A stretch of 64,000 nt of DNA from Ramlibacter sp. (GTDB lineage: Bacteria; Pseudomonadota; Gammaproteobacteria; Burkholderiales; Burkholderiaceae_C), in contig JAJTCN010000005.1 of assembly GCA_021323335.1 (NCBI GenBank), positions 1-64,000 of the forward strand, read 5' to 3'. Shown here piece after piece: positions 1-64,000 of the stretch. Made by a program: the position numbers and the translations under genes. The notes under the pieces are model-generated. The model ran no database searches. It was not told where the DNA came from and saw only the letters and a program-made list of their open reading frames with translations. The number at the start of each line of letters is the position of its first letter. The first letter of the stretch is position 1.

Positions 1-417
1 CAGGTCCTTCACCGTCTTGGCCGGCTGCATGCCGCCGCAGATCAGCAGGTTGGGCGTGACGCCCACCAGCGCGATCGGCTGGAAGTCCTTCTCGGCGTCA
101 TAGCCCAGGCGCTGCAGGTTGGGGACGATCGCATGGCTGTTGATGTGCGCCATGTGCAGCACCGTGCCGTCGGCCGGCTGCTTGGACACGTAGTCCGCGG
201 CGATGGTGCCGGAGGCGCCCGCCTTGTTCTCCACGATCACCTGCGTCTTCCACATGTCGCCGAGCTTCTGGCCGATGACGCGCGCCAGGATGTCGGTGCC
301 GCCGCCGGGCGCGAAGCCCACGATGATGCGCACCGGGCCGGAGGGCAGGTTCTGCGCGTACGCCAGGGGGAAAGCGACCGAAGCCGCGACACCGGTCACG
401 AAAGTTCTGCGTTGCAT
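1..417 (-). CDS. Bug/TctC-family periplasmic solute-binding protein (3' end outside window)
   Basis: This is the N-terminal 139 codons of a tripartite-tricarboxylate-transporter-type (Bug/TctC) binding protein, which captures carboxylates in the periplasm. The start reads MQRRTFVTGVAASVAFPLAYAQ, a basic, hydrophobic, Ala-x-Ala-like signal peptide. It is followed by the family hallmarks VRIIVGFAPGGGTDILARV and a VIVENKAGASGTIAADYV stretch. It lies 34 bases downstream of the aminotransferase gene on the same strand, so the two are probably co-transcribed. No TctA/TctB membrane genes are visible here, which is common for Bug proteins in Burkholderiales. The ligand cannot be read from sequence. 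The gene runs off the left edge of the window. Confidence 0.9.
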   Translation of the reverse strand, partial: MQRRTFVTGVAASVAFPLAYAQNLPSGPVRIIVGFAPGGGTDILARVIGQKLGDMWKTQVIVENKAGASGTIAADYVSKQPADGTVLHMAHINSHAIVPNLQRLGYDAEKDFQPIALVGVTPNLLICGGMQPAKTVKDL

Positions 418-451
418 GGTTTTGTCTCCTTGGGGGGTCGTCGAAAAATCC

Positions 452-1681
452 TCAGGCCGCCTTCTGCAGGGCGACGGGTGCCGGGTGGCCGGCGAAATAC
501 TCCATGGCGGCGGCGACGCCGGAGCCCGCCAGCTTCACGCCGGACAGCTTCAGGCCCATCTCGCAACCGGACAATGCTGCCATCAGGGTGAGGTCGTTGC
601 AGTCCCCCAGGTGGCCGATGCGGAACATGCGCCCCTTCACCTTGCCCAGGCCCGTGCCCAGGGAGAGGTCGAAGCGTTCGTAGATCAGCTTGCGCACCGC
701 GTCGGCGTCCACGCCCTCGGGCGTGATCACGCCGGTGAGCACGGGCGAGTAGCTTGCCGGCTCGTTGCACTGGATCTCCAGGCCCCAGGCCTTGACGGCA
801 GTGCGCACGCCCTCGCCCCAGCGGCGGTGCCGCGCGAAGGTGCCTTCCAGGCCGCCGAAGTGCGGCTCCAGCAGCATGTCGCAGGCTTCGGCCAGGGCAT
901 ACAGCAGGTTGGTGTTGGGCGTGTAGGGCCAGTAGCCCGTCTTGTTCATCTCGATGATTTCGTCCCAGGCCCAGAAGGCCTTGGGCAGCTTCGCGCTCTT
1001 GCTGGCCTCGATGGCCTTGGGCGACACCGCGTTGAAGCTGATGCCGGGGGGCAGCATCAGGCCCTTCTGGGAGCCGCTGATGGTGACGTCCACGCCCCAG
1101 TCGTCATGCTTGTATTCGGCGGACGCCAGGCCGGAAATCGAGTCGACCATCAGCAGCGCGGGGTGCTTCGCCGCGTCGATGGCGCGCCGCACGGCCAGGA
1201 TGTTGCTGGTGGCGCCGGTGGAGGTCTCGTTGTGCACGACGCACACGGCCTTGATGCTGTGGCCGGTGTCGGCCTTCAGGCGCTCTTCGATCATGTGCGC
1301 CTGCACGCCCTTGCGCCAGCCTTCGACGCCGGGCAGGCCGAGCACTTCGGCCTTGATTCCCAGGCGCGCGGCCATCTTGATCCACAGCGCGGCGAAGTGG
1401 CCGGTCTCGTACATCAGCACGTGGTCGCCGGGGCTCATGGTGTTGGACAGCGCGGCTTCCCACGCGCCCGTGCCAGACGCCGGGTAGATCACGACCGGGT
1501 GCTTCGTCTGGAAGATCTGCTGGATGCCCTTGAGCACCCGCAGGCCGAGCGCGCCGAACTCGGGACCGCGATGGTCGATGGTCGGGTAGCTCATGGCGCG
1601 CAGGATGCGGTCGGGCACGGGCGAAGGCCCGGGGATCTGCAGGAAGTGGCGGCCGGTGGGGTGGAAGTCGAGCGTCAGCAT
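452..1681 (-). CDS. Serine--glyoxylate / alanine--glyoxylate aminotransferase (class V)
   Basis: This is a PLP-dependent class V aminotransferase of 409 aa that converts glyoxylate to glycine using serine or alanine as amino donor, in the cytoplasm. It shows the SgaA/AGXT signature IPGPSPVPDRILRAM near the N-terminus, a PASGTGAWEAALSN cofactor loop, and the PLP lysine in SGSQKGLMLPPG (about K206). The start at 1681 (MLTLDFHPTGRHFLQ) replaces the longer track ORF, whose upstream part is antisense to the GntR gene. The divergent neighbour is a GntR regulator and, beyond it, an FAD/Fe-S 2-hydroxyacid dehydrogenase. A glycolate-to-glyoxylate-to-glycine route is therefore plausible, though this is inference from context. 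Confidence 0.9.
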   Translation of the reverse strand: MLTLDFHPTGRHFLQIPGPSPVPDRILRAMSYPTIDHRGPEFGALGLRVLKGIQQIFQTKHPVVIYPASGTGAWEAALSNTMSPGDHVLMYETGHFAALWIKMAARLGIKAEVLGLPGVEGWRKGVQAHMIEERLKADTGHSIKAVCVVHNETSTGATSNILAVRRAIDAAKHPALLMVDSISGLASAEYKHDDWGVDVTISGSQKGLMLPPGISFNAVSPKAIEASKSAKLPKAFWAWDEIIEMNKTGYWPYTPNTNLLYALAEACDMLLEPHFGGLEGTFARHRRWGEGVRTAVKAWGLEIQCNEPASYSPVLTGVITPEGVDADAVRKLIYERFDLSLGTGLGKVKGRMFRIGHLGDCNDLTLMAALSGCEMGLKLSGVKLAGSGVAAAMEYFAGHPAPVALQKAA

Positions 1682-1715
1682 GGTCAGTCCGGTTGGTGGG
1701 CGAGGTTGGCCATTT

Positions 1716-1729
1716 TTTGCATACAAAAT
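1716..1729. promoter_or_regulatory. Putative GntR operator, copy 1
   Basis: The sequence TTTGCATACAAAAT is near-palindromic around TTGCATACAA. It lies 35 bp upstream of the aminotransferase start and is repeated identically 63 bp away. It resembles FCD-subfamily GntR operators. Assignment to the adjacent regulator is inferred. Confidence 0.6.
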
Positions 1730-1778
1730 TCGATTGTCAACCCCTCTTATCCCTACGGATGGCTTGCACCCTTTCCAA

Positions 1779-1792
1779 TTTGCATACAAAAT
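1779..1792. promoter_or_regulatory. Putative GntR operator, copy 2
   Basis: This is an exact second copy of TTTGCATACAAAAT, ending 7 bp before the GntR start codon. The 63-bp distance from copy 1 is about six helical turns, so both sites would face the same side of the DNA. That fits autoregulation and control of the divergent aminotransferase operon. Confidence 0.6.
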
Positions 1793-1799
1793 CACCTCC

Positions 1800-2489
1800 A
1801 TGACTGCGGAAGTGATCTCCATTCCCCGCGCCAGCCTGCATGAGCAGGTGGCGCACCGCCTGCGCCAGATGCTGGTCGAAGGCCGCATCGCCCCCGGCGC
1901 CAAGCTGAACGAGCGCGAACTCTCGGAACTGCTGCAGGTCTCGCGCACGCCCTTGCGCGAAGCCATCAAGATGCTGGCGGCGGAGGGCCTAGTGGAACTC
2001 TTGCCCAACCGGGGTGCGATAGCAGTTTCCCTATCAGAAGCCGACGTACTGAATACTTTCGAAGTCATGGCCGGGCTCGAAGGCCTGTCCGGGGAGATGG
2101 CCGCGCAGCGCATCACGGACGTGGAGCTGGCCGAGATCCAGGCCATGCAGTTCGAGATGATGGCGGCCTACACGCGGCGCGACCTCTCCGCCTACTACAC
2201 GCTCAACGCGCGCATCCACAGCGCCATCAACGCCGCGGCCAAGAACCCGGTTCTGTCCACCGTCTACAACCAGGTCAACGCCAGGCTGCAGGCCCTGCGC
2301 TTCCGGTCCAACCAGGACGGCGAGAAGTGGAAGCGGGCCCTGAAGGAACACGAACAGATGATCGAAGCCCTGGCGGCACGGGACGGCGCGGCGATGCGCG
2401 ACGTGCTGCTGGCCCACCTGCGCAACAAGCGCGACGTGGTGCTGGAACAGTTGCGCGAAGCGCAGGCGCAGAGGGGTAACGCCGCATGA
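1800..2489 (+). CDS. GntR-family (FCD/FadR subfamily) transcriptional regulator
   Basis: This 229-aa regulator has an N-terminal winged helix (LHEQVAHRLRQMLVEGRIAPG, then LSELLQVSRTPLREAIKML), followed by an alpha-helical FCD ligand-binding domain. The FCD metal-site histidines appear in NARIHSAI and ALKEHEQMIEAL. The track ORF starts far upstream; the start at 1800 (MTAEVISIPRASLHEQ) fits the domain boundary and follows the second operator copy directly. Its stop overlaps the start of the 2-hydroxyacid dehydrogenase gene by four bases (ATGA), so the two are translationally coupled. It probably responds to a small carboxylate made or used by its neighbours. Confidence 0.9.
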   Translation: MTAEVISIPRASLHEQVAHRLRQMLVEGRIAPGAKLNERELSELLQVSRTPLREAIKMLAAEGLVELLPNRGAIAVSLSEADVLNTFEVMAGLEGLSGEMAAQRITDVELAEIQAMQFEMMAAYTRRDLSAYYTLNARIHSAINAAAKNPVLSTVYNQVNARLQALRFRSNQDGEKWKRALKEHEQMIEALAARDGAAMRDVLLAHLRNKRDVVLEQLREAQAQRGNAA

Positions 2490-5400
2490 ATGCACCGCTG
2501 CCGCTGGAAGTCACGCGCGAAGCCGCCGGCAAGGCCTACGACACCGTCGCCCGCGCCAGCAACGAGGTGGCCGGCCGGCTGGCGCAGCGCCTGGCCGCCG
2601 AAACGTCGGGCGAGGTGCTGTTCTCGCCGGCCGACCGCGGCCGCTATGCGACCGATGCGTCGATCTACCAGGTCACGCCCGTCGGGGTCTTCGTGCCCAG
2701 GAAGGCCGAGGATGCCCGCATCGCCCTGGACATCTGCCGCGACCTGAAGGTGCCGGTGGTGCCGCGCGGCGGCGGCACCAGCCAGTGCGGCCAGACGGTG
2801 GGCGCAGGGCTGGTGATCGACTTCTCCAAGCACGTCCGCAACGTCCTCGACGTGGACGCGGCCCAGCACACCGTGACGGTGGAGCCCGGCATCGTGCTGG
2901 ACCACCTGAACGCGCAGCTGAAGAAGCTGGGCCTCTGGTACCCGGTGGACGTGTCGACCGCGGCGCAGGCGACGCTGGGCGGCATGGCCGGCAACAACTC
3001 CTGCGGCAGCCGCAGCATCGCCTACGGCAACATGGTGCACAACGTGCTGGGGGCGGAGGCCTGGACCTCCGACGGCGTGCTGCATTCCTTCGGCCGCTTC
3101 GACGCCGCCAGTGGCGCGGCCCGCGCCATGGGCGAGCGCGTGCGCGACCTGGCCCTGGCGCTGGCGCCCGAGATCGACGCCCACTGGCCGAAGGTGCTGC
3201 GCCGCGTCGCCGGCTACAACCTGGACGTCTTCCACAACCAGAACGAGAAGCCCTACACGGCGGACGGCAGCGTCAACCTGGCCCATTTGTTGATCGGCAG
3301 CGAAGGCACGCTGGCCCTCACGCGCAGCCTGAAGCTGCAGCTGTCCGAGCTGCCGCGCGCCAAGGTGCTGGGGGTGGTGAACTTCCCCACCTTCTACCAG
3401 GCGATGGACTCGGCGCAGCACATCGTCAAGCTGGGAAGCGACGGCACGCTGACGGCGGTGGAACTGGTCGACCGCACCATGATCGAGCTGTCGCTGCAGA
3501 ACCCGGCGTTCGCGCCGACGGTGCGCACGGCCCTGATCGGCGAGCCGGAGGCGGTGCTGCTGGTGGAATTCGCCGGCGCCGACCGGTCCGCCCTGCTGAA
3601 GAAGCTGCGCGAGCTGGAAGAGCTGATGGGCGACCTCGGCCTGCCCGGCTCGGTGGTGCTGATGCCCGACGAGGGCCCGCAAAAGGCCCTGTGGGAGGTG
3701 CGCAAGGCCGGCCTCAACATCATGATGAGCCTCAAGGGCGACGGCAAGCCGGTGAGCTTCATCGAAGACTGCGCCGTGCCGCTGGTGCACCTGGCCGAAT
3801 ACACCGACGCCCTCACCCAGGTGTTCCGCAAGCACGGCACCAAGGGCACCTGGTACGCCCACGCCTCCGTGGGCACCCTGCACGTGCGTCCCATCCTGGA
3901 CATGCGGCGCAACGGCGCGCCGGAGATGCGGGCGATCGCCGAGGAAGCCTCGGCGCTGGTGCGCAAGTACAAGGGCGCCTACAGCGGCGAGCACGGCGAC
4001 GGCCTCTGCCGCGGCGAATGGATCCAGTGGCAGTTCGGCCCGAAGATCAACGACGCGTTCCGCCAGATCAAGCAGCTGTTCGACCCGCTCGACCTGCTGT
4101 GCCCGCAGCGCATCATCGATCCGCCGCGCATGGACGACACCGCGCTGATGCGCTTTCCGCCGACCTACAAGGTGATCCCGCTGCAGCCCGCGCTGGACTG
4201 GACGCCCTGGGACGTGCAGAACGATCCCGCCACCGAGCGCACCACCGCCCCCGGCACCGGCGGCGACCCCGCCAGGGGCTTCGCCAAGGCGGTGGAGATG
4301 TGCAACAACAATGGCCACTGCCGCAAGTTCGATGCGGGGACGATGTGCCCGAGCTACCGCGTCACCCGCGACGAGCAGCACCTGACGCGCGGCCGCGCCA
4401 ACACCTTGCGCCTGGCCATGAGCGGGCAGCTCGGCCCCGATGGCCTGGCGAGCGAGGCCGTGCGCGATGCCCTGGACCTGTGCGTCAGCTGCAAGGGCTG
4501 CAAGCGCGACTGCCCCACCGGCGTGGACATGGCGCGCATGAAGATCGAATTCCTCGCCGCCGATCGCAAGAAGAACGGCTGGTCGCTCAAGGACAAGCTG
4601 GTCGCCCGCCTGCCGGAGTACGCCGCCACGGCGAGCCGCTTCGCCGGCCTGCTGAACCTGCGCAACCGCAGCGGGCTGCTGGCCGGCCTCGGCGAGAAGC
4701 TGCTGGGGTTTTCCGCGAAGCGCAGCCTGCCGGAATGGCAGTCGCAGCATTTCTTCAATGGCGAAATCCGCGGCGCATCGCGGGCCGAGGTGCTGGCCGC
4801 GGCCCGGCCGGTGGTGCTGTTCGTCGACACCTTCAACGGCTATTTCGAGTCCATGAACGCGCAGGCCGCGTTCGAGGTGCTGGAAGCCGCCGGCTACACC
4901 GTGCATGTCGCCGCCAAGGAAAGGCCCGACGGCAGGCACCTGTGCTGCGGCCGCACCTACCTGGCCAGCGGCATGGTCGATGAAGCCAAGGCCAAGGCGG
5001 GCGAGCTGCTCGCCGCCCTGCAGCCCTTCGTGGCGAAAGGCATCGCCGTCGTCGGGCTGGAGCCGTCCTGCCTGCTGACCCTGCGCGACGAGATGACGGC
5101 CATGGGTTTCGGCGAGCCGGCCCAGGCGCTGGCGAAGCAATCGCTGCTGTTCGAGGAATTCCTGGCGCGCGAAGCCGCGGCGGGACGGCTGGACACGCTG
5201 GTGGGCAAGCTCAAGCCGCTGGGCCAGCCGTTGCTGGTGCACGGCCACTGCCACCAGAAGGCCTTCGGCGCGGTGGCGCCGGTGCTGGAGGTGCTCAAGC
5301 TGATCCCCGGCGCGCAGCCGCAGTTGATCGAGACCAGCTGCTGCGGCATGGCCGGCAGCTTCGGCTACGAGGCGAAGCACCACGCCGTGTCCATGCAGAT

Positions 5401-5545
5401 GGCCGAACTGAGCCTGCTGCCCGCGGTGCGCTCGGCGCCGGATGCGATCGTGGTGGCCGACGGCACCAGCTGCCGGCACCAGATCCACGACGGGGCGCAG
5501 CGGCAGGCGATGCACGCGGCGGTGCTGCTGGCTCGGCAGTTGTAA
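2486..5545 (+). CDS. FAD-binding and [4Fe-4S] 2-hydroxyacid dehydrogenase (D-lactate/D-2-hydroxyglutarate/glycolate type)
   Basis: This 1019-aa fused flavo-iron-sulfur oxidoreductase has the architecture of the YdiJ/GlcD-GlcF class. An FAD-binding type 4 domain shows the pyrophosphate loop VVPRGGGTSQCGQTVGAG (about residue 91) and GGMAGNNSCGSRS. It is followed by an FAD-oxidase C-terminal domain, two cysteine clusters typical of [4Fe-4S] binding (CNNNGHCRKF...MCPSY near 606 and CVSCKGCKRDCP near 665), and C-terminal CCG-type repeats (HLCCGRTY, ETSCCGMAGSFGYEA). Members oxidise D-2-hydroxyacids and pass electrons to the quinone pool. The linked aminotransferase suggests glycolate as one candidate substrate; D-lactate and D-2-hydroxyglutarate remain equally possible. 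Confidence 0.88.
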   Translation: MNAPLPLEVTREAAGKAYDTVARASNEVAGRLAQRLAAETSGEVLFSPADRGRYATDASIYQVTPVGVFVPRKAEDARIALDICRDLKVPVVPRGGGTSQCGQTVGAGLVIDFSKHVRNVLDVDAAQHTVTVEPGIVLDHLNAQLKKLGLWYPVDVSTAAQATLGGMAGNNSCGSRSIAYGNMVHNVLGAEAWTSDGVLHSFGRFDAASGAARAMGERVRDLALALAPEIDAHWPKVLRRVAGYNLDVFHNQNEKPYTADGSVNLAHLLIGSEGTLALTRSLKLQLSELPRAKVLGVVNFPTFYQAMDSAQHIVKLGSDGTLTAVELVDRTMIELSLQNPAFAPTVRTALIGEPEAVLLVEFAGADRSALLKKLRELEELMGDLGLPGSVVLMPDEGPQKALWEVRKAGLNIMMSLKGDGKPVSFIEDCAVPLVHLAEYTDALTQVFRKHGTKGTWYAHASVGTLHVRPILDMRRNGAPEMRAIAEEASALVRKYKGAYSGEHGDGLCRGEWIQWQFGPKINDAFRQIKQLFDPLDLLCPQRIIDPPRMDDTALMRFPPTYKVIPLQPALDWTPWDVQNDPATERTTAPGTGGDPARGFAKAVEMCNNNGHCRKFDAGTMCPSYRVTRDEQHLTRGRANTLRLAMSGQLGPDGLASEAVRDALDLCVSCKGCKRDCPTGVDMARMKIEFLAADRKKNGWSLKDKLVARLPEYAATASRFAGLLNLRNRSGLLAGLGEKLLGFSAKRSLPEWQSQHFFNGEIRGASRAEVLAAARPVVLFVDTFNGYFESMNAQAAFEVLEAAGYTVHVAAKERPDGRHLCCGRTYLASGMVDEAKAKAGELLAALQPFVAKGIAVVGLEPSCLLTLRDEMTAMGFGEPAQALAKQSLLFEEFLAREAAAGRLDTLVGKLKPLGQPLLVHGHCHQKAFGAVAPVLEVLKLIPGAQPQLIETSCCGMAGSFGYEAKHHAVSMQMAELSLLPAVRSAPDAIVVADGTSCRHQIHDGAQRQAMHAAVLLARQL

Positions 5546-5552
5546 CCCTGCT

Positions 5553-5575
5553 CCCTCTCCCTTCCGGGGAGAGGG
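5553..5575. terminator. Hairpin after the FAD/Fe-S dehydrogenase
   Basis: A perfect 9-bp stem, CCCTCTCCC/GGGAGAGGG, with a 5-nt loop begins 8 bases after the stop codon. It lacks a U-tract, and the following CCGGGGTGAGGGG resembles a dispersed repeat common in proteobacterial intergenic regions. It may act as a terminator or an mRNA-stabilising hairpin. Confidence 0.55.
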
Positions 5576-5620
5576 CCGGGGTGAGGGGCGCGCGCGGGAC
5601 AGCCAGATTTCACTTTGTCC

Positions 5621-6088
5621 ATGCACAATGGATGGGTGACGACGCCCTGCATCATCCGCGCCGCCCTCCCCTCCGACGAGCCCGTCTGGCACGCGCTGTG
5701 GCGCGGCTACTGCGATTTCTACGACACCCGGCTCGATGACGAAGTGACCCGCCGCACCTGGAAGCGGATCCTCGATCCGGATTCGGCGGTGATGTGCGTG
5801 GTGGCCGAAGTGGAAGGCCGGGTGCTCGGCTTCGCCCATTGCGTCGTCCACGAGAACACCTGGGAGACCCAGGCCGTCTGCTACCTCGAAGACCTGTTCG
5901 TCGTCCCCGAGGCCCGCGGCCAGGGCATCGGCGGCGCGCTCATCGAATGGTTGCGCAACGCGATGCGCGCCGAAGGCTGGGCCCGCCTGTACTGGATGAC
6001 CAAGGCGGACAACGCGCAGGCCCGCCGCCTCTACGACCGCTTCACGCAGGCCGACGACTTCGTCCGCTACGTCATCCGCCAGAAATGA
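5621..6088 (+). CDS. GNAT-family N-acetyltransferase
   Basis: This 155-aa GCN5-related acetyltransferase shows the acetyl-CoA loop VVPEARGQGIGGALIEWL (motif A, R/Q-x-x-G-x-G/A) and the C-terminal YWMTKADNAQARRLYDRF motif B. The substrate is unknown. The start is uncertain. The track uses TTG at 5615; ATG at 5621 and GTG at 5636 (TTPCIIRAALPSDEP, a typical family N-terminus) are alternatives. No strong ribosome site separates them. The stop overlaps the next start in an ATGA arrangement, coupling it to the hybrid kinase gene. Confidence 0.85.
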   Translation: MHNGWVTTPCIIRAALPSDEPVWHALWRGYCDFYDTRLDDEVTRRTWKRILDPDSAVMCVVAEVEGRVLGFAHCVVHENTWETQAVCYLEDLFVVPEARGQGIGGALIEWLRNAMRAEGWARLYWMTKADNAQARRLYDRFTQADDFVRYVIRQK

Positions 6089-8325
6089 AGTTCGAGCGCC
6101 CCGGCAGGACCTTGCGTTTCCGCCTGTTCCTGCTGGCGGCCAGCGGCTTGCTGCCCCTGGCCATCGTGGCCGCCGTGGTGCTGGCCTACCTGGCGGGCGA
6201 GCGCGAGCGCGACACGCAGGAGAACGCCCTGGCCGTCTCGCGCGCGCTGGCCACCGCGGTGGACTCCGAGCTGCGCGCTTCCGCCGGGGTGCTGGAAAGC
6301 CTGGCCCTGGCCAACGAACTGCAGCCGGCGCGCCTCGCGGACTTCCACTCGCTGGCCGGCCGCATCGCGGCGCGCCAGGACTGGCGCGCGATCGTGCTGG
6401 CGGGTGCCGATGGCCGGGTCATCCTGACCTCCTCCCGGCCTTTCGGGGGCCCGCCGGAAGAGCCCGTCGACCCGGAAAGCATGCGCCGCGCGCTCGCCAG
6501 CCGCGCACCGGTCGTGGGGAAAGTGGCCGTGGGCCGCATGCAGGTCGGGCCCGCCTTCGCGGTCCGCGTGCCGGTGCTGCACGACGGCCAGCTGCCTTAC
6601 GTGATTTCAGCGGTCATTCCCGTCGAGCGCGTGCTGGCCGTGGTGCAGCGGCAGAAGATGCCCGCCACCTCGGTGGTGGCGGTGTTCGACCAGGAGCTGA
6701 ACCGGGTGGCGCGTTCGCAGCAGCACACGGTGGGGCGCCCGTCGCCGTCCTTGCAGCGGCTGTTGGCGCGCGGCGGCCCGGAAGGCGTCGGGCCCACGGT
6801 GACGCTGGAGGGCGTGCCCAGCCAGACCGCCTTCGTGCGGCTCGAGTGGTCCAATTGGGTGGTGGCCACCGGCATCTCCGCGCACGACCGCGGGCTCTAT
6901 GGCGTGCTGGGGGCGGTGGCGGCGGGCCTGCTGGCATCGCTCGCGCTGGCGGCCTTCTTCGCCACCTACTTCGCCAGCCACGTCACCGGGCCGATCGACA
7001 CGCTCAAGGCCGCGGCCGCGGCAATGGGCCGCGGCGAACCGGTGAAGGTGCCGACACTGGAGATCTCCGAACTGCAGGACGTGGGCGACGCGCTGGAGAT
7101 CGCGTCGGCGGAGCGCGAGCGCGCCTCGCGGGAGCGGCTGGCGGCCGAGGCCGAACGCGAGACGCTGCTGGCCCGGGCCACGGAGGCGCTGCAGCAGGCG
7201 GAGGAAGCCGGCCGCAGCAAGGACGAATTCCTGGCGATGCTGGGCCACGAGCTGCGCAACCCGCTGGCCCCGATGGCCACCGCGCTGCACCTCATGGCGC
7301 GCAAGGGCGAGCCGGGCACGCGGCTCGAGCGCGAGGTGATGGAGCGCCAGGTCGCCCACATGAAGCGCCTGGTGGACGACCTGCTGGACGTGTCGCGCAT
7401 CACCGGCAAGCGCCTGGCCATCCGCATGGAGCCCTTGCGGCTGGCCGAGGTGGTGCGGCACGGCGCGCAGTCGGTGCAGCCGGTGCTGGGGCTGCGCCGC
7501 TTCGACCTGGACATCCCGCGCGACGCGGAGCAGCTCTGGGTGGCCGGCGACGAGGTGCGCCTGGGCCAGGTGCTCAGCAACCTGCTGGGCAACGCCGTCA
7601 AGTTCACGGGGCCCGAGGGCACGATCAGCGTTCGCCTCGAGCGCAGCGGCGACCACGCGCAGCTGACCGTCGCCGACACCGGCTTCGGCATGACGCCCGA
7701 AGTGCTGGAGCACGTGTTCGACCTGTTCTACCAGGCGCCGCAGGGGACCGACCGCTCGCGCGGCGGGCTGGGGCTGGGCCTGGCCATCGTGCGGAGCCTG
7801 GTCGAAATGCATGGCGGCACCGTGCAGGCGGACAGCGAGGGCGAGGGCCACGGCAGCAGGCTGGTGGTGCGCCTGCCGCTGGCCATGCCGCCGCCGGAAC
7901 CGACACCCAGCCAGCCGGCCGCCCTGGCGACCGGCTCGCATGGCCGGGTGCTGCTGGTGGACGACAACAAGGATGCGGCCGACACCGCCGGCGCGCTGCT
8001 GGAGATCTCGGGCTACGAAGTCCGCATCGCCTACGACCCGGGCGTCGCCCTGACGCTGCTCGACGACTTCGTCCCCGACGTCGCGGTGCTGGACATCGGG
8101 CTGCCGGGCATGAGCGGGCACGAACTGGCCGCGCGGGTGCGGGCGCACCGCAACGGCGGGACCTGCTATCTTGTCGCGCTGACCGGCTATGGCACCTCCG
8201 CGGACGTGGCCCGCGCCCACGAGGCGGGCTTCTCGCAGCACCTGGTCAAGCCCGCCGGACCGGGGGACCTGCTCGATGCCGTGGAACGCGGCGTCAAGGA
8301 CAGCATGCAAAGGAAGGCTTCATGA
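6085..8325 (+). CDS. Hybrid sensor histidine kinase with C-terminal receiver
   Basis: This 746-aa membrane-bound hybrid kinase has a first membrane segment at about 13-35, an extracytoplasmic sensor region of roughly 230 residues (probably Cache-like), and a second membrane segment at about 273-297. These are followed by a HAMP-like linker, a HisKA domain with phospho-accepting H388 in [12 protein letters not shown], an HATPase_c domain ([37 protein letters not shown]), and a receiver whose acceptor is about D670 in [11 protein letters not shown]. It sits in an overlapping chain between a GNAT gene and otnK with ATGA junctions on both sides. No DNA-binding output partner lies beside it, so its target is unknown. 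Co-transcription with sugar-acid genes hints at sensing a related ligand. Confidence 0.9.
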
Positions 8326-9587
8326 CCCTGCTGCTCGGCTGCATCGCCGACGACTTCACCGGCGCGACCGACCTCGCCAACAACCTGGTGCGCGCCGGCA
8401 TGCAGGTGGTGCAGACCATCGGCGTGCCCGAACACGCCGCGCCCGCGGCGGATGCGGTGGTGGTGGCGCTGAAGTCGCGCACCATCGCGCCCGACGAGGC
8501 CGTGCGGCAGTCGCTGCAGGCGCTGCGCTGGCTGCAGGCGCAGGGCTGCCGCCAGTTCTACTTCAAGGTCTGCTCCACTTTCGACTCCACCCCGCGGGGC
8601 AACATCGGCCCCGTGGCCGAGGCGTTGCTGGAAGCGCTGGGCGCCGACTTCTGCTGCGTCACGCCGGCCTTCCCGGAGAACGCCCGCACGGTGTTCCAGG
8701 GCCACCTGTTCGTCGGCGACGTGCTGCTCAGCGACTCCGGCATGCGCAACCACCCGCTGACGCCGATGACGGACGCGAACCTGGTGCGCGTGATGCAGGC
8801 GCAATCGAAGGGCCGCGTCGGGCTGATCCCGCACGAGGTGGTGCGCGCGGGCGAGGAAGGCATCCTGCGCCGCATCGCGCAGCTGCGTGGCGAAGGCGTG
8901 CGCTTCGCCATTGTCGACGCCATCGGCAACGAGGACCTGATGGCGCTGGGGCAGGCGCTGGCCGACGCGCCGCTGGTGGTCGCCGGGTCCGGCGTCGCCA
9001 TCGGCCTGCCGCAGAACCACGGCCTGCGGCCCTCGGCGGCGGCGGCAGCCCTGCCCGCGGCGACCGGCCTGCGTGCCATCGTCTCGGGCAGCTGCTCGAC
9101 GGCGACGCAGCAGCAGGTGAAGGACTTCATCGACGGCGGCGGGGCCGCGTACGCGATCGATCCGCTGCAACTGGTCGCGGACGCCGGCGCCGTGGCGAGC
9201 GCCGCGCTGGCGTGGGCCGAGCCCCGGCTCGCGCAGGGACCGGTGCTGGTGTACTCCACCGCCACGCCTGACGCCGTGCGCGAGGTGCAGCAGCGCGTGG
9301 GCGTGCAGGACGCCGGTGCGCTGGTGGAGCAGGCACTGGCGGCCATCGGCAAGGGGCTGGTGCAGCGCGGCGTGCGGCAGCTGGTGGTGGCCGGCGGCGA
9401 GACCTCCGGCGCAGTGGTGCAGGCGCTCGGGGTCGAGCAGATGCGCATCGGTCCGCAGATCGATCCCGGCGTCCCGTGGTGCTACGCGGCGGCGACGGCC
9501 TGCGGCGCGGACGTGCACCTGGCGCTGAAGTCGGGCAACTTCGGCACGCCCGACTTCTTCCGCAAGTCCTTCGCCCGGCTCGCATGA
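8322..9587 (+). CDS. otnK: 3-oxo-tetronate kinase (four-carbon acid sugar kinase)
   Basis: This 421-aa protein of the DUF1537/four-carbon acid sugar kinase family has the N-terminal signature LGCIADDFTGATDLANNL, a central FKVCSTFDSTPRGNIG substrate-binding motif, and the C-terminal nucleotide-binding VVAGGETSGAVVQALG. Characterised OtnK enzymes phosphorylate 3-oxo-tetronates in D-erythronate or L-threonate degradation. The start at 8322 overlaps the kinase gene stop (ATGA), and its own stop overlaps otnC. The otnK-otnC pair is the core of the published pathway; the matching dehydrogenase is not adjacent. The dehydrogenase at 11397-12290 is a candidate but stands on the other strand. Confidence 0.88.
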   Translation: MTLLLGCIADDFTGATDLANNLVRAGMQVVQTIGVPEHAAPAADAVVVALKSRTIAPDEAVRQSLQALRWLQAQGCRQFYFKVCSTFDSTPRGNIGPVAEALLEALGADFCCVTPAFPENARTVFQGHLFVGDVLLSDSGMRNHPLTPMTDANLVRVMQAQSKGRVGLIPHEVVRAGEEGILRRIAQLRGEGVRFAIVDAIGNEDLMALGQALADAPLVVAGSGVAIGLPQNHGLRPSAAAAALPAATGLRAIVSGSCSTATQQQVKDFIDGGGAAYAIDPLQLVADAGAVASAALAWAEPRLAQGPVLVYSTATPDAVREVQQRVGVQDAGALVEQALAAIGKGLVQRGVRQLVVAGGETSGAVVQALGVEQMRIGPQIDPGVPWCYAAATACGADVHLALKSGNFGTPDFFRKSFARLA

Positions 9588-10246
9588 ACGAAGCGCAGGC
9601 CCGCAGCGAGATCTGCCGCGTCGGCAAGAGCCTGTTCGAGCGCGGCTACGTGCACGCCACCGCCGGCAACATCAGCGTGCGGCTGGACGACGGCTACCTC
9701 ATCACGCCGACCGACGCCTGCCTCGGTTTCCTCGAGCCCGCGTCGTTGGCGAGGACGGACCTGCAGGGCCGGCAGCTGTCCGGCGACCCGGCCAGCAAGA
9801 CGCTGGTGCTGCACCGGCGCATCTACGAGGCCCATGCCGGGCTGCAGGGCGCGCCGCGCAGCGTGATCCACACGCACGGCACGCATTGCGTCGCGCTGAC
9901 CCTGGACGACCCGCAGGGCGAGCTGCTGCCGCCGATCACGCCCTATTTCGTGATGAAGGTCGGGCACGTGCCGGTGGTGCCGTACCACCGGCCCGGCGCG
10001 CCCGAAGTGGGGGACCAGGTGGCGGCTCTCGTCGCGCGTTATGCGTCGCAGGGCACGCCGCTGCGCGCGGTGATGCTCACGCGGCTGGGACCGAACGTCT
10101 GGCACGACTCGCCGGCGCAGGCGATGGCGGTGCTGGAGGAACTGGAGGAGACGGCGAAGCTGTGGCTGCTGGCGCAGCCGAAGCCGCGGGGGCTGGGGAG
10201 GCAGGCGCTGGAGGAACTGGAGAAGGTGTTCGGCTGCAGGTGGTAG
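9584..10246 (+). CDS. otnC: 3-oxo-tetronate 4-phosphate decarboxylase (class II aldolase family)
   Basis: This 220-aa class II aldolase/adducin-domain protein has zinc-binding histidines recognisable in VIHTHGTHCVAL and HVPVVPYHRPG, plus an N-terminal GYVHATAGNISVR phosphate-binding motif. OtnC family members decarboxylate 3-oxo-tetronate 4-phosphate to dihydroxyacetone phosphate, the step after OtnK. The ATGA overlap with otnK supports joint function. The alternative is a generic L-fuculose-phosphate-aldolase-like activity, but the pairing with otnK makes OtnC the better reading. Confidence 0.88.
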   Translation: MNEAQARSEICRVGKSLFERGYVHATAGNISVRLDDGYLITPTDACLGFLEPASLARTDLQGRQLSGDPASKTLVLHRRIYEAHAGLQGAPRSVIHTHGTHCVALTLDDPQGELLPPITPYFVMKVGHVPVVPYHRPGAPEVGDQVAALVARYASQGTPLRAVMLTRLGPNVWHDSPAQAMAVLEELEETAKLWLLAQPKPRGLGRQALEELEKVFGCRW

Positions 10247-10272
10247 GGGTGGCGCGCCGATGCCGTCGGTTC

Positions 10273-10352
10273 GTAGGCCGGTGGTGACGTCAGGAACCCC
10301 GGTTCCGGCCGATGATCACCGGGGTTCGGCTTCGCGCTCACCGCCGGCCTAC
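10273..10352. repeat. Nested inverted repeat between otnC and glsA
   Basis: The outer arms GTAGGCCGGTGGTGA and TCACCGCCGGCCTAC match with one mismatch. An inner perfect 9-bp pair, AACCCCGGT/ACCGGGGTT, lies within. It sits between convergent genes, partly inside the last codons of glsA, and resembles the other REP-like palindromes in the window. It probably serves as a bidirectional terminator. Confidence 0.6.
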
Positions 10353-11329
10353 GCATCCGACTCGGCCCGCTGGCGCGCGGCTTCCGGCGACGACGGCACG
10401 CCGTCCTCCCCGGGCACGGCGAACAGGCTCAGGTTGCCGTCCGCGGACATCGCCTTGAACACTTCGACGCCGCGCACGCTGTTGCCGTGCCCGTCCAGCA
10501 GCGGCGAGTACACGGCCAGGCCCATCCGCCCCGGCACCACGGCGAGGATGCCGCCGCTGATGCCGCTCTTGGCGGGCAGCCCCACCGTGTAGGCCCAGTG
10601 CCCCGAGGCGTCGTACATGCCGCAGGTGAACATCAGCGTGAGCACGTCCCGCACATGCTTGCGCTGGAGCGCCCGCTCCCGCGTGCGCGGATGCACCCCA
10701 CCGTTGGCCAGCGTCGCGGCCATCATCGCCAGGTCGCCGGTGGACACGGCCACCCCGCACTGCCTGCCGTACAGGTCGAGCGCGCCCTCGATGTCGTCGC
10801 CGATCACGTCGAAGTGGCGCAGCAGGTGGCCGATCGCCAGGTTGCGGTGCGGCCGCGCCTTCAGGTCCAGCTTCGGGTGCAGCTTCGCCTCGCGTCCGAG
10901 GTAACGGCCGAACATCTCCATCATCGCGTCGCAGCCATGGTCCGGGTCCGCGTGGTGCAGCATCGCCGACATCGTGATCGCGCCGGAGTTGATCATCGGG
11001 TTGTAGGGCAGGTGGTCCTCCTCCAGCTCGGTGATGGAGTTGAAGGCCTCGCCGGTGGGCTCCACGTTCACCCGGGCGTGCACCGCCTCGCGCCCGAAGC
11101 GGTCCAGCGCCAGCCCGTAGATGAAGGGCTTGGACATCGACTGCAGCGTGAACGGGTGGTCCGCGTGGCCGGCGGAGAACACCTGCCCGTCGACGGTGGC
11201 GATGGCGATGGCGAACGCGCCGCGCGGCGTGTCGGGGGTCTCGGGGGTGCAGGCCGGCGTGCCGTCACGTTCCGGCCGAAAGCGTTTCAGGAGTCGTTGC
11301 AGGTACTGCTCGGGGTCGCGATCGGTCAT
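10349..11329 (-). CDS. glsA: Glutaminase A
   Basis: This 326-aa serine-dependent beta-lactamase-fold glutaminase hydrolyses glutamine to glutamate and ammonia in the cytoplasm. The catalytic Ser-x-x-Lys is seen in FTLQSMSKPFIYGLAL. Further family blocks are PYNPMINSGAI, the conserved Tyr-containing DLYGRQCGVAVST, and the C-terminal GLPAKSGISGGILAVVPGRMG. The start MTDRDPEQYLQRLL at 11329 is preferred over the longer track ORF, because upstream residues look like antisense coding. It converges on otnC and is followed upstream by an oppositely controlled dehydrogenase cluster, so it appears to be transcribed alone. Confidence 0.93.
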   Translation of the reverse strand: MTDRDPEQYLQRLLKRFRPERDGTPACTPETPDTPRGAFAIAIATVDGQVFSAGHADHPFTLQSMSKPFIYGLALDRFGREAVHARVNVEPTGEAFNSITELEEDHLPYNPMINSGAITMSAMLHHADPDHGCDAMMEMFGRYLGREAKLHPKLDLKARPHRNLAIGHLLRHFDVIGDDIEGALDLYGRQCGVAVSTGDLAMMAATLANGGVHPRTRERALQRKHVRDVLTLMFTCGMYDASGHWAYTVGLPAKSGISGGILAVVPGRMGLAVYSPLLDGHGNSVRGVEVFKAMSADGNLSLFAVPGEDGVPSSPEAARQRAESDA

Positions 11330-11396
11330 GGCCGCCACGATAGGTCGGCAGGACGGCGGCGCTTGTAGGCGCGCACCGGTTCCTGCCGGCCGCGCG

Positions 11397-12290
11397 TCAG
11401 GCGGCGCCCTTTTCCTGCACCAGCCGGCCCACGGCGGCCCAGTCCGCTTCCGCGTGGCCGCTGTCGCACAGCTCGCCCACCAGCCGCTCCGCGACCGGCG
11501 CGGCCTGCAGGGCCGCCCCACCCGCCTGCGCGGTGGCCAGCGCGATGCGCAGGTCCTTGCGCATCAGCCGGGCCCGGAAGCCGGGCTTGAACTCGCCGTC
11601 GATGATGCGCTGGCCGTGCTTTTCCAGCACGAAGCTGCGCGCCGTGCCACCGAGCAGCACCGCGCGCATGACGGCGGGGTCCACGCCCTGCGACCGGGCC
11701 AGCGCGATCGCATCGGCCACGCCGAGCATCGCGGCGGCCACGGCCACCTGGTTGCACGACTTCACCGTCTGGCCCGCCCCGACCTCGCCGACGTGCGTGA
11801 TGGCCTTGCAGAAGACGCCCATCACTTCCCGGCAGGCCGCCACGGCATCGGCCGGGCCGCCAATCATGCAGGCCAGCGTGCCGCTCTCGGCGCCCTGCTG
11901 GCCGCCGCTGATGGGCGCGTCGAGCAGCGTCACGCCCTGCTTCGCCAGCCGCTGCGCGAACGCGCGCGCCGACGTGGCGGCGATGGTGCTGGTGTCGACC
12001 ACGCAGCTGCCGGCCGCCAGGCCCTGCGCCAGCCCGCGCTCGCCGAACAGCACGTCCTCCACCGCCGCGTCGTCGGACAGGCAGAGGAAGACCAGCCTGC
12101 AATCGCGACCGACGTCGGCGGGCGACGCGGCGCGGATGGCACCGGCCTGCACCAGCGGCTGCGCGGCCGCGTCGCGCCGCGCGAATACGTGCAGCCGGTA
12201 ACCCGCGCGCAGCAGGCAATGCGCCATGCCGTTGCCCATCACGCCCAGGCCGATGAAACCGACCGGGCTGTCCTTGCCGAAGGACTCCAT
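11397..12290 (-). CDS. NAD(P)-dependent oxidoreductase, 3-hydroxyisobutyrate dehydrogenase family
   Basis: This 297-aa beta-hydroxyacid dehydrogenase has an N-terminal Rossmann motif GFIGLGVMGNGMAHCL, the substrate-binding DAPISGGQQGAESGTL, and the catalytic lysine block GAGQTVKSCNQVAVAAAM. Relatives include tartronate semialdehyde reductase and L-threonate dehydrogenase (LtnD); sequence reading alone does not separate them. ATG at 12290 forms a TGATG overlap with the upstream Bug gene stop, so the two form one operon. LtnD activity would supply the missing first step for otnK-otnC, but the LysR-linked promoter suggests it serves the hydroxyacid cluster instead. Confidence 0.85.
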   Translation of the reverse strand: MESFGKDSPVGFIGLGVMGNGMAHCLLRAGYRLHVFARRDAAAQPLVQAGAIRAASPADVGRDCRLVFLCLSDDAAVEDVLFGERGLAQGLAAGSCVVDTSTIAATSARAFAQRLAKQGVTLLDAPISGGQQGAESGTLACMIGGPADAVAACREVMGVFCKAITHVGEVGAGQTVKSCNQVAVAAAMLGVADAIALARSQGVDPAVMRAVLLGGTARSFVLEKHGQRIIDGEFKPGFRARLMRKDLRIALATAQAGGAALQAAPVAERLVGELCDSGHAEADWAAVGRLVQEKGAA

Positions 12291-13252
12291 CACTTGGCGA
12301 TCGCCTTGCCGATCAGGTCATACGCTTCGACGATTTCCTTCTGGAACGCCGGCCCCTGCGCATAGTCCTCCGTCAGGCCCGACTTGGCCACGTACTCCTT
12401 CCACTCCGGCGTCTGCATGGCCTTGCGGAAGCTGTCGTGCAGGTAGCGCACCACGGCGGCCGGCATGCCGGCCGGGCCCATCAGGCCCTTCATGTTGTCC
12501 AGCACGATCGGCACGCCCACCTCGGTCAGGGTCGGCACGTTCGGCAGGCCCGGAAGCCGGCTGCGCGAGAACAGCGCCAGCGGCCGCAGCCGGCCGGCAT
12601 CGATCATCGGCTTCATCTCCTCGTAGGCGCCGAAGGCGGAATCCACCTGGCCGCCGAGCACCGCGTTCATCGAGTCGGCCGCGCCCTTGTAGGGCACGTG
12701 CAGCAGCTTCACGCCGGCCTGCTTCTCCAGCACCAGGCCGGTGGCGTGGAAGATGCCGCCCTCGCCGGTGGAGCCGTACGACACCTTCTCGGCGCCCAGC
12801 TTCGCCTCGGCCAGCAAGGCCTTCATGTCGGTGAACTTCGAATCGGCCCGCACCACCAGGATGCTCGGCGCGCGCGACACCTTGATGATGGGCACGAAGG
12901 ACTTGCGCGGGTCGTAGCCCAGCGGCTTGAAGTTGCCCACGGAGGTGGTCTCGCTGCCGCCGCCGACGAACAGCGTGTACCCGTCCGGCTTGGCGTCGGC
13001 CACGGCCTGCGCCGCGATGGCGCCGGCGGCCCCGGCCTTGTTCACCACCAGCACCGGCACCGGGATGATGCCCTTGGCGGCGAAGGAGAGCTGGCGCGCG
13101 ATCTGGTCGGCCGAGCCGCCGGGGGCGAAGCCCACCAGGATGGTGATGGGCTGGGTCGGCGTCCATTCCTGCGCCCAGGCGGGCGCGGCGGCGGCGGCGA
13201 AGAGGCCGAGCGTGGCCAGGCGGCGGGTGATGCCGCGGCGGCGAATGTTCAT
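12290..13252 (-). CDS. Bug/TctC-family periplasmic solute-binding protein
   Basis: This 320-aa protein has a twin-arginine-like basic start (MNIRRRGITRRLATLG) and a hydrophobic signal segment ending AAPAWAQ. The mature TctC fold shows ITILVGFAPGGSADQIARQL, KPDGYTLFVGG and a VPYKGAADSMNAVLGGQVD core. It binds an unidentified carboxylate in the periplasm. The start at 13252 is chosen because the track ORF begins inside the promoter unit. It is the first gene of a two-gene operon with the beta-hydroxyacid dehydrogenase, and its promoter carries the same 45-bp unit found before the FMN dehydrogenase gene. No TctAB membrane genes are present. Confidence 0.92.
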   Translation of the reverse strand: MNIRRRGITRRLATLGLFAAAAAPAWAQEWTPTQPITILVGFAPGGSADQIARQLSFAAKGIIPVPVLVVNKAGAAGAIAAQAVADAKPDGYTLFVGGGSETTSVGNFKPLGYDPRKSFVPIIKVSRAPSILVVRADSKFTDMKALLAEAKLGAEKVSYGSTGEGGIFHATGLVLEKQAGVKLLHVPYKGAADSMNAVLGGQVDSAFGAYEEMKPMIDAGRLRPLALFSRSRLPGLPNVPTLTEVGVPIVLDNMKGLMGPAGMPAAVVRYLHDSFRKAMQTPEWKEYVAKSGLTEDYAQGPAFQKEIVEAYDLIGKAIAK

Positions 13253-13303
13253 CTTGTCTCCTTGGTAGGTATCCCGCGCGAGTGTCGGGCCCGGCAGCGG
13301 GCC

Positions 13304-13348
13304 CGTCCAATACATAATTCCGCGGCCATTGATGCCACTCCGGCATCA
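13304..13348 (-). promoter_or_regulatory. 45-bp promoter/operator unit, copy A (before the Bug gene)
   Basis: Read on the minus strand, the unit is TGATGCC-N5-GGCATCAATG, then 7 nt, then AATTATGTATTGGACG. The ATGCC-N5-GGCAT dyad is an exact T-N11-A LysR box, and TATGTA is a plausible -10. It overlaps the lysR stop codon (13346-13348). An almost identical unit in the same orientation relative to its gene lies at 14248-14292. Confidence 0.75.
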
Positions 13349-14251
13349 CGGCCGGCGCAGCGAAGCCACCACGTCCTGCGTCACGCGGCGGAAGGCCAGG
13401 ATGGCCGGCGTTTCCTGGCCGCGCCGCCAGGCCAGCGCCACGTGCACCGGCTCCGCCTTGTCGGCCAGCTGCACGAAGCGCACGTTGCGCGGCCGCAGGT
13501 TGCGCGCCGTCGACGGCACCACCGCGACGCCCAGCTCGGCGCCCACCAGGCCCACCACGGTGTGGATCTGCGTCGCGTGCTGCACCACCTGCGGCACGAA
13601 ACCGGCCTGCGCGCACAGCGCCTGCACGCCCGCGTGCAGCAGCGGCGCCTCGTCCCGGGGGAACATCACGAAGGGGTCGCCCGCCACGCTCTTGAGGTGC
13701 ACGCGGGTGCGGCCGGCCAGCGCATGGCGCGTCGGCAGCGCCAGCAGGAAGGGGTCGGGCATCACGGCCAGCACCTCCAGCTCGGGCGGGGCGGCCTGCA
13801 CGCGCAGCAGGCCGAGGTCGATGGTGCCGCGCACCAGCGCCGCATGCTGCGCGGTGATGGGCAGCTCCAGCAGTTCCAGCTCGATGCCGGGATGCTGCTG
13901 CCGGAAGCGCCGGATGATCGACGGCAGCAAGCCGTAGGTGGAGGAATGGATGAAGCCGAGGGACAGCCGGCCCAGCTCCCCGGTGCCGGTGCGGCGCGTG
14001 TCGGTGACGGCGCGCTCCAGCTCCTGCTGGATGGCGCGGCTGCGCTCCAGCAGCAGCGCGCCCGCGGGCAGCAGTTCCACCCGCCGCTGGGTGCGGCGCA
14101 GCAGCGGCGTGCCCAGCGCTTCCTCGAGCTGCTGCACCTGCCGCGACAGCGCCGGCTGCGCGATCGCCAGCCGGGCGGCCGCGCGCCCGAAGTGGAGCTC
14201 CTCGGCGACGGCCTGGAAATAGCGCAGCTGGCGGATGTCGATCATGGTCAT
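13346..14251 (-). CDS. LysR-family transcriptional regulator
   Basis: This 301-aa regulator has an N-terminal winged helix-turn-helix (IRQLRYFQAVAEELHFGRAAARLAIAQPALSRQ) and a C-terminal periplasmic-binding-protein-like effector domain. Starts at 14251 (MTMIDIRQ) or 14245 (MIDIRQ) are both possible; the first ATG overlaps operator copy B. It is divergent from the FMN dehydrogenase operon and reads toward the Bug/dehydrogenase operon. LysR boxes overlap both its start and stop codons, which implies that it controls both flanking operons and itself. The effector is probably a hydroxyacid intermediate of the cluster. Confidence 0.92.
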   Translation of the reverse strand: MTMIDIRQLRYFQAVAEELHFGRAAARLAIAQPALSRQVQQLEEALGTPLLRRTQRRVELLPAGALLLERSRAIQQELERAVTDTRRTGTGELGRLSLGFIHSSTYGLLPSIIRRFRQQHPGIELELLELPITAQHAALVRGTIDLGLLRVQAAPPELEVLAVMPDPFLLALPTRHALAGRTRVHLKSVAGDPFVMFPRDEAPLLHAGVQALCAQAGFVPQVVQHATQIHTVVGLVGAELGVAVVPSTARNLRPRNVRFVQLADKAEPVHVALAWRRGQETPAILAFRRVTQDVVASLRRP

Positions 14252-14292
14252 GCCGCAAAGGCATCAATGAAGCCCCAATTATGTATTGGACG
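14248..14292 (+). promoter_or_regulatory. 45-bp promoter/operator unit, copy B (before the FMN dehydrogenase gene)
   Basis: The plus strand reads TCATGCC-N5-GGCATCAATG, 7 nt, AATTATGTATTGGACG. It matches copy A outside the two spacers, apart from one base in the left arm. The LysR dyad ATGCC-N5-GGCAT (14250-14264) overlaps the first possible lysR start codon. TATGTA at 14280-14285 is the likely -10 for the rightward operon. Confidence 0.75.
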
Positions 14293-14325
14293 CGAAATTG
14301 CATCTCGCGGACACTCCGGGCTCCC

Positions 14326-15564
14326 ATGCAGATCGAATCCCCCGCAGCCGCCGCGGCCGCGCAACCTGCCGCCGTCGCCGCTGCCGCGAACCACCCCATC
14401 GCGCTGCCGGCGCGCCTCGGCCACGTCCTCTCGCTCGACGACTTCGAGCGGGCCGCGCGCCGCCACCTGCCGGCGCCGGTGTTCGCCTACATCTCCGGCG
14501 CGGTCGAGCGCAACGCCTCGCTGCGCGCCAACGCCGCCGCCTTCGAACACTACGAATTCCTGCCGCGCATGCTGGTGGACATCTCGCGCCGGACGACCTC
14601 GGCCACCGTGTTCGGCAAGCGCTGGTCGGCGCCGTTCGGGCTGGCGCCCATGGGCATCAGCGCGCTGTCCGCCTACCGCGGCGACCTCGTGCTGGCCCGC
14701 GCCGCCGCCCGCGAGAACGTGCCGATGGTCATGAGCGGCTCCTCGCTGATCCGCCTGGAGGAGATCGTGCAGGCCAACCCGGACGCCTGGTTCCAGGCCT
14801 ACCTGCCGGGCGACGAGGCCAACATCCGCGCGCTGATCGAGCGGGTCGCGGCGGCCGGCTATCGCACGCTGGTGATCACCCTGGACTCCTCCATCGCGGC
14901 CAACCGGGAGAACAACGTGCGCGCCGGCTTCTCGACGCCGCTGCGCCCGAGCCTCTCGCTCGCCTGGCAGGGCGTCACGCATCCGCGCTGGCTGTTCGGC
15001 ACCTTCCTGCGGACCATCGCCGTGCACGGCATGCCGCACTTCGAGAACAACTACGCGCGGCGCGGCGCCCCCATCCTGTCGGCCAACGTGCAGCGCGACT
15101 TCTCGGACCGCGGCCACCTGAACTGGGACCACCTGCGCATGATCCGTTCCCTCTGGACGGGCAACCTGGTCGTCAAGGGCATCCTGGACCCGCGCGACGC
15201 GCGGCTGGCCGTGGAGCACGGCGTGGACGGCATCATCGTCTCCAACCACGGCGGCCGCCAGCTCGACGGCACGGTGGCGCCCCTGCGCATGCTGCCGCAG
15301 GTGGTGGCCGCGTGCCCGGACGTGCCCGTCATGATCGACAGCGGCTTCCGCCGCGGCACCGACGTGCTCAAGGCGCTGGCGCTGGGAGCGAAATTCGTCT
15401 TCGTCGGCCGCCCGTTCAACTACGCCGCCTCGGTGGCCGGCGAGGACGGCGTGCGCAAGGGCATCACGCTGCTGCGCGACGAAGTCTCGCGCAACATGGC
15501 GATGCTGGGCGTCAACGACCTCCGCGAGCTCGACGCCAGCTACCTGCTGCCGGCCGCCGCCTGA
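14326..15564 (+). CDS. FMN-dependent alpha-hydroxyacid dehydrogenase (LldD-like)
   Basis: This 412-aa enzyme of the L-lactate dehydrogenase/glycolate oxidase/mandelate dehydrogenase family oxidises an L-2-hydroxyacid to a 2-oxoacid with FMN. Visible motifs are the FAYISGAVERNAS tyrosine region, FGLAPMGISAL, the catalytic-base histidine in IIVSNHGGRQLDG, and the FMN phosphate site IDSGFRRGTDVLKALALGA. The N-terminal 30 residues form an Ala-rich extension. The track ORF start at 14281 lies within the putative -10 region, so ATG 14326 is used. It is the first gene of a rightward operon with RraA-like, D-2-hydroxyacid dehydrogenase and Bug genes. The exact substrate is not determinable; lactate itself is only one option. 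Confidence 0.88.
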   Translation: MQIESPAAAAAAQPAAVAAAANHPIALPARLGHVLSLDDFERAARRHLPAPVFAYISGAVERNASLRANAAAFEHYEFLPRMLVDISRRTTSATVFGKRWSAPFGLAPMGISALSAYRGDLVLARAAARENVPMVMSGSSLIRLEEIVQANPDAWFQAYLPGDEANIRALIERVAAAGYRTLVITLDSSIAANRENNVRAGFSTPLRPSLSLAWQGVTHPRWLFGTFLRTIAVHGMPHFENNYARRGAPILSANVQRDFSDRGHLNWDHLRMIRSLWTGNLVVKGILDPRDARLAVEHGVDGIIVSNHGGRQLDGTVAPLRMLPQVVAACPDVPVMIDSGFRRGTDVLKALALGAKFVFVGRPFNYAASVAGEDGVRKGITLLRDEVSRNMAMLGVNDLRELDASYLLPAAA

Positions 15565-15621
15565 TCCGTCCCGCACCGGGCCCTTCTTTCCCCTTCCTCC
15601 ATCACGACAACGGACATCCCC

Positions 15622-16299
15622 ATGGTCGGTCTCCAGATCCTCAAGCGGCAGCGGCAGGTTGCCGAACAGCACATCCAGGCCTTCGCCGCCATCCCGGTGG
15701 CCAACGTCAGCGACTGCATGACGCGCATGACGGCGGGCGGAGCGCGCCTGCGCCCCATGCACAAGGGCGGCAAGCTCGCCGGTCCCGCGCTGACGGTGAA
15801 GTGCCGGCCCGGCGACAACCTGATGATCCACAAGGCGCTGACGATGGCGCAGCCCGGCGACGTGATCGTCGTGGACGCCGGCGGCGACCTGACCAACTCC
15901 CTGTTCGGCGAGCTGATGGTCAACACCGCCATCCAGCGCCGCGTCGCGGGCGTGGTGCTGAACGGCGCGGTGCGCGACTGCGACGTCATCGCCCAGCTGG
16001 ACTTCCCCCTGTACGCGGCGGGCGTCACGCACCGCGGTCCCTACAAGGACGGCCCCGGCGAGATCAACGTGCCGATCGCCATCGACGGCATGGTCATCGA
16101 ACCCGGCGACCTGATCCTCGGCGACGCGGACGGCCTGCTGTGCGTGCCCTTCGACGAGGTCGAAGCGGTGCTGGAGGCTTCGCGCAAGAAGGTGAAGCTC
16201 GAGGAACAGATGATGGCGGACATCAAGGCCGGCACGCTGGACACCGCCTGGATCGACGTGACGCTCAAGCGCATCGGGTGCGCCCCGACGCCGCGCTGA
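15622..16299 (+). CDS. RraA-family aldolase/decarboxylase-like protein
   Basis: This 225-aa protein of the RraA/HMG-aldolase superfamily has the conserved VVDAGGDLTNSLFGELM and VAGVVLNGAVRDCDVI blocks, including the G-x-x-R-D motif that binds metal and pyruvate enolate in 4-hydroxy-4-methyl-2-oxoglutarate aldolases. In a catabolic operon such proteins act as class II pyruvate aldolases or oxaloacetate decarboxylases. The RNase-E-inhibitor function of E. coli RraA is less likely here. It follows the FMN dehydrogenase by 57 bases and overlaps the next gene (TGATG). A pathway of oxidation to an oxoacid followed by retro-aldol cleavage is a reasonable inference. Confidence 0.85.
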   Translation: MVGLQILKRQRQVAEQHIQAFAAIPVANVSDCMTRMTAGGARLRPMHKGGKLAGPALTVKCRPGDNLMIHKALTMAQPGDVIVVDAGGDLTNSLFGELMVNTAIQRRVAGVVLNGAVRDCDVIAQLDFPLYAAGVTHRGPYKDGPGEINVPIAIDGMVIEPGDLILGDADGLLCVPFDEVEAVLEASRKKVKLEEQMMADIKAGTLDTAWIDVTLKRIGCAPTPR

Positions 16300-17336
16300 T
16301 GCCGATGGCGAACGAAAAGCGCGTGGTCCGCTCGGACCTCTGGATCGACCCGGCCTTCGACGCCCGCCTGGCGCGCGAGGCCGGCGTGTCGCTCGGCGTG
16401 TTCGCCACGCAGGGCGCCGCAGCCGCCGCCTGGGACCAGCTGGCGGCCGCGCACGTGTACCACGTGTCCGCCGCCAAGGACGAACTGCCGCGCGAGTGGT
16501 TCGCCGGCCCCGATCTGCTGGCGCGCTGCCCGCAGTTGCTGGCGGTGTCCTCCAGCGGCGCCGGCTACGACACGGTGGACGTCGCGGCCTGCACCGCCGC
16601 CGGCGTGGCCGTCGTCAACCAGGCCGGCGGCAACGCCACCTCGGTGGCCGAGCACACGCTGGCCATGATGCTGGGCGTGTCGCGCCGCATGATCGAGTGC
16701 GACCGGCGGATGCGCCGCGAACAGGGTTTCACGCGCGAGGACGTGATGGGCCGCGAGATCCACGGCAAGACCGTGGGACTGGTCGGCCTGGGCCACGTCG
16801 GCACGCGCGTGGCCGCGTTGGCCAAGGCCTTCGGCATGGACGTGATCGCCGCCGACCCGCTGCTGCCCGACGACGAGATCGTGCGCCGCGGCGCCCGGGC
16901 CGTCACGTTCGACCAGCTGCTGGCGCAGGCCGATTTCGTCTCGCTGCACTGCCCGCGCGATGCGACCACGCTGAAGATGATGGATGCGAAGGCCTTTGCC
17001 CGCATGAAGAAGGGGGCGATCTTCGTCACCACCGCGCGCGGCGGCATCCACGACGAGCAGGCGCTGGTCGATGCGCTGCAATCTGGCCACCTGGCCGGCG
17101 CCGGCGTCGACGTCTGGGACCGCGAGCCCCCGCCGCTGGACCACCCGCTGCTGGCGATGGACAACGTGTTCGCCAGCTTCCACATCGCCGGCGTCACGCA
17201 CGAATGCCGGCGCAACGTCGCGCAGATGGCCGCCGAGCAGATCGCGCTGCTGCTCGCCGGCGGCCGCCCGCCGCGCCTCGTCAACCCCGAGGCCTGGCCC
17301 CGTTTCGAAGAAAGGCGCGCACGCATCCTCGCGTGA
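16299..17336 (+). CDS. D-2-hydroxyacid dehydrogenase, NAD-dependent
   Basis: This 345-aa member of the D-isomer-specific 2-hydroxyacid dehydrogenase family has the NAD-binding motif TVGLVGLGHVGTRVAALAKAFG, the catalytic arginine in TTARGGIHDEQAL, a glutamate region GVDVWDREPPP, and the catalytic histidine in ASFHIAGVTHE. It would interconvert a 2-oxoacid and a D-2-hydroxyacid in the cytoplasm. ATG 16299 overlaps the preceding stop as TGATG; ATG 16305 is an alternative. Together with the FMN enzyme, which acts on L-isomers in its family, the operon could handle both stereoisomers of one hydroxyacid. Confidence 0.87.
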   Translation: MPMANEKRVVRSDLWIDPAFDARLAREAGVSLGVFATQGAAAAAWDQLAAAHVYHVSAAKDELPREWFAGPDLLARCPQLLAVSSSGAGYDTVDVAACTAAGVAVVNQAGGNATSVAEHTLAMMLGVSRRMIECDRRMRREQGFTREDVMGREIHGKTVGLVGLGHVGTRVAALAKAFGMDVIAADPLLPDDEIVRRGARAVTFDQLLAQADFVSLHCPRDATTLKMMDAKAFARMKKGAIFVTTARGGIHDEQALVDALQSGHLAGAGVDVWDREPPPLDHPLLAMDNVFASFHIAGVTHECRRNVAQMAAEQIALLLAGGRPPRLVNPEAWPRFEERRARILA

Positions 17337-17373
17337 CGCGCCGCCCCTGTAGTAACCCACGGAGACACATCCC

Positions 17374-18363
17374 ATGCAACGCTTCCCCTCCTTCCTGCGC
17401 CGCCTGGTGCCGGCCCTCCTGCTCTCCGCCGCGGCGGCCGTGGCGACCAGCCCCGCGCACGCGGCCTACCCCGAGGCGCCGATCAAGATGATCGTGGCCT
17501 ACGGCGCCGGCGGCGGCACCGACATCATCGCCCGCGTGATGGCGCCCTATATCGCCAAGTACCTGGGCAACAACGCCAGCGTGGTGGTGATGAACCGGGC
17601 CGGCGCCGGCGGCGGCATCGGCTTCGGCGAGATCGCCAATGCGGCGCCGGACGGCTACACCATCGGCTTCATCAACACGCCGAACGTGCTGACCATCCCG
17701 ATCGAGCGCAAGAGCAACTTCCACTGGCAGAACTTCGAGCTGCTGGGCAACGTGATCGACGATCCGGGCAACTTCTCGGTCCACGCCGAGAGCCCCATCA
17801 AGAACCTGGCGGACCTGGTGGCATACGCCAAGGCCAATCCGGGCGCGGTCACCTACGGCACCACCGGCATCGGCTCCGACGACCACCTGGCCGCCCTGAT
17901 GTTCGAGCGCGCCGCGGGCGTGAAGCTGACGCACGTGCCGTTCAAGGGCGCCGCCGAAGTGCACAACGCGATCGCCAGCCGGCAGATCATGATGGCCGCG
18001 ATGAACATCGGCGAGGCGCTGCAGTACGCCAAGGGCGGCACGCCGCTGCGCCAGCTGGGCCAGATGAGCACCAACCGCACCGTCCTGGCGCCGAACGTGC
18101 CCACCTTCAAGGAGCAGGGCTACGACATCGTGATGGCGTCGCTGCGCGGCATCGCCGCGCCGAAGGGCATGCCCGCGCCGGTGCGCGAGCAGCTGGTGAA
18201 TGCGATCCAGAAGGCCGCGGCCGATCCCGAGTTCCAGGCCAAGTCCGCGAGCTACTTCGCGCCCTTGCGCTACCTGCCGCCGGCCCGCTACGACGCGGAA
18301 CTCAAGGAAGCCGAAGCCGGTTTCAAGCAGCTGTGGAACCAGATGCCCTGGGGCGACAAGTAA
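17374..18363 (+). CDS. Bug/TctC-family periplasmic solute-binding protein
   Basis: This 329-aa binding protein has a signal peptide MQRFPSFLRRLVPALLLSAAAAV ending near AHAAYPEAP. The mature domain shows IKMIVAYGAGGGTDIIARVM, APDGYTIGFINTPNV and THVPFKGAAEVHNAI. It closes the LysR-controlled hydroxyacid operon, 37 bases after the D-2-hydroxyacid dehydrogenase. It is the third Bug protein in the first 18 kb and differs clearly from the one at 12290-13252, so the two LysR-flanking operons each encode their own periplasmic binder. A REP-like hairpin follows. Confidence 0.92.
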   Translation: MQRFPSFLRRLVPALLLSAAAAVATSPAHAAYPEAPIKMIVAYGAGGGTDIIARVMAPYIAKYLGNNASVVVMNRAGAGGGIGFGEIANAAPDGYTIGFINTPNVLTIPIERKSNFHWQNFELLGNVIDDPGNFSVHAESPIKNLADLVAYAKANPGAVTYGTTGIGSDDHLAALMFERAAGVKLTHVPFKGAAEVHNAIASRQIMMAAMNIGEALQYAKGGTPLRQLGQMSTNRTVLAPNVPTFKEQGYDIVMASLRGIAAPKGMPAPVREQLVNAIQKAAADPEFQAKSASYFAPLRYLPPARYDAELKEAEAGFKQLWNQMPWGDK

Positions 18364-18373
18364 GACGTCGAGT

Positions 18374-18440
18374 GTCGGGGTCGCTTCGCGAACCCGACCT
18401 ACCGGGTTCGTAGGTCGGGTTGCGCGGAGCGCACCCCGAC
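18374..18440. repeat. REP-like palindrome between tctC-like gene and murQ
   Basis: The outer ends GTCGGGGT...ACCCCGAC and inner arms AACCCGACCTAC/GTAGGTCGGGTT form a long hairpin. It lies between convergent genes and belongs to the same family as the palindromes at 26549, 42231 and 46324. It is probably a bidirectional terminator. Confidence 0.7.
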
Positions 18441-18447
18441 AACCTTT

Positions 18448-19410
18448 CTACTTCAACCCGCCGATCGCGCCGCCCGACTCCTCGAGGCGCTTGCGCGCCG
18501 CCGCGGCGTCCAGCCCGAGCCGCGACATCACGATCGCCGTCTTGACGTGGCCGCCGGCGGCGTCCAGCAGGCGCGTCGCCTCGTCGCGGCTCACGCCCAG
18601 CGTGTCGATCAGGATGCGCTCTCCCCGGTCCTGCAGCTTCTGGCAGGTGACCTGCAAGTCCACCATCAGGTTGCCGTAGACCTTGCCGGTCTTGACCATC
18701 GCCGCGGTGCTGATCATGTTCAGCACCATCTTGGTGGCGGTGCCGGCCTTCATGCGCGTGGACCCGGTGATGACTTCCGGCCCCACGAGTGGAGCGATCA
18801 CGACGTCGTGGGTGCGCAGGATCTGCTCCGACGGATGGGTGCACAGCAGGAAGCCCGTCCGCGCGCCGCGTTCACGCGCGCGGGCCAGCGCACCATGCAC
18901 ATAGGGCGTGGTGCCGGACGCCGCGATGCCCAGCACGAAGTCGCGCTGGTCGACGCTGCGCTCGTCCATCGCCGCTGCGCCATCCTCCGGATGGTCTTCG
19001 GCGCCTTCCTGCGCCCGCAGCAGCGCCTCGAAGCCGCCGGCCATCACGCCCTGCACCATGTCCGGCTCGGTGCGGTAGGTCGGGGGCATCTCGGAAGCGT
19101 CCAGCACGCCGAGCCGGCCCGAGGTGCCGGCGCCGACGTAGATCAGCCGGCCGCCGGCGCGGAATGCGCCGACGGCCAGGTCGACGGCGCGCGCGATGCG
19201 CTCGCGCTCGTCGCTCACCGCCGCGGCGACGAGCCGGTCTTCGGAATTGATGAGGTCGACGATCTCCAGCGTCGCCATCTGGTCGATGCGGGCGCTGCGC
19301 GGATTGCGCTGCTCGGTCAGGCGGGCGTCCAGCGGCGGCCGGGCCGGGGTCTGTGGCTTTCGCGCGGGATCCATGACGGTGGGTTGGGCCTCCAGCTTGA
19401 GGTCAGGCAT
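18448..19410 (-). CDS. murQ: N-acetylmuramic acid 6-phosphate etherase
   Basis: This 320-aa SIS-domain enzyme cleaves the lactyl ether of MurNAc-6-phosphate to GlcNAc-6-phosphate and D-lactate during cell-wall recycling. Diagnostic stretches are LIYVGAGTSGRLGVLDASEMPPTY (with the catalytic glutamate), AASGTTPYVHGAL and GSTRMKAGTATKMVLNMIST. The length is close to the family norm of about 300. No murP, anmK or nagZ gene is adjacent. It is followed on the same strand by no closely spaced gene, and TTCCTACAA lies about 55 bases upstream of its start. Confidence 0.93.
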   Translation of the reverse strand: MPDLKLEAQPTVMDPARKPQTPARPPLDARLTEQRNPRSARIDQMATLEIVDLINSEDRLVAAAVSDERERIARAVDLAVGAFRAGGRLIYVGAGTSGRLGVLDASEMPPTYRTEPDMVQGVMAGGFEALLRAQEGAEDHPEDGAAAMDERSVDQRDFVLGIAASGTTPYVHGALARARERGARTGFLLCTHPSEQILRTHDVVIAPLVGPEVITGSTRMKAGTATKMVLNMISTAAMVKTGKVYGNLMVDLQVTCQKLQDRGERILIDTLGVSRDEATRLLDAAGGHVKTAIVMSRLGLDAAAARKRLEESGGAIGGLK

Positions 19411-19528
19411 GCGGATGTCCCATGGTAGAGGTGAACCATCCTCCGCCGGCCTGCAGGGTCTTGTTGTAGGAAGGTCCAGTCAGGTGCTGTGGTATCCGCG
19501 CCGAAAGCGCCCCCGGCGGCTGGGCGGC

Positions 19529-19957
19529 TCAGCCCGGCGGCCGCGCCGGAGCAGCGACCGGCGTGAGCAGGGTCTCGCCGGTGGCCACGAGCTTTTCCTC
19601 GCCTCCGGCCACGGCGAACAGCTCGCAGGCCGTGAACACCTGGGTGCGGCCCGGCTTCACGACGCGGGCGCGGGCGACGAACCGCTCCCCCACGGCCGGA
19701 CGCAGGCAGTTGACGGAGAAATGGGAGGCCAGCACGCGGCCGGCCAGCGTCGCGGCCGCGAAGCCGCAGGCCGTGTCGACCAGGGCACCGACGAGTCCGG
19801 CATGCAGGAAACCGGCGTACTGGCCCAGGTCGTCGCGCCAGGCGAGCGCGATCTCGGCGCGGCCCTCGCCCGCCGCCAGCACCTCGATGCCGCACCAGCG
19901 GTTGAACGCCGCGGTTTCGTTGATGCCGCGGATGAAGGCGAGGGGATCGGGCTGCAT
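19529..19957 (-). CDS. PaaI-type hotdog-fold thioesterase
   Basis: This 142-aa hotdog thioesterase-like protein (PaaI/DUF4442-like) has the core FLHAGLVGALVDTACGFAA, whose aspartate region matches the usual catalytic position, then ASHFSVNCLRPAVGERFVARARVV. It probably hydrolyses an acyl-CoA. The track ORF begins far upstream in antisense sequence; ATG 19957 is preceded by a clear AGGAG five bases upstream. It stands alone between murQ and the TSUP operon on the same strand. Confidence 0.85.
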   Translation of the reverse strand: MQPDPLAFIRGINETAAFNRWCGIEVLAAGEGRAEIALAWRDDLGQYAGFLHAGLVGALVDTACGFAAATLAGRVLASHFSVNCLRPAVGERFVARARVVKPGRTQVFTACELFAVAGGEEKLVATGETLLTPVAAPARPPG

Positions 19958-20046
19958 GAAGGCTCCTGCGGGTTCGCTGCAATCTAGTCCGGTCCACGCG
20001 GCCGTCGCTGTCATGGCGGGGACGCCCCGTCCCGGCTGCGACAACC

Positions 20047-20769
20047 TCAGCGCAGCGCGGCCCAGAGCAGCGACAGACCCGAGCAGAGCATCAGCAGGTC
20101 GATCAGCCAGCGGTAGGCCAGTGGCGACAGCCCCAGCACGACGTGCTTGCCGATGAAGGAGCCGGCCATCAGCGTCGCGCCGATGCCCACGCCTTGCAGC
20201 AGCACCTCGGGCGGGAAGGCACCCAGGACCTGGAAGGTCAGCACCTTGGCGACGTACATCCCGATGGAGCCCGCCGCCTCGGTGCCCAGGAAGGCGCCGC
20301 GCTCCAGGCCGTAGAACGTGAACAGGGGCACCGTGAGCGGGCCGGTCGACACGACCACGCCGGTCAGCCATCCCAGCGGCCCGCCCAGCAAGACCAGGTG
20401 GCGCAAGGACAGCTTCAGCGAGCGGTGCGCCAACCAGCGGCGCACGCCGATCAGGGACAGGAAGAACACGCCCAGGGCCGCTTCGGCGACGCCGGGCGGG
20501 ATGGCCAGCAGCGTGCGCGCGCCGATCACCGCGCCCGGCACGGCCGTGGAGCCATACGCGGCGCAGGCGCGCCAGTCGATGTCGCGCCGCCAGGCCAGCA
20601 CCCGCCCGAGGTTGCCCATGATGGCGGCTACGGCCATGATCGGCACCGCCTGGCGCGGCCCGAACATCACGACCAGGATCGGCATCAGCACCAGCGAGGA
20701 GCCGGTGCCGACGATGCCGCCCAGCGTTCCCGCGAACAGGCCCGCGGCAATGAGGACGACGTATTCCAA
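20047..20769 (-). CDS. TSUP-family (TauE/SafE-type) membrane permease
   Basis: This 240-aa integral membrane protein has about seven to eight hydrophobic segments and the typical family start LFAGTLGGIVGTGSSLVLMPIL, with a second repeat around LLGGPLGWLTGVVVSTGP. TSUP proteins move sulfite, sulfoacetate or other organosulfur anions. The start is TTG (MEYVVLIAAGL), one base after the stop of the DM13 gene, so initiation is probably coupled to it. It is the last gene of a compact minus-strand operon of otherwise small proteins; the transported ion is unknown. Confidence 0.85.
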   Translation of the reverse strand: MEYVVLIAAGLFAGTLGGIVGTGSSLVLMPILVVMFGPRQAVPIMAVAAIMGNLGRVLAWRRDIDWRACAAYGSTAVPGAVIGARTLLAIPPGVAEAALGVFFLSLIGVRRWLAHRSLKLSLRHLVLLGGPLGWLTGVVVSTGPLTVPLFTFYGLERGAFLGTEAAGSIGMYVAKVLTFQVLGAFPPEVLLQGVGIGATLMAGSFIGKHVVLGLSPLAYRWLIDLLMLCSGLSLLWAALR

Positions 20770-20770
20770 A

Positions 20771-21238
20771 CTACCGATACCTGGCGGCGGTGATGAACTG
20801 GTTGAAGGTTTCGCACCAGACGACGACGGTCGTGAAGCGCGCGGGGTCGATGCCCTCGGGGACCGGCACGACGAAGTTCTCGAAGGTCTTCACGTCGCCC
20901 ACGCGCACCATGCGCGGCTTGACGCGGAAAAAGTCGTCTTCGGTTTCCACGAACTCCGGCGACAGGTACAGCTTGTAGTCGGGTCCCGGCGCCAGCCGGC
21001 CGGCCAGGCCGATGCTGCGCGTGCCGACCGAGACGGTGCCCTCGCCCCAGTGCAAGGCGTCGCTGCCCTTCAGGTCGCGCTTGAACTGGCCCGTCAGGGC
21101 ATTCGCGCCGACCTGCGCCCCGACTTCCGCCACGGTCGGCGCCGGCGGGGCGATGAGGATCGGCAGCGCATAGATGCCCAGGGCGAAGCCGAGGCCGATG
21201 GCGGCCAGGTGGGTGAAGAGGAGGAGGAGCTTTTTCAT
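20771..21238 (-). CDS. DM13-domain protein, membrane-anchored
   Basis: This 155-aa protein has an N-terminal hydrophobic segment (LLLLFTHLAAIGLGFALGIYALPIL) that acts as a signal anchor, followed by a DM13 domain ending in the characteristic TTVVVWCETFNQFITAARY with its single conserved cysteine. DM13 domains are proposed to take part in electron transfer or redox chemistry outside the membrane. It overlaps the DUF2784 gene by ATGA and is followed one base later by the TTG-started permease gene. Its function here is not established. Confidence 0.82.
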   Translation of the reverse strand: MKKLLLLFTHLAAIGLGFALGIYALPILIAPPAPTVAEVGAQVGANALTGQFKRDLKGSDALHWGEGTVSVGTRSIGLAGRLAPGPDYKLYLSPEFVETEDDFFRVKPRMVRVGDVKTFENFVVPVPEGIDPARFTTVVVWCETFNQFITAARYR

Positions 21239-21627
21239 CGGCGTCGGCGCTGCGGCGGAAAGTACCACCATGCGGCCAACACCGCCAGCCCGAACAGGGA
21301 ATAGGCCAGCGTGAACACCCAGGAAGGCGCTTCCCAGAAGAGGACCCGGTGCACCCAGTGCTCGATGAAGCCGCCACCGTAGGTGCCGTCGCCGGCTTGC
21401 GCGCGCAGCCACATCTCCAGCGTGGTCAGCGGGCACACCGCGCCCAGCCAGGCCTGCGCCACCACGAACCCGATGGCCGCCAGGTGCGCGAGCCGGAAGC
21501 CGGGCGAGCGGCTGAAGCGCCAGCCCCGCAGGCCGCCGATGACGATCACCAGCAGGCCGGCCAGGACGAAGAGGACGATGCCGAAGTGCAGCAGCAGCAC
21601 GGCGTCGGCCAGCAGCCGCCAGTTCAT
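21235..21627 (-). CDS. DUF2784 membrane protein
   Basis: This 130-aa protein has three to four membrane segments (for example LLADAVLLLHFGIVLFVLAGLLVIV and SWVFTLAYSLFGLAVLAAWWYF) and the DUF2784 core FRLAHLAAIGFVVAQAWLGAVCPLTTLE. The family has no assigned function. The start at 21627 overlaps the stop of the GNAT gene (ATGA), and its stop overlaps the DM13 start (ATGA). It is therefore a coupled middle gene of the six-gene operon. Confidence 0.82.
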   Translation of the reverse strand: MNWRLLADAVLLLHFGIVLFVLAGLLVIVIGGLRGWRFSRSPGFRLAHLAAIGFVVAQAWLGAVCPLTTLEMWLRAQAGDGTYGGGFIEHWVHRVLFWEAPSWVFTLAYSLFGLAVLAAWWYFPPQRRRR

Positions 21628-22085
21628 TCCCGCAACGCCAGCGTCATGAAGAAGCTGTTCGGGTCCTCCCGGTAGTCGCCGAACGGGCCGCAGGGAGTGA
21701 AGCCGAAGCTGCGGTACAGCGTGCGCGCCGGCTCGAAGCCGGGCTGCGAACCTGTTTCCAGGCTGAGCCGCCGATAACCCCGCGAGAGCGCTTCGCCGAC
21801 GATGTGCTGCAGCATGGCGCGGCCGGCGCCCCGGCCGCGCAAGGCCTTCGGCGTGCGCATCGACTTCACCTCGCCGTGGGTGGGCGTCAGCTGCCGCAGC
21901 GCGCCGCATCCGAGCAGCAGCGCGCCGTCCCACGCCGTCCAGAAGGTGATGTCCGGGCTGCGCAGCTTCGCCAGGTCCAGCGCATGCACGCTCTCGGGCG
22001 GCGACAGCTCGTACATGTTGGCGAGATGCTCCTCCAGCAGCGCGAGGACTTCCGCTCCGGTGAGGTCGTCGATCTGGATCCGCAT
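21624..22085 (-). CDS. GNAT-family N-acetyltransferase
   Basis: This 153-aa acetyltransferase has the acetyl-CoA binding loop MRTPKALRGRGAGRAMLQHIVG and the C-terminal YRSFGFTPCGPFGDYREDPNSFFM, close to the YsgA/PhnO-like small GNAT group. The start at 22085 (MRIQIDDLTGAEV) replaces the longer track ORF, whose first residues come from the preceding VOC reading region. It sits 11 bases after the VOC gene. The substrate is unknown. Confidence 0.85.
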   Translation of the reverse strand: MRIQIDDLTGAEVLALLEEHLANMYELSPPESVHALDLAKLRSPDITFWTAWDGALLLGCGALRQLTPTHGEVKSMRTPKALRGRGAGRAMLQHIVGEALSRGYRRLSLETGSQPGFEPARTLYRSFGFTPCGPFGDYREDPNSFFMTLALRE

Positions 22086-22096
22086 GGCAGGCTCGT

Positions 22097-22543
22097 TCAG
22101 GGGTACTCGTACGCCGCGGGGGCGGGAGGCTGGATGAGGTCCCACAGGTTACCGTACAGGTCGGCGAACACCGCCACCTTGCCGTGCGGCTGCACCTCGG
22201 GCTCGCGCACGAAGCGCACGCCACGCGCGCGGTACGCGGCGCAGTCGCGGTCGATGTCGTCGGTGAAGAGGAACAGGAAGACGCGGCCGCCGGTCTGGTC
22301 GCCGATGCGGTCCGATTGCCCCGGCGCCGAGGCGCGCGCCAGCAGCAGGCACGCACCGCCCGGGCCCGGCGGCCGCACCACCACCCAGCGCTTGCCCTGC
22401 GCCGGCACCGGCGTGTCCTCCACCAGTTCGAAACCGAGCGTGCCGACATAGAAGTCCAGCGCTTCGTCGTACTCGCGCACCACCAGCGCCACCAGGCCCA
22501 GCGACTGGCGCGGGAGCGCCGCTTTCGCCGCCGCGCCGCTCAC
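22097..22543 (-). CDS. VOC-superfamily (glyoxalase/bleomycin resistance-like) protein
   Basis: This 148-aa two-module VOC protein shows the usual [29 protein letters not shown] start and a C-terminal [17 protein letters not shown], which carries the metal-site glutamate-equivalent region. It starts with GTG in a GTGA overlap with the arfB stop. VOC members are metal-dependent lyases, dioxygenases or resistance proteins; no particular activity can be assigned. Confidence 0.83.
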
Positions 22544-22941
22544 TCTTGCACCTTGGCGCGGCCGGCCTTGACCTCCGACCGCTCGGCCTTGTCCTGCAGG
22601 CGCCGCCGCTTCGACGCGCGGGTCGGCTTGGTGGGGCGGCGTGGCGCCTGGACCTGCGCCGCTTCGGTGACGAGGTCCTGCAGGCGCTCCATGGCGGCCG
22701 CCTTGTTCTGCTCCTGGCTGCGGGCGGACTGCGCCTTGATCACCAGCACCCCGTCCTTGGTGACGCGGCGGCCCGGCAGCGCGAGCAGCCTCTCCTTCAC
22801 GTCCTCGGGCAGCGAGGAGCGGCGGATGTCGAACCGCAAGTGGATGGCGGTGGAGACCTTGTTGACGTTCTGGCCGCCCGGGCCCTGCGCCCGCATGGCG
22901 GTGATCTCCACCTCTTCTTCCCGCACGATGGTCGAACGCAT
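22540..22941 (-). CDS. arfB: Alternative ribosome-rescue factor B (peptidyl-tRNA hydrolase)
   Basis: This 133-aa codon-independent release factor homologue (YaeJ) rescues ribosomes stalled without a stop codon. The catalytic GGQ lies at residues 22-24 in [23 protein letters not shown], and a basic C-terminal tail ([29 protein letters not shown]) fits the mRNA channel in known structures. The start at 22941 ([16 protein letters not shown]) gives the usual spacing to GGQ; the track start at 22974 adds 11 residues and is less likely. It heads the overlapping operon of small genes. Confidence 0.93.
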
Positions 22942-22975
22942 GCCGGCAGTATCGCAGCCTGCCGCCGACACCATG

Positions 22976-23272
22976 TCACTCGGGCGTGCGGGGGTCGCCG
23001 TCGTCGCCGCCGGCCTCCAGCGCCTGGCGCTCCATCTCCTCGTCGCTCAGTTCGGGCGCCTCCTGGAGCGCGCGGAACTTCTCCAGGAAGTCTTCGGTCG
23101 GCTCTTCGCCATCCGCCAGCACGTCCTGCAGGGTCTGCTCGCGCGGCTGGGCCTCCTCGCCGGGCGGATCACGCTCCGGCGTGGCGGCGGGCGGCGCGGC
23201 CTCGGGCTGCTGTTCGAGGGAGGACGCGAAATCGCCGTCCTTCGGGGCATCGGTTGTCTTGCGCGGAGTCAT
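22976..23272 (-). CDS. Hypothetical acidic protein
   Basis: This is a 98-aa, strongly acidic, Pro/Glu-rich protein (for example [31 protein letters not shown]) with no membrane segment or recognised domain. It appears mostly disordered, with one possible C-terminal helix. Codon pattern and position, 35 bases before arfB on the same strand, make it a credible gene. I do not recognise a family. Confidence 0.6.
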
Positions 23273-23323
23273 CGTGGCGGGCTCCCTGGCTGCGATGCCA
23301 CAGCATAGCGCCGGGCCCGCCGC

Positions 23324-24004
23324 TCAGGCCAGCCCGCACCACACCGCGACGCGATGCGCCACGTCCGCCCACAAGGCCCACGCAGCGGTGGCCGCCAGCA
23401 GGAAGCCGGCGATGCGGGTTCCGGAATCCTTGCGCAGGCGGTTGCCCATGTCCTGCAGGCGGCGCAGCGCGGCGGGCGCCAGGCCCAGCGAGATGCCGCT
23501 GCCGGCGGCGAACAGCGCCATGCACAGCGCCCCTTGCAGCGCGCCGCCCGAGAGGGACGCCACCAGCAAGGCCGAATACAGCAGGCCGCAGGGCATGAAG
23601 GCCCACAGCGCGCCCGTCATCGCCAGGCCGCCGCGGCGCTGCGCCAGCGGCCGCACCTTTTGCCAGACGCTGCGTCCGGCGGTCTCCACCCAGGCCGGTT
23701 GCCGCGCCTGGGCCAGCAGCATCAGGCCCCAGGCCAGCACGGCCAGGTGGAACAGCGTCCACACCGGGCGCAATGCTGCGGTGTTCTGCGACAACCAGGC
23801 CAAGCTCTGGAAGGCCAGTCCCCCGGCCGCGCCGGCGAGCGAGTAGCCCAGCAGGCGTCCGCCCTGGAAAGTCCACATGCCGCGCACCGGCGGCGCGCCG
23901 ACGCCGCGGATCACGCCGCCGCACGCGGCGCCGCACATCGCCAGGCAGTGGGGCCCGCCCACCAGGCCCATCACGAAGGCGGTTCCCGCCAGCGTCCAGC
24001 TCAT
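23324..24004 (-). CDS. TauE/SafE-like (UreH_2/DsbD_2-type) membrane protein
   Basis: This 226-aa protein has about six membrane segments and opens with FVMGLVGGPHCLAMCGAACGG, a His/Cys-bearing motif typical of the sulfite-exporter-like family found next to cbb3 oxidase and hemN genes. In those contexts it is thought to assist copper or haem-protein biogenesis, but the role is not proven. It starts one base after the hemN stop, so the two are surely co-transcribed under the FNR-like box upstream of hemN. It is distinct from the TSUP permease at 20047-20769. Confidence 0.82.
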   Translation of the reverse strand: MSWTLAGTAFVMGLVGGPHCLAMCGAACGGVIRGVGAPPVRGMWTFQGGRLLGYSLAGAAGGLAFQSLAWLSQNTAALRPVWTLFHLAVLAWGLMLLAQARQPAWVETAGRSVWQKVRPLAQRRGGLAMTGALWAFMPCGLLYSALLVASLSGGALQGALCMALFAAGSGISLGLAPAALRRLQDMGNRLRKDSGTRIAGFLLAATAAWALWADVAHRVAVWCGLA

Positions 24005-24005
24005 C

Positions 24006-25391
24006 TCAGATGATCCGCGAGAAGCGCGCCCGGTTGCGGTCCGCCTGCAGGTACTTGTCGAACAGCATGGCCACCGCGCGCACGAAGAACCAGCCCTGCG
24101 CCGTCACCTGGATGCCGGTGTCATCGATCACGACCATGCCCTGCTCCTGCAGCGCGCGCAACTGCTCCATCTCCGCGGCGAAGTAGGTCTTGAAGTCGAG
24201 CAGCCAGGCCACCTCGATCGACTCGAACACCACCTGGCCCTGGCACATCAGCGCCATGATCACCGCGCGCCGCGCCAGGTCGTCGCGCGACAGCGCCAGC
24301 CCCCGCGCCACCGGCAGCCGGCCCTGGTCCAGGTGGTCGCAATACTCCTCCATCGTCTTGGCGTTCTGGCTGTACGTGGCGCCCACCTTGCCGATGGCGG
24401 AGACGCCCAGCCCGATCAGGTCGCAATCCGCATACGTGCTGTAGCCCTGGAAGTTGCGGTGCAGCCGGCCCTGCCGCTTGGCCACCGCCAGCGCGTCGCC
24501 GGGCAGCGCGAAATGGTCCATGCCGATGTAGACGTAGCCCGCGCTCAGGAACGCGGCCAGCGCCTGCGACAGCATCGACACCTTGGCGGCCGCGCCGGGC
24601 AGCTCGATGGTGACGATGCGGCGCTGCGGCTTGAAGCGCTCCGGCAGGTGCGCATAGGCATACAGGGCGATGCGGTCCGGCTTGATCGACGCCACCTGCT
24701 GCAGCGTGCGCGCGAACGACTCGGGCGTCTGCAGCGGCAGGCCGTAGATCAGGTCGACGTTGATGGACTCGAAGCCGATGCGGCGCGCCTCCTCCATCAG
24801 GCGGGCGACCGACTCGTAGGGCTGCACGCGGTGCACCGCCTTCTGCACGTCCGGGTCGAAGTCCTGCACGCCGAAGCTCAGGCGGTTGAAGCCCAGGTCC
24901 GCCAGCGCCTGCAGCCGCACCGCGTCCACCGTGCGGGGATCGATCTCGATCGAGCACTCGGCCCCGGGGGCGAAGGCGAAGTTGCGGCGCAGCATCGTCA
25001 TCAGCTGCTTCAGTTCTTCGTCGGACAGGAAAGTGGGCGTGCCGCCACCGAGGTGCAGCTGGCTCACCGGTTGCGACGTACCCAGCACTTCCGCGTGCAG
25101 CTCCACCTCGCGGGTCAGGTAGCGCAGGTAGTCGCCGGCCCGGCTCTTGTGCCTGGTGATGATCTTGTTGCAGGCGCAGTAGTAGCAGAGCGACTCGCAG
25201 AACGGGATGTGCACGTACAGCGACAGCGGCATCGCCAGGGCGGCGGGTCCGCTGCGCCGCTGGGTCAGCGCCTGCAGGTAGTCGGTCTCGCCGAAGGCCT
25301 CGACGAAGCGGTCGGCGGTGGGATAGGACGTGTAGCGGGGCCCTGGCACGTCGTACTTGCGTAGCAGCTCGGGGGTGATCTGTGCGGTCAT
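24006..25391 (-). CDS. hemN: Oxygen-independent coproporphyrinogen III oxidase
   Basis: This 461-aa radical-SAM enzyme decarboxylates coproporphyrinogen III to protoporphyrinogen IX without oxygen. The cluster motif is seen in HIPFCESLCYYCACNK (C-x3-C-x2-C), preceded by DVPGPRYTSYPTADRF, which is typical of true HemN rather than HemW. The C-terminal HemN domain is present (IQVTAQGWFFVRAVAMLFD). Start 25391 (MTAQITPELLRKY) matches the family; 25418 is possible. An FNR-like box lies 54-67 bases upstream, between hemN and the divergent fnr, consistent with anaerobic induction. Confidence 0.95.
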   Translation of the reverse strand: MTAQITPELLRKYDVPGPRYTSYPTADRFVEAFGETDYLQALTQRRSGPAALAMPLSLYVHIPFCESLCYYCACNKIITRHKSRAGDYLRYLTREVELHAEVLGTSQPVSQLHLGGGTPTFLSDEELKQLMTMLRRNFAFAPGAECSIEIDPRTVDAVRLQALADLGFNRLSFGVQDFDPDVQKAVHRVQPYESVARLMEEARRIGFESINVDLIYGLPLQTPESFARTLQQVASIKPDRIALYAYAHLPERFKPQRRIVTIELPGAAAKVSMLSQALAAFLSAGYVYIGMDHFALPGDALAVAKRQGRLHRNFQGYSTYADCDLIGLGVSAIGKVGATYSQNAKTMEEYCDHLDQGRLPVARGLALSRDDLARRAVIMALMCQGQVVFESIEVAWLLDFKTYFAAEMEQLRALQEQGMVVIDDTGIQVTAQGWFFVRAVAMLFDKYLQADRNRARFSRII

Positions 25392-25444
25392 GGCATGGCG
25401 TCTGTTCGGTTGCGTCATGGTGCGCCGGGCCGCGTCCGCCCGAG

Positions 25445-25458
25445 TTGATCTGAGTCAA
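25445..25458. promoter_or_regulatory. FNR-like box between hemN and fnr
   Basis: TTGATCTGAGTCAA matches the FNR consensus TTGAT-N4-ATCAA with one mismatch. It lies in the 100-bp divergent region, 54 bases upstream of the chosen hemN start and 33 upstream of fnr, so it could activate hemN and autoregulate fnr. Confidence 0.7.
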
Positions 25459-25491
25459 CCGGGGCGCCGGGCCGGGCCGGACAATTTCCAC

Positions 25492-26244
25492 ATGAGCCCA
25501 GCTTCCCGCGACAGCGCGCCGTCCCTCCCCCACAGCATCAAGGTGGCCTGTTCCAACTGCAGCCTGCGCGAGCTGTGCATGCCGGTTGGCCTGTCCGACG
25601 ACGAGCTGGCCCGCATCGACGCGGTGATCAGCACCCGGCGCCGGGTCAAGCGCAAGACCGCCCTGTTCCGCAGCGGCGAGAAATTCCACGCCCTTTACGC
25701 CATCCGCACCGGGACGTTCAAGACCTGCGTCAACGCCGAAGACGGGCGTGACCAGGTGACCGGCTTCCAGATGGCCGGGGAGATCGTCGGCCTGGACGGC
25801 ATCGTCAACGACCAGCACACCTGCGACGCCGTGGCGCTGGAGGATGCCGAGGTGTGCGTCATGCCCTTCGACCGCATCGGCGAGCTGTCGCGCGAAGTGG
25901 GCGCGCTGCAGCACCACCTGCACCGGGTGATGAGCCGCGAGATCGTGCGGGAACATGGCGTGATGCTGCTGCTGGGCACAATGCGGGCCGAGGAGCGCCT
26001 CGCCGCCTTCCTGCTCAACCTGGTGCAGCGGCTGCAGGCGCGGGGATTTTCCCGCTCCGAGCTGGTGCTGCGCATGACGCGCCAGGAGATCGGCAGCTAC
26101 CTCGGCCTGAAGCTGGAGACGGTGAGCCGCACGTTCTCGCGCTTCGCCGAGGAGGGGATGATCGAGGTGCACCAGCGCCACGTGCGCATCGTCGACATCG
26201 AGCGGCTGCGCGGCCTGCTGTCGCAGCCGGGCAGCCCGATGTAG
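25492..26244 (+). CDS. fnr: FNR-type oxygen-sensing CRP-family regulator
   Basis: This 250-aa Crp/Fnr regulator has all four [4Fe-4S] ligand cysteines. Three are N-terminal (C20, C23, C29 in VACSNCSLRELCMPVG) and one is central (C111 in NDQHTCDAV). The cyclic-nucleotide-like beta-roll is followed by a dimer helix and a C-terminal HTH with MTRQEIGSYLGLKLETVSRTFSRF, whose E..SR pattern recognises TTGAT half-sites. Such proteins activate microaerobic genes when oxygen is absent. The start at 25492 gives the normal N-terminus; the track ORF extends back through the promoter. Likely targets in this window are hemN, the cco genes, usp, norB and nirK. Confidence 0.94.
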   Translation: MSPASRDSAPSLPHSIKVACSNCSLRELCMPVGLSDDELARIDAVISTRRRVKRKTALFRSGEKFHALYAIRTGTFKTCVNAEDGRDQVTGFQMAGEIVGLDGIVNDQHTCDAVALEDAEVCVMPFDRIGELSREVGALQHHLHRVMSREIVREHGVMLLLGTMRAEERLAAFLLNLVQRLQARGFSRSELVLRMTRQEIGSYLGLKLETVSRTFSRFAEEGMIEVHQRHVRIVDIERLRGLLSQPGSPM

Positions 26245-26337
26245 GACACGGCGCACGGCGTCACCCGGCATGCGCGGCTTTGGCGCGGCCCCGGCGAGCC
26301 CAACATGGGAACCATCCAACCCGCAAAGGAGATTCCC

Positions 26338-26544
26338 ATGAACAAGCAACAGGTCAAGGGCGCGGCCAACCAGGCCGCCGGCGCCGTGAAGAAGGAAGTC
26401 GGCAAGCTGACCGGCGACACCAGCACCCAGGTGGGCGGCCACGCGCAGGAGCTCAAGGGCAAGGCGCAGAAGACCGTGGGCGACGCCCGCGAGGTGGTGC
26501 GCAACGACGACGAGGCAAGGCGCGAGCGCAAGCTGGATCGCTGA
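26338..26544 (+). CDS. CsbD-like stress protein
   Basis: This 68-aa hydrophilic protein of the CsbD/YjbJ family has QQVKGAANQAAGAVKKEVGKLTG followed by a second, similar helix AQELKGKAQKTVGDAREVV. These proteins are abundant under general stress in many bacteria; a molecular function is not known. ATG 26338 is preceded by AAAGGAG at 26325-26331, so the earlier track start is discarded. It is a single gene ending in the 31-bp palindrome. Confidence 0.87.
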   Translation: MNKQQVKGAANQAAGAVKKEVGKLTGDTSTQVGGHAQELKGKAQKTVGDAREVVRNDDEARRERKLDR

Positions 26545-26548
26545 TCCA

Positions 26549-26624
26549 TAGGCCGGGTTCCGCGCAAGCGGACCCGGCATCCAGAGCAAGAGTTGCCGGG
26601 TCCGCTTGCGCGGAACCCGGCCTA
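26549..26624. repeat. Perfect 31-bp inverted repeat (REP-like) between csbD-like and PBP genes
   Basis: The left arm 26549-26579 begins TAGGCCGGGTTCCGCGC, and the right arm 26594-26624 is its exact reverse complement, around a 14-nt loop. The last three bases provide the TAG stop of the convergent penicillin-binding protein gene. It is likely a bidirectional terminator belonging to the dispersed palindrome family. Confidence 0.8.
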
Positions 26625-29201
26625 CTGCGCTGTCGCGCTCCCCGTCGCCTCGCCGATCGGCAGGCTGACTTCGGCAGGCTCGCTGCGAGCGCTGCCTCCT
26701 CCTCCCCCTGCTCCCATCGCCGCCGCCGGCGGCGTCACCTGCTCGGGCTCGCGGTACACCTGCGTGCCCGGGATGGTCTCGACCGGCCGCGCCGCCTCCA
26801 GCGCGCGGGGGAACGCCGGCACGCGCGGCGGCAGGTCGGCGACCGCGGGCACATCCCGCGCGGCGGCGGGTGACGGGGCCACCACGGGCGGCGGCATGGC
26901 CATCGCACGCGGCGGCGGCTCGAGTGGCGGCGGCTCCAGCAAAGGCGCTTCCGGCTTCACCTCGGGGATGGTCACCACCGGGGTGCCGGAGTCGGTGACC
27001 GGCGGCGTGGTGAAGACGCTGTTCCACCAGTCGCCCATGCGGTCCATCAACGGCTTTTCCTGCTCCGCCATCCGCGGCGCGGCGAAGGTGGCCTTGGCGT
27101 CCAGCACCCTAGCCTTGACGGCCTGCTGCGTGAAGTCGCCCACCACCAGCAGCGCGTTGTGGGAGCCCTGGCCCCAGTAGGAGCTGCGCATCGCCACGCG
27201 GTTGTCGTTGAAGCCGACCCAGGCGCCCGCCACCAGCTGCGGGTGCATCAGGATGAACCAGCCGTCGGCGTTGTCCTGGGTGGTGCCGGTCTTGCCGGCC
27301 AGGTCGCCGGCCAGGCCGAAGCGCGCCCGCAGTCCCACCGCGGTGCCGGAGTCGACCACCCCGCGCATCACGTCCAGCAGCGTCATGGCGGCCTCGCTGG
27401 ACAGCGCGGTCTCGCCGGCCGGGGACTGGAAGCTTTCCAGCACGTTGCCGTCGCGGTCTTCCACCGCCGTCACGATCTTCGGCTCCAGGTAGTTCCCGCC
27501 GTTGGCGATGGTGCCGAAGGCCGCCACCATTTCCTTCAGCGTGACGGGACTGGTGCCCAGCGCCAGCGACGGCACTTCGTCGAGCTTGCTCTGGCGCACC
27601 CCCATGGCGCGGGCCAGGCTGGCCACCCGCGACGGGCCCACTTGCTGCATCACCTGCGCGGTGACGGTGTTCTTCGACCGGGCCAGGCCTTCGCGCAGGG
27701 TCATCGGCGCGTTGGTCATGCCGTCGATGTCCGTGGGGCGCCACACCTGGTTGCGGTCGATGCGGATCTCCACCGGGCCGTCCATGAAGGTGTCGGTCGG
27801 CCGCATGCCGCTTTCGAAGGCGGCGCCGTACACGAAGGGCTTGAAGGTGGACCCGGGCTGGCGCCGCGCCTGCTGCACGTGGTCGAACTTGTCCTGGGCG
27901 TAGTCGCGGCTGCCGACCCAGGCACGCACCGCGCCCGTCGTGGGGTCGATCGCCAGGAAGCCGGTCTGCAGCATGGTCTTGCTCTTGCGCAGGTCGGCCA
28001 TGAAGCCGCCATCCTGCTGCAGTTGCTCGATCGCCTCCTCGTCGCTGCGCCCCTTCTCGCGCGTGGCCTTGTACTCGGAAGACTCGCGGATCCACTCCTT
28101 CACCAGCTTGGGATTGCTGTTCCAGAAGTGCTCGAAGGGCCGCACGTCGCCCCGCCGGGCCAGGTAGGCGGCCGGGTCGGTGCCGAGGCTGGCCAGGCCG
28201 CTGCGGGACCACTCGACGTCCGCCACGGCCTGCAGCTGCTTCATCTGCCGCTCCACCGCCTGGTTGGCCATGGCCTGCAGCCGCGAGTCGATGTTCGTCT
28301 TCACCACCAGGCCGTCGGAGTAGATGTTGTAGTCGTTCTTGTCGGCCCACTCCGTCAGCCAGCGGCGCAGGTACTCCGTCAAGTGCGGCGCCGGGCCGTT
28401 GACTTCCTGCAGGCGCTCGAAGTCCAGCTTCAGCGGCTGCGCCTTCAGGGTGTCGAACCGGGCCTGCGGCAGCTTGCCCTCCTTGACCATCATCGCCAGG
28501 ACCGTGTTGCGCCGCTGCAGGGCGCGGTCCGGATTCATCACCGGGTTGTAGTAGGCGGTGCCCTTGAGCATGCCGATCAGCGTGGCGGCCTCCAGCTCGT
28601 TCAGGTCCTTCGCGGGCTTGTCGAAATAGGTGCGCGAGGCCATCTCGATGCCCCAGGCGTTGTAGAGGAAGGAGACCGAGTTGAGGTAGCTCTCGAGGAT
28701 CTCGTCCTTGCTGTAGATCGCCTCGATCTTCAGCGCCGTGATGGCTTCCTTGACCTTGCGGGTGACGGTCTGCGCCCGGCCGATCTGCTCGGGGTACAGG
28801 TTGCGGGCCAGCTGCTGCGTGAGGGTGGAGCCGCCCTCCACGTCGCCGGTCAGCGTGTTGAGCACCGCCTTGCCGGTGCGCACGAAGTCGATGCCGTGGT
28901 GGTCGTAGAAACGCTTGTCCTCGGTGGCCAGCAGGGCCTGGGTCACCCGGGGCGAGATCTCCGACAGCTTGACCCAGTCGCGGTTGGCCCGCCGGAAGGT
29001 CGCCAGCTCCTTGCCGTCGGCCGAGAGCACCACCGAGGCCGACTCCTGCTTGGATTTGCGGATGTCACCGATGCTCGGCGTGAAGGGGTACAGGGCGGCC
29101 ACGTACAGCAGGCCGGCCAGCGGCACCGCGGCCGCCGCCTTCAAGGGGTGCCGCCGGATCCAGCCGCCCAGGCGACGCATCCGGTCGCCCATCCGCGCCA
29201 T
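26622..29201 (-). CDS. Class A penicillin-binding protein (bifunctional transglycosylase/transpeptidase)
   Basis: This 859-aa inner-membrane peptidoglycan synthase has a short cytoplasmic N-terminus and one membrane anchor (KAAAAVPLAGLLYVAALYPF). The GT51 domain shows the catalytic glutamate in LLATEDKRFYDHHGID and GGSTLTQQLARNLYP. The transpeptidase domain has the serine region LARSKNTVTAQVM and the KTGTT motif LAGKTGTTQDNADGWF. A Pro-rich tail of about 120 residues follows. GAGGGAG four bases before ATG 29201 decides the start over 29225. The stop codon is supplied by the palindrome, so the extreme C-terminus may have been altered by the repeat. Confidence 0.92.
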   Translation of the reverse strand: MARMGDRMRRLGGWIRRHPLKAAAAVPLAGLLYVAALYPFTPSIGDIRKSKQESASVVLSADGKELATFRRANRDWVKLSEISPRVTQALLATEDKRFYDHHGIDFVRTGKAVLNTLTGDVEGGSTLTQQLARNLYPEQIGRAQTVTRKVKEAITALKIEAIYSKDEILESYLNSVSFLYNAWGIEMASRTYFDKPAKDLNELEAATLIGMLKGTAYYNPVMNPDRALQRRNTVLAMMVKEGKLPQARFDTLKAQPLKLDFERLQEVNGPAPHLTEYLRRWLTEWADKNDYNIYSDGLVVKTNIDSRLQAMANQAVERQMKQLQAVADVEWSRSGLASLGTDPAAYLARRGDVRPFEHFWNSNPKLVKEWIRESSEYKATREKGRSDEEAIEQLQQDGGFMADLRKSKTMLQTGFLAIDPTTGAVRAWVGSRDYAQDKFDHVQQARRQPGSTFKPFVYGAAFESGMRPTDTFMDGPVEIRIDRNQVWRPTDIDGMTNAPMTLREGLARSKNTVTAQVMQQVGPSRVASLARAMGVRQSKLDEVPSLALGTSPVTLKEMVAAFGTIANGGNYLEPKIVTAVEDRDGNVLESFQSPAGETALSSEAAMTLLDVMRGVVDSGTAVGLRARFGLAGDLAGKTGTTQDNADGWFILMHPQLVAGAWVGFNDNRVAMRSSYWGQGSHNALLVVGDFTQQAVKARVLDAKATFAAPRMAEQEKPLMDRMGDWWNSVFTTPPVTDSGTPVVTIPEVKPEAPLLEPPPLEPPPRAMAMPPPVVAPSPAAARDVPAVADLPPRVPAFPRALEAARPVETIPGTQVYREPEQVTPPAAAMGAGGGGGSARSEPAEVSLPIGEATGSATAQ

Positions 29202-29345
29202 CGCTCCCTCTTTCAGTACCGTCATGATTCGCGTGTTCGTGAGTGGTGCACGAATCTAGGTGGCGCGGCCGTGGCGCGACTGTAGGACGGCCGCGCGACG
29301 GAGCCGGGCCTTCGCCGCATTGCGGTGAAGCCGGCCGGCGGAGCG

Positions 29346-29990
29346 CTAGCTCAGCGGGTCGGCGAGCCCGTGCTTCAGGGCGTACCGCAGCAGCTCCGTC
29401 GCATTCGACAGGCCGAGCTTTTGCATCAGGTTGGCCTTGTGCGTGCTTACCGTCTTCACCGACAGGTTGAGCTTGTTCGCGATGTCGGTCACGGCGTCCC
29501 CGGCCACCAGCAACCGGAACACCTGGAACTCGCGGTCCGACAGGCTTTCGTGCGGCAGCGCTTCGCCACCCCCGGGCATGGCGCCCAGCGCCAGTTGCTC
29601 CGCCACCTCCGACGAGATGTAGGCGCCGCCGGCCGCTATCTTGCGGATCGCCTGCTCCAGCTGCGCGGGCGCACTTTCCTTGGTGAGGTAGCCGCTGGCG
29701 CCCGACTTGATCGCGCGAACCGCGTACTGCATCTCCTGGTGCATGCTCAGGACCAGGATGCGAAGCTTGGGCTTTTCCGCCTTCACCAGCTTGATCAGCT
29801 CCATGCCGCTGCGCCCCGGCATGGACAGGTCCAGCACCAGCACGTCGAAATCGGTGGAGCGCACGACCTGCATGACCTCGGTGCCGTCGGCGGCCTCGCC
29901 GGCCACCTGGAAGTCGGCCGCGTCGCCGACGATGCGCTTGAGGCCCTCGCGCACGATGGCGTGGTCGTCGGCCAGGACGATCCGGATCAT
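29346..29990 (-). CDS. NarL/FixJ-family response regulator
   Basis: This 214-aa response regulator has a receiver domain with acidic pocket LADDH, phospho-acceptor aspartate in VLVLDLSMPGRSG and lysine in GYLTKESAP. It is followed by a LuxR-type HTH (LSDREFQVFRLLVAGDAVTDIANKLNLSVKTVSTHKANL). The start overlaps the stop of the PAS kinase gene (ATGA), so they are a cognate pair. Targets are unknown; the pair opens the 29-40 kb signalling block. Confidence 0.93.
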   Translation of the reverse strand: MIRIVLADDHAIVREGLKRIVGDAADFQVAGEAADGTEVMQVVRSTDFDVLVLDLSMPGRSGMELIKLVKAEKPKLRILVLSMHQEMQYAVRAIKSGASGYLTKESAPAQLEQAIRKIAAGGAYISSEVAEQLALGAMPGGGEALPHESLSDREFQVFRLLVAGDAVTDIANKLNLSVKTVSTHKANLMQKLGLSNATELLRYALKHGLADPLS

Positions 29991-31042
29991 TCGGCCGTCC
30001 CTTCGATCGGGATGCGCGCCTCGACCCGGGTGCCGGCGCCGGGGCTGCTCTGGACGCTGACCTCGCCGCGCATCAGCAAGGCCCGCTCGCGCAGGCCCAC
30101 CAGGCCCAGCGACTGCGGCTTGCGCGGCTCGCCGGTGCGGAAGCCGACGCCGTCGTCCTGCACGCAGAGCACCACGTTGTCCCCGCGCCGATGCACCGAG
30201 ACCTGGACGCTGCGTGCGCTGGCATGCTTGCCCACGTTGGCCAGCGATTCCTGCACCATGCGGAACACGCCGGTGGCGAACGGCTCGTCCAGCTCCAGCG
30301 ACTCGTCGATGTCCAGGTCGCACGGGACGCCGGTGCGCTGGGTGAAGTTCTGCACGACCCACTCGATCGCCGCCACCAGGCCGAGGTCGTCCAGCACCAG
30401 CGGGCGCAGGTCGGCCGCGATGCGGCGCACCGACGCCACCGCGCCGTCGAGCAGGGCCAGCATCTGGGCCAGCTTCGTCTGAGCCTGCGGATCGCCGGCG
30501 GAATTGTCACGCAGCCAGATGGTGTCCATCTTCAGCGCGGTCAGCGACTGGGCCAGTTCGTCGTGCAGTTCCCGCGCGATGCGGGACTTCTCCTGCTCGC
30601 GCACGCCCGTCGATTCCGCCGCGAAGGACGCCAGTTCCTGGCGCGCCCGCACCCGCTCGGTCACGTCGCGCAGGATCACCGTGTACAACTTTCCCTCGGG
30701 CGCGTTGAGTTGCGAGATCGAGGCGTCGATCGGGAACTCCCCCCCGTCCTTGCGCAACGCGTACAGCACCGTGTTGTCCCCCATGCGTCGGGAGGTGGTG
30801 CCGGTGGCGCCGAAGCGCCGCACCTGCTGCGAGTGGCCGCCGCGGTACCTCTGCGGTATCAGCATGTCCAGCGGCTGGCCATGGACCTCCTGCGTCGTCC
30901 AGCCGAACATCTTCTGGGCGGCGCGGTTGAACAGCACGATGCGCTGCTCGTCGTCGACGCTGATGATGCCGTCCATGGCGGAATCGAGCAGCCCGGCCAG
31001 CCGGGCCGCCGCGCTCTTGTCAGGCAGGGAAGAAAAGGTCAA
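29987..31042 (-). CDS. PAS-domain sensor histidine kinase (NarX/HisKA_3 type)
   Basis: This 351-aa soluble kinase has an N-terminal PAS domain (LDSAMDGIISVDDEQRIVLFNRAAQKMFGWT) with a PAC segment (LYTVILRDVTERVRA). The HisKA_3 dimerisation helix carries the phospho-histidine in KSRIARELHDELAQSLTALKMD, and an HATPase_c domain shows VCVQDDGVGF and LGLVGLRERALLM. No membrane segment is present, so it senses a cytoplasmic signal, perhaps redox or oxygen through PAS, though no haem-binding residue can be assigned. It is coupled by ATGA to the NarL-type regulator. Confidence 0.92.
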   Translation of the reverse strand: MTFSSLPDKSAAARLAGLLDSAMDGIISVDDEQRIVLFNRAAQKMFGWTTQEVHGQPLDMLIPQRYRGGHSQQVRRFGATGTTSRRMGDNTVLYALRKDGGEFPIDASISQLNAPEGKLYTVILRDVTERVRARQELASFAAESTGVREQEKSRIARELHDELAQSLTALKMDTIWLRDNSAGDPQAQTKLAQMLALLDGAVASVRRIAADLRPLVLDDLGLVAAIEWVVQNFTQRTGVPCDLDIDESLELDEPFATGVFRMVQESLANVGKHASARSVQVSVHRRGDNVVLCVQDDGVGFRTGEPRKPQSLGLVGLRERALLMRGEVSVQSSPGAGTRVEARIPIEGTAE

Positions 31043-31202
31043 TGCGGAATCCGTTCACCTTCGTTGCGCAAATTACAGCACAAGCGGGCGCCGCCGCTTC
31101 CTGGCGTCTTCTTCCTACAGCCGCGCCCGGGTGGTCCTGACAGCCGGGGCGGAACGGACGGCCCACACTCGCTTCCAACCTGATCCTCACAAACCCCACG
31201 CA

Positions 31203-31949
31203 GTGTTGGCCATCGACCCGATCATCTCCACCTCCGCCGGAGCGCCCCCACCGGCCCCGGATGCCTCTCCGCAGCGCATGCGCAGCCTCGCGCGCGCCGC
31301 GCAGCAGGACATCCTGCGCCGGCTGACCCCGCCGCTGCGACATGACATGGTGGTGCACCTGCAGTCGCTCGGCATGATGGCCGAAGCCCTGGGCGCGCGC
31401 ATGGAGCGCGGATCGGTGGACAGCGACGACCTCCAGGGTTCGGTGTCCAAGCTCAACCGCCTGTCGCGCCAGGCCGTGGCCCGTTGCCTCGAGGTCTGCA
31501 CCTGGATGGAAGCGGGTGAAGACGATACGGCGACCCTGCGCGAAGGCGTGTCCGAGGTCGTCCGGCTGCTCTCCACCGGCCTCAATTTCCGCGGCTTCGA
31601 GCTGCGGATGGAGCTGGGTGAAGGCGAGTTCGAGGTTTCGCGCAGCGCGGCCCGTTTCCTGGTGGCCGCCGCCATCCTGACCCTGGCGGATTCCGCCGCG
31701 GCGCCCGGCGAAATCACCCTGCGCACCGAGCTGTCTTCCTCCCATGGCGTCGTCGCCGTCGAATACCAGGCCCAGTCGGACGGAACGTTCACCCAGCTGC
31801 ACGAGCCGGGCGAGGCGCCGCTCGCGTGGGCCGAAGTGCAGGCCCTGGCGCAGCAGCACGACGTGGAACTGATCCGCAACCGCCAGGCGATCGTCCTGCG
31901 CCTGCCCCGCGCGGTGGTCACGACACCTCTGAAGATGGTTCCGGTGTGA
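31203..31949 (+). CDS. Degenerate histidine-kinase-like protein
   Basis: This is a 248-aa protein if begun at GTG 31203; ATG 31278 is an alternative start. It has a helical pair resembling a DHp domain (LTPPLRHDMVVHLQSLGMMAEAL, then NRLSRQAVARCLEVCTWME). A C-terminal ATPase-like fold shows FLVAAAILTLADSAAAPGEITLRTEL in the N-box position but lacks the D-x-G-x-G and G-rich lid motifs. It is therefore probably unable to bind ATP normally. It resembles the protein at 34960-36207 in layout. It converges on the GGDEF/EAL gene with a 32-bp overlap. The function is unknown; a phosphotransfer or scaffold role is conceivable. Confidence 0.6.
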   Translation: MLAIDPIISTSAGAPPPAPDASPQRMRSLARAAQQDILRRLTPPLRHDMVVHLQSLGMMAEALGARMERGSVDSDDLQGSVSKLNRLSRQAVARCLEVCTWMEAGEDDTATLREGVSEVVRLLSTGLNFRGFELRMELGEGEFEVSRSAARFLVAAAILTLADSAAAPGEITLRTELSSSHGVVAVEYQAQSDGTFTQLHEPGEAPLAWAEVQALAQQHDVELIRNRQAIVLRLPRAVVTTPLKMVPV

Positions 31950-34392
31950 GCGCCGCGCCCGGTCCCGGGTGCGCCTCCATGAACGCCTCGAGGTTCGCCA
32001 GGGGCAGCGGCCGGCAATACAGGTAGCCCTGGTAGCGCTCGCACCCCTGGCGGTGCAAAAAAGCGCGCTGTTCCTCCGTCTCCACCCCCTCGGCGATCAC
32101 TTCCAGTCCCAGGCTGCGGCACAGCCCGATGATCGTGCCGGCAATCGCCGCGTCGTTGCCATCGGTGAGGATGTCCTTCACGAAGGCACGGTCGATCTTC
32201 AGTTCGTCGATCGGCAGGCGCTTCAGGTACGAGAGCGACGAATAGCCGATGCCGAAATCGTCCACCGACAGGCGCACGCCCATGTCCTTGAGGTTGCGCA
32301 TCTTGGCGATGGCGGCGTCCAGGTGGTCGGCCAGCAGGCTTTCGGTGAGTTCCAGCTTCAGCCGGTCGGGCCGGATGCCGGCACGGCGCACGCAGGTCAT
32401 CACCTCGTCGATGAAGTCCGGATGCCGGAACTGGCGCACGCTGACGTTCACCGCGATGCTCAGGTGGCTGCGATCCGGGCGCTGGGCCCACTCCGCCAGC
32501 TGGGCGCAGGCCGCCTCCAGCACCCAGTGCCCGATCGGGATGATCAGCGAGGTCTCTTCCGCGGTCGGGATGAATGCGTCCGGCCGGACGATGCCGCGCG
32601 TGGGATGCTCCCAGCGCAGCAGCGCCTCGACGCCGAACATCCGTCCATCCATCCCCACCTGCGGCTGGTATTCGATCTTCAGCTGGTTGTCGCGCCAGGC
32701 CTGCCGCAGGTCCGACGCGAGCGCCGCGTTGGCCGACGCCACCGCCTGCATCTCGGGGTCGAAGAACCGCACCGCATTGCGGCCCGCGGCCTTGGCCTGG
32801 TACATGGCCAGGTCGGCCTGCTTGAGCAGCTCGTTGACGCTGGAGGGCGCCTTGCCGAACAGCGTGACGCCGATGCTGCAGGTGCTGTGGTGCAGGTACC
32901 CGGGCAGCACGTAGGGCTCGCCCAGGCCCTCCAGGATCCGCTGGCTCACCGCTTCGGCGGCGGTGACCGGGTCGAGCGGCTTGTCCGGCCGGTTTTCCAG
33001 CAGCACCACGAACTCGTCGCCGCCCAGCCGCGCCACCAGGTCGCCCTTGGCGACGCAGTTGCGCAGACGCCGCGCGACCTGCTGCAGCAGCAGGTCGCCC
33101 TTCTGGTGGCCCAGCGTGTCGTTGAGCACCTTGAAGTTGTCCAGGTCGATGAACATCAGCGCGCCTTCGCGCGCGTGCCCGCTCTCCCCCACCGCCTCGT
33201 TCAGCCGGTCCAGCAGCATCTGCCGGTTGGGCAACTGCGTCAGCGGGTCGTAGAAGGCCAGGTACTGGATCTTCTCCTCGTCGCGCTTGCGCTCGGTGAT
33301 GTCGCGCCCCACCGCCACCCAGTGCGTCAGGCGGCGGGCCTCGTCCCACACCGGCGACACGTCGAGGTCCACCCAGTACGGCTCGCCGGCCTTGGTGTAG
33401 TTGATCAGGTCGACCCGCACGCGCTCCCACTGCTCCAGCGCGGCCCGGATGCGATCGAGCTGGGGGCGCTGCGTGTCCGGCCCCTGCAGCAGGCGCGGCG
33501 AATGGCCGATGACCTCGTCGCGGGAATAGCCGGTGCGGCGCTCGAAGGCCTCGTTGACGAACACGATGCGCGGCCCGGGCGCGCGGAACGGCGCCGCCTC
33601 GGTGATGATGACGATGTCGTTCAGGCGGGCGATGCTGCCCTCCAGCAGCATCAGGTGCTGCTGCGCCCGCCGCCGGGCCGTGACGTCGCGCAGGTGCAGG
33701 GCCAGCCCTGCGCCGAAGGGGAAGCCGCGCAGCTCCAGCCAGTGGCTCACCTGCGCGTCCAGTTCCTCCAGCTCGATCGCCTCGCGCCGCTCCAGCGCGT
33801 GCATGAAGCGCTCTTCCAGCGCCAGCCGCGCGCGCTTCTGGAAGAAGCTCCAGATCTTGCGGCCGGCGATGGCCTCGCCACCGAGCATCTGCTCGGCCTG
33901 CTCGTTGGCATAGCTGATGCGGCCCTGCGCGTCGATGGTGACGAAGGCTTCGCCGCTGCCCAGCGCGCCGCCCATGCTCACCGTGTGGCGCATCAGCGTC
34001 CCCGCCGCATAGCCGGCGGGCGCGATCTCCTGCACCAGCCCCTCGGCCCCGGCGAGGCTGCCGTCCGCCGCGGCCAGCGGCTGGCCGACGCAGCGCACCC
34101 AGATGCGGCGGCCCTGCAGCGAGTTCAGCTGCACCTCGATGTCGAAGGGGATGCCCTGCTCCTGGCAGGCGCGCATGCGCGCCTCCAGTTCCGCGCGGTG
34201 TTCCTCCGCGTAGTGGCCGAGCGCGTTCTCGAAGGTCGGCGTGTAACCGGGTGGCGCGCCGTGCAGGCGTGCCAGCTGCTCCGACCAGTACAGGTGGCCC
34301 TGCTTCGCGTCGAGCCGCCAGAAGCCGATGAAGGCGCTGCGCTCCACGAGCTTCAGCAGGTGGTCAGCGTTGGAGGCTGTCACTGGGTCCAT
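31918..34392 (-). CDS. PAS-GGDEF-EAL signalling protein
   Basis: This 824-aa cytoplasmic c-di-GMP enzyme has three PAS-like segments in its first half (around FIGFWRLDAKQGHLYWSEQL, FVTIDAQGRISYANEQAEQML and IVIITEAAPFRAPGPRIVFVNEAFERRTGY). A GGDEF domain with intact RLGGDEFVVLL follows, then an EAL domain with EALLRW, DDFGIGYSSLSYLKRLP, LKIDRAFV and EGVETEEQ. Both catalytic motifs look complete, so it could make or degrade c-di-GMP depending on signal. The start at 34392 agrees with the first PAS. It overlaps the convergent kinase-like gene by 32 bases. Confidence 0.92.
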   Translation of the reverse strand: MDPVTASNADHLLKLVERSAFIGFWRLDAKQGHLYWSEQLARLHGAPPGYTPTFENALGHYAEEHRAELEARMRACQEQGIPFDIEVQLNSLQGRRIWVRCVGQPLAAADGSLAGAEGLVQEIAPAGYAAGTLMRHTVSMGGALGSGEAFVTIDAQGRISYANEQAEQMLGGEAIAGRKIWSFFQKRARLALEERFMHALERREAIELEELDAQVSHWLELRGFPFGAGLALHLRDVTARRRAQQHLMLLEGSIARLNDIVIITEAAPFRAPGPRIVFVNEAFERRTGYSRDEVIGHSPRLLQGPDTQRPQLDRIRAALEQWERVRVDLINYTKAGEPYWVDLDVSPVWDEARRLTHWVAVGRDITERKRDEEKIQYLAFYDPLTQLPNRQMLLDRLNEAVGESGHAREGALMFIDLDNFKVLNDTLGHQKGDLLLQQVARRLRNCVAKGDLVARLGGDEFVVLLENRPDKPLDPVTAAEAVSQRILEGLGEPYVLPGYLHHSTCSIGVTLFGKAPSSVNELLKQADLAMYQAKAAGRNAVRFFDPEMQAVASANAALASDLRQAWRDNQLKIEYQPQVGMDGRMFGVEALLRWEHPTRGIVRPDAFIPTAEETSLIIPIGHWVLEAACAQLAEWAQRPDRSHLSIAVNVSVRQFRHPDFIDEVMTCVRRAGIRPDRLKLELTESLLADHLDAAIAKMRNLKDMGVRLSVDDFGIGYSSLSYLKRLPIDELKIDRAFVKDILTDGNDAAIAGTIIGLCRSLGLEVIAEGVETEEQRAFLHRQGCERYQGYLYCRPLPLANLEAFMEAHPGPGAALTPEPSSEVS

Positions 34393-34540
34393 GTCGTGTT
34401 TCGCATCTTACGTTGCCGCACGCACGGCGGAAAAACCGTAGGCACCCTCCTACATGCAAACGGGGGCCCATCCGAGTGGTTCAGCAGTAAGCGGGAATAG
34501 AGTGCCTTACGCCTTGAAACCATTACCGATTGAGCCCCCC

Positions 34541-34963
34541 GTGCAACTTGCAGTATTCGTCGTGGAGGACAACGCGGAGATCCAGGAGAACCTCGTGGGC
34601 GCCCTGGAAGAACTGACCTGCGTGCGCGTGGTCGGCGGCAGCGCCACCGAAGACGGCGCCCTGGACTGGATCGCCCGCAACTCCGACTGGGACATGCTCA
34701 TCGTGGACCTGTTCCTCAAGGGCGGCAGCGGCATGCGCCTCGTGCAGCGCGTGCAGCGCGCCCGGACCGACCAGAAGATCATCGTCTTCAGCAACTACGT
34801 CAACGCCAGCGTGCGCAAGCGCTGCGCGCAGCTCGGCGTCGACGCCGTGTTCGACAAGTCCACCGAAATCGACGCCTTGGTGGACTACTGCTCCCACCAA
34901 TGCACCCTGCTGGGCACGCAGGCCGCGCTCAGCCCCGCACATCCCACCGGAGGCACCCCATGA
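34541..34963 (+). CDS. Single-domain response regulator
   Basis: This 140-aa receiver-only protein has acidic residues in VFVVEDNAEIQ, the phospho-acceptor aspartate in MLIVDLFLKGGSGMRLV, the Ser/Thr position in KIIVFSNY, and the lysine in AVFDKSTEID. A C-terminal tail of about 20 residues carries no output domain. The start is uncertain: GTG 34541 (MQLAVFVVEDN) fits the fold; the track start adds an unlikely N-terminus. It overlaps the following kinase-like gene by ATGA, so the two probably form a signalling pair. CTCCTACATG lies about 87 bases upstream. Confidence 0.85.
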   Translation: MQLAVFVVEDNAEIQENLVGALEELTCVRVVGGSATEDGALDWIARNSDWDMLIVDLFLKGGSGMRLVQRVQRARTDQKIIVFSNYVNASVRKRCAQLGVDAVFDKSTEIDALVDYCSHQCTLLGTQAALSPAHPTGGTP

Positions 34964-36207
34964 ACAAGTCCATCGATCAAGCCGTCCTGTCGCTGGTCGC
35001 GCCGGAGGCCGATGCTTCCCCCGCCGCCGCGGAACCGGCACAGGGCGGCAACCCGCCGATCGGACGGCGCTGGTCCGACGGCAACGGCTCCTATGCGCCC
35101 GCCGATCCCAACGCGCCATGGAGCATGTCGCAGCAGTGGCCCAACCTGGTCGCCGCGCTGTCCGAGCAGGCCGTGGAAAGCAGCAACCTGCTGCTGCGCG
35201 CGTTGAACTACCTGGTGGGCGCCGGCCGGCTGCGCCGCAGCGAAGCCAAGGCGCTCTCGGACGCGATGCACCAGCTGCGCGGCACCAGCTTGCGGGCGCA
35301 GCAGATCACCCGGCTGGCCGGCGGCCGCATCCGCCAGGCGCGCGAGCGCGTGGACCTGTCGGAGCTGGTGCGCCATGTGCTCGACGACCGGGCCCAGGAA
35401 CTCCAGGCCGCCGGCGTTGGCATCACCAGCGACCTGCAGGCGGTGGACGTGCTGCTCGACCCGCCGGTGGCGATCAGCCTCCTGAACAGCGCGATCGACT
35501 GGGCCCTCAGCTTCAGCAAGCAGCTTCACATCTCGCTGGCGCAGGCCGAATGGCCGGGGCCGGCGCAACTGAAGGTGCGGGTGACGACGCCCCCGCCGGC
35601 GCCCTCGCCCCACCCGGGCGGCGTGGGCTGGACGGTGCGGCCGCGCGGCCGCCGCCTGAACGACGGGCTGCACTGGATGTTGCTGCGGCAGATCGCGGCG
35701 TCCTCCTCGCTCGAAGTCGCGCGCACGCGCGAGGACGGCGCGGCGCTGCTGACCATCGGCTTCCCCAAGACCTTCCTCAGCACCGAGGGCATGGCTTGCC
35801 TGGAGCTGACCGACCATGGCGACGGGTCCTCCGCGCCGCTGCGCGACGCCTGGGTGCTGGTGATCGCGAGGGACGATCGCCTGCGCAAGGACGCGGTCGA
35901 GGCGCTGCGCAAGATGGGCATCGATGCGGTCGCGGCGGCGGACACCGGGCAGGCCGGCGCGGCGATCGGCGACACCCGGCCGAACGTGCTGGTAACGGCC
36001 TACGACGTTCCCGCCGGCGAGGTCGCGGCTTTCCGGCGCGACGTCCTGGGCGGCGAGGACCGCTGCCCGCTGGTGGAGATCACCCGCGAAGTGCCGTCGT
36101 TCCACCTGAGTGGTTTCGACCGCTTCGAGACCCCGAAGGTCGGCCGCGAGCAGCTGGCCACCGAATTGCCGCCGACGGTGTTGTTCGAGCTGGTGAAGGT
36201 GGTTTGA
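34960..36207 (+). CDS. Degenerate histidine-kinase-like protein with inactive receiver
   Basis: This 415-aa protein has a disordered N-terminus, a DHp-like helical region (ALSDAMHQLRGTSLRAQQITRLAGG), and a reduced ATPase-like domain (LLNSAIDWALSFSKQ and GLHWMLLRQIAASSSLEVARTRE) without D-x-G-x-G. The C-terminal receiver-like domain (AWVLVIARDDRLRKDAVEAL) has alanine where the phospho-aspartate should be (NVLVTAYDVPAG). It is coupled to the single-domain receiver by ATGA. It may bind or hold that receiver rather than act as an ordinary kinase. It shares layout with 31203-31949. Confidence 0.65.
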   Translation: MNKSIDQAVLSLVAPEADASPAAAEPAQGGNPPIGRRWSDGNGSYAPADPNAPWSMSQQWPNLVAALSEQAVESSNLLLRALNYLVGAGRLRRSEAKALSDAMHQLRGTSLRAQQITRLAGGRIRQARERVDLSELVRHVLDDRAQELQAAGVGITSDLQAVDVLLDPPVAISLLNSAIDWALSFSKQLHISLAQAEWPGPAQLKVRVTTPPPAPSPHPGGVGWTVRPRGRRLNDGLHWMLLRQIAASSSLEVARTREDGAALLTIGFPKTFLSTEGMACLELTDHGDGSSAPLRDAWVLVIARDDRLRKDAVEALRKMGIDAVAAADTGQAGAAIGDTRPNVLVTAYDVPAGEVAAFRRDVLGGEDRCPLVEITREVPSFHLSGFDRFETPKVGREQLATELPPTVLFELVKVV

Positions 36208-36217
36208 GGCGGGCGGT

Positions 36218-36246
36218 GTCGGGGTGCGGCTTTGCCGCAACCCGAC
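36218..36246. terminator. Hairpin between convergent signalling genes
   Basis: GTCGGGGTGCGGC-TTT-GCCGCAACCCGAC folds into a near-perfect 13-bp stem. It follows the stop at 36207 and precedes the convergent EAL gene end. It resembles half of the REP-like family seen elsewhere and lacks a U-tract. Confidence 0.65.
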
Positions 36247-36250
36247 GCTT

Positions 36251-38128
36251 TCAACTCCTGAACGGCCCGGCCTCGAGCAACCGGGCCAGTTGGTCGGCCG
36301 GCACCGGCGGGCTGTAGAAAAAGCCCTGCGCCTGCTCGCAGCCCAGCGCGCGCAAGGCCGCGGCCTGGGCCGCGGTCTCGACGCCTTCGGCCACCACCGA
36401 CAGGTGCAGGCCGCGGGCCAGCGCCACGCAGGTGCGCACGATGCCCTCGTACGCCGGATCGGAGGTGATCTTCATGACGAAGGCGCGGTCGATCTTCAGT
36501 TCGTCGATCGGCAGGGTCACGATGTACGCCAGCGACGAATAGCCCGTGCCGAAGTCGTCGATGGCCACCGGCACCCCCAGCGCCCGCACCTGCCTCAGCA
36601 CCTCGATCGCGCGCTCCATGTTGCCGATCAGGATGCTTTCCGTGATCTCGATGCCGATCGCCGACGGGTCGCCGTCCAGCGCCGCCAGCGCGCGTTGCAG
36701 CGCCGGCACGAAGTCATCGTGGCGCAACTGCGCCGCCGCCACGTTGACGGCGATCCGCGGCGCCGGCAGGCCGGCATCGCGCCAGCCGCGCCAGTCGTCG
36801 ATCGCGCGCTCCATGATCTTCTGCGCCACCGCCCCGATCAGGCCGGTGGTTTCCAGCGCCGGCACGAACTCGCCCGGCGACACCAGGCCCCGCTGCGGAT
36901 CCATCCAGCGCACCAGCGCCTCGACACCGACGATGCGGCCGGTGGCGAGCTCCACCTTCGGCTGGTAGTGGTTGACGAACTCCGACCGTTCCAGCGCAAG
37001 CCGCAGTTGCGGCTCCAGCCGGAAGTGCGTGCTGAGCACGTTGTCGACGCTGCGGTCGAAGAAGGCCATCGGCTGCTCGCGTTCGATCGCCACCTGCAGC
37101 GCCGTGTCCGCCGCGTTCACCACCTCGTCGAGCGTCCCGCCGTCGTCGGGAAACGAGGCGAAGCCCAGGGTCACCGGGCAGACCAGCGACAGCCCGTTCA
37201 CCGCATAGGGCTGGCCCAGGCTGCCGGCGAGCTCCGGCGCCTGCCGGCGCGCGAATTCGTCCGGGCGGGCTTGCGGGAAGAACAGGATGAACAGCCCGCG
37301 CTTGATGCGGCCGAGGAACGCGCCGCGGTCGCCGAACACGCGCAGCCTGTCCGCGGTCTGGCGAATCAGGGCGTCGGCCACGCGGAAGCCGTGCGCCGAA
37401 CCGATCTGGTTGATGGTCTTCAGCCGCACGAAGCAGACCATGCCGCGGTCCGGCTTGTGGTGGTCGAACTCGGCTTCGAAGTGGAACCAGTTCGGCAGCC
37501 CGGTCAGGCGGTCGGTCTCGGTGGCGATGCGCAACTGCCGGCGCAGCACCAGGTGGCTGGAGATGGCCCGGGCCAGCTTGGCCAGGCCGTCGCGCTGGCT
37601 GTCGGTCAGCCGGCGCGGCACGCCGTCCATCACGCACAGCGTGCCGATCGCGCTGCCCTCGCGGGTGCGCAGCGGCACGCCGGCATAGAAGCCAAGCGTC
37701 GGCCCCTTCGGCCCCCAGGGCTGCGGATCGGCCCAACCGAGCTTCGCGACGTCGGGGATTTCCAGCACGCGGTCCGGGTCGCGGATGGCGTGGGCGCAAA
37801 AAGACTTGTCACGTGGGACCTGCTGCACTGGCAGGCCGACGCGGGACTTGTACCACTGGCGATGGCTGTCGACGAGGGTCAACGCGCCGAGGGGGGTGCC
37901 GCACAGCACGGTGGCGAGCTGCACCAGGCGGTCGAGATCCTCGTCGGGTTCGGTGTCCAGCAGGCCGAAGCCGCGCAGGTCCGCGATCCGCTGGGGCTCG
38001 TCGGACGGCTGCAGCGCCGCCGTGGACAACCAGGCCGGCCGGCTCGCGGCGCGCGCATCGCCAGAGGCCCGCCCGAACACCGGCGGCGGGTTGCCTTCGG
38101 CGGGTGTTCGGGAGTGGACGGCGGCCAT
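36251..38128 (-). CDS. GAF-(degenerate GGDEF)-EAL c-di-GMP phosphodiesterase
   Basis: This 625-aa cytoplasmic protein has an N-terminal GAF domain (LDRLVQLATVLCGTPLGALTLVD, then YAGVPLRTREGSAIGTLCVMDG). A GGDEF-like domain has the signature position reading GRIKRGLFILFF, so the diguanylate cyclase site is lost. An intact EAL domain follows (VEALVRW, DDFGTGYSSLAYIVTLP, LKIDRAFV, EGVETAAQ). It is predicted to hydrolyse c-di-GMP under control of the GAF ligand. It lies 22 bases downstream of the FimV-like gene on the same strand, so it may be co-transcribed with it. Confidence 0.9.
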   Translation of the reverse strand: MAAVHSRTPAEGNPPPVFGRASGDARAASRPAWLSTAALQPSDEPQRIADLRGFGLLDTEPDEDLDRLVQLATVLCGTPLGALTLVDSHRQWYKSRVGLPVQQVPRDKSFCAHAIRDPDRVLEIPDVAKLGWADPQPWGPKGPTLGFYAGVPLRTREGSAIGTLCVMDGVPRRLTDSQRDGLAKLARAISSHLVLRRQLRIATETDRLTGLPNWFHFEAEFDHHKPDRGMVCFVRLKTINQIGSAHGFRVADALIRQTADRLRVFGDRGAFLGRIKRGLFILFFPQARPDEFARRQAPELAGSLGQPYAVNGLSLVCPVTLGFASFPDDGGTLDEVVNAADTALQVAIEREQPMAFFDRSVDNVLSTHFRLEPQLRLALERSEFVNHYQPKVELATGRIVGVEALVRWMDPQRGLVSPGEFVPALETTGLIGAVAQKIMERAIDDWRGWRDAGLPAPRIAVNVAAAQLRHDDFVPALQRALAALDGDPSAIGIEITESILIGNMERAIEVLRQVRALGVPVAIDDFGTGYSSLAYIVTLPIDELKIDRAFVMKITSDPAYEGIVRTCVALARGLHLSVVAEGVETAAQAAALRALGCEQAQGFFYSPPVPADQLARLLEAGPFRS

Positions 38129-38150
38129 CGGGGCTCCGTGGCTCAGTGGC

Positions 38151-40097
38151 TCAGTGGCGGGCGAGCGGCATTCGCTCGGACGCCACCGCCGCGCTGAAGG
38201 CCTCGACCTCCTCTTCCTGCCGGCGCTTCCGGGCGGCGCGCTCTTCCGCCTCGCGGGCGGCGGCCTGCATTTCCGCGATCAGCGGCGAGGTCTCCGGCTC
38301 CCTGATCGTCGGGGCGACAGGAGCGGCAGGGGCGCCGAGGTCGATGTCGACGCCGAACACGCTGCCGTCGCCCACGTCCGCCAGCGACTGCACCGCGAGC
38401 TGCGCCCCGGCGGCGTCCTCGGAGTTCGCCCACGGGGCCAGCGCATGGCCGTCGCCGGCGCCCGGCGTGTCGGCTTCGGTGGCGAGGCTGGTGGCCACGT
38501 CATGGAGGCACAGCAGCTCGCGGCCCGCCTGCAGCGTGAGCGGCGGCCCGGCCGCGGGCACGCCGAACAGCGCGTCCTCGATCACCTTCAGCACCCGCGG
38601 GGTGTGCCAGGCCGAAGTGATGCTCGCGCTCAGCCCGGCCAGGCTCTCCAGTCCGAGCGGTGCGGTCACCTGCTCCAGGCGCGGCGGCTCCACGCCGAAC
38701 AGCTGCGCGTAGCGGTCGCGCACCGCGGCCGCGGCCCGGCTGTCGTCCTCGCTTTCGCACAGCCGCAGCAACTCGAAGAAGGCGATCGGCGCCGGGCCGG
38801 CGCTATCCTGCAGGTAGGACTTCAGCACGGCGGCCGCGTCCGCCGCGAGCCCCAGGGAGCACAGGAACTCGGCCTCCTCGAAGGTCGCGGCGAGGGTCTC
38901 GACCCTGAGCACGGGGTCCGTGCCGCGCCGTTGCACGGGCGCGGCAGGCACGGCCGGCGCCGCTGCAGCCGGTGTCTCTCGCGGGTGCTCCGCCGGCACC
39001 GGCGAGGCATCCGGCGAAGCCGCGGCCGCGGCGGCCACCGCCGGCTGCAGCTCCGGCTGGGGTTGCGGCGCCTGCACATACCAGTGTTCGACCATGCTGT
39101 GGCGGGTGCGGTACCAGAAGACGCCGGCGGCGGCGGCAGCGACCAGCAGCAACAGGGCCAGCAGCTGCAGCGCGGCGGCGGAACCGTACCAGGGCTGCGC
39201 GGCATCCAGCCGTTGCCGCAGCGTCGCCATCCCGGCCCGCGTCTGTACGGCGTCTTGCCGCAGTTGCGCCAGGTCGCGCTCCAGGTCCTGCAACATGACC
39301 GTGGTGCGCAACACCTCCTGCGGATCGGCGTTGATGGCCTGCCAGAGCAAGGCGGCGGTGGCCCGGCGCCCGGCATCCCCGGCCGGTTCCGCCAGTTGCG
39401 CGCTCACGCGCAGCAGCGTGCTGCCGTCGACCTCGATGGGTTCCAGCCGCAGCCGCGGGCCGGACCGTGCAGTTGCCACCGCCTGCCCGGGAACGGCGGC
39501 ACGGGCGGCGCGCGTCCTGGCCGGCGCGGCCTCCCGCGGAGCCGCAGCGACCGGACGCGCGGCCCGGGACCGCGGCGACGGCTGCACCGCCGTGCTGGTG
39601 GCGGCCGCCAGTTGCAGCGGCGCCATGCCGGCCGCGGCAGCCATGGCCGGGGACAGGGGGGCGGCGGGCGGCGCTGCGCCAGCGCGCTGGGCGGCCAGGC
39701 TTGCCACGACCTGCTCGGACGCCAGTTCGGGCAACAAGGTGTAGCTGCGGGTGATCGCGCCGCGGCAGCCGGCGCGCACCGTCACGGTCACGACCGGCTC
39801 GTCGATCACGGCGTCGGTCTCGATGCGCACGCGCTTTTGCTGCGGGTCGGCGCCGAGGATGGTGGCGCGCACGCGGTGCGGCGGCAGCCGGGTGTCGCCG
39901 AAGGACACGTCCGCATGCACGCATTCGTCGCGCGCGTCGGCGGAGGCGAAGCGCGCCGGCACCGTCATCTCCAGGGGCCGGCCGATCCACGCCATGGACG
40001 AGGGGGTGCCGAGCGACTGGGCCTGCGAACCGGCCCAGGTCGCCAGCAACAGCAAGGGCAACACCAACTTGTGGCCGGACGTAAGCAACTTTTTCAT
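38151..40097 (-). CDS. FimV-like protein with single membrane segment
   Basis: This 648-aa protein has a signal peptide (MKKLLTSGHKLVLPLLLLATWAGSQAQ) and a periplasmic FimV/LysM-region-like beta domain (LEMTVPARFASADARDECVHADVSFGD). An Ala/Pro/Arg-rich linker and a short coiled coil (LQDLERDLAQLRQDAVQTRAGMATLRQRL) come next. One membrane helix (LQLLALLLLVAAAAAGVFWY) and a cytoplasmic region with TPR-like helices (FEEAEFLCSLGLAADAAAVLKSYLQ) complete it. This matches FimV/HubP polar organisers of type IV pili and c-di-GMP/cAMP signalling, although no LysM or C-terminal FimV motif is certain. ATG 40097 is used rather than TTG 40109. Its co-transcription with an EAL gene supports a polar signalling role. 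Confidence 0.75.
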   Translation of the reverse strand: MKKLLTSGHKLVLPLLLLATWAGSQAQSLGTPSSMAWIGRPLEMTVPARFASADARDECVHADVSFGDTRLPPHRVRATILGADPQQKRVRIETDAVIDEPVVTVTVRAGCRGAITRSYTLLPELASEQVVASLAAQRAGAAPPAAPLSPAMAAAAGMAPLQLAAATSTAVQPSPRSRAARPVAAAPREAAPARTRAARAAVPGQAVATARSGPRLRLEPIEVDGSTLLRVSAQLAEPAGDAGRRATAALLWQAINADPQEVLRTTVMLQDLERDLAQLRQDAVQTRAGMATLRQRLDAAQPWYGSAAALQLLALLLLVAAAAAGVFWYRTRHSMVEHWYVQAPQPQPELQPAVAAAAAASPDASPVPAEHPRETPAAAAPAVPAAPVQRRGTDPVLRVETLAATFEEAEFLCSLGLAADAAAVLKSYLQDSAGPAPIAFFELLRLCESEDDSRAAAAVRDRYAQLFGVEPPRLEQVTAPLGLESLAGLSASITSAWHTPRVLKVIEDALFGVPAAGPPLTLQAGRELLCLHDVATSLATEADTPGAGDGHALAPWANSEDAAGAQLAVQSLADVGDGSVFGVDIDLGAPAAPVAPTIREPETSPLIAEMQAAAREAEERAARKRRQEEEVEAFSAAVASERMPLARH

Positions 40098-40210
40098 GGG
40101 CTTACGCAATGTAAGAAGCTCTGCAGAGCTTGCCCGGTAGGAAGTGCCGCGCTTCCCCTGTAGGAATCAGACTACGCTTTTTTGCGCCGCGGCGGCGCCG
40201 ACTCGCGACG

Positions 40211-40450
40211 CTAGGTCGGCGACCGCGCGTCCGCCGCCGGCGTGCGCAGCATGGTGCTGAGGGTGCAGGCGCCCATGCAGACGAACCAGAAGGAGAAGAA
40301 ACCGGCCGTGTAGACGGCCTGGCGCGACCAGCCGAGGTGCTGCCCGGCCCATTGCAGCTCCAGCGGGTCGACGAGCGCGAACACCAGCAGTTCCAGCACG
40401 CACGCGGCCAGGAAGGCCGGCCAGCCGATCCACATCATCCGGTTCGCCAT
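40211..40450 (-). CDS. Small two-helix membrane protein at the end of the ccoG-fixH operon
   Basis: This 79-aa hypothetical protein has two hydrophobic segments (WPAFLAACVLELLVFALVDPLEL and AVYTAGFFSFWFVCMGACTLSTML) and a short polar tail. It follows the fixH-like gene by 34 bases on the same strand and is therefore likely in the ccoG operon. I do not recognise a named family. A role in cbb3 oxidase assembly is inferred from position only. Confidence 0.7.
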   Translation of the reverse strand: MANRMMWIGWPAFLAACVLELLVFALVDPLELQWAGQHLGWSRQAVYTAGFFSFWFVCMGACTLSTMLRTPAADARSPT

Positions 40451-40484
40451 CGTCTGCTCCTCGTTGTACGGGCCGGGCCGGCGC

Positions 40485-40739
40485 TCAGGGCGCGGTCGGC
40501 GTGGCCGCGTGGTTGCGCCCCTGCATCGCAGGCAGGCTCGCCTTGCTGCCCGCGGCCAGTGTCTTGTTGATCTCCATCCCGCGCCGATAGTAGTCCGTCG
40601 CGATCACCGGATCGGCGCCGCTGACCGCGATGAAGGCCGTGACGAACCCGGCCACCACCACCGCGGCCGGCCCCGCGATCACGAGCCAGACGAAGGGGAA
40701 GCGCCACCAGGGCGAGGACGTCGGGATTTGCTGCTGCAT
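40485..40739 (-). CDS. ccoH: FixH/CcoH-like cbb3 oxidase assembly protein (short form)
   Basis: This 84-aa protein has one membrane segment (FPFVWLVIAGPAAVVVAGFVTAFIAV) and the FixH-type sequence DPVIATDYYRRGMEINKTLAA. FixH/CcoH is needed for stable assembly of cbb3 oxidase. Many FixH proteins are about 150-170 aa with a periplasmic domain; this one ends shortly after the YYRRG motif, so it is a reduced version. The start at 40739 is just downstream of ccoG (10 bases). Confidence 0.82.
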   Translation of the reverse strand: MQQQIPTSSPWWRFPFVWLVIAGPAAVVVAGFVTAFIAVSGADPVIATDYYRRGMEINKTLAAGSKASLPAMQGRNHAATPTAP

Positions 40740-40749
40740 GCGGGACCTT

Positions 40750-42162
40750 TCAGCGGGGAACGAGGAACACCGACTTCTCCCGGACGTGCGCGTCGGCGCC
40801 GACGGCCTGGATGTCGAAGTGGATGGGATGGGAGCCGGGCGCGGCGGAGCCGTACGGCACCTGCAGGCGCACCGCGACCCAGCGGGATTCGGCGGCGCCG
40901 ATCTCGACCACCGCGTCGGAAGCGATCGACAGGCCGGGCAGCCCGGCGGCATCGATGCGATAGCGCTGCGGCTGCTCGGTGGCGTTCATGACCTGCAGGC
41001 GGTAGACGTTCTCCAGGCGGCCGCCCGGCACGATGCGCGCGAGCGCGGCGCGGTCGCGCACCACGTCCACCTTCAGCGGCATGCGCAGCGCCAGGCTGGC
41101 CATCATGCCCGCCGTCAGCACCAGCAGCACCGTCGCATACACCAGCACCCGCGGGCGCAGCACCCGGCGCAGGATGGCGTCGCTGCCGGACCCCTCCGCC
41201 AGCGCGCGCTGCGTGGTGAAGCGGATCAGGCCGCGCGGATAGTGCATCTTGTCCATCACGGTGTCGCAGACGTCCACGCAGCCGGCGCAGCCGATGCATT
41301 CGTACTGCAGGCCGTTGCGGATGTCGATGCCGGTCGGGCAGACCTGCACGCACAGGTCGCAGTCGATGCAGGAGCCCAGGCCCTTGGCCCGCAGGTCGTC
41401 CTTGCGCCCGCGCGTGCCGCGCGGCTCGCCGCGCGCGCTGTCGTAGCTCACGATCAGCGTGTCCTGGTCGAACATCGCGCTCTGGAACCGGGCATACGGG
41501 CACATGTACTTGCACACCTGTTCGCGCATGAAGCCGGCGTTGCCGTAGGTCGCGAGGGCGTAGAAGAACACCCAGAACACCTCCCAGGAGCCCATGCGGG
41601 TCTGCAGGAACTCCAGGCCGAGTTCCTGGATGGGCGTGAAGTAGCCGACGAAGGTGAAGCCGGTCCACATGGCCAGCGTGATCCAGAGCAGGTGCTTGAA
41701 CCATTTCTTGACCAGCTTTTCCAGCGAGAACGGCGCGCCATCGAGCTTGATGCGGGCGTTGCGTTCGCCCTCCACCTTGCGCTCGATCCACAGGAACATC
41801 TCGGTGTAGACGGTCTGCGGGCAGGCGAAGCCGCACCACAGGCGGCCGGCGACGGCGGTGAAGAGGAACAGCGACAAGGCGCTGATCACCAGCAGGCCGG
41901 TGAGGTAGATGAAGTCCTGCGGGTAGAGGACGTAGCCGAAGATGTAGAAGCGGCGCGCGGCCAGGTCGAACAGCACGGCCTGGCGTTCGCCCCAGTTCAG
42001 CCAGGGCAGGCCGTAGAAGATGACCTGCGTCAGCCACACGAAGGCCCAGCGCCAGCGCGCGAAGAGGCCCGTCACCGCGCGGGGATAGATCTTCTTCTCG
42101 GAAGCATACAGCCCGTGGCCGCCTTCCTCGGGCGCGGCGGGGAGGATGGGGATGACTTTCAT
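40750..42162 (-). CDS. ccoG: cbb3 oxidase accessory protein CcoG (ferredoxin-type, copper-related)
   Basis: This 470-aa polytopic membrane protein has about five transmembrane segments and two [4Fe-4S] ferredoxin motifs (CIDCDLCVQVCP and CIGCAGCVDVCD). Its C-terminal Ig-like domain ends in FLVPR. Early segments contain the conserved RLWCGFACPQTVYTEMFLWIERK. CcoG (RdxA/FixG) reduces copper for cbb3 cofactor insertion. ATG 42162 is preceded by GAGG. An FNR-like box lies 37-50 bases upstream. Confidence 0.94.
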   Translation of the reverse strand: MKVIPILPAAPEEGGHGLYASEKKIYPRAVTGLFARWRWAFVWLTQVIFYGLPWLNWGERQAVLFDLAARRFYIFGYVLYPQDFIYLTGLLVISALSLFLFTAVAGRLWCGFACPQTVYTEMFLWIERKVEGERNARIKLDGAPFSLEKLVKKWFKHLLWITLAMWTGFTFVGYFTPIQELGLEFLQTRMGSWEVFWVFFYALATYGNAGFMREQVCKYMCPYARFQSAMFDQDTLIVSYDSARGEPRGTRGRKDDLRAKGLGSCIDCDLCVQVCPTGIDIRNGLQYECIGCAGCVDVCDTVMDKMHYPRGLIRFTTQRALAEGSGSDAILRRVLRPRVLVYATVLLVLTAGMMASLALRMPLKVDVVRDRAALARIVPGGRLENVYRLQVMNATEQPQRYRIDAAGLPGLSIASDAVVEIGAAESRWVAVRLQVPYGSAAPGSHPIHFDIQAVGADAHVREKSVFLVPR

Positions 42163-42198
42163 ACCTCGATATGGTGCGGCGGCACCGGGCCGCGGCAC

Positions 42199-42212
42199 TT
42201 GATATTGATCAG
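42199..42212. promoter_or_regulatory. FNR-like box upstream of ccoG
   Basis: TTGATATTGATCAG differs from TTGAT-N4-ATCAA only at the last base. It lies 37 bases before the ccoG start, between ccoG and the REP-like hairpin that ends ccoP, so it can drive a separate ccoG-fixH transcript. Confidence 0.65.
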
Positions 42213-42230
42213 ACGCAAGGAAAAAGAAGT

Positions 42231-42305
42231 GGCGGGGTCGCTTTCGCGAACCCGCCCTACCGGTCCCGGTCTCCCGTAGGGCGGGTTCGCGCCAGCGACC
42301 CCGCC
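42231..42305. repeat. REP-like palindrome between ccoP and ccoG
   Basis: Two 30-nt arms, GGCGGGGTCGCTTTCGCGAA... (42231-42260) and its near-exact reverse complement (42276-42305), surround a 15-nt loop. The element directly follows the ccoP stop and probably separates the ccoNOQP transcript from ccoG. Confidence 0.75.
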
Positions 42306-42313
42306 AGGGCCCC

Positions 42314-43231
42314 TCAAGGCTTCGGCGCCTGCGGCTTGTTGGTCATGCCCCAGACGTAGCTGGCCAGGACGTGGATCTGCGCATCGGTCAGCTTGCCTTC
42401 CTGCGCCGGCATCTCGTTGGTCCGGCCGCCGTTGACGATGGAGATGATGGCCTGCTCGCCGTAGCCATGCAGCCAGGTGTCGTCGGTGAGGTTGGGGGCG
42501 CCCAGCGCCTGGTTGCCCTTGCCGTCGATGCCGTGGCAGGCGGCGCACGCGCCGAACTTGGCCTTGCCCAGCTGCGCCCGCACCGAATCGTGCGGGGCCT
42601 TCGACAGGCTCAGGACGTAGTTGGCGACGTTCTTCACGTCGTCGGGCGAGCCGACGGCGGCGGCCATCGGCGGCATGGCGCCGACGCGGCCCTTGAGCAC
42701 GGTCTCCTTGATCTTGTCGGGAGCGCCGCCGTACAGCCAGTCGGCATCGGCCAGGTTCGGGAAGCCCTTGCTGCCGCGCGCATCGGAACCGTGGCACTGG
42801 GCGCAGTTGTTCATGAACAGGCGCTCGCCCACGGCCATGGCATTGGCGTTGCCCGCCAGTTCCTCCGGGGGGCGCGCGGTGAACTGCGCGTACAGCGGCT
42901 CCAGTTCCTTGTTGGCCTGCGCCACTTCGGCTTCGTACTCGCCGCGCTGGGTCCAGCCCAGCTCGCCCGGATAGGTCCCCAGGCCGGGATAGGCCACCAG
43001 GTACAGCAGGGAGAAGACGATGGTCAGGATGAACAGCCCCACCCACCACAGGGGCAGCGGGTTGTTCATTTCCGTCAGGTCCTCGTCCCAGACGTGCCCG
43101 GTGGTGTTGTCCGCGCGCGCGGGAATCTTCTTGCGCGCCGTGATCCACAGCAGCAGCAGGCAGGCGACGATGCCGGCCAGCGTGGCGCCGGCCACGTACA
43201 GCGACCAGAAGCCGTTGGTGAAATCGCTCAT
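42314..43231 (-). CDS. ccoP: Cytochrome c oxidase cbb3-type subunit III (dihaem cytochrome c)
   Basis: This 305-aa subunit is membrane-anchored by N-terminal helices (LYVAGATLAGIVACLLLLWIT and LPLWWVGLFILTIVFSLLYLVAYPGLG) and has two periplasmic cytochrome c domains with CAQCH and CAACH haem sites and distal methionines in the AMPPM and EMPAQ stretches. It passes electrons from soluble cytochromes to CcoO/CcoN. It is the last gene of the ccoNOQP operon, 12 bases after ccoQ. Confidence 0.96.
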   Translation of the reverse strand: MSDFTNGFWSLYVAGATLAGIVACLLLLWITARKKIPARADNTTGHVWDEDLTEMNNPLPLWWVGLFILTIVFSLLYLVAYPGLGTYPGELGWTQRGEYEAEVAQANKELEPLYAQFTARPPEELAGNANAMAVGERLFMNNCAQCHGSDARGSKGFPNLADADWLYGGAPDKIKETVLKGRVGAMPPMAAAVGSPDDVKNVANYVLSLSKAPHDSVRAQLGKAKFGACAACHGIDGKGNQALGAPNLTDDTWLHGYGEQAIISIVNGGRTNEMPAQEGKLTDAQIHVLASYVWGMTNKPQAPKP

Positions 43232-43243
43232 GTCGCGTTGCTC

Positions 43244-43384
43244 CTATTGGTCTTGTTCGAAGGGAATCCGCGCGGCTTCCTCGAAACCCTCGCGGTTGCG
43301 GCGCGACCAGGCCCAGCCCCAGATGCCGACGAAGGTGACCAGCGAGGCGACGGTGGCGATCTCGCGCAAGGTGTTGACGTCCAT
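43244..43384 (-). CDS. ccoQ: Cytochrome c oxidase cbb3-type subunit IV
   Basis: This 46-aa subunit is too short for the ORF track. The minus strand encodes MDVNTLREIATVASLVTFVG, then IWGWAWSRRNREGFEEAARI and PFEQDQ, with one transmembrane helix and a charged cytosolic tail. CcoQ stabilises the cbb3 complex against oxygen and holds CcoP in place. It lies between ccoO (13 bases upstream) and ccoP, with AGGAGAAAAG before the ATG. Confidence 0.93.
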   Translation of the reverse strand: MDVNTLREIATVASLVTFVGIWGWAWSRRNREGFEEAARIPFEQDQ

Positions 43385-43397
43385 TCTTTTCTCCTGG

Positions 43398-44027
43398 TTA
43401 CTTCAGCGAGCGGCCGAGGACTTGCAGGTAGGCGACCAGTGCGTCCATCTCCGTCTTGCCCTTCAGGTCGGCCGGCGCCTTGGCGATCTCTTCATCGCTG
43501 TAGGGGGTGCCCACGGCGCGCAGCGCCTTCATGTGGGCCTGGATGCTGCCGGCGGCGGCGGGGGTCTTCTCCAGCCACGGATAGGCCGGCATGTTCGACT
43601 CCGGCACCACGTCGCGCGGGTTGTTCAGGTGGATCCTGTGCCACTCGTCGCTGTACTTGCCGCCGACGCGATGCAGGTCGGGGCCGGTGCGCTTGGAGCC
43701 CCACTGGAACGGGCGGTCGTAGACGAACTCGCCGGCCACCGAGTAATGGCCGTAGCGCAGCGTCTCGGCGCGGAACGGCCGGATCATCTGCGAGTGGCAG
43801 TTGTAGCAGCCCTCGCGCACGTAGATGTCGCGGCCGGCGACCTGCATCGAGGTATACGGCTTCAGGCCCGCGATCGGCTCGGTGGTGGACTTCTGGAAGA
43901 ACAGGGGCACGATCTCCACCAGGCCGCCGACGGCGACCACCAGCAGGATCAGCACGATCATCAGGAAGTTGCTGGTCTCGACCTTCTCGTGCGAGAAGGT
44001 GGCAACGGGGGTTGTGTTGTCGCTCAT
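43398..44027 (-). CDS. ccoO: Cytochrome c oxidase cbb3-type subunit II (monohaem cytochrome c)
   Basis: This 209-aa subunit has an N-terminal membrane anchor ([25 protein letters not shown]) and one haem c site, [17 protein letters not shown], with the usual [16 protein letters not shown] block and an axial methionine in [10 protein letters not shown]. The start at 44027 ([17 protein letters not shown]) is used instead of the longer track ORF, which enters ccoN. It is 16 bases downstream of ccoN. Confidence 0.96.
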
Positions 44028-44043
44028 GGTTGGATGCTTTCGT

Positions 44044-45483
44044 TCACGCTGCCTGGGCGAGCGGGGCCGGCACGCTGAAGCGCGCCGCACGGCCGTTGGC
44101 CACCGTCATCCAGGTGTTCCAGGCCATCAGCAGCATGCCGCCGAGGTAGAGCACGCCGCCGAGGAAGCGGATGACGTAGAAGGGATAGGTCGCCTTGACG
44201 GACTCGACGAAGGTGTAGGTGAGCGTGCCGTCGCCATTGACGGCGCGCCACATCAGGCCCTGCATCACGCCGGCGATCCACATGGCGGCGATGTACAGCA
44301 CGATGCCGATGGTCGCCATCCAGAAGTGCAGCTCGATCGCCGGCACCGAATACATCTTCTTCTGGCCGAACAGGCGCGGGACCAGGTAGTACAGCGAACC
44401 CATCGTGATCAGGCCCACCCACCCCAGCGCGCCGGAGTGCACGTGGCCCACCGTCCAGTCCGTGTAGTGGGAGAGCGCGTTGACGGTCTTGATGGACATC
44501 ATCGGGCCCTCGAAGGTGCTCATGCCGTAGAACGACAGGGACACGATCATGAAACGCAGCACGGGGTCCTCGCGCAGCTTGTGCCAGGCGCCCGACAGCG
44601 TCATGATGCCGTTGATCATCCCGCCCCAGCTCGGGGCCAGCAGGATCAGGGAGAAGATCATGCCGACCGACTGCGTCCAGTCCGGCAGCGCCGTGTAGTG
44701 CAGGTGGTGCGGGCCCGCCCACATGTAGGTGAAGATCAGCGCCCAGAAGTGCACGATCGACAGGCGATAGCTGTAGACGGGACGCTCGGCCTGCTTGGGG
44801 ATGAAGTAGTACATCATCCCGAGGAAGCCGGTGGTCAGGTAGAAGCCGACGGCGTTATGGCCGTACCACCACTGCACCATCGCGTCCTGCACGCCGGCAT
44901 AGGCCGAGTACGACTTCATCAGGCCCGCGGGGATGGCCGCGCTGTTCACCAGGTGCAGCAGCGCCACGGTGAGGATGAAGGCGCCGAAGAACCAGTTGGC
45001 CACGTAGATGTGCTTGATCTTGCGCTTGCCGACGGTGCCGAAGAAGACGATGGCGTACGACACCCACACCAGCGTGATCAGGATGTCGATCGGCCATTCG
45101 AGTTCGGCGTACTCCTTGCCCGAGGTGTAGCCCAGGGGCAGGCTGATGGCGGCGGCGACGATGACCGCCTGCCAGCCCCAGAACGTGAACGAGGCCAGCT
45201 TGCCCATGAACAGGGGCACCTGGCAGGTGCGCTGCACGACCCAGTAGCTGGTGGCGAACAGGCCGCAGCCGCCGAAGGCGAAGATCACCGCGTTGGTGTG
45301 CAGCGGCCTCAGGCGCCCGTAGGACAGCCAGGGAATGCCGAAATTGAGTTCAGGCCATGCAAGCTGCGCCGCGATGAACACGCCGACCAGCATGCCCACC
45401 ACGCCCCAGACCACGGCCATCAACGTGAACTGCCGGACGACAGTGTCGTTGTATGTCGCTGGAGAGACGGTCGATTCGTTCAT
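44044..45483 (-). CDS. ccoN: Cytochrome c oxidase cbb3-type catalytic subunit I
   Basis: This 479-aa haem-copper oxidase subunit has about twelve transmembrane helices. Ligand-bearing segments include [19 protein letters not shown] (haem b), [23 protein letters not shown] (CuB/Tyr helix) and [22 protein letters not shown]. It reduces oxygen to water with high affinity. The start [13 protein letters not shown] at 45483 separates it from a very long merged track ORF that runs on through an alternative frame of ccoI. An FNR-like box is centred about 60 bases upstream. Confidence 0.96.
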
Positions 45484-45535
45484 GAAGCACCTTTTTTCGA
45501 TGCTCCGAGTCTCCCTCCCGTCCGGAGGGTCGCGG

Positions 45536-45549
45536 TTGATGCAAGTCAA
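45536..45549. promoter_or_regulatory. FNR-like box upstream of ccoN
   Basis: TTGATGCAAGTCAA has one mismatch to the FNR consensus. It lies 53 bases before the ccoN start and overlaps the ccoS stop codon, so the cco structural operon has its own promoter inside the accessory cluster. Confidence 0.7.
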
Positions 45550-45683
45550 TCGCCCCGCAGGATGCGCTCGCCCTCGGCATCGACGCCGTCGAACTGGCCG
45601 CGCCACACCGCCCACGCGAGCGCGCCGAGGATGGCGAACGCGAGCACCACGGACAGGGGGATGAGGATGAAGAGGATGTCCAT
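45546..45683 (-). CDS. ccoS: cbb3-type oxidase assembly protein CcoS
   Basis: This 45-aa protein is missed by the ORF track. The minus strand reads [20 protein letters not shown], then [20 protein letters not shown] and ILRGD. The single helix followed by the FDDLEGP-like acidic stretch (here [12 protein letters not shown]) is the CcoS pattern. CcoS is required for cofactor insertion into CcoN. It starts 9 bases after the ccoI stop. Confidence 0.92.
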
Positions 45684-45690
45684 GATGTGT

Positions 45691-45720
45691 CGTCATCCCC
45701 GCGCAGGCGGGGATCCAGGG
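45691..45720. repeat. Short palindromic repeat forming the 3' end of ccoI
   Basis: CGTCATCCCCGCGCAGGCGG followed by GGATCCAGGG carries the stem ATCCCCGC/GCGGGGAT. It is the widespread CATyCCCGCnnnnGCGGGrATCCA type of proteobacterial repeat. It supplies the last codons (PGSPPARG) and the TGA stop of ccoI. Confidence 0.65.
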
Positions 45721-48020
45721 CTTTGAAGGGTGTCCAGTCGAGCCAGGCGCGCCGCATTGAGCACGACGAACAGCGAGCTGGCGGCCATGCCCAGGCCGGC
45801 CAGCCACGGCGGCATCATCCCGGCGATGGCGAGCGGCACGCTCAGCGCGTTGTAGCCCGCCGCCCAGCCCAGGTTCTGCCGCACCACGCGCCGGGTGCGC
45901 CGCGCCTGCAGCAGCAGCGCCGGCACGGCGTCGAGCCGGCCCCCCTGGATGATGAAGTCGGAGCGCTGCTGGGCGATCGGCACGCCCTGCCCCATGGCGA
46001 TGGACAGGTTCGCGCGCGCCAGCACCGGCCCGTCGTTCATGCCGTCGCCGATCATCGCCACGCGATGGCCGGCCTGCTGCAGGGCCGCGACGCGGTCCAG
46101 CTTGTCCTGCGGCGACTGGCCGCCCAGCGCCCGGCCGATGCCGGCCCGTTGCGCCAGCCGCGCCACCGCCTCCGGCCGGTCGCCGGAGAGCATCTCGAGC
46201 GCGATGCCTTGCGCCTGCAGGGACGCGATGGCGGCGGGCGCGCCTGCGCGCAGGGTTTCGTCGATGTCGAAGCTGGCGAGCCAGCCCTGGCCGTCGGAGA
46301 GGTGGACGCGCGCGCTTTCCGCCGGGGTGCGCTGCGCGCAACCCGGCCTGCGGGATCCGTCCGCATCGTCTTCGTAGGCCGGGTTGGCGAAGCCACCCCG
46401 GCAAAACGCGCTCGACCCGAACCGCACGCGGACACCGTCCACCATGCCCTCGATGCCCTGCCCGGGATATTCCCTGGCTTCGACCGCTGCCGCCACATCC
46501 CCCGCGGCCGCCGCGATCGTCTGCGACACCGGATGCAGCGAATGCCGCGCCAGCGCCCCGGCCCAGGCCAGCGCCTGCTCCCGCGTCACGCCGTCCCGGA
46601 CATGGACGGCCGTGACCGTCATGGGTTCGGCCGTGAGCGTGCCCGTCTTGTCGAACACCACCGTATCCACGGTGGCGCCGGTTTCCAGCGCTTCGAGCCG
46701 CCGCACCAGGATGCCGCGCCTGGCCAGCGCGCCCGCCGCCGCCAGCGTCGCGGCGGGCGTGGCCAGCGACAGCGCACACGGGCAGGTGACGATCAGCACG
46801 GCCACCGCGATGCCCAGCGCGTGGCCGGGGCCTTCCGGCCACCACCACCAGGCCGCGCCCGCGGCCGCCACCAGCACGCCGGCCAGGAACGGCGAGGCGA
46901 AGCGGTCCGCCATGCGCGCGATCGCCGGCTTTTCCATCGACGCGCGCTCCATCAGCGCCACCACCTGGCCGAAGCGGGTGGCATCGCCGGTGCATTCCAC
47001 CAGCACCAGCACCGTGCCGGCCAGGTTGGCGCTGCCCGCCACGACCGGATCGCCCGGACCGCGGGCAACGGGCTTCGACTCGCCGGTGAGCAGCGCCTCG
47101 TCGGCCTGGGTCTCGCCTTCGAGCACGCGGCCGTCCGCCGGAAAGACCTCGCCGGCATGGATGCGCACCCGGTCGCCGATGGCCAGGCGCCGCGCGGCGA
47201 CGCGCTCGCTGCTGCCGTCGGCGGCAACGCGCTCCACCGTATCGGGCAGCCGGCGCACCAGCGCCTCCAGCGCGCCGGCCGTGCGGTCCCGCAGCCGCTG
47301 CTCCAGCAGGCGGCCGGACAGCAGGAAGAACACGAACATCGTCACCGAGTCGTACCAGACCTCCGCGCCCAGCGGGCCGGCGGGGTCGAAGGTGGCCGCG
47401 GTGCTGGCGCCGAAGGCGATGAGGATGCCCAGCGCCACCGGCACGTCCATGCCGATGCGGCCATGCCGCAGGTCGCGCCAGGCGGAGCCGAAGAAGGGGC
47501 GGCAGGAGAACAGCAGCACCGGCAGCGTGAGCAGCCACGAGGCCCAGCGCAGCAGCGCCGCCACGTCGGCCGTCATCTCGCCGGGCCCCGCCATGTACGC
47601 GGGCACCGCGTACATCATCACCTGCATCATGCAGAACCCGGCGACGAGCCAGCGCCACAGCAGCAGGCGCTGCGCCTGCCGGCGCGGCACGGCGGCCAGC
47701 GCGTCGGCCGCCGGCATGCCGCGGTAGCCCGCGCGTTCCAGCGCCTGCAGCCATTGCGAGGGGCGGCCCTTACGGGGCGACCAGACGACACGCGCGGTGG
47801 CGGTGGCGCCGTTCACTTCCACGCCCTGCACGCCGGGCAGGCCGGACAGCGCCTGCTCGATGACGAGCGAACACCCCGGGCAGTACATGCCCTCGATGGC
47901 GAGATACGATTCCCAGGTCCCGGCGCGTTGCGGCACGGGCCGGCTGAAGGCCTCCCACTCCGCGGCCTCGTCGAGGACGGCGTGCGCGAAAATGGGCGGG
48001 GCCAGGGTGGAAGCCTGCAT
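45693..48020 (-). CDS. ccoI: Copper-transporting P1B-type ATPase for cbb3 oxidase assembly
   Basis: This 775-aa copper ATPase has an N-terminal metal-binding domain with [15 protein letters not shown]. The core has eight predicted helices with the transport motif [12 protein letters not shown], the phosphorylation site [22 protein letters not shown], the HP motif ([10 protein letters not shown]) and the hinge [15 protein letters not shown]. It feeds copper toward CcoN biogenesis. Two oddities are visible: a REP-like palindrome lies in frame at about residues 541-566 in the nucleotide-binding domain, and a second short repeat forms the C-terminus. The start at 48020 is set by the family N-terminus; the track start is upstream of the promoter. 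Confidence 0.92.
46324..46399. repeat. REP-like palindrome inside the ccoI coding sequence
   Basis: The outer ends GGGGTGCGC...AAGCCACCCC and inner arms AACCCGGCC/GGCCGGGTT match the intergenic palindrome family at 18374 and 42231. Here it is translated in frame as roughly [20 protein letters not shown] within the ATP-binding domain of CcoI. Confidence 0.7.
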
Positions 48021-48054
48021 CCGGCAAGCGTACGGTCGCGGCCCGCCGACCCGG

Positions 48055-48068
48055 TTGACATGGATCAA
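48055..48068. promoter_or_regulatory. FNR-like box between ccoI and usp genes
   Basis: TTGACATGGATCAA has one mismatch to TTGAT-N4-ATCAA. It is 34 bases from the ccoI start and 49 from the universal stress protein start, so it may serve both divergent units. Confidence 0.7.
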
Positions 48069-48117
48069 CCGCGGCGGGCCCCCCCCGCTTAAGCTGGCCC
48101 CACCAAAAGGAAGAGCC

Positions 48118-48561
48118 ATGTACCGACGCATCCTGGTTCCCACCGACGGCTCGACGCTGTCGAAGAAGGCGATGAAGAGCGCCATCGAGCTCGCGGCGAG
48201 CATCGGCGCGGAGGTCGTCGCCGTCAACGTGGTGCCGCGCTACCCCATGTCCTATTTCGAGGGCGGGGCCAACGTGTCCGGCGCCGAGGTCGCGCGGGTG
48301 GAGAAGCTCTGGGCCGAACAGGGCCAGTCGCTGGCCGACGACGTCGGCAAGGCGGCCGAGAAGGCAGGCGTGAAGGCGAAAGCCACCACCGTCCGCTCCG
48401 ACCTGGTGGCCGAGGCGATCCTGGCGGCGGCGAAGAAGAACCGCTGCGACCTGATCGTGATGGCATCGCACGGGCGCAAGGGCCTCAAGCGCCTGCTCCT
48501 GGGCAGCGAAACGCAGCACGTCCTGACCCATGGCAATATCCCGGTGCTGGTCCTGCGCTGA
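48118..48561 (+). CDS. Universal stress protein (UspA family)
   Basis: This 147-aa UspA-fold protein has the N-terminal RRILVPTDGSTLSKKAMKSAIELA and the ATP-binding G-x2-G-x9-G-S pattern in MASHGRKGLKRLLLGSETQHVL, which suggests the nucleotide-binding subgroup. The start at 48118 is preceded by AAAAGGAAG. The FNR-like box upstream and the position beside cco genes suggest expression in low oxygen, as reported for several Usp proteins. It is followed 33 bases later by a second usp gene. Confidence 0.92.
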   Translation: MYRRILVPTDGSTLSKKAMKSAIELAASIGAEVVAVNVVPRYPMSYFEGGANVSGAEVARVEKLWAEQGQSLADDVGKAAEKAGVKAKATTVRSDLVAEAILAAAKKNRCDLIVMASHGRKGLKRLLLGSETQHVLTHGNIPVLVLR

Positions 48562-48594
48562 CCGGCTTTCCCCACTCACGAGAAAGAGACCCCC

Positions 48595-49017
48595 ATGAAG
48601 ATCGTCCTGGCCGCCGACGGCAGCAGCTACACCAAGAAGGCCCTCGCCTTCCTCGTCACGCACGAAGAGTTCGGCGGCGCCGATGCCGAGATCGTGGTCG
48701 TCAACGTCCAGCCGTCGGTGCCCCCGCGCGTCAAGAGCATGGTCGGCGCCGCGGCGGTGAACGACTACCACCGCGAGGAAGCCGAGAAGGTGCTCAAGCC
48801 GATCGAGAAGTTCCTGCAGCGGCACGACCTGCGCTACACCTCCCGATGGGCCGTGGGTTCGCCCAGCACGGAAGTCGTCAAGGTCGCCAGGAAAGAAGGC
48901 GCCCACCTGATCGTGATGGGCACGCACGGCCACGGCATCCTCGGCCGCGCCCTGCTGGGCAGCGTGGCGCAGAACGTGCTGACCACCTGCGACATCCCGG
49001 TCCTGCTGGTCAAGTAA
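48595..49017 (+). CDS. Universal stress protein (UspA family)
   Basis: This 140-aa protein is a diverged paralogue of the preceding gene, with KIVLAADGSSYTKKALAFLV at the start and MGTHGHGILGRALLGSVAQNVL as the nucleotide-binding motif. It probably shares the upstream FNR-controlled transcript. It is followed by an intergenic region carrying FNR/Dnr-like and NsrR-like sites for the NO-reductase operon. Confidence 0.92.
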   Translation: MKIVLAADGSSYTKKALAFLVTHEEFGGADAEIVVVNVQPSVPPRVKSMVGAAAVNDYHREEAEKVLKPIEKFLQRHDLRYTSRWAVGSPSTEVVKVARKEGAHLIVMGTHGHGILGRALLGSVAQNVLTTCDIPVLLVK

Positions 49018-49063
49018 CCACCCCCGTCCCGGGCCGGCTGCCGCCGGCCCCGCAGCGGTTCCC

Positions 49064-49077
49064 TTGACATTCGTCAA
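49064..49077. promoter_or_regulatory. FNR/Dnr-like box upstream of the DUF2249-norB operon
   Basis: TTGACATTCGTCAA is a perfect dyad of TTGAC/GTCAA with the FNR-family spacing. It lies 69 bases upstream of the DUF2249 start and 29 bases before the NsrR-like palindrome, an arrangement that fits activation by FNR or Dnr with repression by NsrR. Confidence 0.7.
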
Positions 49078-49105
49078 AGCCGCACAGCGAACCCTCTCGA
49101 ACAAT

Positions 49106-49126
49106 AGATGCATTCCAAATGCATCT
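49106..49126. promoter_or_regulatory. NsrR-type palindrome
   Basis: The site is AGATGCATT-N3-AATGCATCT, a perfect 9-bp dyad with 3-nt centre that matches the known NsrR operator pattern of ATGCATT/AATGCAT half-sites. It lies 19 bases upstream of the DUF2249 start. The nsrR gene itself is 2.6 kb downstream. Confidence 0.85.
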
Positions 49127-49145
49127 TTACGACAGAGGAGTTCGC

Positions 49146-49427
49146 ATGACCCGTACCGCATCCCGGATCGACGTCCGCACCGTCGCCCCGCGTGACCGCC
49201 ATCCCTTGATCTTCTCCACCTTCGGCGCCCTCGCGGCGGGCGAGGCGCTGGAGCTCGTGAACGACCACGATCCCAAGCCCCTGTACTACCAGTTCAACGC
49301 CGAGATCCCCGGCCAGTTCGACTGGGAGTACCTCGAGCAGGGCCCCGACACCTGGCGTGTCGCCATCACCCGCACGGGCACCGGGCAGGCCAGCGGCAGC
49401 TGCTGCGGCAGCTGCGGCGGCGCCTAG
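49146..49427 (+). CDS. DUF2249-domain protein with C-terminal Cys cluster
   Basis: This 93-aa protein has the DUF2249 core IDVRTVAPRDRHPLIFSTFGALAAGEALELVNDHDPKPLYYQF and a tail ending SGSCCGSCGGA, with three closely spaced cysteines. DUF2249 proteins often lie beside NO-detoxification and denitrification genes; no activity is established. GAGGAG before ATG 49146 decides the start. It is the first gene behind the NsrR and FNR-like sites and lies 29 bases before norB, so it is co-induced by NO. Confidence 0.85.
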   Translation: MTRTASRIDVRTVAPRDRHPLIFSTFGALAAGEALELVNDHDPKPLYYQFNAEIPGQFDWEYLEQGPDTWRVAITRTGTGQASGSCCGSCGGA

Positions 49428-49456
49428 TCATCCCTTCCCTAGCCCCTAGGAACATC

Positions 49457-51733
49457 ATGAAAAGCAACAACATGCTGTGGCGCTGGCTCGGATTCGTATT
49501 CGTGCTCTCGTTCGGCGCCCTCGGCTTCTTCGGCTGGCAGATCTACCAGTCGGCGCCGCCCATCCCCAAGGCGGTCGTCAGCACCGACGGCCAGGTCCTC
49601 TACACCGGCGAACAGGTCCAGCGCGGCCAGCAGGTCTGGCTGGCCGCCGGCGGCCAGCAGCAGGGCAGCGTCTGGGGCCACGGCGCCTACCTGGCGCCGG
49701 ACTGGTCGGCCGACTGGCTGCACCGCGAAGCCGTCGCGCTGCGCGACATGCGGACCAAGGCCATCGCCGAAGACCCGGCGGCCCTCAGCGCGGCCGAGCG
49801 CGGCGCCGTCGACGCCGCGCTGAAGGAAGAGATGCGGCGCAACACCTACGACGCGGCCACCGGCCAGGTCACGGTGTCGGCGATGCGCGCGCAGGCCATC
49901 CGCCAGACCGCCGACCACTACATCGCGCTGTTCGGCAACGACCAGACCATGACGAAGCTGCGCTCGCAGTACTCGATGGTGGAGAACAACGTTACGGAGC
50001 CCGCGGACCGCAAAGCGCTGGCCGCGTTCTTCTTCTGGACTTCCTGGTCCGCCAGCACCGACCGGCCGGGGGAAACCGGCCTGTCCTATACCAGCAACTG
50101 GCCGCACGAGCCGCTGGTGGGCAACACCCTCACCGCCTCGGCCGCCGTCTGGTCGATGGTCAGCGTCATCCTGCTGCTGGCCGGCATCGCGGCCCTGCTG
50201 TGGCTGCTGGGCGCCAGCAAGCACGAAGAGGAGCCGCAGCCGCCCAAGACCGACCCGCTCGCGGGAGTGGTCGCCACGCCGTCGATGAAGGCGACGCGCA
50301 AGTACTTCTTCGTGGTGATCGGCCTGATGCTGCTGCAGATCGCCATGGGCATCATGACGGCGCACTATGCGGTGGAAGGCAACGCGCTGTTCGGCATCCC
50401 GCTGGGCGAGGTGCTGCCGTACGTGACCACCCGCACCATCCACACGCAGGTCGGCATCTTCTGGATCGCCACCGCCTGGCTGGCCACCGGCCTCTACCTC
50501 GCGCCCATGCTGGGGGGCAAGGAGCCGAAGTTCCAGCGGCTGGGCGTGGACTTCCTGTTCTACGCGCTGCTGGCCATCGTGGTCGGCTCGACGCTGACCG
50601 GCTGGCTGGGGACGCTGCAGCGCAGCGGCACCGACTTCTCCTTCTGGCTCGGCAACCAGGGCCTGGAGTTCACCAGCATGGGCCGCGTGTGGCAGCTGCT
50701 GCTGTTCGTCGGCCTGATCCTGTGGGCCGTCCTGCTAGGCCGCGCCCTGTGGCCGGCGCTGAAGACGCCCTCGGAAAGCCGCGGCCTGATCGCCATGGTG
50801 TTCCTGTCGGCCACCTGCATCGCGGGCTTCTACGCGACCTCGCTCACGTGGGGCCAGAGCACGCATTACTCGATGGTCGAATACTGGCGCTGGTGGCTGG
50901 TCCACCTGTGGGTGGAAGGCTTCTTCGAGGTGTTCGCCACCGCCGCCATCGCGCTGATCTTCACCAAGATCGGGCTGGTGCGCGCAACCAGCGCCAACCG
51001 CGCCATCGTGGCCGAGACCATCATCTTCCTGACCGGCGGCATCCTTGGCACGCTGCACCACCTGTACTTCACCGGCACACCGACCTCGGTCATCGCCGTG
51101 GGCTCCGTGTTCTCGGCGCTGGAAGTGGTGCCGCTCACGCTGATCGGCCTGGAAGCGCTGCAGACCTGGAGGCGCACGCAGGGCGTGGCCTGGCTGCAGG
51201 CCTACAAGTGGCCCGTGCTGTTCTTCGTGGCCGTCGGCTTCTGGAACACCGTGGGCGCGGGCCTGCTGGGCTTCGCCATCAACCCGCCGGCCTCGCTGTA
51301 CTACGTGCAGGGCCTGAACATGACGCCCGCGCACGGCCACGCCGCCCTGTTCGGTGTCTACGGCATGCTGGGCATCGGCCTGATGCTGTTCTGCCTGCGC
51401 GGCCTCTACGCCCGCCACCTGCACGCGGACGGCCTGCTCAAGCCCGCCTACTGGGGCCTGAACATCGGGCTGGCGATGATGGTCTTCCTGTCGCTGCTGC
51501 CCGCCGGCATCTACCAGGCGTGGGCGAGCATCACCAGCGGCCTCTGGTACGCCCGGTCGCCGGAGATCGTCCATTCGCCGGTGATGGAAGCGCTGGTCTG
51601 GATGCGCGTGCCCGGCGACGTGCTGTTCGCCATCGGCGCCGGTTTCCTCGCCCTCTACGGCCTGCGGCTGTTGCGGCCCGGCGGCCGGCGCCAGCCGGCA
51701 TCACTGCCCGGAGCCGCCTCGGCGGGCCGGTAA
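49457..51733 (+). CDS. norB: Quinol-dependent nitric oxide reductase (single-subunit qNor)
   Basis: This 758-aa integral membrane haem-copper-family enzyme reduces two NO to N2O with electrons from quinol. The N-terminal extension (GFVFVLSFGALGFFGWQIYQSAPP, then VWGHGAYLAPDWSADWLHRE) replaces the NorC cytochrome and marks the qNor (NorZ) type. The core helices carry ligand histidines in IHTQVGIFWIATAWLATGL, WWLVHLWVEGFFEVF, LGTLHHLYFTG and MTPAHGHAALFGVYG. No norC or norQD genes are present. It is transcribed with the DUF2249 gene and ends in a strong terminator hairpin. Confidence 0.95.
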   Translation: MKSNNMLWRWLGFVFVLSFGALGFFGWQIYQSAPPIPKAVVSTDGQVLYTGEQVQRGQQVWLAAGGQQQGSVWGHGAYLAPDWSADWLHREAVALRDMRTKAIAEDPAALSAAERGAVDAALKEEMRRNTYDAATGQVTVSAMRAQAIRQTADHYIALFGNDQTMTKLRSQYSMVENNVTEPADRKALAAFFFWTSWSASTDRPGETGLSYTSNWPHEPLVGNTLTASAAVWSMVSVILLLAGIAALLWLLGASKHEEEPQPPKTDPLAGVVATPSMKATRKYFFVVIGLMLLQIAMGIMTAHYAVEGNALFGIPLGEVLPYVTTRTIHTQVGIFWIATAWLATGLYLAPMLGGKEPKFQRLGVDFLFYALLAIVVGSTLTGWLGTLQRSGTDFSFWLGNQGLEFTSMGRVWQLLLFVGLILWAVLLGRALWPALKTPSESRGLIAMVFLSATCIAGFYATSLTWGQSTHYSMVEYWRWWLVHLWVEGFFEVFATAAIALIFTKIGLVRATSANRAIVAETIIFLTGGILGTLHHLYFTGTPTSVIAVGSVFSALEVVPLTLIGLEALQTWRRTQGVAWLQAYKWPVLFFVAVGFWNTVGAGLLGFAINPPASLYYVQGLNMTPAHGHAALFGVYGMLGIGLMLFCLRGLYARHLHADGLLKPAYWGLNIGLAMMVFLSLLPAGIYQAWASITSGLWYARSPEIVHSPVMEALVWMRVPGDVLFAIGAGFLALYGLRLLRPGGRRQPASLPGAASAGR

Positions 51734-51739
51734 GCAAGG

Positions 51740-51764
51740 GGGCCGGCGCATGCCGGCCCTTTTT
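51740..51764 (+). terminator. Intrinsic terminator after norB
   Basis: GGGCCGGC-GCAT-GCCGGCCC forms an 8-bp GC-rich stem followed by TTTTT. It begins 7 bases after the norB stop and ends 18 bases before the nsrR start. Confidence 0.85.
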
Positions 51765-51782
51765 CCTCGCGAAGGAGCGATC

Positions 51783-52250
51783 ATGAAACTCACGACCTTC
51801 ACCGATTACAGCCTGCGCGTGCTGATCTACCTGGCCGTGCAGCCCGGCCAGCGCGCCACCATCGGGCAGATCGCCGCCGCCTTCGACGTCTCGGACAACC
51901 ACCTCGTGAAGGTGGTTCACTTCCTGGGCAGGCACGGCTGGCTCCACAACGTACGCGGCAAGGGCGGCGGCATGGAGCTGGCGCGGCTGCCGCGCGACAT
52001 CGTGGTGGGCCAGGTCGTCCGGGAAACGGAAGGCAAGGGCCCATTGGCGGAATGCTTCACCGAGCACGGCGGCGACTGCGCCATCGCGCCGCAGTGCCGG
52101 CTGCGCGACGTGCTCGAGGAGGCGGCGGCGGCGTTCTACCGCGTGCTGGACGGCTATTCGCTGGCCGACCTCGTCGCCAACCGGTCGCAGCTCGCCCGCA
52201 TCCTGTTCCATGACCTGCGCCCGCATCCGCACAAGGAAGAAGCAACATGA
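51783..52250 (+). CDS. nsrR: NO-sensing Rrf2-family repressor NsrR
   Basis: This 155-aa Rrf2 regulator has an N-terminal winged helix (MKLTTFTDYSLRVLIYLAVQ, then IAAAFDVSDNHLVKVVHFLGRHGWL and VRGKGGGMELAR). Three cysteines for the Fe-S cluster lie at 91, 99 and 105 (ECFTEHGGDCAIAPQCRL). The DNHLVKV helix and cysteine region match NsrR rather than IscR. AAGGAG precedes ATG 51783. It should repress the DUF2249-norB operon through the palindrome at 49106. Its stop overlaps the DUF59 gene (ATGA), placing it at the head of a four-gene chain ending in nnrS. Confidence 0.93.
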   Translation: MKLTTFTDYSLRVLIYLAVQPGQRATIGQIAAAFDVSDNHLVKVVHFLGRHGWLHNVRGKGGGMELARLPRDIVVGQVVRETEGKGPLAECFTEHGGDCAIAPQCRLRDVLEEAAAAFYRVLDGYSLADLVANRSQLARILFHDLRPHPHKEEAT

Positions 52251-52579
52251 GCGAGGAGCGCTTTCCCTACGACGGGCCGGCGGAACTGCTGCCGGTGGTC
52301 ACCGCCGCACTGGAGCGGGTGGTGGATCCGGAGGTGGCCCTCAACATCGTGGACGTCGGCCTGGTGTACGGCGTGCGCGTGAAGGACGGGCGGCTCGACG
52401 TCGACGTCACCATGACCTCGGCCGCCTGCCCGGTGACCGACGTCATCATCGGCGACATCGAGGACGAGCTCGACCGCGCCCTGCCCCCGGAACTGAAGCT
52501 GCACGTCGAACTGGTCTGGGAGCCGCCATGGACCTCGGAACGCCTGAGCGGGAGCGCCAGGCGCTTCATGGGGTGGTGA
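52247..52579 (+). CDS. DUF59/MIP18-family (PaaD/SufT-like) protein
   Basis: This 110-aa DUF59 protein has the conserved ALERVVDPEVALNIVDVGLVYGVRV and VTMTSAACPVTDVIIGDIEDEL with the single reactive cysteine. The family assists Fe-S cluster assembly or transfer. Embedded between nsrR and NnrS genes, it may maintain Fe-S proteins under nitrosative stress; that is inference. It is coupled to nsrR by ATGA and overlaps the next gene by 52 bases. Confidence 0.88.
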   Translation: MSEERFPYDGPAELLPVVTAALERVVDPEVALNIVDVGLVYGVRVKDGRLDVDVTMTSAACPVTDVIIGDIEDELDRALPPELKLHVELVWEPPWTSERLSGSARRFMGW

Positions 52580-53685
52580 CGCCCAGGCGCGTCGCGGGCG
52601 TCCTGCTGGCCGCCGGCGTGGCCGCGGCCCTGCTGGCGGGCGTGGCCGGCGGCCTGGCGCGTGTCGGCGTCGTTCCCGCCATGCTGGCGGAGGCCGGCTG
52701 GCTGCCACGCGCGGCGCTCGCGCACGCCGCCCTCATGGTCTGCGCCTTCATGGGCACCGTCATCGGCGTCGAACGCGCCGTGGCCGCGCGCCACCCGCTC
52801 GCGTGGCTCTCACCCATCGCCTCCGCGGCCTCCGGCGCCTGCCTCCTGGCCGGTGCGGACGCTGCGGCGGGCCTGCTGCTGGCCGCGGCCGGCGTGGCCT
52901 TCACCGCGGTGAACGTCTTGCTGGTGCGGCGGCAACCGGCCGCGCACACCGCCTTGCTGCTGGTGAGCGCACTGGCCTGGCTGGCGGGCAACCTGCTGTT
53001 CGCCGCGGGTGCGTCGGGCGGGGCCGTGCTGCCGTGGTGGTTCGCCTTCCTCATCATCACCATCGCCGCCGAACGGCTGGAGATGACGCGGCTGATGCGC
53101 CGCCGGCCCGGCGCGCAGGCTTCGCTGCAGGCGGTGCTGGGGCTGATGCTGCTGGGGGCCGCGGCCTCCGGTCCCTGGCCGCTGGCCGGCGGACTGCTGT
53201 ACGGCGCCGCGCTGGTGGCGCTGGCCGCCTGGCTGGTCGTCTTCGACATCGCGCGCCGCACGATCCGCGCCGAGGGACTGCCGCGCTACATGGCGGTGTG
53301 CCTGCTGGGTGGCTATGGCTGGCTGGCCGTCGGGGGCCTCTGCTGGATGGCCACCGCGGCCGGCCTGCCGGCACGCGATGCCGCGCTGCATGCGATCGGC
53401 CTGGGCTTCATCGTCAGCATGATGATGGGCCACGCGCCGGTCATCCTGCCGGCCATCGCCCGGATCAAGCTGCTGTTCGGGCCGGTCTTCTATGTTCCGC
53501 TCGCGGTCCTGCACGGCTCGCTGCTGCTGCGGCTGCTGGCGGGCGCCACCGACCTGCGCTGGCGGGCCGACGGCGCGCTGTTCAACGCGCTGGCGCTGGC
53601 GCTGTTCGCGGCCACGGCCGTGGGCGCCGCTTTCGCCTGGAAGCGCCGCCACGGCGGCCGCCAGGCTCCGACGAGGACTCCATGA
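52528..53685 (+). CDS. NnrS-related polytopic membrane protein
   Basis: This 385-aa protein has about twelve hydrophobic segments, among them ALAHAALMVCAFMGTVIGVERAVA, FLIITIAAERLEMTRL and IGLGFIVSMMMGHAPVILPAIARI. The H-A-P and ERLEMTR-like patterns resemble the NnrS-associated membrane family found next to nnrS. ATG 52528 has GGGAG upstream and overlaps the DUF59 gene by 52 bases; GTG 52573 is an alternative start that would reduce the overlap to 7 bases. It is coupled to nnrS by ATGA. Its function is unknown beyond probable membership of the NO-response unit. Confidence 0.78.
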   Translation: MDLGTPERERQALHGVVTPRRVAGVLLAAGVAAALLAGVAGGLARVGVVPAMLAEAGWLPRAALAHAALMVCAFMGTVIGVERAVAARHPLAWLSPIASAASGACLLAGADAAAGLLLAAAGVAFTAVNVLLVRRQPAAHTALLLVSALAWLAGNLLFAAGASGGAVLPWWFAFLIITIAAERLEMTRLMRRRPGAQASLQAVLGLMLLGAAASGPWPLAGGLLYGAALVALAAWLVVFDIARRTIRAEGLPRYMAVCLLGGYGWLAVGGLCWMATAAGLPARDAALHAIGLGFIVSMMMGHAPVILPAIARIKLLFGPVFYVPLAVLHGSLLLRLLAGATDLRWRADGALFNALALALFAATAVGAAFAWKRRHGGRQAPTRTP

Positions 53686-54878
53686 CCAACTTCCTGAACA
53701 TCGAAGAGCCGGCCTCGCGCCGCGCCCCGCCGCCGCGCTTCGCGTTGTGGCAACTGGGCTTCCGCCCCTTCTACCTGCTGGCCAGCACCTTCGCGGCCGC
53801 CTCGGTCGCGCTCTGGGCGCTGCAATTCGCGGGATGGCTTCCCCTGGCCTACCTGCAGGGGCCGCTGTGGCACGCGCACGAGATGCTGTTCGGCTTCACG
53901 CTGGCGGTCGTCGTCGGCTTCCTGCTCACCGCCGGCCGCAACTGGACCAACCGGCCGACCCTCAGCGGCGGGCCGCTGGCCGCCCTCGCGCTGCTCTGGC
54001 TGGCGGGCCGCGTGCTGGTGCTTACGCCTTTCGGCTGGGCCGCCGCGCTGGTCGCCAGCGCGTTCCCGCTGGCCGCCGCCGTCGCGCTGGGCATCCCCTT
54101 CTATGCCGCCCGCAGCAAGCGCAACTACTTCTTCGTCGGCTTGCTGGTGCTGCTGTCGCTGGCGACCTTCTTCGTGCACCTGGGACAGCTGGGGGTGGTG
54201 GCGCTGCCCGCCTGGGCCGGCATCCAGGTGGCGCTGGATGCGGTGCTGTTCATCCTGTGCGTGATGGGCGGCCGGGTGATCCCCATGTTCACCAACAACG
54301 GCGTGCCGGGCACGCGGGCGCGGCGGGTCGAGTGGCTGGACAAGGCGGCCCTCGGCGCCGTGCTGGCCCTGCTCGCGGCGGACCTGCTGCAACTGCCGGC
54401 CGGCACGATCGCCGTGGTGGCCGCGCTGGCCGCCGCGGCGCACCTGGCGCGCTGGTCGCTGTGGCAGCCCTGGCGGACGCTGCGCACCCCGCTGGTCTGG
54501 GTGCTGCACCTTGCCTACCTCTGGATCCCGCTGCACCTGGCGCTGCGCGCGCTGGCCGCCTTCAGCCTCGTGCCTGCTTCGACCGCCACCCACGCACTGA
54601 CGGTCGGCGCGGTCGGCGGGCTGGTCATCGGCATGATGACCCGCACGGCCCGCGGCCACACGGCACGCGAACTGCGCGCCGACGGCTTCGACGTGGCCTG
54701 CTACGTCCTGGTGTCCCTGTCCGCCGTGGTGCGCGTGGCCCTGCCCCTGGTGCTGCCGGCGCAGATGCTCGTGGCCGTGCTCGCGTCCGCCGCCCTCTGG
54801 TCCGCCGGTTTCGGGCTCTACGCGCTGCGCTATTGGAGCGTCCTCACCGGGCCGCGGCTGGACGGCCGCCCCGGCTGA
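53682..54878 (+). CDS. nnrS: NnrS family membrane protein
   Basis: This 398-aa, twelve-helix haem/copper membrane protein opens with ALWQLGFRPFYLLASTFAA and contains WHAHEMLFGFTLAVVVGFLLTAGRNWTN, GGRVIPMFTNNGVPG, THALTVGAVGGLVIGMMTRTARGHT and the C-terminal YALRYWSVLT. These are NnrS hallmarks with conserved histidines. NnrS lowers cellular damage from NO, for example by limiting iron-nitrosyl complexes. The start overlaps the previous stop (ATGA). Confidence 0.93.
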   Translation: MTNFLNIEEPASRRAPPPRFALWQLGFRPFYLLASTFAAASVALWALQFAGWLPLAYLQGPLWHAHEMLFGFTLAVVVGFLLTAGRNWTNRPTLSGGPLAALALLWLAGRVLVLTPFGWAAALVASAFPLAAAVALGIPFYAARSKRNYFFVGLLVLLSLATFFVHLGQLGVVALPAWAGIQVALDAVLFILCVMGGRVIPMFTNNGVPGTRARRVEWLDKAALGAVLALLAADLLQLPAGTIAVVAALAAAAHLARWSLWQPWRTLRTPLVWVLHLAYLWIPLHLALRALAAFSLVPASTATHALTVGAVGGLVIGMMTRTARGHTARELRADGFDVACYVLVSLSAVVRVALPLVLPAQMLVAVLASAALWSAGFGLYALRYWSVLTGPRLDGRPG

Positions 54879-54901
54879 GCCGGGATTCCTTGCGCCAGCG
54901 C

Positions 54902-54926
54902 AAAGGTGTTTTTGCGATACACCTTT
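54902..54926. promoter_or_regulatory. Inverted repeat between nnrS and nirK
   Basis: AAAGGTGT and ACACCTTT form a perfect 8-bp pair around a 9-nt spacer, starting 24 bases after the nnrS stop and ending 3 bases before the FNR-like box. It could be a weak terminator of the nsrR-nnrS operon or a regulator site for nirK. Confidence 0.45.
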
Positions 54927-54929
54927 CGT

Positions 54930-54943
54930 TTGAGCTGGATCAA
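54930..54943. promoter_or_regulatory. FNR/Dnr-like box upstream of nirK
   Basis: TTGAGCTGGATCAA has one mismatch to TTGAT-N4-ATCAA and lies about 100 bases upstream of the chosen nirK start. CCCTACATTC, possibly the -10 region, follows at 54963. This spacing fits class II activation by an FNR-type protein. Confidence 0.7.
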
Positions 54944-55045
54944 TAGCGGCGCGGGCACCTCGCCCTACATTCATTTCAACGGTTCACGAGATCGTTGGTC
55001 CCGCGGGGGCCCTACCCGCGAATGAAGAAGAAAGAGGTTAGGAAA

Positions 55046-56527
55046 ATGTCCCGTTCGTTCGCTCCCATCGCCTATGCGGTCGCCGTCCTGTTCGTTTCGG
55101 CTCCGCTGATCGGCTCCGTCGGGGCCACCGTCATCGCCAGGAACGCCGCGAACAAGCCGTCCGCGACCGCGCCTGCGGCGAAGCAGGGCGCGGTGCACAA
55201 GATCGTGCTGAAGACCGGCATGGCCAACGGCAAGATGGTCTACATGGACGCCAAGGGCACCGTCAATCCCACCCTCAAGGGCAACGTCGGCGACACCATC
55301 GAGATCACCATCACCAGCGGTGAAGGCGCCCAGCACGACATCGTGGCGGACGGCGTGTTCAAGTCCCCGATGTTCGACGGCAAGAGCGCGCCGACCAAGG
55401 TCACCTTCAAGCTCACCCAGTCCGGCAAGTTCACCTACTACTGCTCGGTCCCCGGCCACCGCCAGATCGGCATGGAGGGCCTGCTGGAAGTGACCGGCCC
55501 GGCCGACTCCTCCGCCAAGGCCCCCGCCGCGCCCGCCACGGCGGTGATCGGCGCGGCTCCCGCCGCCGGCCCCATTGCTCCCGCGTCCACGAAGGCCGTG
55601 AGCATCTCGCAGGATCCCAACGCCGTGCCGAGTCCCCTGGGCAACCGGCCGCCGCAACTGGTGAAGTACGCGATCGAGACGGTCGAACTGGACGGCAAGC
55701 TCGACGACGGCACGACCTTCACCTACTGGACCTTCGCCAAGAAGGTGCCCGGCCCGATGCTGCGCGTGAAGGAAGGCGACACGATCGAGCTGGCGCTGAC
55801 CAACCGCAAGGACAGCAAGGCCGTGCACTCCATCGACCTGCACGCCACCACCGGCGGGCTGGGCGGCGGCGAGCACACGCAAGTGGCTCCCGGCGAAACC
55901 AAGACCATCACCTGGAAGGCGCTGAACCCCGGCCTGTACGTGTACCACTGCGCCACGCCGTCGGTGGCCCACCACATCTCCGCCGGCATGTACGGCCTGA
56001 TCCTGGTCGAGCCCAAGGGCGGACTGCCCAAGGTGGACAAGGAGTTCTACGTGATGCAGGGCGACCTGTACACCAACCACAAGTTCGGCACCAAGGGCCA
56101 CCACGAGTACAGCCACGACAAGGCCGGCGACGAGCTGCCCAGCTACTACACCTTCAACGGCTCCGTCGGCGCCCTGGGCAAGGAGCACAGGATGGAGGTG
56201 AACGTCGGCCAGACCGTGCGCGTGTACTTCGGCGTCGGCGGCCCGAACAAGGTCTCCTCGTTCCACGTGATCGGCGAGATCTTCGACAAGGTGTACAGCG
56301 AAGGCTCCACCAACACCGTGAAGGAGAACGTGCAGACCACGCTGGTGCCTGCCGGCGGCGCGACCATCGTCGACTTCAAGGTGCAGCACCCCGGCAAGTA
56401 CATCCTGGTCGACCACGCGCTGTCCCGCGCCGGCAAGGGCCTCGCCGGCATCCTGGAAGTCAAGGGCAAGGCCGACGCCACCGTGTACAAGTCCTCCGAC
56501 AAGGGCATGACCGACATGGCGCACTGA
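55046..56527 (+). CDS. nirK: Copper nitrite reductase with N-terminal cupredoxin domain
   Basis: This 493-aa periplasmic enzyme reduces nitrite to NO. After a signal peptide (SFAPIAYAVAVLFVSAPLIG) comes a full type 1 copper cupredoxin domain with ligands in EGAQHDIVADG and YYCSVPGHRQIGMEG (residues about 90-150). An Ala/Pro linker and the two-domain NirK core follow. The core shows VHSIDLHATTGG (Asp and His of the active site), YVYHCATPSVAHHISAGMYG (Cys/His/Met type 1 site) and the type 2 histidine in VSSFHVIGEIFDKVY. Usual NirK is about 360 aa, so the extra domain is a fusion as known in Hyphomicrobium-type enzymes. ATG 55046 follows AGGTTAGGA; 55022 is also open. Confidence 0.94.
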   Translation: MSRSFAPIAYAVAVLFVSAPLIGSVGATVIARNAANKPSATAPAAKQGAVHKIVLKTGMANGKMVYMDAKGTVNPTLKGNVGDTIEITITSGEGAQHDIVADGVFKSPMFDGKSAPTKVTFKLTQSGKFTYYCSVPGHRQIGMEGLLEVTGPADSSAKAPAAPATAVIGAAPAAGPIAPASTKAVSISQDPNAVPSPLGNRPPQLVKYAIETVELDGKLDDGTTFTYWTFAKKVPGPMLRVKEGDTIELALTNRKDSKAVHSIDLHATTGGLGGGEHTQVAPGETKTITWKALNPGLYVYHCATPSVAHHISAGMYGLILVEPKGGLPKVDKEFYVMQGDLYTNHKFGTKGHHEYSHDKAGDELPSYYTFNGSVGALGKEHRMEVNVGQTVRVYFGVGGPNKVSSFHVIGEIFDKVYSEGSTNTVKENVQTTLVPAGGATIVDFKVQHPGKYILVDHALSRAGKGLAGILEVKGKADATVYKSSDKGMTDMAH

Positions 56528-56550
56528 GCATTGACCGCGCTTTCGGCGAA

Positions 56551-56575
56551 GCCCGCGCAAGCCGCGGGCTTTTTT
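56551..56575 (+). terminator. Intrinsic terminator after nirK
   Basis: GCCCGCG-CAAGC-CGCGGGC gives a 7-bp stem followed by TTTTTT, 23 bases after the nirK stop. It isolates nirK as a single-gene transcript. Confidence 0.88.
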
Positions 56576-56659
56576 CTTGATCGACAGCAAACCGGGTGCG
56601 GGCTTGCACCGTTAGCCTTGCCAGCAGGAGCCGGCCCGTGCCGGCATGACGTGGACACG

Positions 56660-57883
56660 ATGCACCAATTCTCCGAATCCCAACCCGCCGGCGCCGCCGG
56701 CCTGCAACCGTGGCGGTTCCGCGGTCGAACGCTCCTGCCCATCGTGCAGGGCGGCATGGGGGTCGGCGTTTCGGCCGGCCGCCTGGCCGGCACCGTCGCT
56801 TCGTTCGGCGGCGTCGGTACCATTTCCTCCGTGGACCTGCGCCGCCTCCATCCCGACCTGATGGAACGGACCGCGCACCTCGAAGGCCCGGAGGCCAAGG
56901 CGGTGATCGACGCTGCCAACCGCGAAGCCCTCGACCGCGAGATCGCGAAGGCACGCATCCTCTCCGGCGGCCGCGGCCTGATCGCCGTCAACGTGATGAA
57001 GGCCCTCGAGCAATACGAAACCTACGTGCGGCAGGCGCTGGAAAGCGGCGCCGACGCGCTGGCGGTGGGCGCCGGCCTGCCGCTGGACCTGCCGGAGCTG
57101 GCCAGGGACTTTCCGCACGTGGGGCTGATCCCGATCCTGTCCGACGCGCGCGGCGTGCAGCTCGTGGTGCGCAAGTGGGAGAAGAAGGGCCGGCTGCCCG
57201 ACGCGATCGTGCTGGAGCATCCGCGGCTGGCGGGTGGTCACCTCGGCGCCGGCAAGCTGGCGGATATCAACGACACCCGCTTCGACTTCGAAGTCTGCGT
57301 GCCCGAAGTGCTGGCGTTCTTCCGCCAGGCCGGGCTGGAAGGCCGCATCCCGCTGATCGCCGCGGGCGGAATCTCGTCCCACGAACAGGTGCTGCACCTG
57401 CAGGGACTGGGCGTGTCCGCGGTGCAGCTCGGCACGGCCTTCGCCGTCACCACCGAGAGCGATGCCAGCGAGGCCTTCAAGCAGCTGCTGGCCGGCGCCG
57501 GGCCCGAAGACCTGGTGGAGTTCACCAGCGTCGCCGGCCTGCCGGCCCGCGCGGTACGCACGCCCTGGCTGAACCGGTACCTGCAGCTGCAGGAGCGCAT
57601 GCAGAAGGCGGCGCACGTCAAGCCCCACTGCACCATGTGGTTCGACTGCCTGGCCCACTGCGGCCTGCGCGACGGCAACCCGGCCTGGGGCCAGTTCTGC
57701 ATCGACAAGGTCCTGGGCCACGCACTGGACGGGGATGTCCGCAAAGGCCTATTCTTCAGGGGCGCGGGCCGGCTGCCTTTCGGCAAGCAGATCCGTCCCG
57801 TGCGGGACCTGCTGAACTGCCTGCTCGGTGGCCTGGTGCCGCCGACGCCGTCCGCCCTGACCCTCGAGGTGCAAGCCGCATGA
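56660..57883 (+). CDS. Nitronate monooxygenase-like flavoprotein
   Basis: This 407-aa TIM-barrel FMN enzyme of the 2-nitropropane dioxygenase/enoyl-reductase FabK superfamily shows LLPIVQGGMGVGVSAGRLAGTVASFGGVGTISS, IPLIAAGGISSHEQVLHLQGLGVSAVQLGTAF and a C-terminal CLLGG segment. Class I nitronate monooxygenases oxidise propionate 3-nitronate; other members are NAD(P)H:quinone reductases. The start at 56660 (MHQFSESQ) is chosen from the fold; no strong ribosome site is visible. It overlaps the broken nrdJ gene by ATGA. Confidence 0.8.
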   Translation: MHQFSESQPAGAAGLQPWRFRGRTLLPIVQGGMGVGVSAGRLAGTVASFGGVGTISSVDLRRLHPDLMERTAHLEGPEAKAVIDAANREALDREIAKARILSGGRGLIAVNVMKALEQYETYVRQALESGADALAVGAGLPLDLPELARDFPHVGLIPILSDARGVQLVVRKWEKKGRLPDAIVLEHPRLAGGHLGAGKLADINDTRFDFEVCVPEVLAFFRQAGLEGRIPLIAAGGISSHEQVLHLQGLGVSAVQLGTAFAVTTESDASEAFKQLLAGAGPEDLVEFTSVAGLPARAVRTPWLNRYLQLQERMQKAAHVKPHCTMWFDCLAHCGLRDGNPAWGQFCIDKVLGHALDGDVRKGLFFRGAGRLPFGKQIRPVRDLLNCLLGGLVPPTPSALTLEVQAA

Positions 57884-60042
57884 AACGTGAATCGACCGCC
57901 ACCACCCTGCCCGCCCTGCCGCCGCAGCCGATCAGCCAGGACGTGCTGCGCGAGAAGTACCTGAAGCCGGGCGAGGCGACCGAGGCCGACCTGCTGCGCC
58001 GGGTGGCGAGCGCCTTCGCCTCGGTCGAAGCCGAGCCGGTGCGCGCGGAATGGGAACGGCGCTTCTTCGACAACCTGCAGGCCGGCGCGATCGGCGCCGG
58101 CCGCATCATGAGCGCCGCCGGCACCGACCTGCAGGCGACGCTGATCAACTGCTTCGTGCAGCCGGTGGGCGACGCCATCCAGGGCCGCGACGACCATGGA
58201 CGTGTTCGACCACTCCTGTTCCACGGTGGAGAGCGCCGGGTCGCGGCGCGGCGCGCAGATGGGCGTGCTGCGCATCGACCATCCGGACGTGCTGGAATTC
58301 ATCACCGCCAAGCGCACGCCAGGCCGCTGGAACAACTTCAACGTGTCGGTGGCGGTGAGCGACGAGTTCATCCGCACCCTGCAGGCCGGCGGCGACTGGC
58401 CGCTGGTGCACCGCGCCAAGCCGGGCGCCGCGCTCATCGCGCAGGGCGCGCACCTGCGCGAAGACGGCCTGTGGGTGTACCGCGTGCTGCCGGCCCAGCA
58501 GTTGTGGGACACGGTCATGCGCTCGGCCTACGACTTCGCCGAGCCGGGCATCCTGTTCGTCGACACGATGAACCGCGACAACAACCTGCGGTATGCGGAG
58601 CGGATCACGGCGACGAACCCTTGCGGCGAACAACCGTTACCTCCCTACGGCTGCTGCGACCTCGGCCCGATCATCCTCACCCGCTTCGTGCAGCACCCGT
58701 TCGGATTCGGCGGCACGCCCTCCTTCGACTTCGACGCCTTCGCGCGCGCCACCGCGGTGCAGGTGCGCGCGCTCGACAACGTGCTGGATCTCACGTTCTG
58801 GCCGCCGAAGGCCGCGACATGGCCGCGCGCATCGCGCGCTGCATGCGCGATGCAGCCTATGGCGCGTCGGTCGAACTGGCGAAGGAGAAGGGACCGTTCC
58901 CGCTGTTCGTCGCCGACCAGTACCTCGAAGCCGGCACCTTCGCCAGCCGGCTCGACGAGCCGCTGCGGGAGGCGATCCGCGCCCACGGCATCCGCAACAG
59001 CCACCTGCTGTCCATCGCGCCGACCGGCACGGTGAGCCTGGCCTTCGCCGACAACGCATCCAACGGCATCGAGCCGCCGTTCTCCTGGACCTACCGCCGC
59101 AAGAAGCGCGAGGCCGACGGCAGCACCGTCGAATACGACGTGGAGGACCACGCCTGGCGCGTCTACCGCTCGCTGGGCGGCGACACCGCGCGGCTGCCGC
59201 CCTACTTCGTCTCGGCCCTGGAGATGCCCGCGGCCGGCCACCTGGCGATGATGGAGGCGGTGCAGCCCTTCGTCGACACCGCGATCTCCAAGACCGTCAA
59301 CATCCCGGCCGACTACCCGTATGCCGACTTCCAGGGCCTGTACCTGGAAGCATGGCGCGCCGGCCTGAAGGGGCTGGCGACCTACCGCCCGAACGACATC
59401 CTCGGCTCAGTGCTGTCCGAAACCCCGGAGCCGGCCCCGCAGGCGGCGCCGGAGGTGGAGCGGCGCAAGCCCGACCCGATGCGCAGCGTGATCCAGAGCC
59501 GTCCCAAGGGCCAGCTGCCCGCGGTGGTGGAAAAGCTCGAATACTGGACGCAGCAGGGCCGCCAGGCCCTGTACATCGTGGTGTCCTTCATGCCCGTCGA
59601 GGACGGCCGCGAGCGCGCCATCGAGTTCTTCATGCCGGTGGGCCAGAGCGGCGAGTCGCAGCAGTGGATCACCTCCAGCATGCGGATGCTGTCGCTGGCC
59701 GCCCGCGGCGGCTTCCTGGAACGGGCGCTGGCCGACATGCGCAAGGTGGCCTGGGACCGCGGACCCGTGCGCCTAGGCACCTACACCCGGCCGGACGGCG
59801 TCGCCGTGCCCCTGTGGCACGACTCGGAGGTCGCCGCGATCGCCTATGCCATCCAGAACATCATCGCCCGCCGCAACGGCGAACCGGTGGCCGCGCTCGC
59901 CACGCCGCCGGCCGCCGTCGCCACGGACCCGGCGCCGGTGCTGGCCGGCGCCAAGTGCCCGGAGTGCGGCGCGCACGCGATGATCCGCAAGGACGGGTGC
60001 GATTTCTGCACGCAATGCGGCCACATCGGCGCCTGCGGCTGA
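57880..60042 (+). pseudogene. nrdJ: Class II (B12-dependent) ribonucleotide reductase gene with two internal deletions
   Basis: The N-terminal part (frame of 57880) reads ISQDVLREKYLKPGEATEAD ... TLINCFVQPVGDAIQGRDD. Homology then jumps at about 58184-58195 into the next frame (MDVFDHSCSTVESAGSRRGAQMGVL ... ATNPCGEQPLPPYGCCDLG ... NVLDLTFWP) and returns at about 58802-58806 to the first frame (GRDMAARIARCMRDAAYGASVELA ... to the zinc-finger end CPECGAHAMIRKDGCDFCTQCG). Missing at the first junction is the AETMRRGGGVGYDFS region; missing at the second is the block before the GVGFTGLGN-type segment and the segment itself. The retained parts include the substrate and thiyl cysteines. The gene cannot encode a working enzyme as read, although an assembly error could explain this. 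Confidence 0.85.
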
Positions 60043-60173
60043 TGCCCGGCCGGGCCGCCCTGAAGGAAAATTTCCTACAAGGAACTGCTGAACCCTCCGA
60101 CCGCTGAGCTTCCGCGGCCTTTCAACAATGCACGGGTGGCCAAGGGGGCCACGTCGACTTGTCGGAAAAGGCA

Positions 60174-60365
60174 ATGAGCAGCTCGAACGAAACCAGCTCG
60201 GACCACTCCGTCCAGGAGCAGCAAGGCACCGGCCAGGAGCAGGCGCACGCCGGGAATTCCGGCGAAGGCGCGGCCAGCGCCCTGGCGCACCTGAAGACCC
60301 AGACCAAGCAGCACCGCCGCCAGCTCGGCGACGCCGAGGATCCGTCGGGAGGTTCGTCCCAATGA
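60174..60365 (+). CDS. Small hypothetical protein (Gln/Ser-rich)
   Basis: This 63-aa hydrophilic protein (if started at ATG 60174; TTG 60159 is alternative) is rich in Ser, Gln, Glu and His, with a short helix ASALAHLKTQTKQHRRQL. There is no signal peptide or domain. AAAAGG precedes the ATG, and the stop overlaps the next ORF by ATGA. TTCCTACAAGG lies about 94 bases upstream. I do not recognise a family. Confidence 0.5.
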   Translation: MSSSNETSSDHSVQEQQGTGQEQAHAGNSGEGAASALAHLKTQTKQHRRQLGDAEDPSGGSSQ

Positions 60366-60541
60366 GCGGTGAGCCGAAGAAGCCTGCCGACGCCGCGGCG
60401 GATGGCAAGACTCCACCGGCCGGTGCGCCCCGCACCGGCGAGGGCGCCAGCACCGCGCTGGAAGCCCTGATCCGCAAGCGCAAGCAGGTCGAAGGTCCGG
60501 ACCCGCCGGACGCCGCCGCGCAGCCGCCCGTGCGGTCCTGA
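60362..60541 (+). CDS. Small hypothetical protein (Ala/Pro-rich)
   Basis: This 59-aa ORF is coupled to the preceding one by ATGA: MSGEPKKPADAAADGKTPPA, then a helix ASTALEALIRKRKQVEG and a Pro-rich end. Its layout (disordered start, one basic helix, polar tail) parallels the upstream ORF, so the two may be distant duplicates or partners. No family is recognised. It is a credible gene because of the overlap and coding-like codon use. Confidence 0.45.
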   Translation: MSGEPKKPADAAADGKTPPAGAPRTGEGASTALEALIRKRKQVEGPDPPDAAAQPPVRS

Positions 60542-60566
60542 GCGCCGGTCGCCCTACACTCGCGCG

Positions 60567-61037
60567 GTGGCCACCGTCCGCAGCGCCGGCTTGTTGATGT
60601 TCCGTCGCGGCAGCGGGGAGGTCGAGCTCTTGCTGGCCCATCCCGGAGGCCCCTTCTGGTCGCGCCGGGACGCCGGCTCCTGGACCCTGCCCAAGGGCGA
60701 GATCGAGGAGGGCGAAGATCCCCTTGCGGCGGCGCGCCGCGAATTCGAGGAGGAAACCGGCTTCGCCAGCGCGCCGCCGTTCCTGCCGCTCGGGGAGCTC
60801 AAGCAGAAGAGCGGCAAGCGCATCACCGCCTGGGCCTTCGAGGGGGACGCGGACCCCCGCCATCTGGTGAGCAGTCCGTTCGAGATGGAGTGGCCGCCCC
60901 GGTCCGGCCGCATGCAGCGCTTTCCGGAGATCGACCGGGTCGCATGGTTCGGTGCAGCTCAGGCGCGCGCCCGGCTGCTGGCCGGCCAGGTCCCCTTCGT
61001 CGACAGCCTGGAGGCCCTGCTCTCCGGGCCGGGCTGA
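60567..61037 (+). CDS. NUDIX hydrolase
   Basis: This 156-aa protein has a Nudix box at GEIEEGEDPLAAARREFEEETGF (G-x5-E-x7-R-E-x2-E-E-x-G with small variation), preceded by SWTLPKGE. It hydrolyses a nucleoside diphosphate linked to another group; the substrate is unknown. The start is GTG 60567 (MATVRSAGLLMFRRG), with CCCTACACTCG about 10 bases upstream. It converges on the S9 peptidase gene with only 3 bases between stops. Confidence 0.9.
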   Translation: MATVRSAGLLMFRRGSGEVELLLAHPGGPFWSRRDAGSWTLPKGEIEEGEDPLAAARREFEEETGFASAPPFLPLGELKQKSGKRITAWAFEGDADPRHLVSSPFEMEWPPRSGRMQRFPEIDRVAWFGAAQARARLLAGQVPFVDSLEALLSGPG

Positions 61038-61040
61038 GGC

Positions 61041-63038
61041 TCAGCCTTCCTGCGTGGCGTTCTCCCTGGGCTGCGCCGGCGGGGCAGCGGGCGCGCGGCC
61101 GACGTGCGCGCCGATCCAGTCGATGATGCGCCGGGCCGCATCCTCGCGCACGGAGGGCGCGCCCTCGCCCAGGAAATGGTGGTCTTCCCCGGGATACAGC
61201 ACCAGCTCCGCCGGCGTCGTCCCGGCGCACATCAGGCTCACGAACAATTCCTCGGACTGGCACTTCGGGCAGCGTTCGTCGTCCGCGCCCTGCATGAACA
61301 AGGTGGGCGTGGTGGCCTTCTCCACGTGCTCCATCGGTGACAGCTTCTTGGCGAGCCCGCGGTCGAACGCATGCTCGGTGCCCATGTACGTCGGGTCCGC
61401 GTAGTACCCGCCGTCGGAGGTGCCGTAGTGCGTCTCGATGTTGCCGACCGGCGCCATCACGACGGCGGCGCGGAACAGTTGCGTGTGGCCGATCGCCCAG
61501 CCGCTGAGGTAGCCACCATAGGACTTGCCGGCAATGGCGATGCGTTCGTCGCAAACCCCCTCCTCGCGCAGCTGGCGCAGGGCCGCCAGGTGTTGCGGCA
61601 GGTCGTATTCGCCCCAGTGGCCGGCCAGCCGGTCGCAGAACTCGCGGCCATAGCTGGCCGAGCCCACGGCGTTCAAGGCCAGCACCGCCCATCCCCGGGC
61701 GCACAGCACGTGCCAGTAGATGTTGGTGTCGAAATCGAGCAGGGCAAAGGACGCGGGTCCGCCATGCACGTCGTTCAGCAGGGGCAGCGGGCCCTTGCTG
61801 CCCTCGGCGCGCAGCAGCCAGCCCTCGATGGTCTCGGTGCCGCCGCGGCCATCGGGCACCTGGAAGTTCCAGGTCTCGGCCAGGATCGGCGTGCGCTCCT
61901 TCCACCAGGGGTTGAAGTCGCTCAGCTGGCGTTCGCCCTGCCGCCCCGGCACGCAGGCGTGCACTTCGCTGGGCTGCGAAGGATGCTCGACGGCGTAGAA
62001 AAGCGAGCCCGACGCCGCGGCGAAGGCACCCAGCTGCCGGTCCCCGGGGGCCAGCGCTTCCAGCGGCCCGCCGTCCGCCGGGATGCGCACGACGTGATGG
62101 CGTCCCCGGTGCTGGCGCGTGAACAGCAGCGCGGGGGCCTCCGCGTCCCAGCACACGGACGCGGGATCGCTGACCTGCAGGTCCGCGTCGCCCAGCCGCC
62201 GCACGCGGCCGCTGCCGAACTCCAGGACGTAGAGGTTCACCTGCGCGTCGCCCTCCCTGCCGGTGGCGCAGAAGGCCACGGACAGCCCGTCCGGCGACCA
62301 CAGCGGGCTCATCACGGTGGCGAAATCCTCGGTGAGGCGGCGGGCGCGGCTGCCATCGGCATCGCACACCCACAGGTCCGTGCGATGGGCGAAGCGGCCC
62401 TCGCGCGTCCGCGCGAAGGCGATGTGCCGGCCGTTCGGCGCCATGTCGAAGGCCATCACGTCGAACGCGCCGTCGGTAAGCTGGGTGGGCTCGCCCGTCG
62501 CCGCGTCGAGGTGGAACAGGTGGATTTCGCGAGACAGCAGGTACCCCGGGCCGTCGCTCTTGTAGGGCAGTTTCCAGGCCAGCATGGGCTGCACCTTGGC
62601 CCGCGGCGGCTTCCGGCCATTGGAGCGCTGGCCGCGCCAGTCGGGATCCACGGCGACGGCAGACGTCACGAGCAAGCCCTTGCCGTCGGGCGTCCAGCGC
62701 AGGTCCGAAACGGCGCCCTCGAGCCGCGAAAGCGGCTCGGCCTCGCCCCCAGCCGCGGGCAACAGGTGCACTTGGGGCGAACCGCCACGGCTGGAAAGGA
62801 AGGCCAGGCGGCTGCCGTCCGGCGACCAGCGCGGCGACTGGTCCTGGCCCGGACCCCGCGTGAGTTGCGTGCGCCGGCCATCCAGCGAGACCGACCAGAT
62901 GCACGAGAGGTAGTCGTCGTTGTCACGATCGACCGACCGCACCGTGCAGGCGACGGACTGGCCGTCCGGCGCGGCGTCCAGCTCCGTCACTTTCTGGTGA
63001 AGGTAGAGATCTTCAGGTTCGAAAGGCTTGTGCGACAT
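61041..63038 (-). CDS. S9-family (prolyl oligopeptidase-like) peptidase
   Basis: This 665-aa serine peptidase has an N-terminal beta-propeller of repeated SPRWSPDGSRLAFLSSR-like blades and a C-terminal alpha/beta-hydrolase domain. The nucleophile lies in IAGKSYGGYLSGWA (G-x-S-x-G), the aspartate region in MQGADDERCPKCQ, and the histidine in YPGEDHHFLGEG. It belongs to the acylaminoacyl-peptidase/dipeptidyl peptidase-like branch. There is no signal peptide, so it is cytoplasmic and probably trims peptides. ATG 63038 (MSHKPFEPEDLYLH) or 63047 is possible. GTCCTACAG lies about 34 bases upstream. Confidence 0.9.
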   Translation of the reverse strand: MSHKPFEPEDLYLHQKVTELDAAPDGQSVACTVRSVDRDNDDYLSCIWSVSLDGRRTQLTRGPGQDQSPRWSPDGSRLAFLSSRGGSPQVHLLPAAGGEAEPLSRLEGAVSDLRWTPDGKGLLVTSAVAVDPDWRGQRSNGRKPPRAKVQPMLAWKLPYKSDGPGYLLSREIHLFHLDAATGEPTQLTDGAFDVMAFDMAPNGRHIAFARTREGRFAHRTDLWVCDADGSRARRLTEDFATVMSPLWSPDGLSVAFCATGREGDAQVNLYVLEFGSGRVRRLGDADLQVSDPASVCWDAEAPALLFTRQHRGRHHVVRIPADGGPLEALAPGDRQLGAFAAASGSLFYAVEHPSQPSEVHACVPGRQGERQLSDFNPWWKERTPILAETWNFQVPDGRGGTETIEGWLLRAEGSKGPLPLLNDVHGGPASFALLDFDTNIYWHVLCARGWAVLALNAVGSASYGREFCDRLAGHWGEYDLPQHLAALRQLREEGVCDERIAIAGKSYGGYLSGWAIGHTQLFRAAVVMAPVGNIETHYGTSDGGYYADPTYMGTEHAFDRGLAKKLSPMEHVEKATTPTLFMQGADDERCPKCQSEELFVSLMCAGTTPAELVLYPGEDHHFLGEGAPSVREDAARRIIDWIGAHVGRAPAAPPAQPRENATQEG

Positions 63039-63119
63039 GCGCACCATGCTGCAGCGCGCATGCGTCCCGACCTGTAGGACGCCGCCCGATGGCGGGCGGC
63101 GGCGGCTCCGCCGCCGCGT

Positions 63120-63467
63120 TCAGGCCGCCGCCAGCGCGGGCTGGCTGGCGTGGTGCCAGGCGGCGCGGATGGCCTGGATGGCTTCGTCGACAGTCAGGCA
63201 GGAATCGCCCTTGATCCGCACCCAGTTGGCGATCAGGGACTTCTCGGCGTCCTCGAAGGTGCCGCCGTACTGGGCGAAGCCGATGTAGCCCACGCAGTAG
63301 GCGGGAGCGTAGTCCTCTTCGTAGCCGCACTCGCCGCGGTAGTAAGGCTGGCTCCGGTGCACGGCCTGCCAGTACGCGTCCTCGGCGCGGAAGTCGATGC
63401 GACCCTCGACGGTCACCACCGGGTCGTCTTCCTGGTCCAGCCAGCTGTCCTGTGCAACGGCGTTCAT
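63120..63467 (-). CDS. Hypothetical protein of a Burkholderiales-type family
   Basis: This is a 115-aa acidic protein with AEDAYWQAVHRSQPYYRGECGYEEDYAPAYCVGYIGFAQYGG, then FEDAEKSLIANWVRIKG and an amphipathic helix VDEAIQAIRAAWHHA. The Y-W...QPYY...DYAPAY..GY pattern recalls short stress-related hypothetical proteins in Burkholderiales, but no function is known. GAGATAAGGC precedes the ATG. GTCCTACAC lies about 58 bases upstream. Confidence 0.7.
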   Translation of the reverse strand: MNAVAQDSWLDQEDDPVVTVEGRIDFRAEDAYWQAVHRSQPYYRGECGYEEDYAPAYCVGYIGFAQYGGTFEDAEKSLIANWVRIKGDSCLTVDEAIQAIRAAWHHASQPALAAA

Positions 63468-63657
63468 GCCTTATCTCCGTGTTGGTTTGCTGGAATGGAT
63501 GATCGGCACGAAGCCAGCCCGACGGTGTAGGACGCCCGCGTCGCGCCGGTGTCGGAGGCCGCACCCGGGCCGTGCAGGCGCCCCCCTTCCTTGTCGCCTG
63601 CGTGGCTGGCGGCCGGGCCGTCCACGGCCCATACTGCACGGCTCATCGGAGGTGCGC

Positions 63658-64000
63658 ATGGAAATCAGGGACAAGGTGGCGGTGGTGACAGGCGGCGCCA
63701 GCGGCATCGGCGCCGGCATGGCGCAGCGCTTCGCGCGCGAAGGCGCCAGCGGCGTGGTGGTGGCGGACATGAACCTGGAGCGCGCGCAGGCCGTGGCGCA
63801 GGGCATCGGGCCGCAGGCCATCGCGGTGCGCTGCGACGTCAGCCGCGAAGCGGACATCCAGGAGCTGGTGCGGCAGACCCGCGAGCGCTTCGGCCGCGTC
63901 GACATCTACTTCTCCAACGCCGGCATCCTGGGGCGGCTGGGCGGCATCGAGCTGGAAGACGCGCTGTGGGACAAGATGTGGCAGGTCCACGGCATGGCCC
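63658..64000 (+). CDS. SDR-family oxidoreductase (3' end outside window)
   Basis: These are the first 114 codons of a classical short-chain dehydrogenase/reductase: MEIRDKVAVVTGGASGIGAG (the TG-x3-G-x-G cofactor motif), VADMNLERAQAVA, RCDVSREADIQEL and FSNAGILG (N-A-G motif). GGAGG lies just before ATG 63658. The acidic residue after the second strand (VVVADMN) favours NAD over NADP. The catalytic Tyr/Lys are beyond the window, so it cannot be checked for completeness. The track lists only antisense ORFs here. Confidence 0.88.
   Translation, partial: MEIRDKVAVVTGGASGIGAGMAQRFAREGASGVVVADMNLERAQAVAQGIGPQAIAVRCDVSREADIQELVRQTRERFGRVDIYFSNAGILGRLGGIELEDALWDKMWQVHGMA

Follow-up and report, generated by a model that had tools for sequence, protein, structure and literature searches.

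The lysR gene of this locus, from the soil bacterium Ramlibacter sp., is flanked on both sides by copies of one operator unit. This twin operator is real, conserved and well-formed, and its mechanism is ordinary and textbook for the LysR family. Each unit very probably constitutes a complete LysR-type activator-dependent promoter, so that one inducible LysR protein would drive both flanking operons and probably repress its own gene. The flanking genes in the window, the whole 64,000-nucleotide stretch of DNA that was analysed, are plausibly organic-acid genes, and they suggest that a hydroxylated organic acid is taken up and oxidized. That they make up two half-pathways, as a preliminary description had it, is a guess. 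The features of the locus are as follows.

11397 to 12293, minus strand: hibDH, a dehydrogenase of the 3-hydroxyisobutyrate/tartronate-semialdehyde reductase family
12290 to 13252, minus strand: tctC_A, a TctC/Bug-type periplasmic receptor (Pfam TctC); operon A begins with this gene, whose Shine-Dalgarno is AAGGAGACA
13281 to 13286, minus strand: putative -10 of unit A, GACACT, 18 nt after TTGGAC
13304 to 13348, minus strand: unit A, with operator and -35 region oriented toward tctC_A-hibDH, overlapping the lysR stop codon
13332 to 13346, minus strand: unit A dyad ATGCC-N5-GGCAT (T-N11-A), predicted recognition site, centre at about -65
13346 to 14245, minus strand: lysR, LysR-type regulator of 299 aa (HTH_1 and LysR_substrate)
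14248 to 14292, plus strand: unit B, with operator and -35 region oriented toward the FMN_dh operon, directly upstream of the opposite-strand lysR
14250 to 14264, plus strand: unit B dyad ATGCC-N5-GGCAT, predicted recognition site, in the probable 5' leader of lysR
14278 to 14291, plus strand: ATTATGTATTGGAC of unit B, predicted activation half-site (GTAT) and -35 TTGGAC
14310 to 14315, plus strand: putative -10 of unit B, GACACT
14326 to 15564, plus strand: FMN_dh, an FMN-dependent alpha-hydroxyacid dehydrogenase (LldD-like) and first gene of operon B
15622 to 16299, plus strand: rraA, RraA-like aldolase/decarboxylase family protein
16305 to 17336, plus strand: D2HDH, D-2-hydroxyacid dehydrogenase family protein
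17374 to 18363, plus strand: tctC_B, a second TctC-type receptor

Unit A reads TGATGCCGGAGTGGCATCAATGGCCGCGGAATTATGTATTGGACG on the minus strand (13348 to 13304) and unit B reads TCATGCCGCAAAGGCATCAATGAAGCCCCAATTATGTATTGGACG on the plus strand (14248-14292). The two lie within 1 kb and are identical at 35 of 45 positions. Both 45-bp units had been proposed at these positions in the preliminary description, and the sequence together with motif searches of window and genome confirmed them. In the window, ATGCC-N5-GGCAT occurred in units A and B and nowhere else (0.15 sites expected), and AATTATGTATTGGACG with up to three mismatches was likewise confined to the two units (0.01 expected). The full motif at the same tolerance gave two matches in the 4.49-Mb genome, compared to none for the reversed control; no third copy was found in that genome with the combined motif at up to three mismatches. 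The lysR TGA (13346-13348) lies inside unit A, as described. Unit B does overlap the most upstream lysR ATG (14249-14251), the first possible start, but by comparison with orthologues the true start is 14245 (MIDIRQLRYF), right after the unit B dyad on the lysR strand. The repeat also proved longer than the 45 bp originally outlined, since GACACT, 18 nt after TTGGAC, is common to both copies.

Eighteen Ramlibacter units were aligned. The dyad arms ATGCC and GGCAT, CAAT, ATTATGTATTGGACG (given also as TATTGGAC) and ACACT were fixed or nearly fixed, with nearly fixed spacing; the variable parts were the N5 between the arms, the spacer and the sequence separating -35 from -10. Unit B arm variants were a GTAT arm in two Ramlibacter copies and an ATAC arm in one. 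The ATTATGTA-TTGGAC block was kept in 15-16 of the 18 units, and the activation-site block was degenerate in two unit A copies (G040 and G032). ACACT followed TTGGAC by 18-19 nt in all 18 units, in the form (G/C)ACACT with one AACACT-like context, and in every unit the -10 ended 58-59 bp from the centre of the dyad. The recognition site of LysR-type activators is established at about -65. A start 6-7 nt beyond the -10 places the dyad centre at about -65, and a T-N11-A dyad was so centred, relative to this predicted start, in 18/18 units. A second site beside or overlapping the -35 was evident by sequence: GTAT adjoins TTGGAC and is separated from the GCAT arm by about two helical turns, which fits an activation site.

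The conserved right-hand segment of the unit had previously been called the promoter part. Its conservation was upheld, but the segment equals the activation site plus the -35 box rather than a whole promoter, and the -10 had been missed. NATTAT in the conserved block was considered as a -10 and rejected, because, with TTGGAC taken as the -35, every unit has an ACACT 18-19 nt further on and the dyad then lies at about -65. A strict sigma-70 promoter scan of the locus, run with a terminator scan, returned no promoter and no terminator; the absence of a strict match is expected of activator-dependent promoters, yet it is not positive support. For target searches the alignment gives the consensus ATGCC-N5-GGCAT-CAAT-N9-ATTATGTATTGGAC-N18/19-SACACT.

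Conservation was assessed in 60 Ramlibacter genomes, with 77% identity or more defining a lysR orthologue. Ten genomes carried the orthologue and twelve carried the unit, including all ten with the orthologue (Fisher p = 9e-10). Unit B was present in 10/10 orthologous loci. Unit A was present in seven, exactly those with tctC_A directly after lysR (p = 0.008). The search for the paired motif around lysR orthologues, suggested earlier as a check, thus recovered both units in seven loci and unit B alone in three, which argues for the strong constraint that had been proposed. The loci of R. pallidus (L023) and R. cellulosilyticus (L027) have both units; those of R. monticola (L025) and G009 lack unit A. 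The orthologous loci also support the same orientation of each copy toward its flanking operon and the reading of the units as LysR-box operator/promoters. Named orthologous loci at this threshold came from Ramlibacter and one Comamonadaceae bacterium; in another genus of the family (G190), a lysR of 73% identity was accompanied by unit B.

In two of the genomes, G009 and G014, hibDH directly follows lysR, and apparent dyad remnants (ACGCCGTGAAGGCAT and TGATGCCGGGGCGG, respectively) were seen at the lysR end. The lysR match in G013 (L121:6710-7592) consists of two overlapping pieces, implying a frameshift, followed by unrelated sequence; unit B is intact there, and unit A and tctC_A are absent. 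The two further unit-bearing genomes, found by pattern search, were G032 and G028. G032 carries an orphan unit A (L120:321-361) in front of tctC_A-hibDH-glutaminase; a lysR orthologue was detected neither next to this copy nor elsewhere in the assembly, which is 92% complete. A three-mismatch unit in G028 (L009) lies beside a different LysR gene, about 31% identical, in the same layout (ATGCC-N5-GGCAT ... ATGCATTGGAC-N18-GACAAT).

The preliminary description had also suggested recent duplication. Under this explanation, duplication or gene conversion of one promoter segment made both copies, and their likeness would reflect copying and not function; 35 of 45 identical bases within 1 kb could be taken in its favor. 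We compared 28 variable and 29 conserved positions in the seven genomes with both units. At the variable positions, A and B of the same genome shared a mean of 8.9 of 28, compared to 9.4 when A and B were taken from different genomes (permutation p = 0.75). At the conserved positions, 25-29 of 29 matched in every A/B pair. Both copies were found in seven species, and the lysR genes of the other six are 77-89% identical to that of the window. Since the variable positions of A and B agree no better within a genome than across species, their likeness is the product of old selective constraint on functional positions, and recent copying, which is very unlikely, was abandoned as the explanation. 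An ancient duplication could be the source of unit A.

A related layout was seen well beyond the genus. GYAT-N19-22-TTGGAC, often with a (G/C)ATACT-type -10, was found upstream of divergent LysR relatives down to about 40% identity (Achromobacter, Cupriavidus and Nocardia) and also in the 54-59% relatives of Azospirillum and Salinarimonas. A broader pattern, GYAT-N18-24 with several -35 variants, was searched in 80 LysR-relative loci and in shuffles; it matched 32/80 loci (27 with a 19-22 nt spacer) compared to about 1/80 shuffled, the loci being phylogenetically non-independent and many from Achromobacter. The recurrence of this layout in distant relatives indicates that the conserved promoter part characterizes this group of regulators, and it provides a simple rule for predicting targets of the group. 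In Azospirillum agricola (L029) and Salinarimonas rosea (L030) the lysR relative is divergent from rraA, and only a unit B-like operator was seen. By sequence inspection, the genes after rraA there appear to encode dehydrogenases of three kinds: malate/lactate-type, iron-type alcohol and aldehyde. Distant orthologues with a unit B-like operator and rraA next to them suggest that the divergent lysR and rraA pair is the older core.

The lysR product was assigned to the LysR type by Pfam PF00126 (7e-22) and PF03466 (4.5e-43), both above curated cut-offs. Its closest PDB matches were 7w06, CatM and BenM, and its recognition helix, IAQPxLSRQ, is closely similar to theirs. The NCBIfam exception models for CatM and BenM scored 151 and 146 bits against cut-offs of 580 and 600, marking the protein as related but not a member, and the AlsR exception model scored 273.5 bits, below its cut-off of 430. 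CatM and BenM of Acinetobacter are the nearest named solved relatives. Their Site 1 is ATAC-N7-GTAT, a T-N11-A site (PMC6628147), of which ATGC-N7-GCAT is a variant. Downstream of Site 2, PbenA has a -35-like TTGAAC (PMC6628147), as TTGGAC here lies past the activation site. Unlike the CatM/BenM sites, the arms here are ATGC...GCAT, only the GTAT half-site is evident at the activation position, and two full units flank the regulator gene. No repressing Site 3 of the CatM/BenM type was identified at the Ramlibacter units.

The nah and sal promoters have a common conserved upstream region; nahR and sal are divergently oriented, and nah lies elsewhere. Both of these catabolic operons (pNAH7) are activated by one LysR-type regulator, NahR (PMC7291925). 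A single regulator for two operons is likewise predicted here, but the second unit is positioned where the regulator gene ends and faces a co-directional downstream operon. The C3 and C4 operons of Pseudomonas denitrificans have 3-hydroxypropionate-responsive LysR regulators, one for each operon (PMC4617489). Like the present locus, they combine a divergent LysR-type gene with an adjacent operon that encodes enzymes of the 3-hydroxyisobutyrate dehydrogenase family, and self-regulation is presumed for them too; they differ in having a regulator per operon and no twin unit around one regulator. A literature search found no paper on this TctC-LysR arrangement.

From the observed sequence, geometry, conservation and co-occurrence with the regulator, we infer a scheme of binding, activation, autorepression and induction. 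One LysR tetramer per unit would bind each operator separately. The dyad ATGC-N7-GCAT, centred at about -65, would be recognized with high affinity. The activation site would be GTAT, a half-site some two helical turns on that abuts the -35 TTGGAC, and (G/C)ACACT 18-19 nt downstream of TTGGAC would act as a weak -10. With inducer bound, probably an organic acid, the second dimer would engage the activation site and RNA polymerase would be recruited. The predicted output is tctC_A-hibDH from operon A, possibly with the glutaminase gene behind, and FMN_dh-rraA-D2HDH-tctC_B from operon B. The unit B dyad is within the probable lysR leader and ends a few bases short of the start, so LysR at this dyad should repress lysR; it is this position that suggests autoregulation. 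CATAAT, the reverse complement of the conserved ATTATG, could be the lysR -10. A DNA loop between the units across lysR was considered and found no support: dyad-dyad distances of 913-967 bp, or 86.95-92.1 turns, were not helically phased.

Some LysR-type proteins alternate between repressing and activating sites (PMC11739112; CatM/BenM, PMC6628147), and LysR might chiefly repress, as a roadblock on both units, with the right-hand block and its -35-like TTGGAC forming an ordinary promoter for other factors. This is unlikely. A dyad at about -65 with the weak -10 GACACT is activator geometry, an operator only at -65 would leave RNA polymerase unblocked, and the layout recurs in distant LysR relatives. 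Recognition of the unit by another regulator or sigma factor, its nearness to lysR being incidental, would account for the unit A of G032 without a neighboring lysR, but two copies only in the genome and a T-N11-A dyad adjoining the regulator's own start argue against it. Unit and lysR also occurred together in 10/10 Ramlibacter genomes and in G190, compared to one clear orphan, and we consider this explanation highly improbable.

Activation of both operons by LysR, the favored reading, might be followed by different modes of translation. On the B side, 6-11 nt separate the putative -10 from the FMN_dh start codon in 10/10 Ramlibacter unit B loci (10 nt in the window, 14310-14326), with no Shine-Dalgarno. 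We therefore predict little or no leader on the operon B mRNA, whose translation may be leaderless. Codons after the B-side ATG showed mostly substitutions that keep M-Q-(I/L)-(E/D) across loci, so this start is probably used. On the A side the start lies 19-32 nt after the -10, with GGAGAC. One operator-promoter cassette may thus be used twice, with a Shine-Dalgarno leader at A and a leaderless or nearly leaderless start at B, and unit A may travel with tctC_A as a portable module; we put this forward tentatively and with some doubt. Portability is suggested by the orphan copy in G032 and by the joint absence of unit A and tctC_A in three species.

For this uncharacterized regulator the analysis yields a regulon prediction of two operators, two operons, a consensus and a small candidate target set, which would help to assign the substrate of the TctC-linked organic-acid cluster. 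Within operon A the hibDH start codon overlaps the tctC_A stop (12290-12293). Beyond it, 8322-10246 encodes a 3-oxo-tetronate kinase, which scored above its NCBIfam cut-off, and a 3-oxo-tetronate-4-phosphate decarboxylase-like protein, which scored below. The genome motif search found no unit copy at these genes. The pair is convergent to operon A and recurs near operon A in several Ramlibacter loci.
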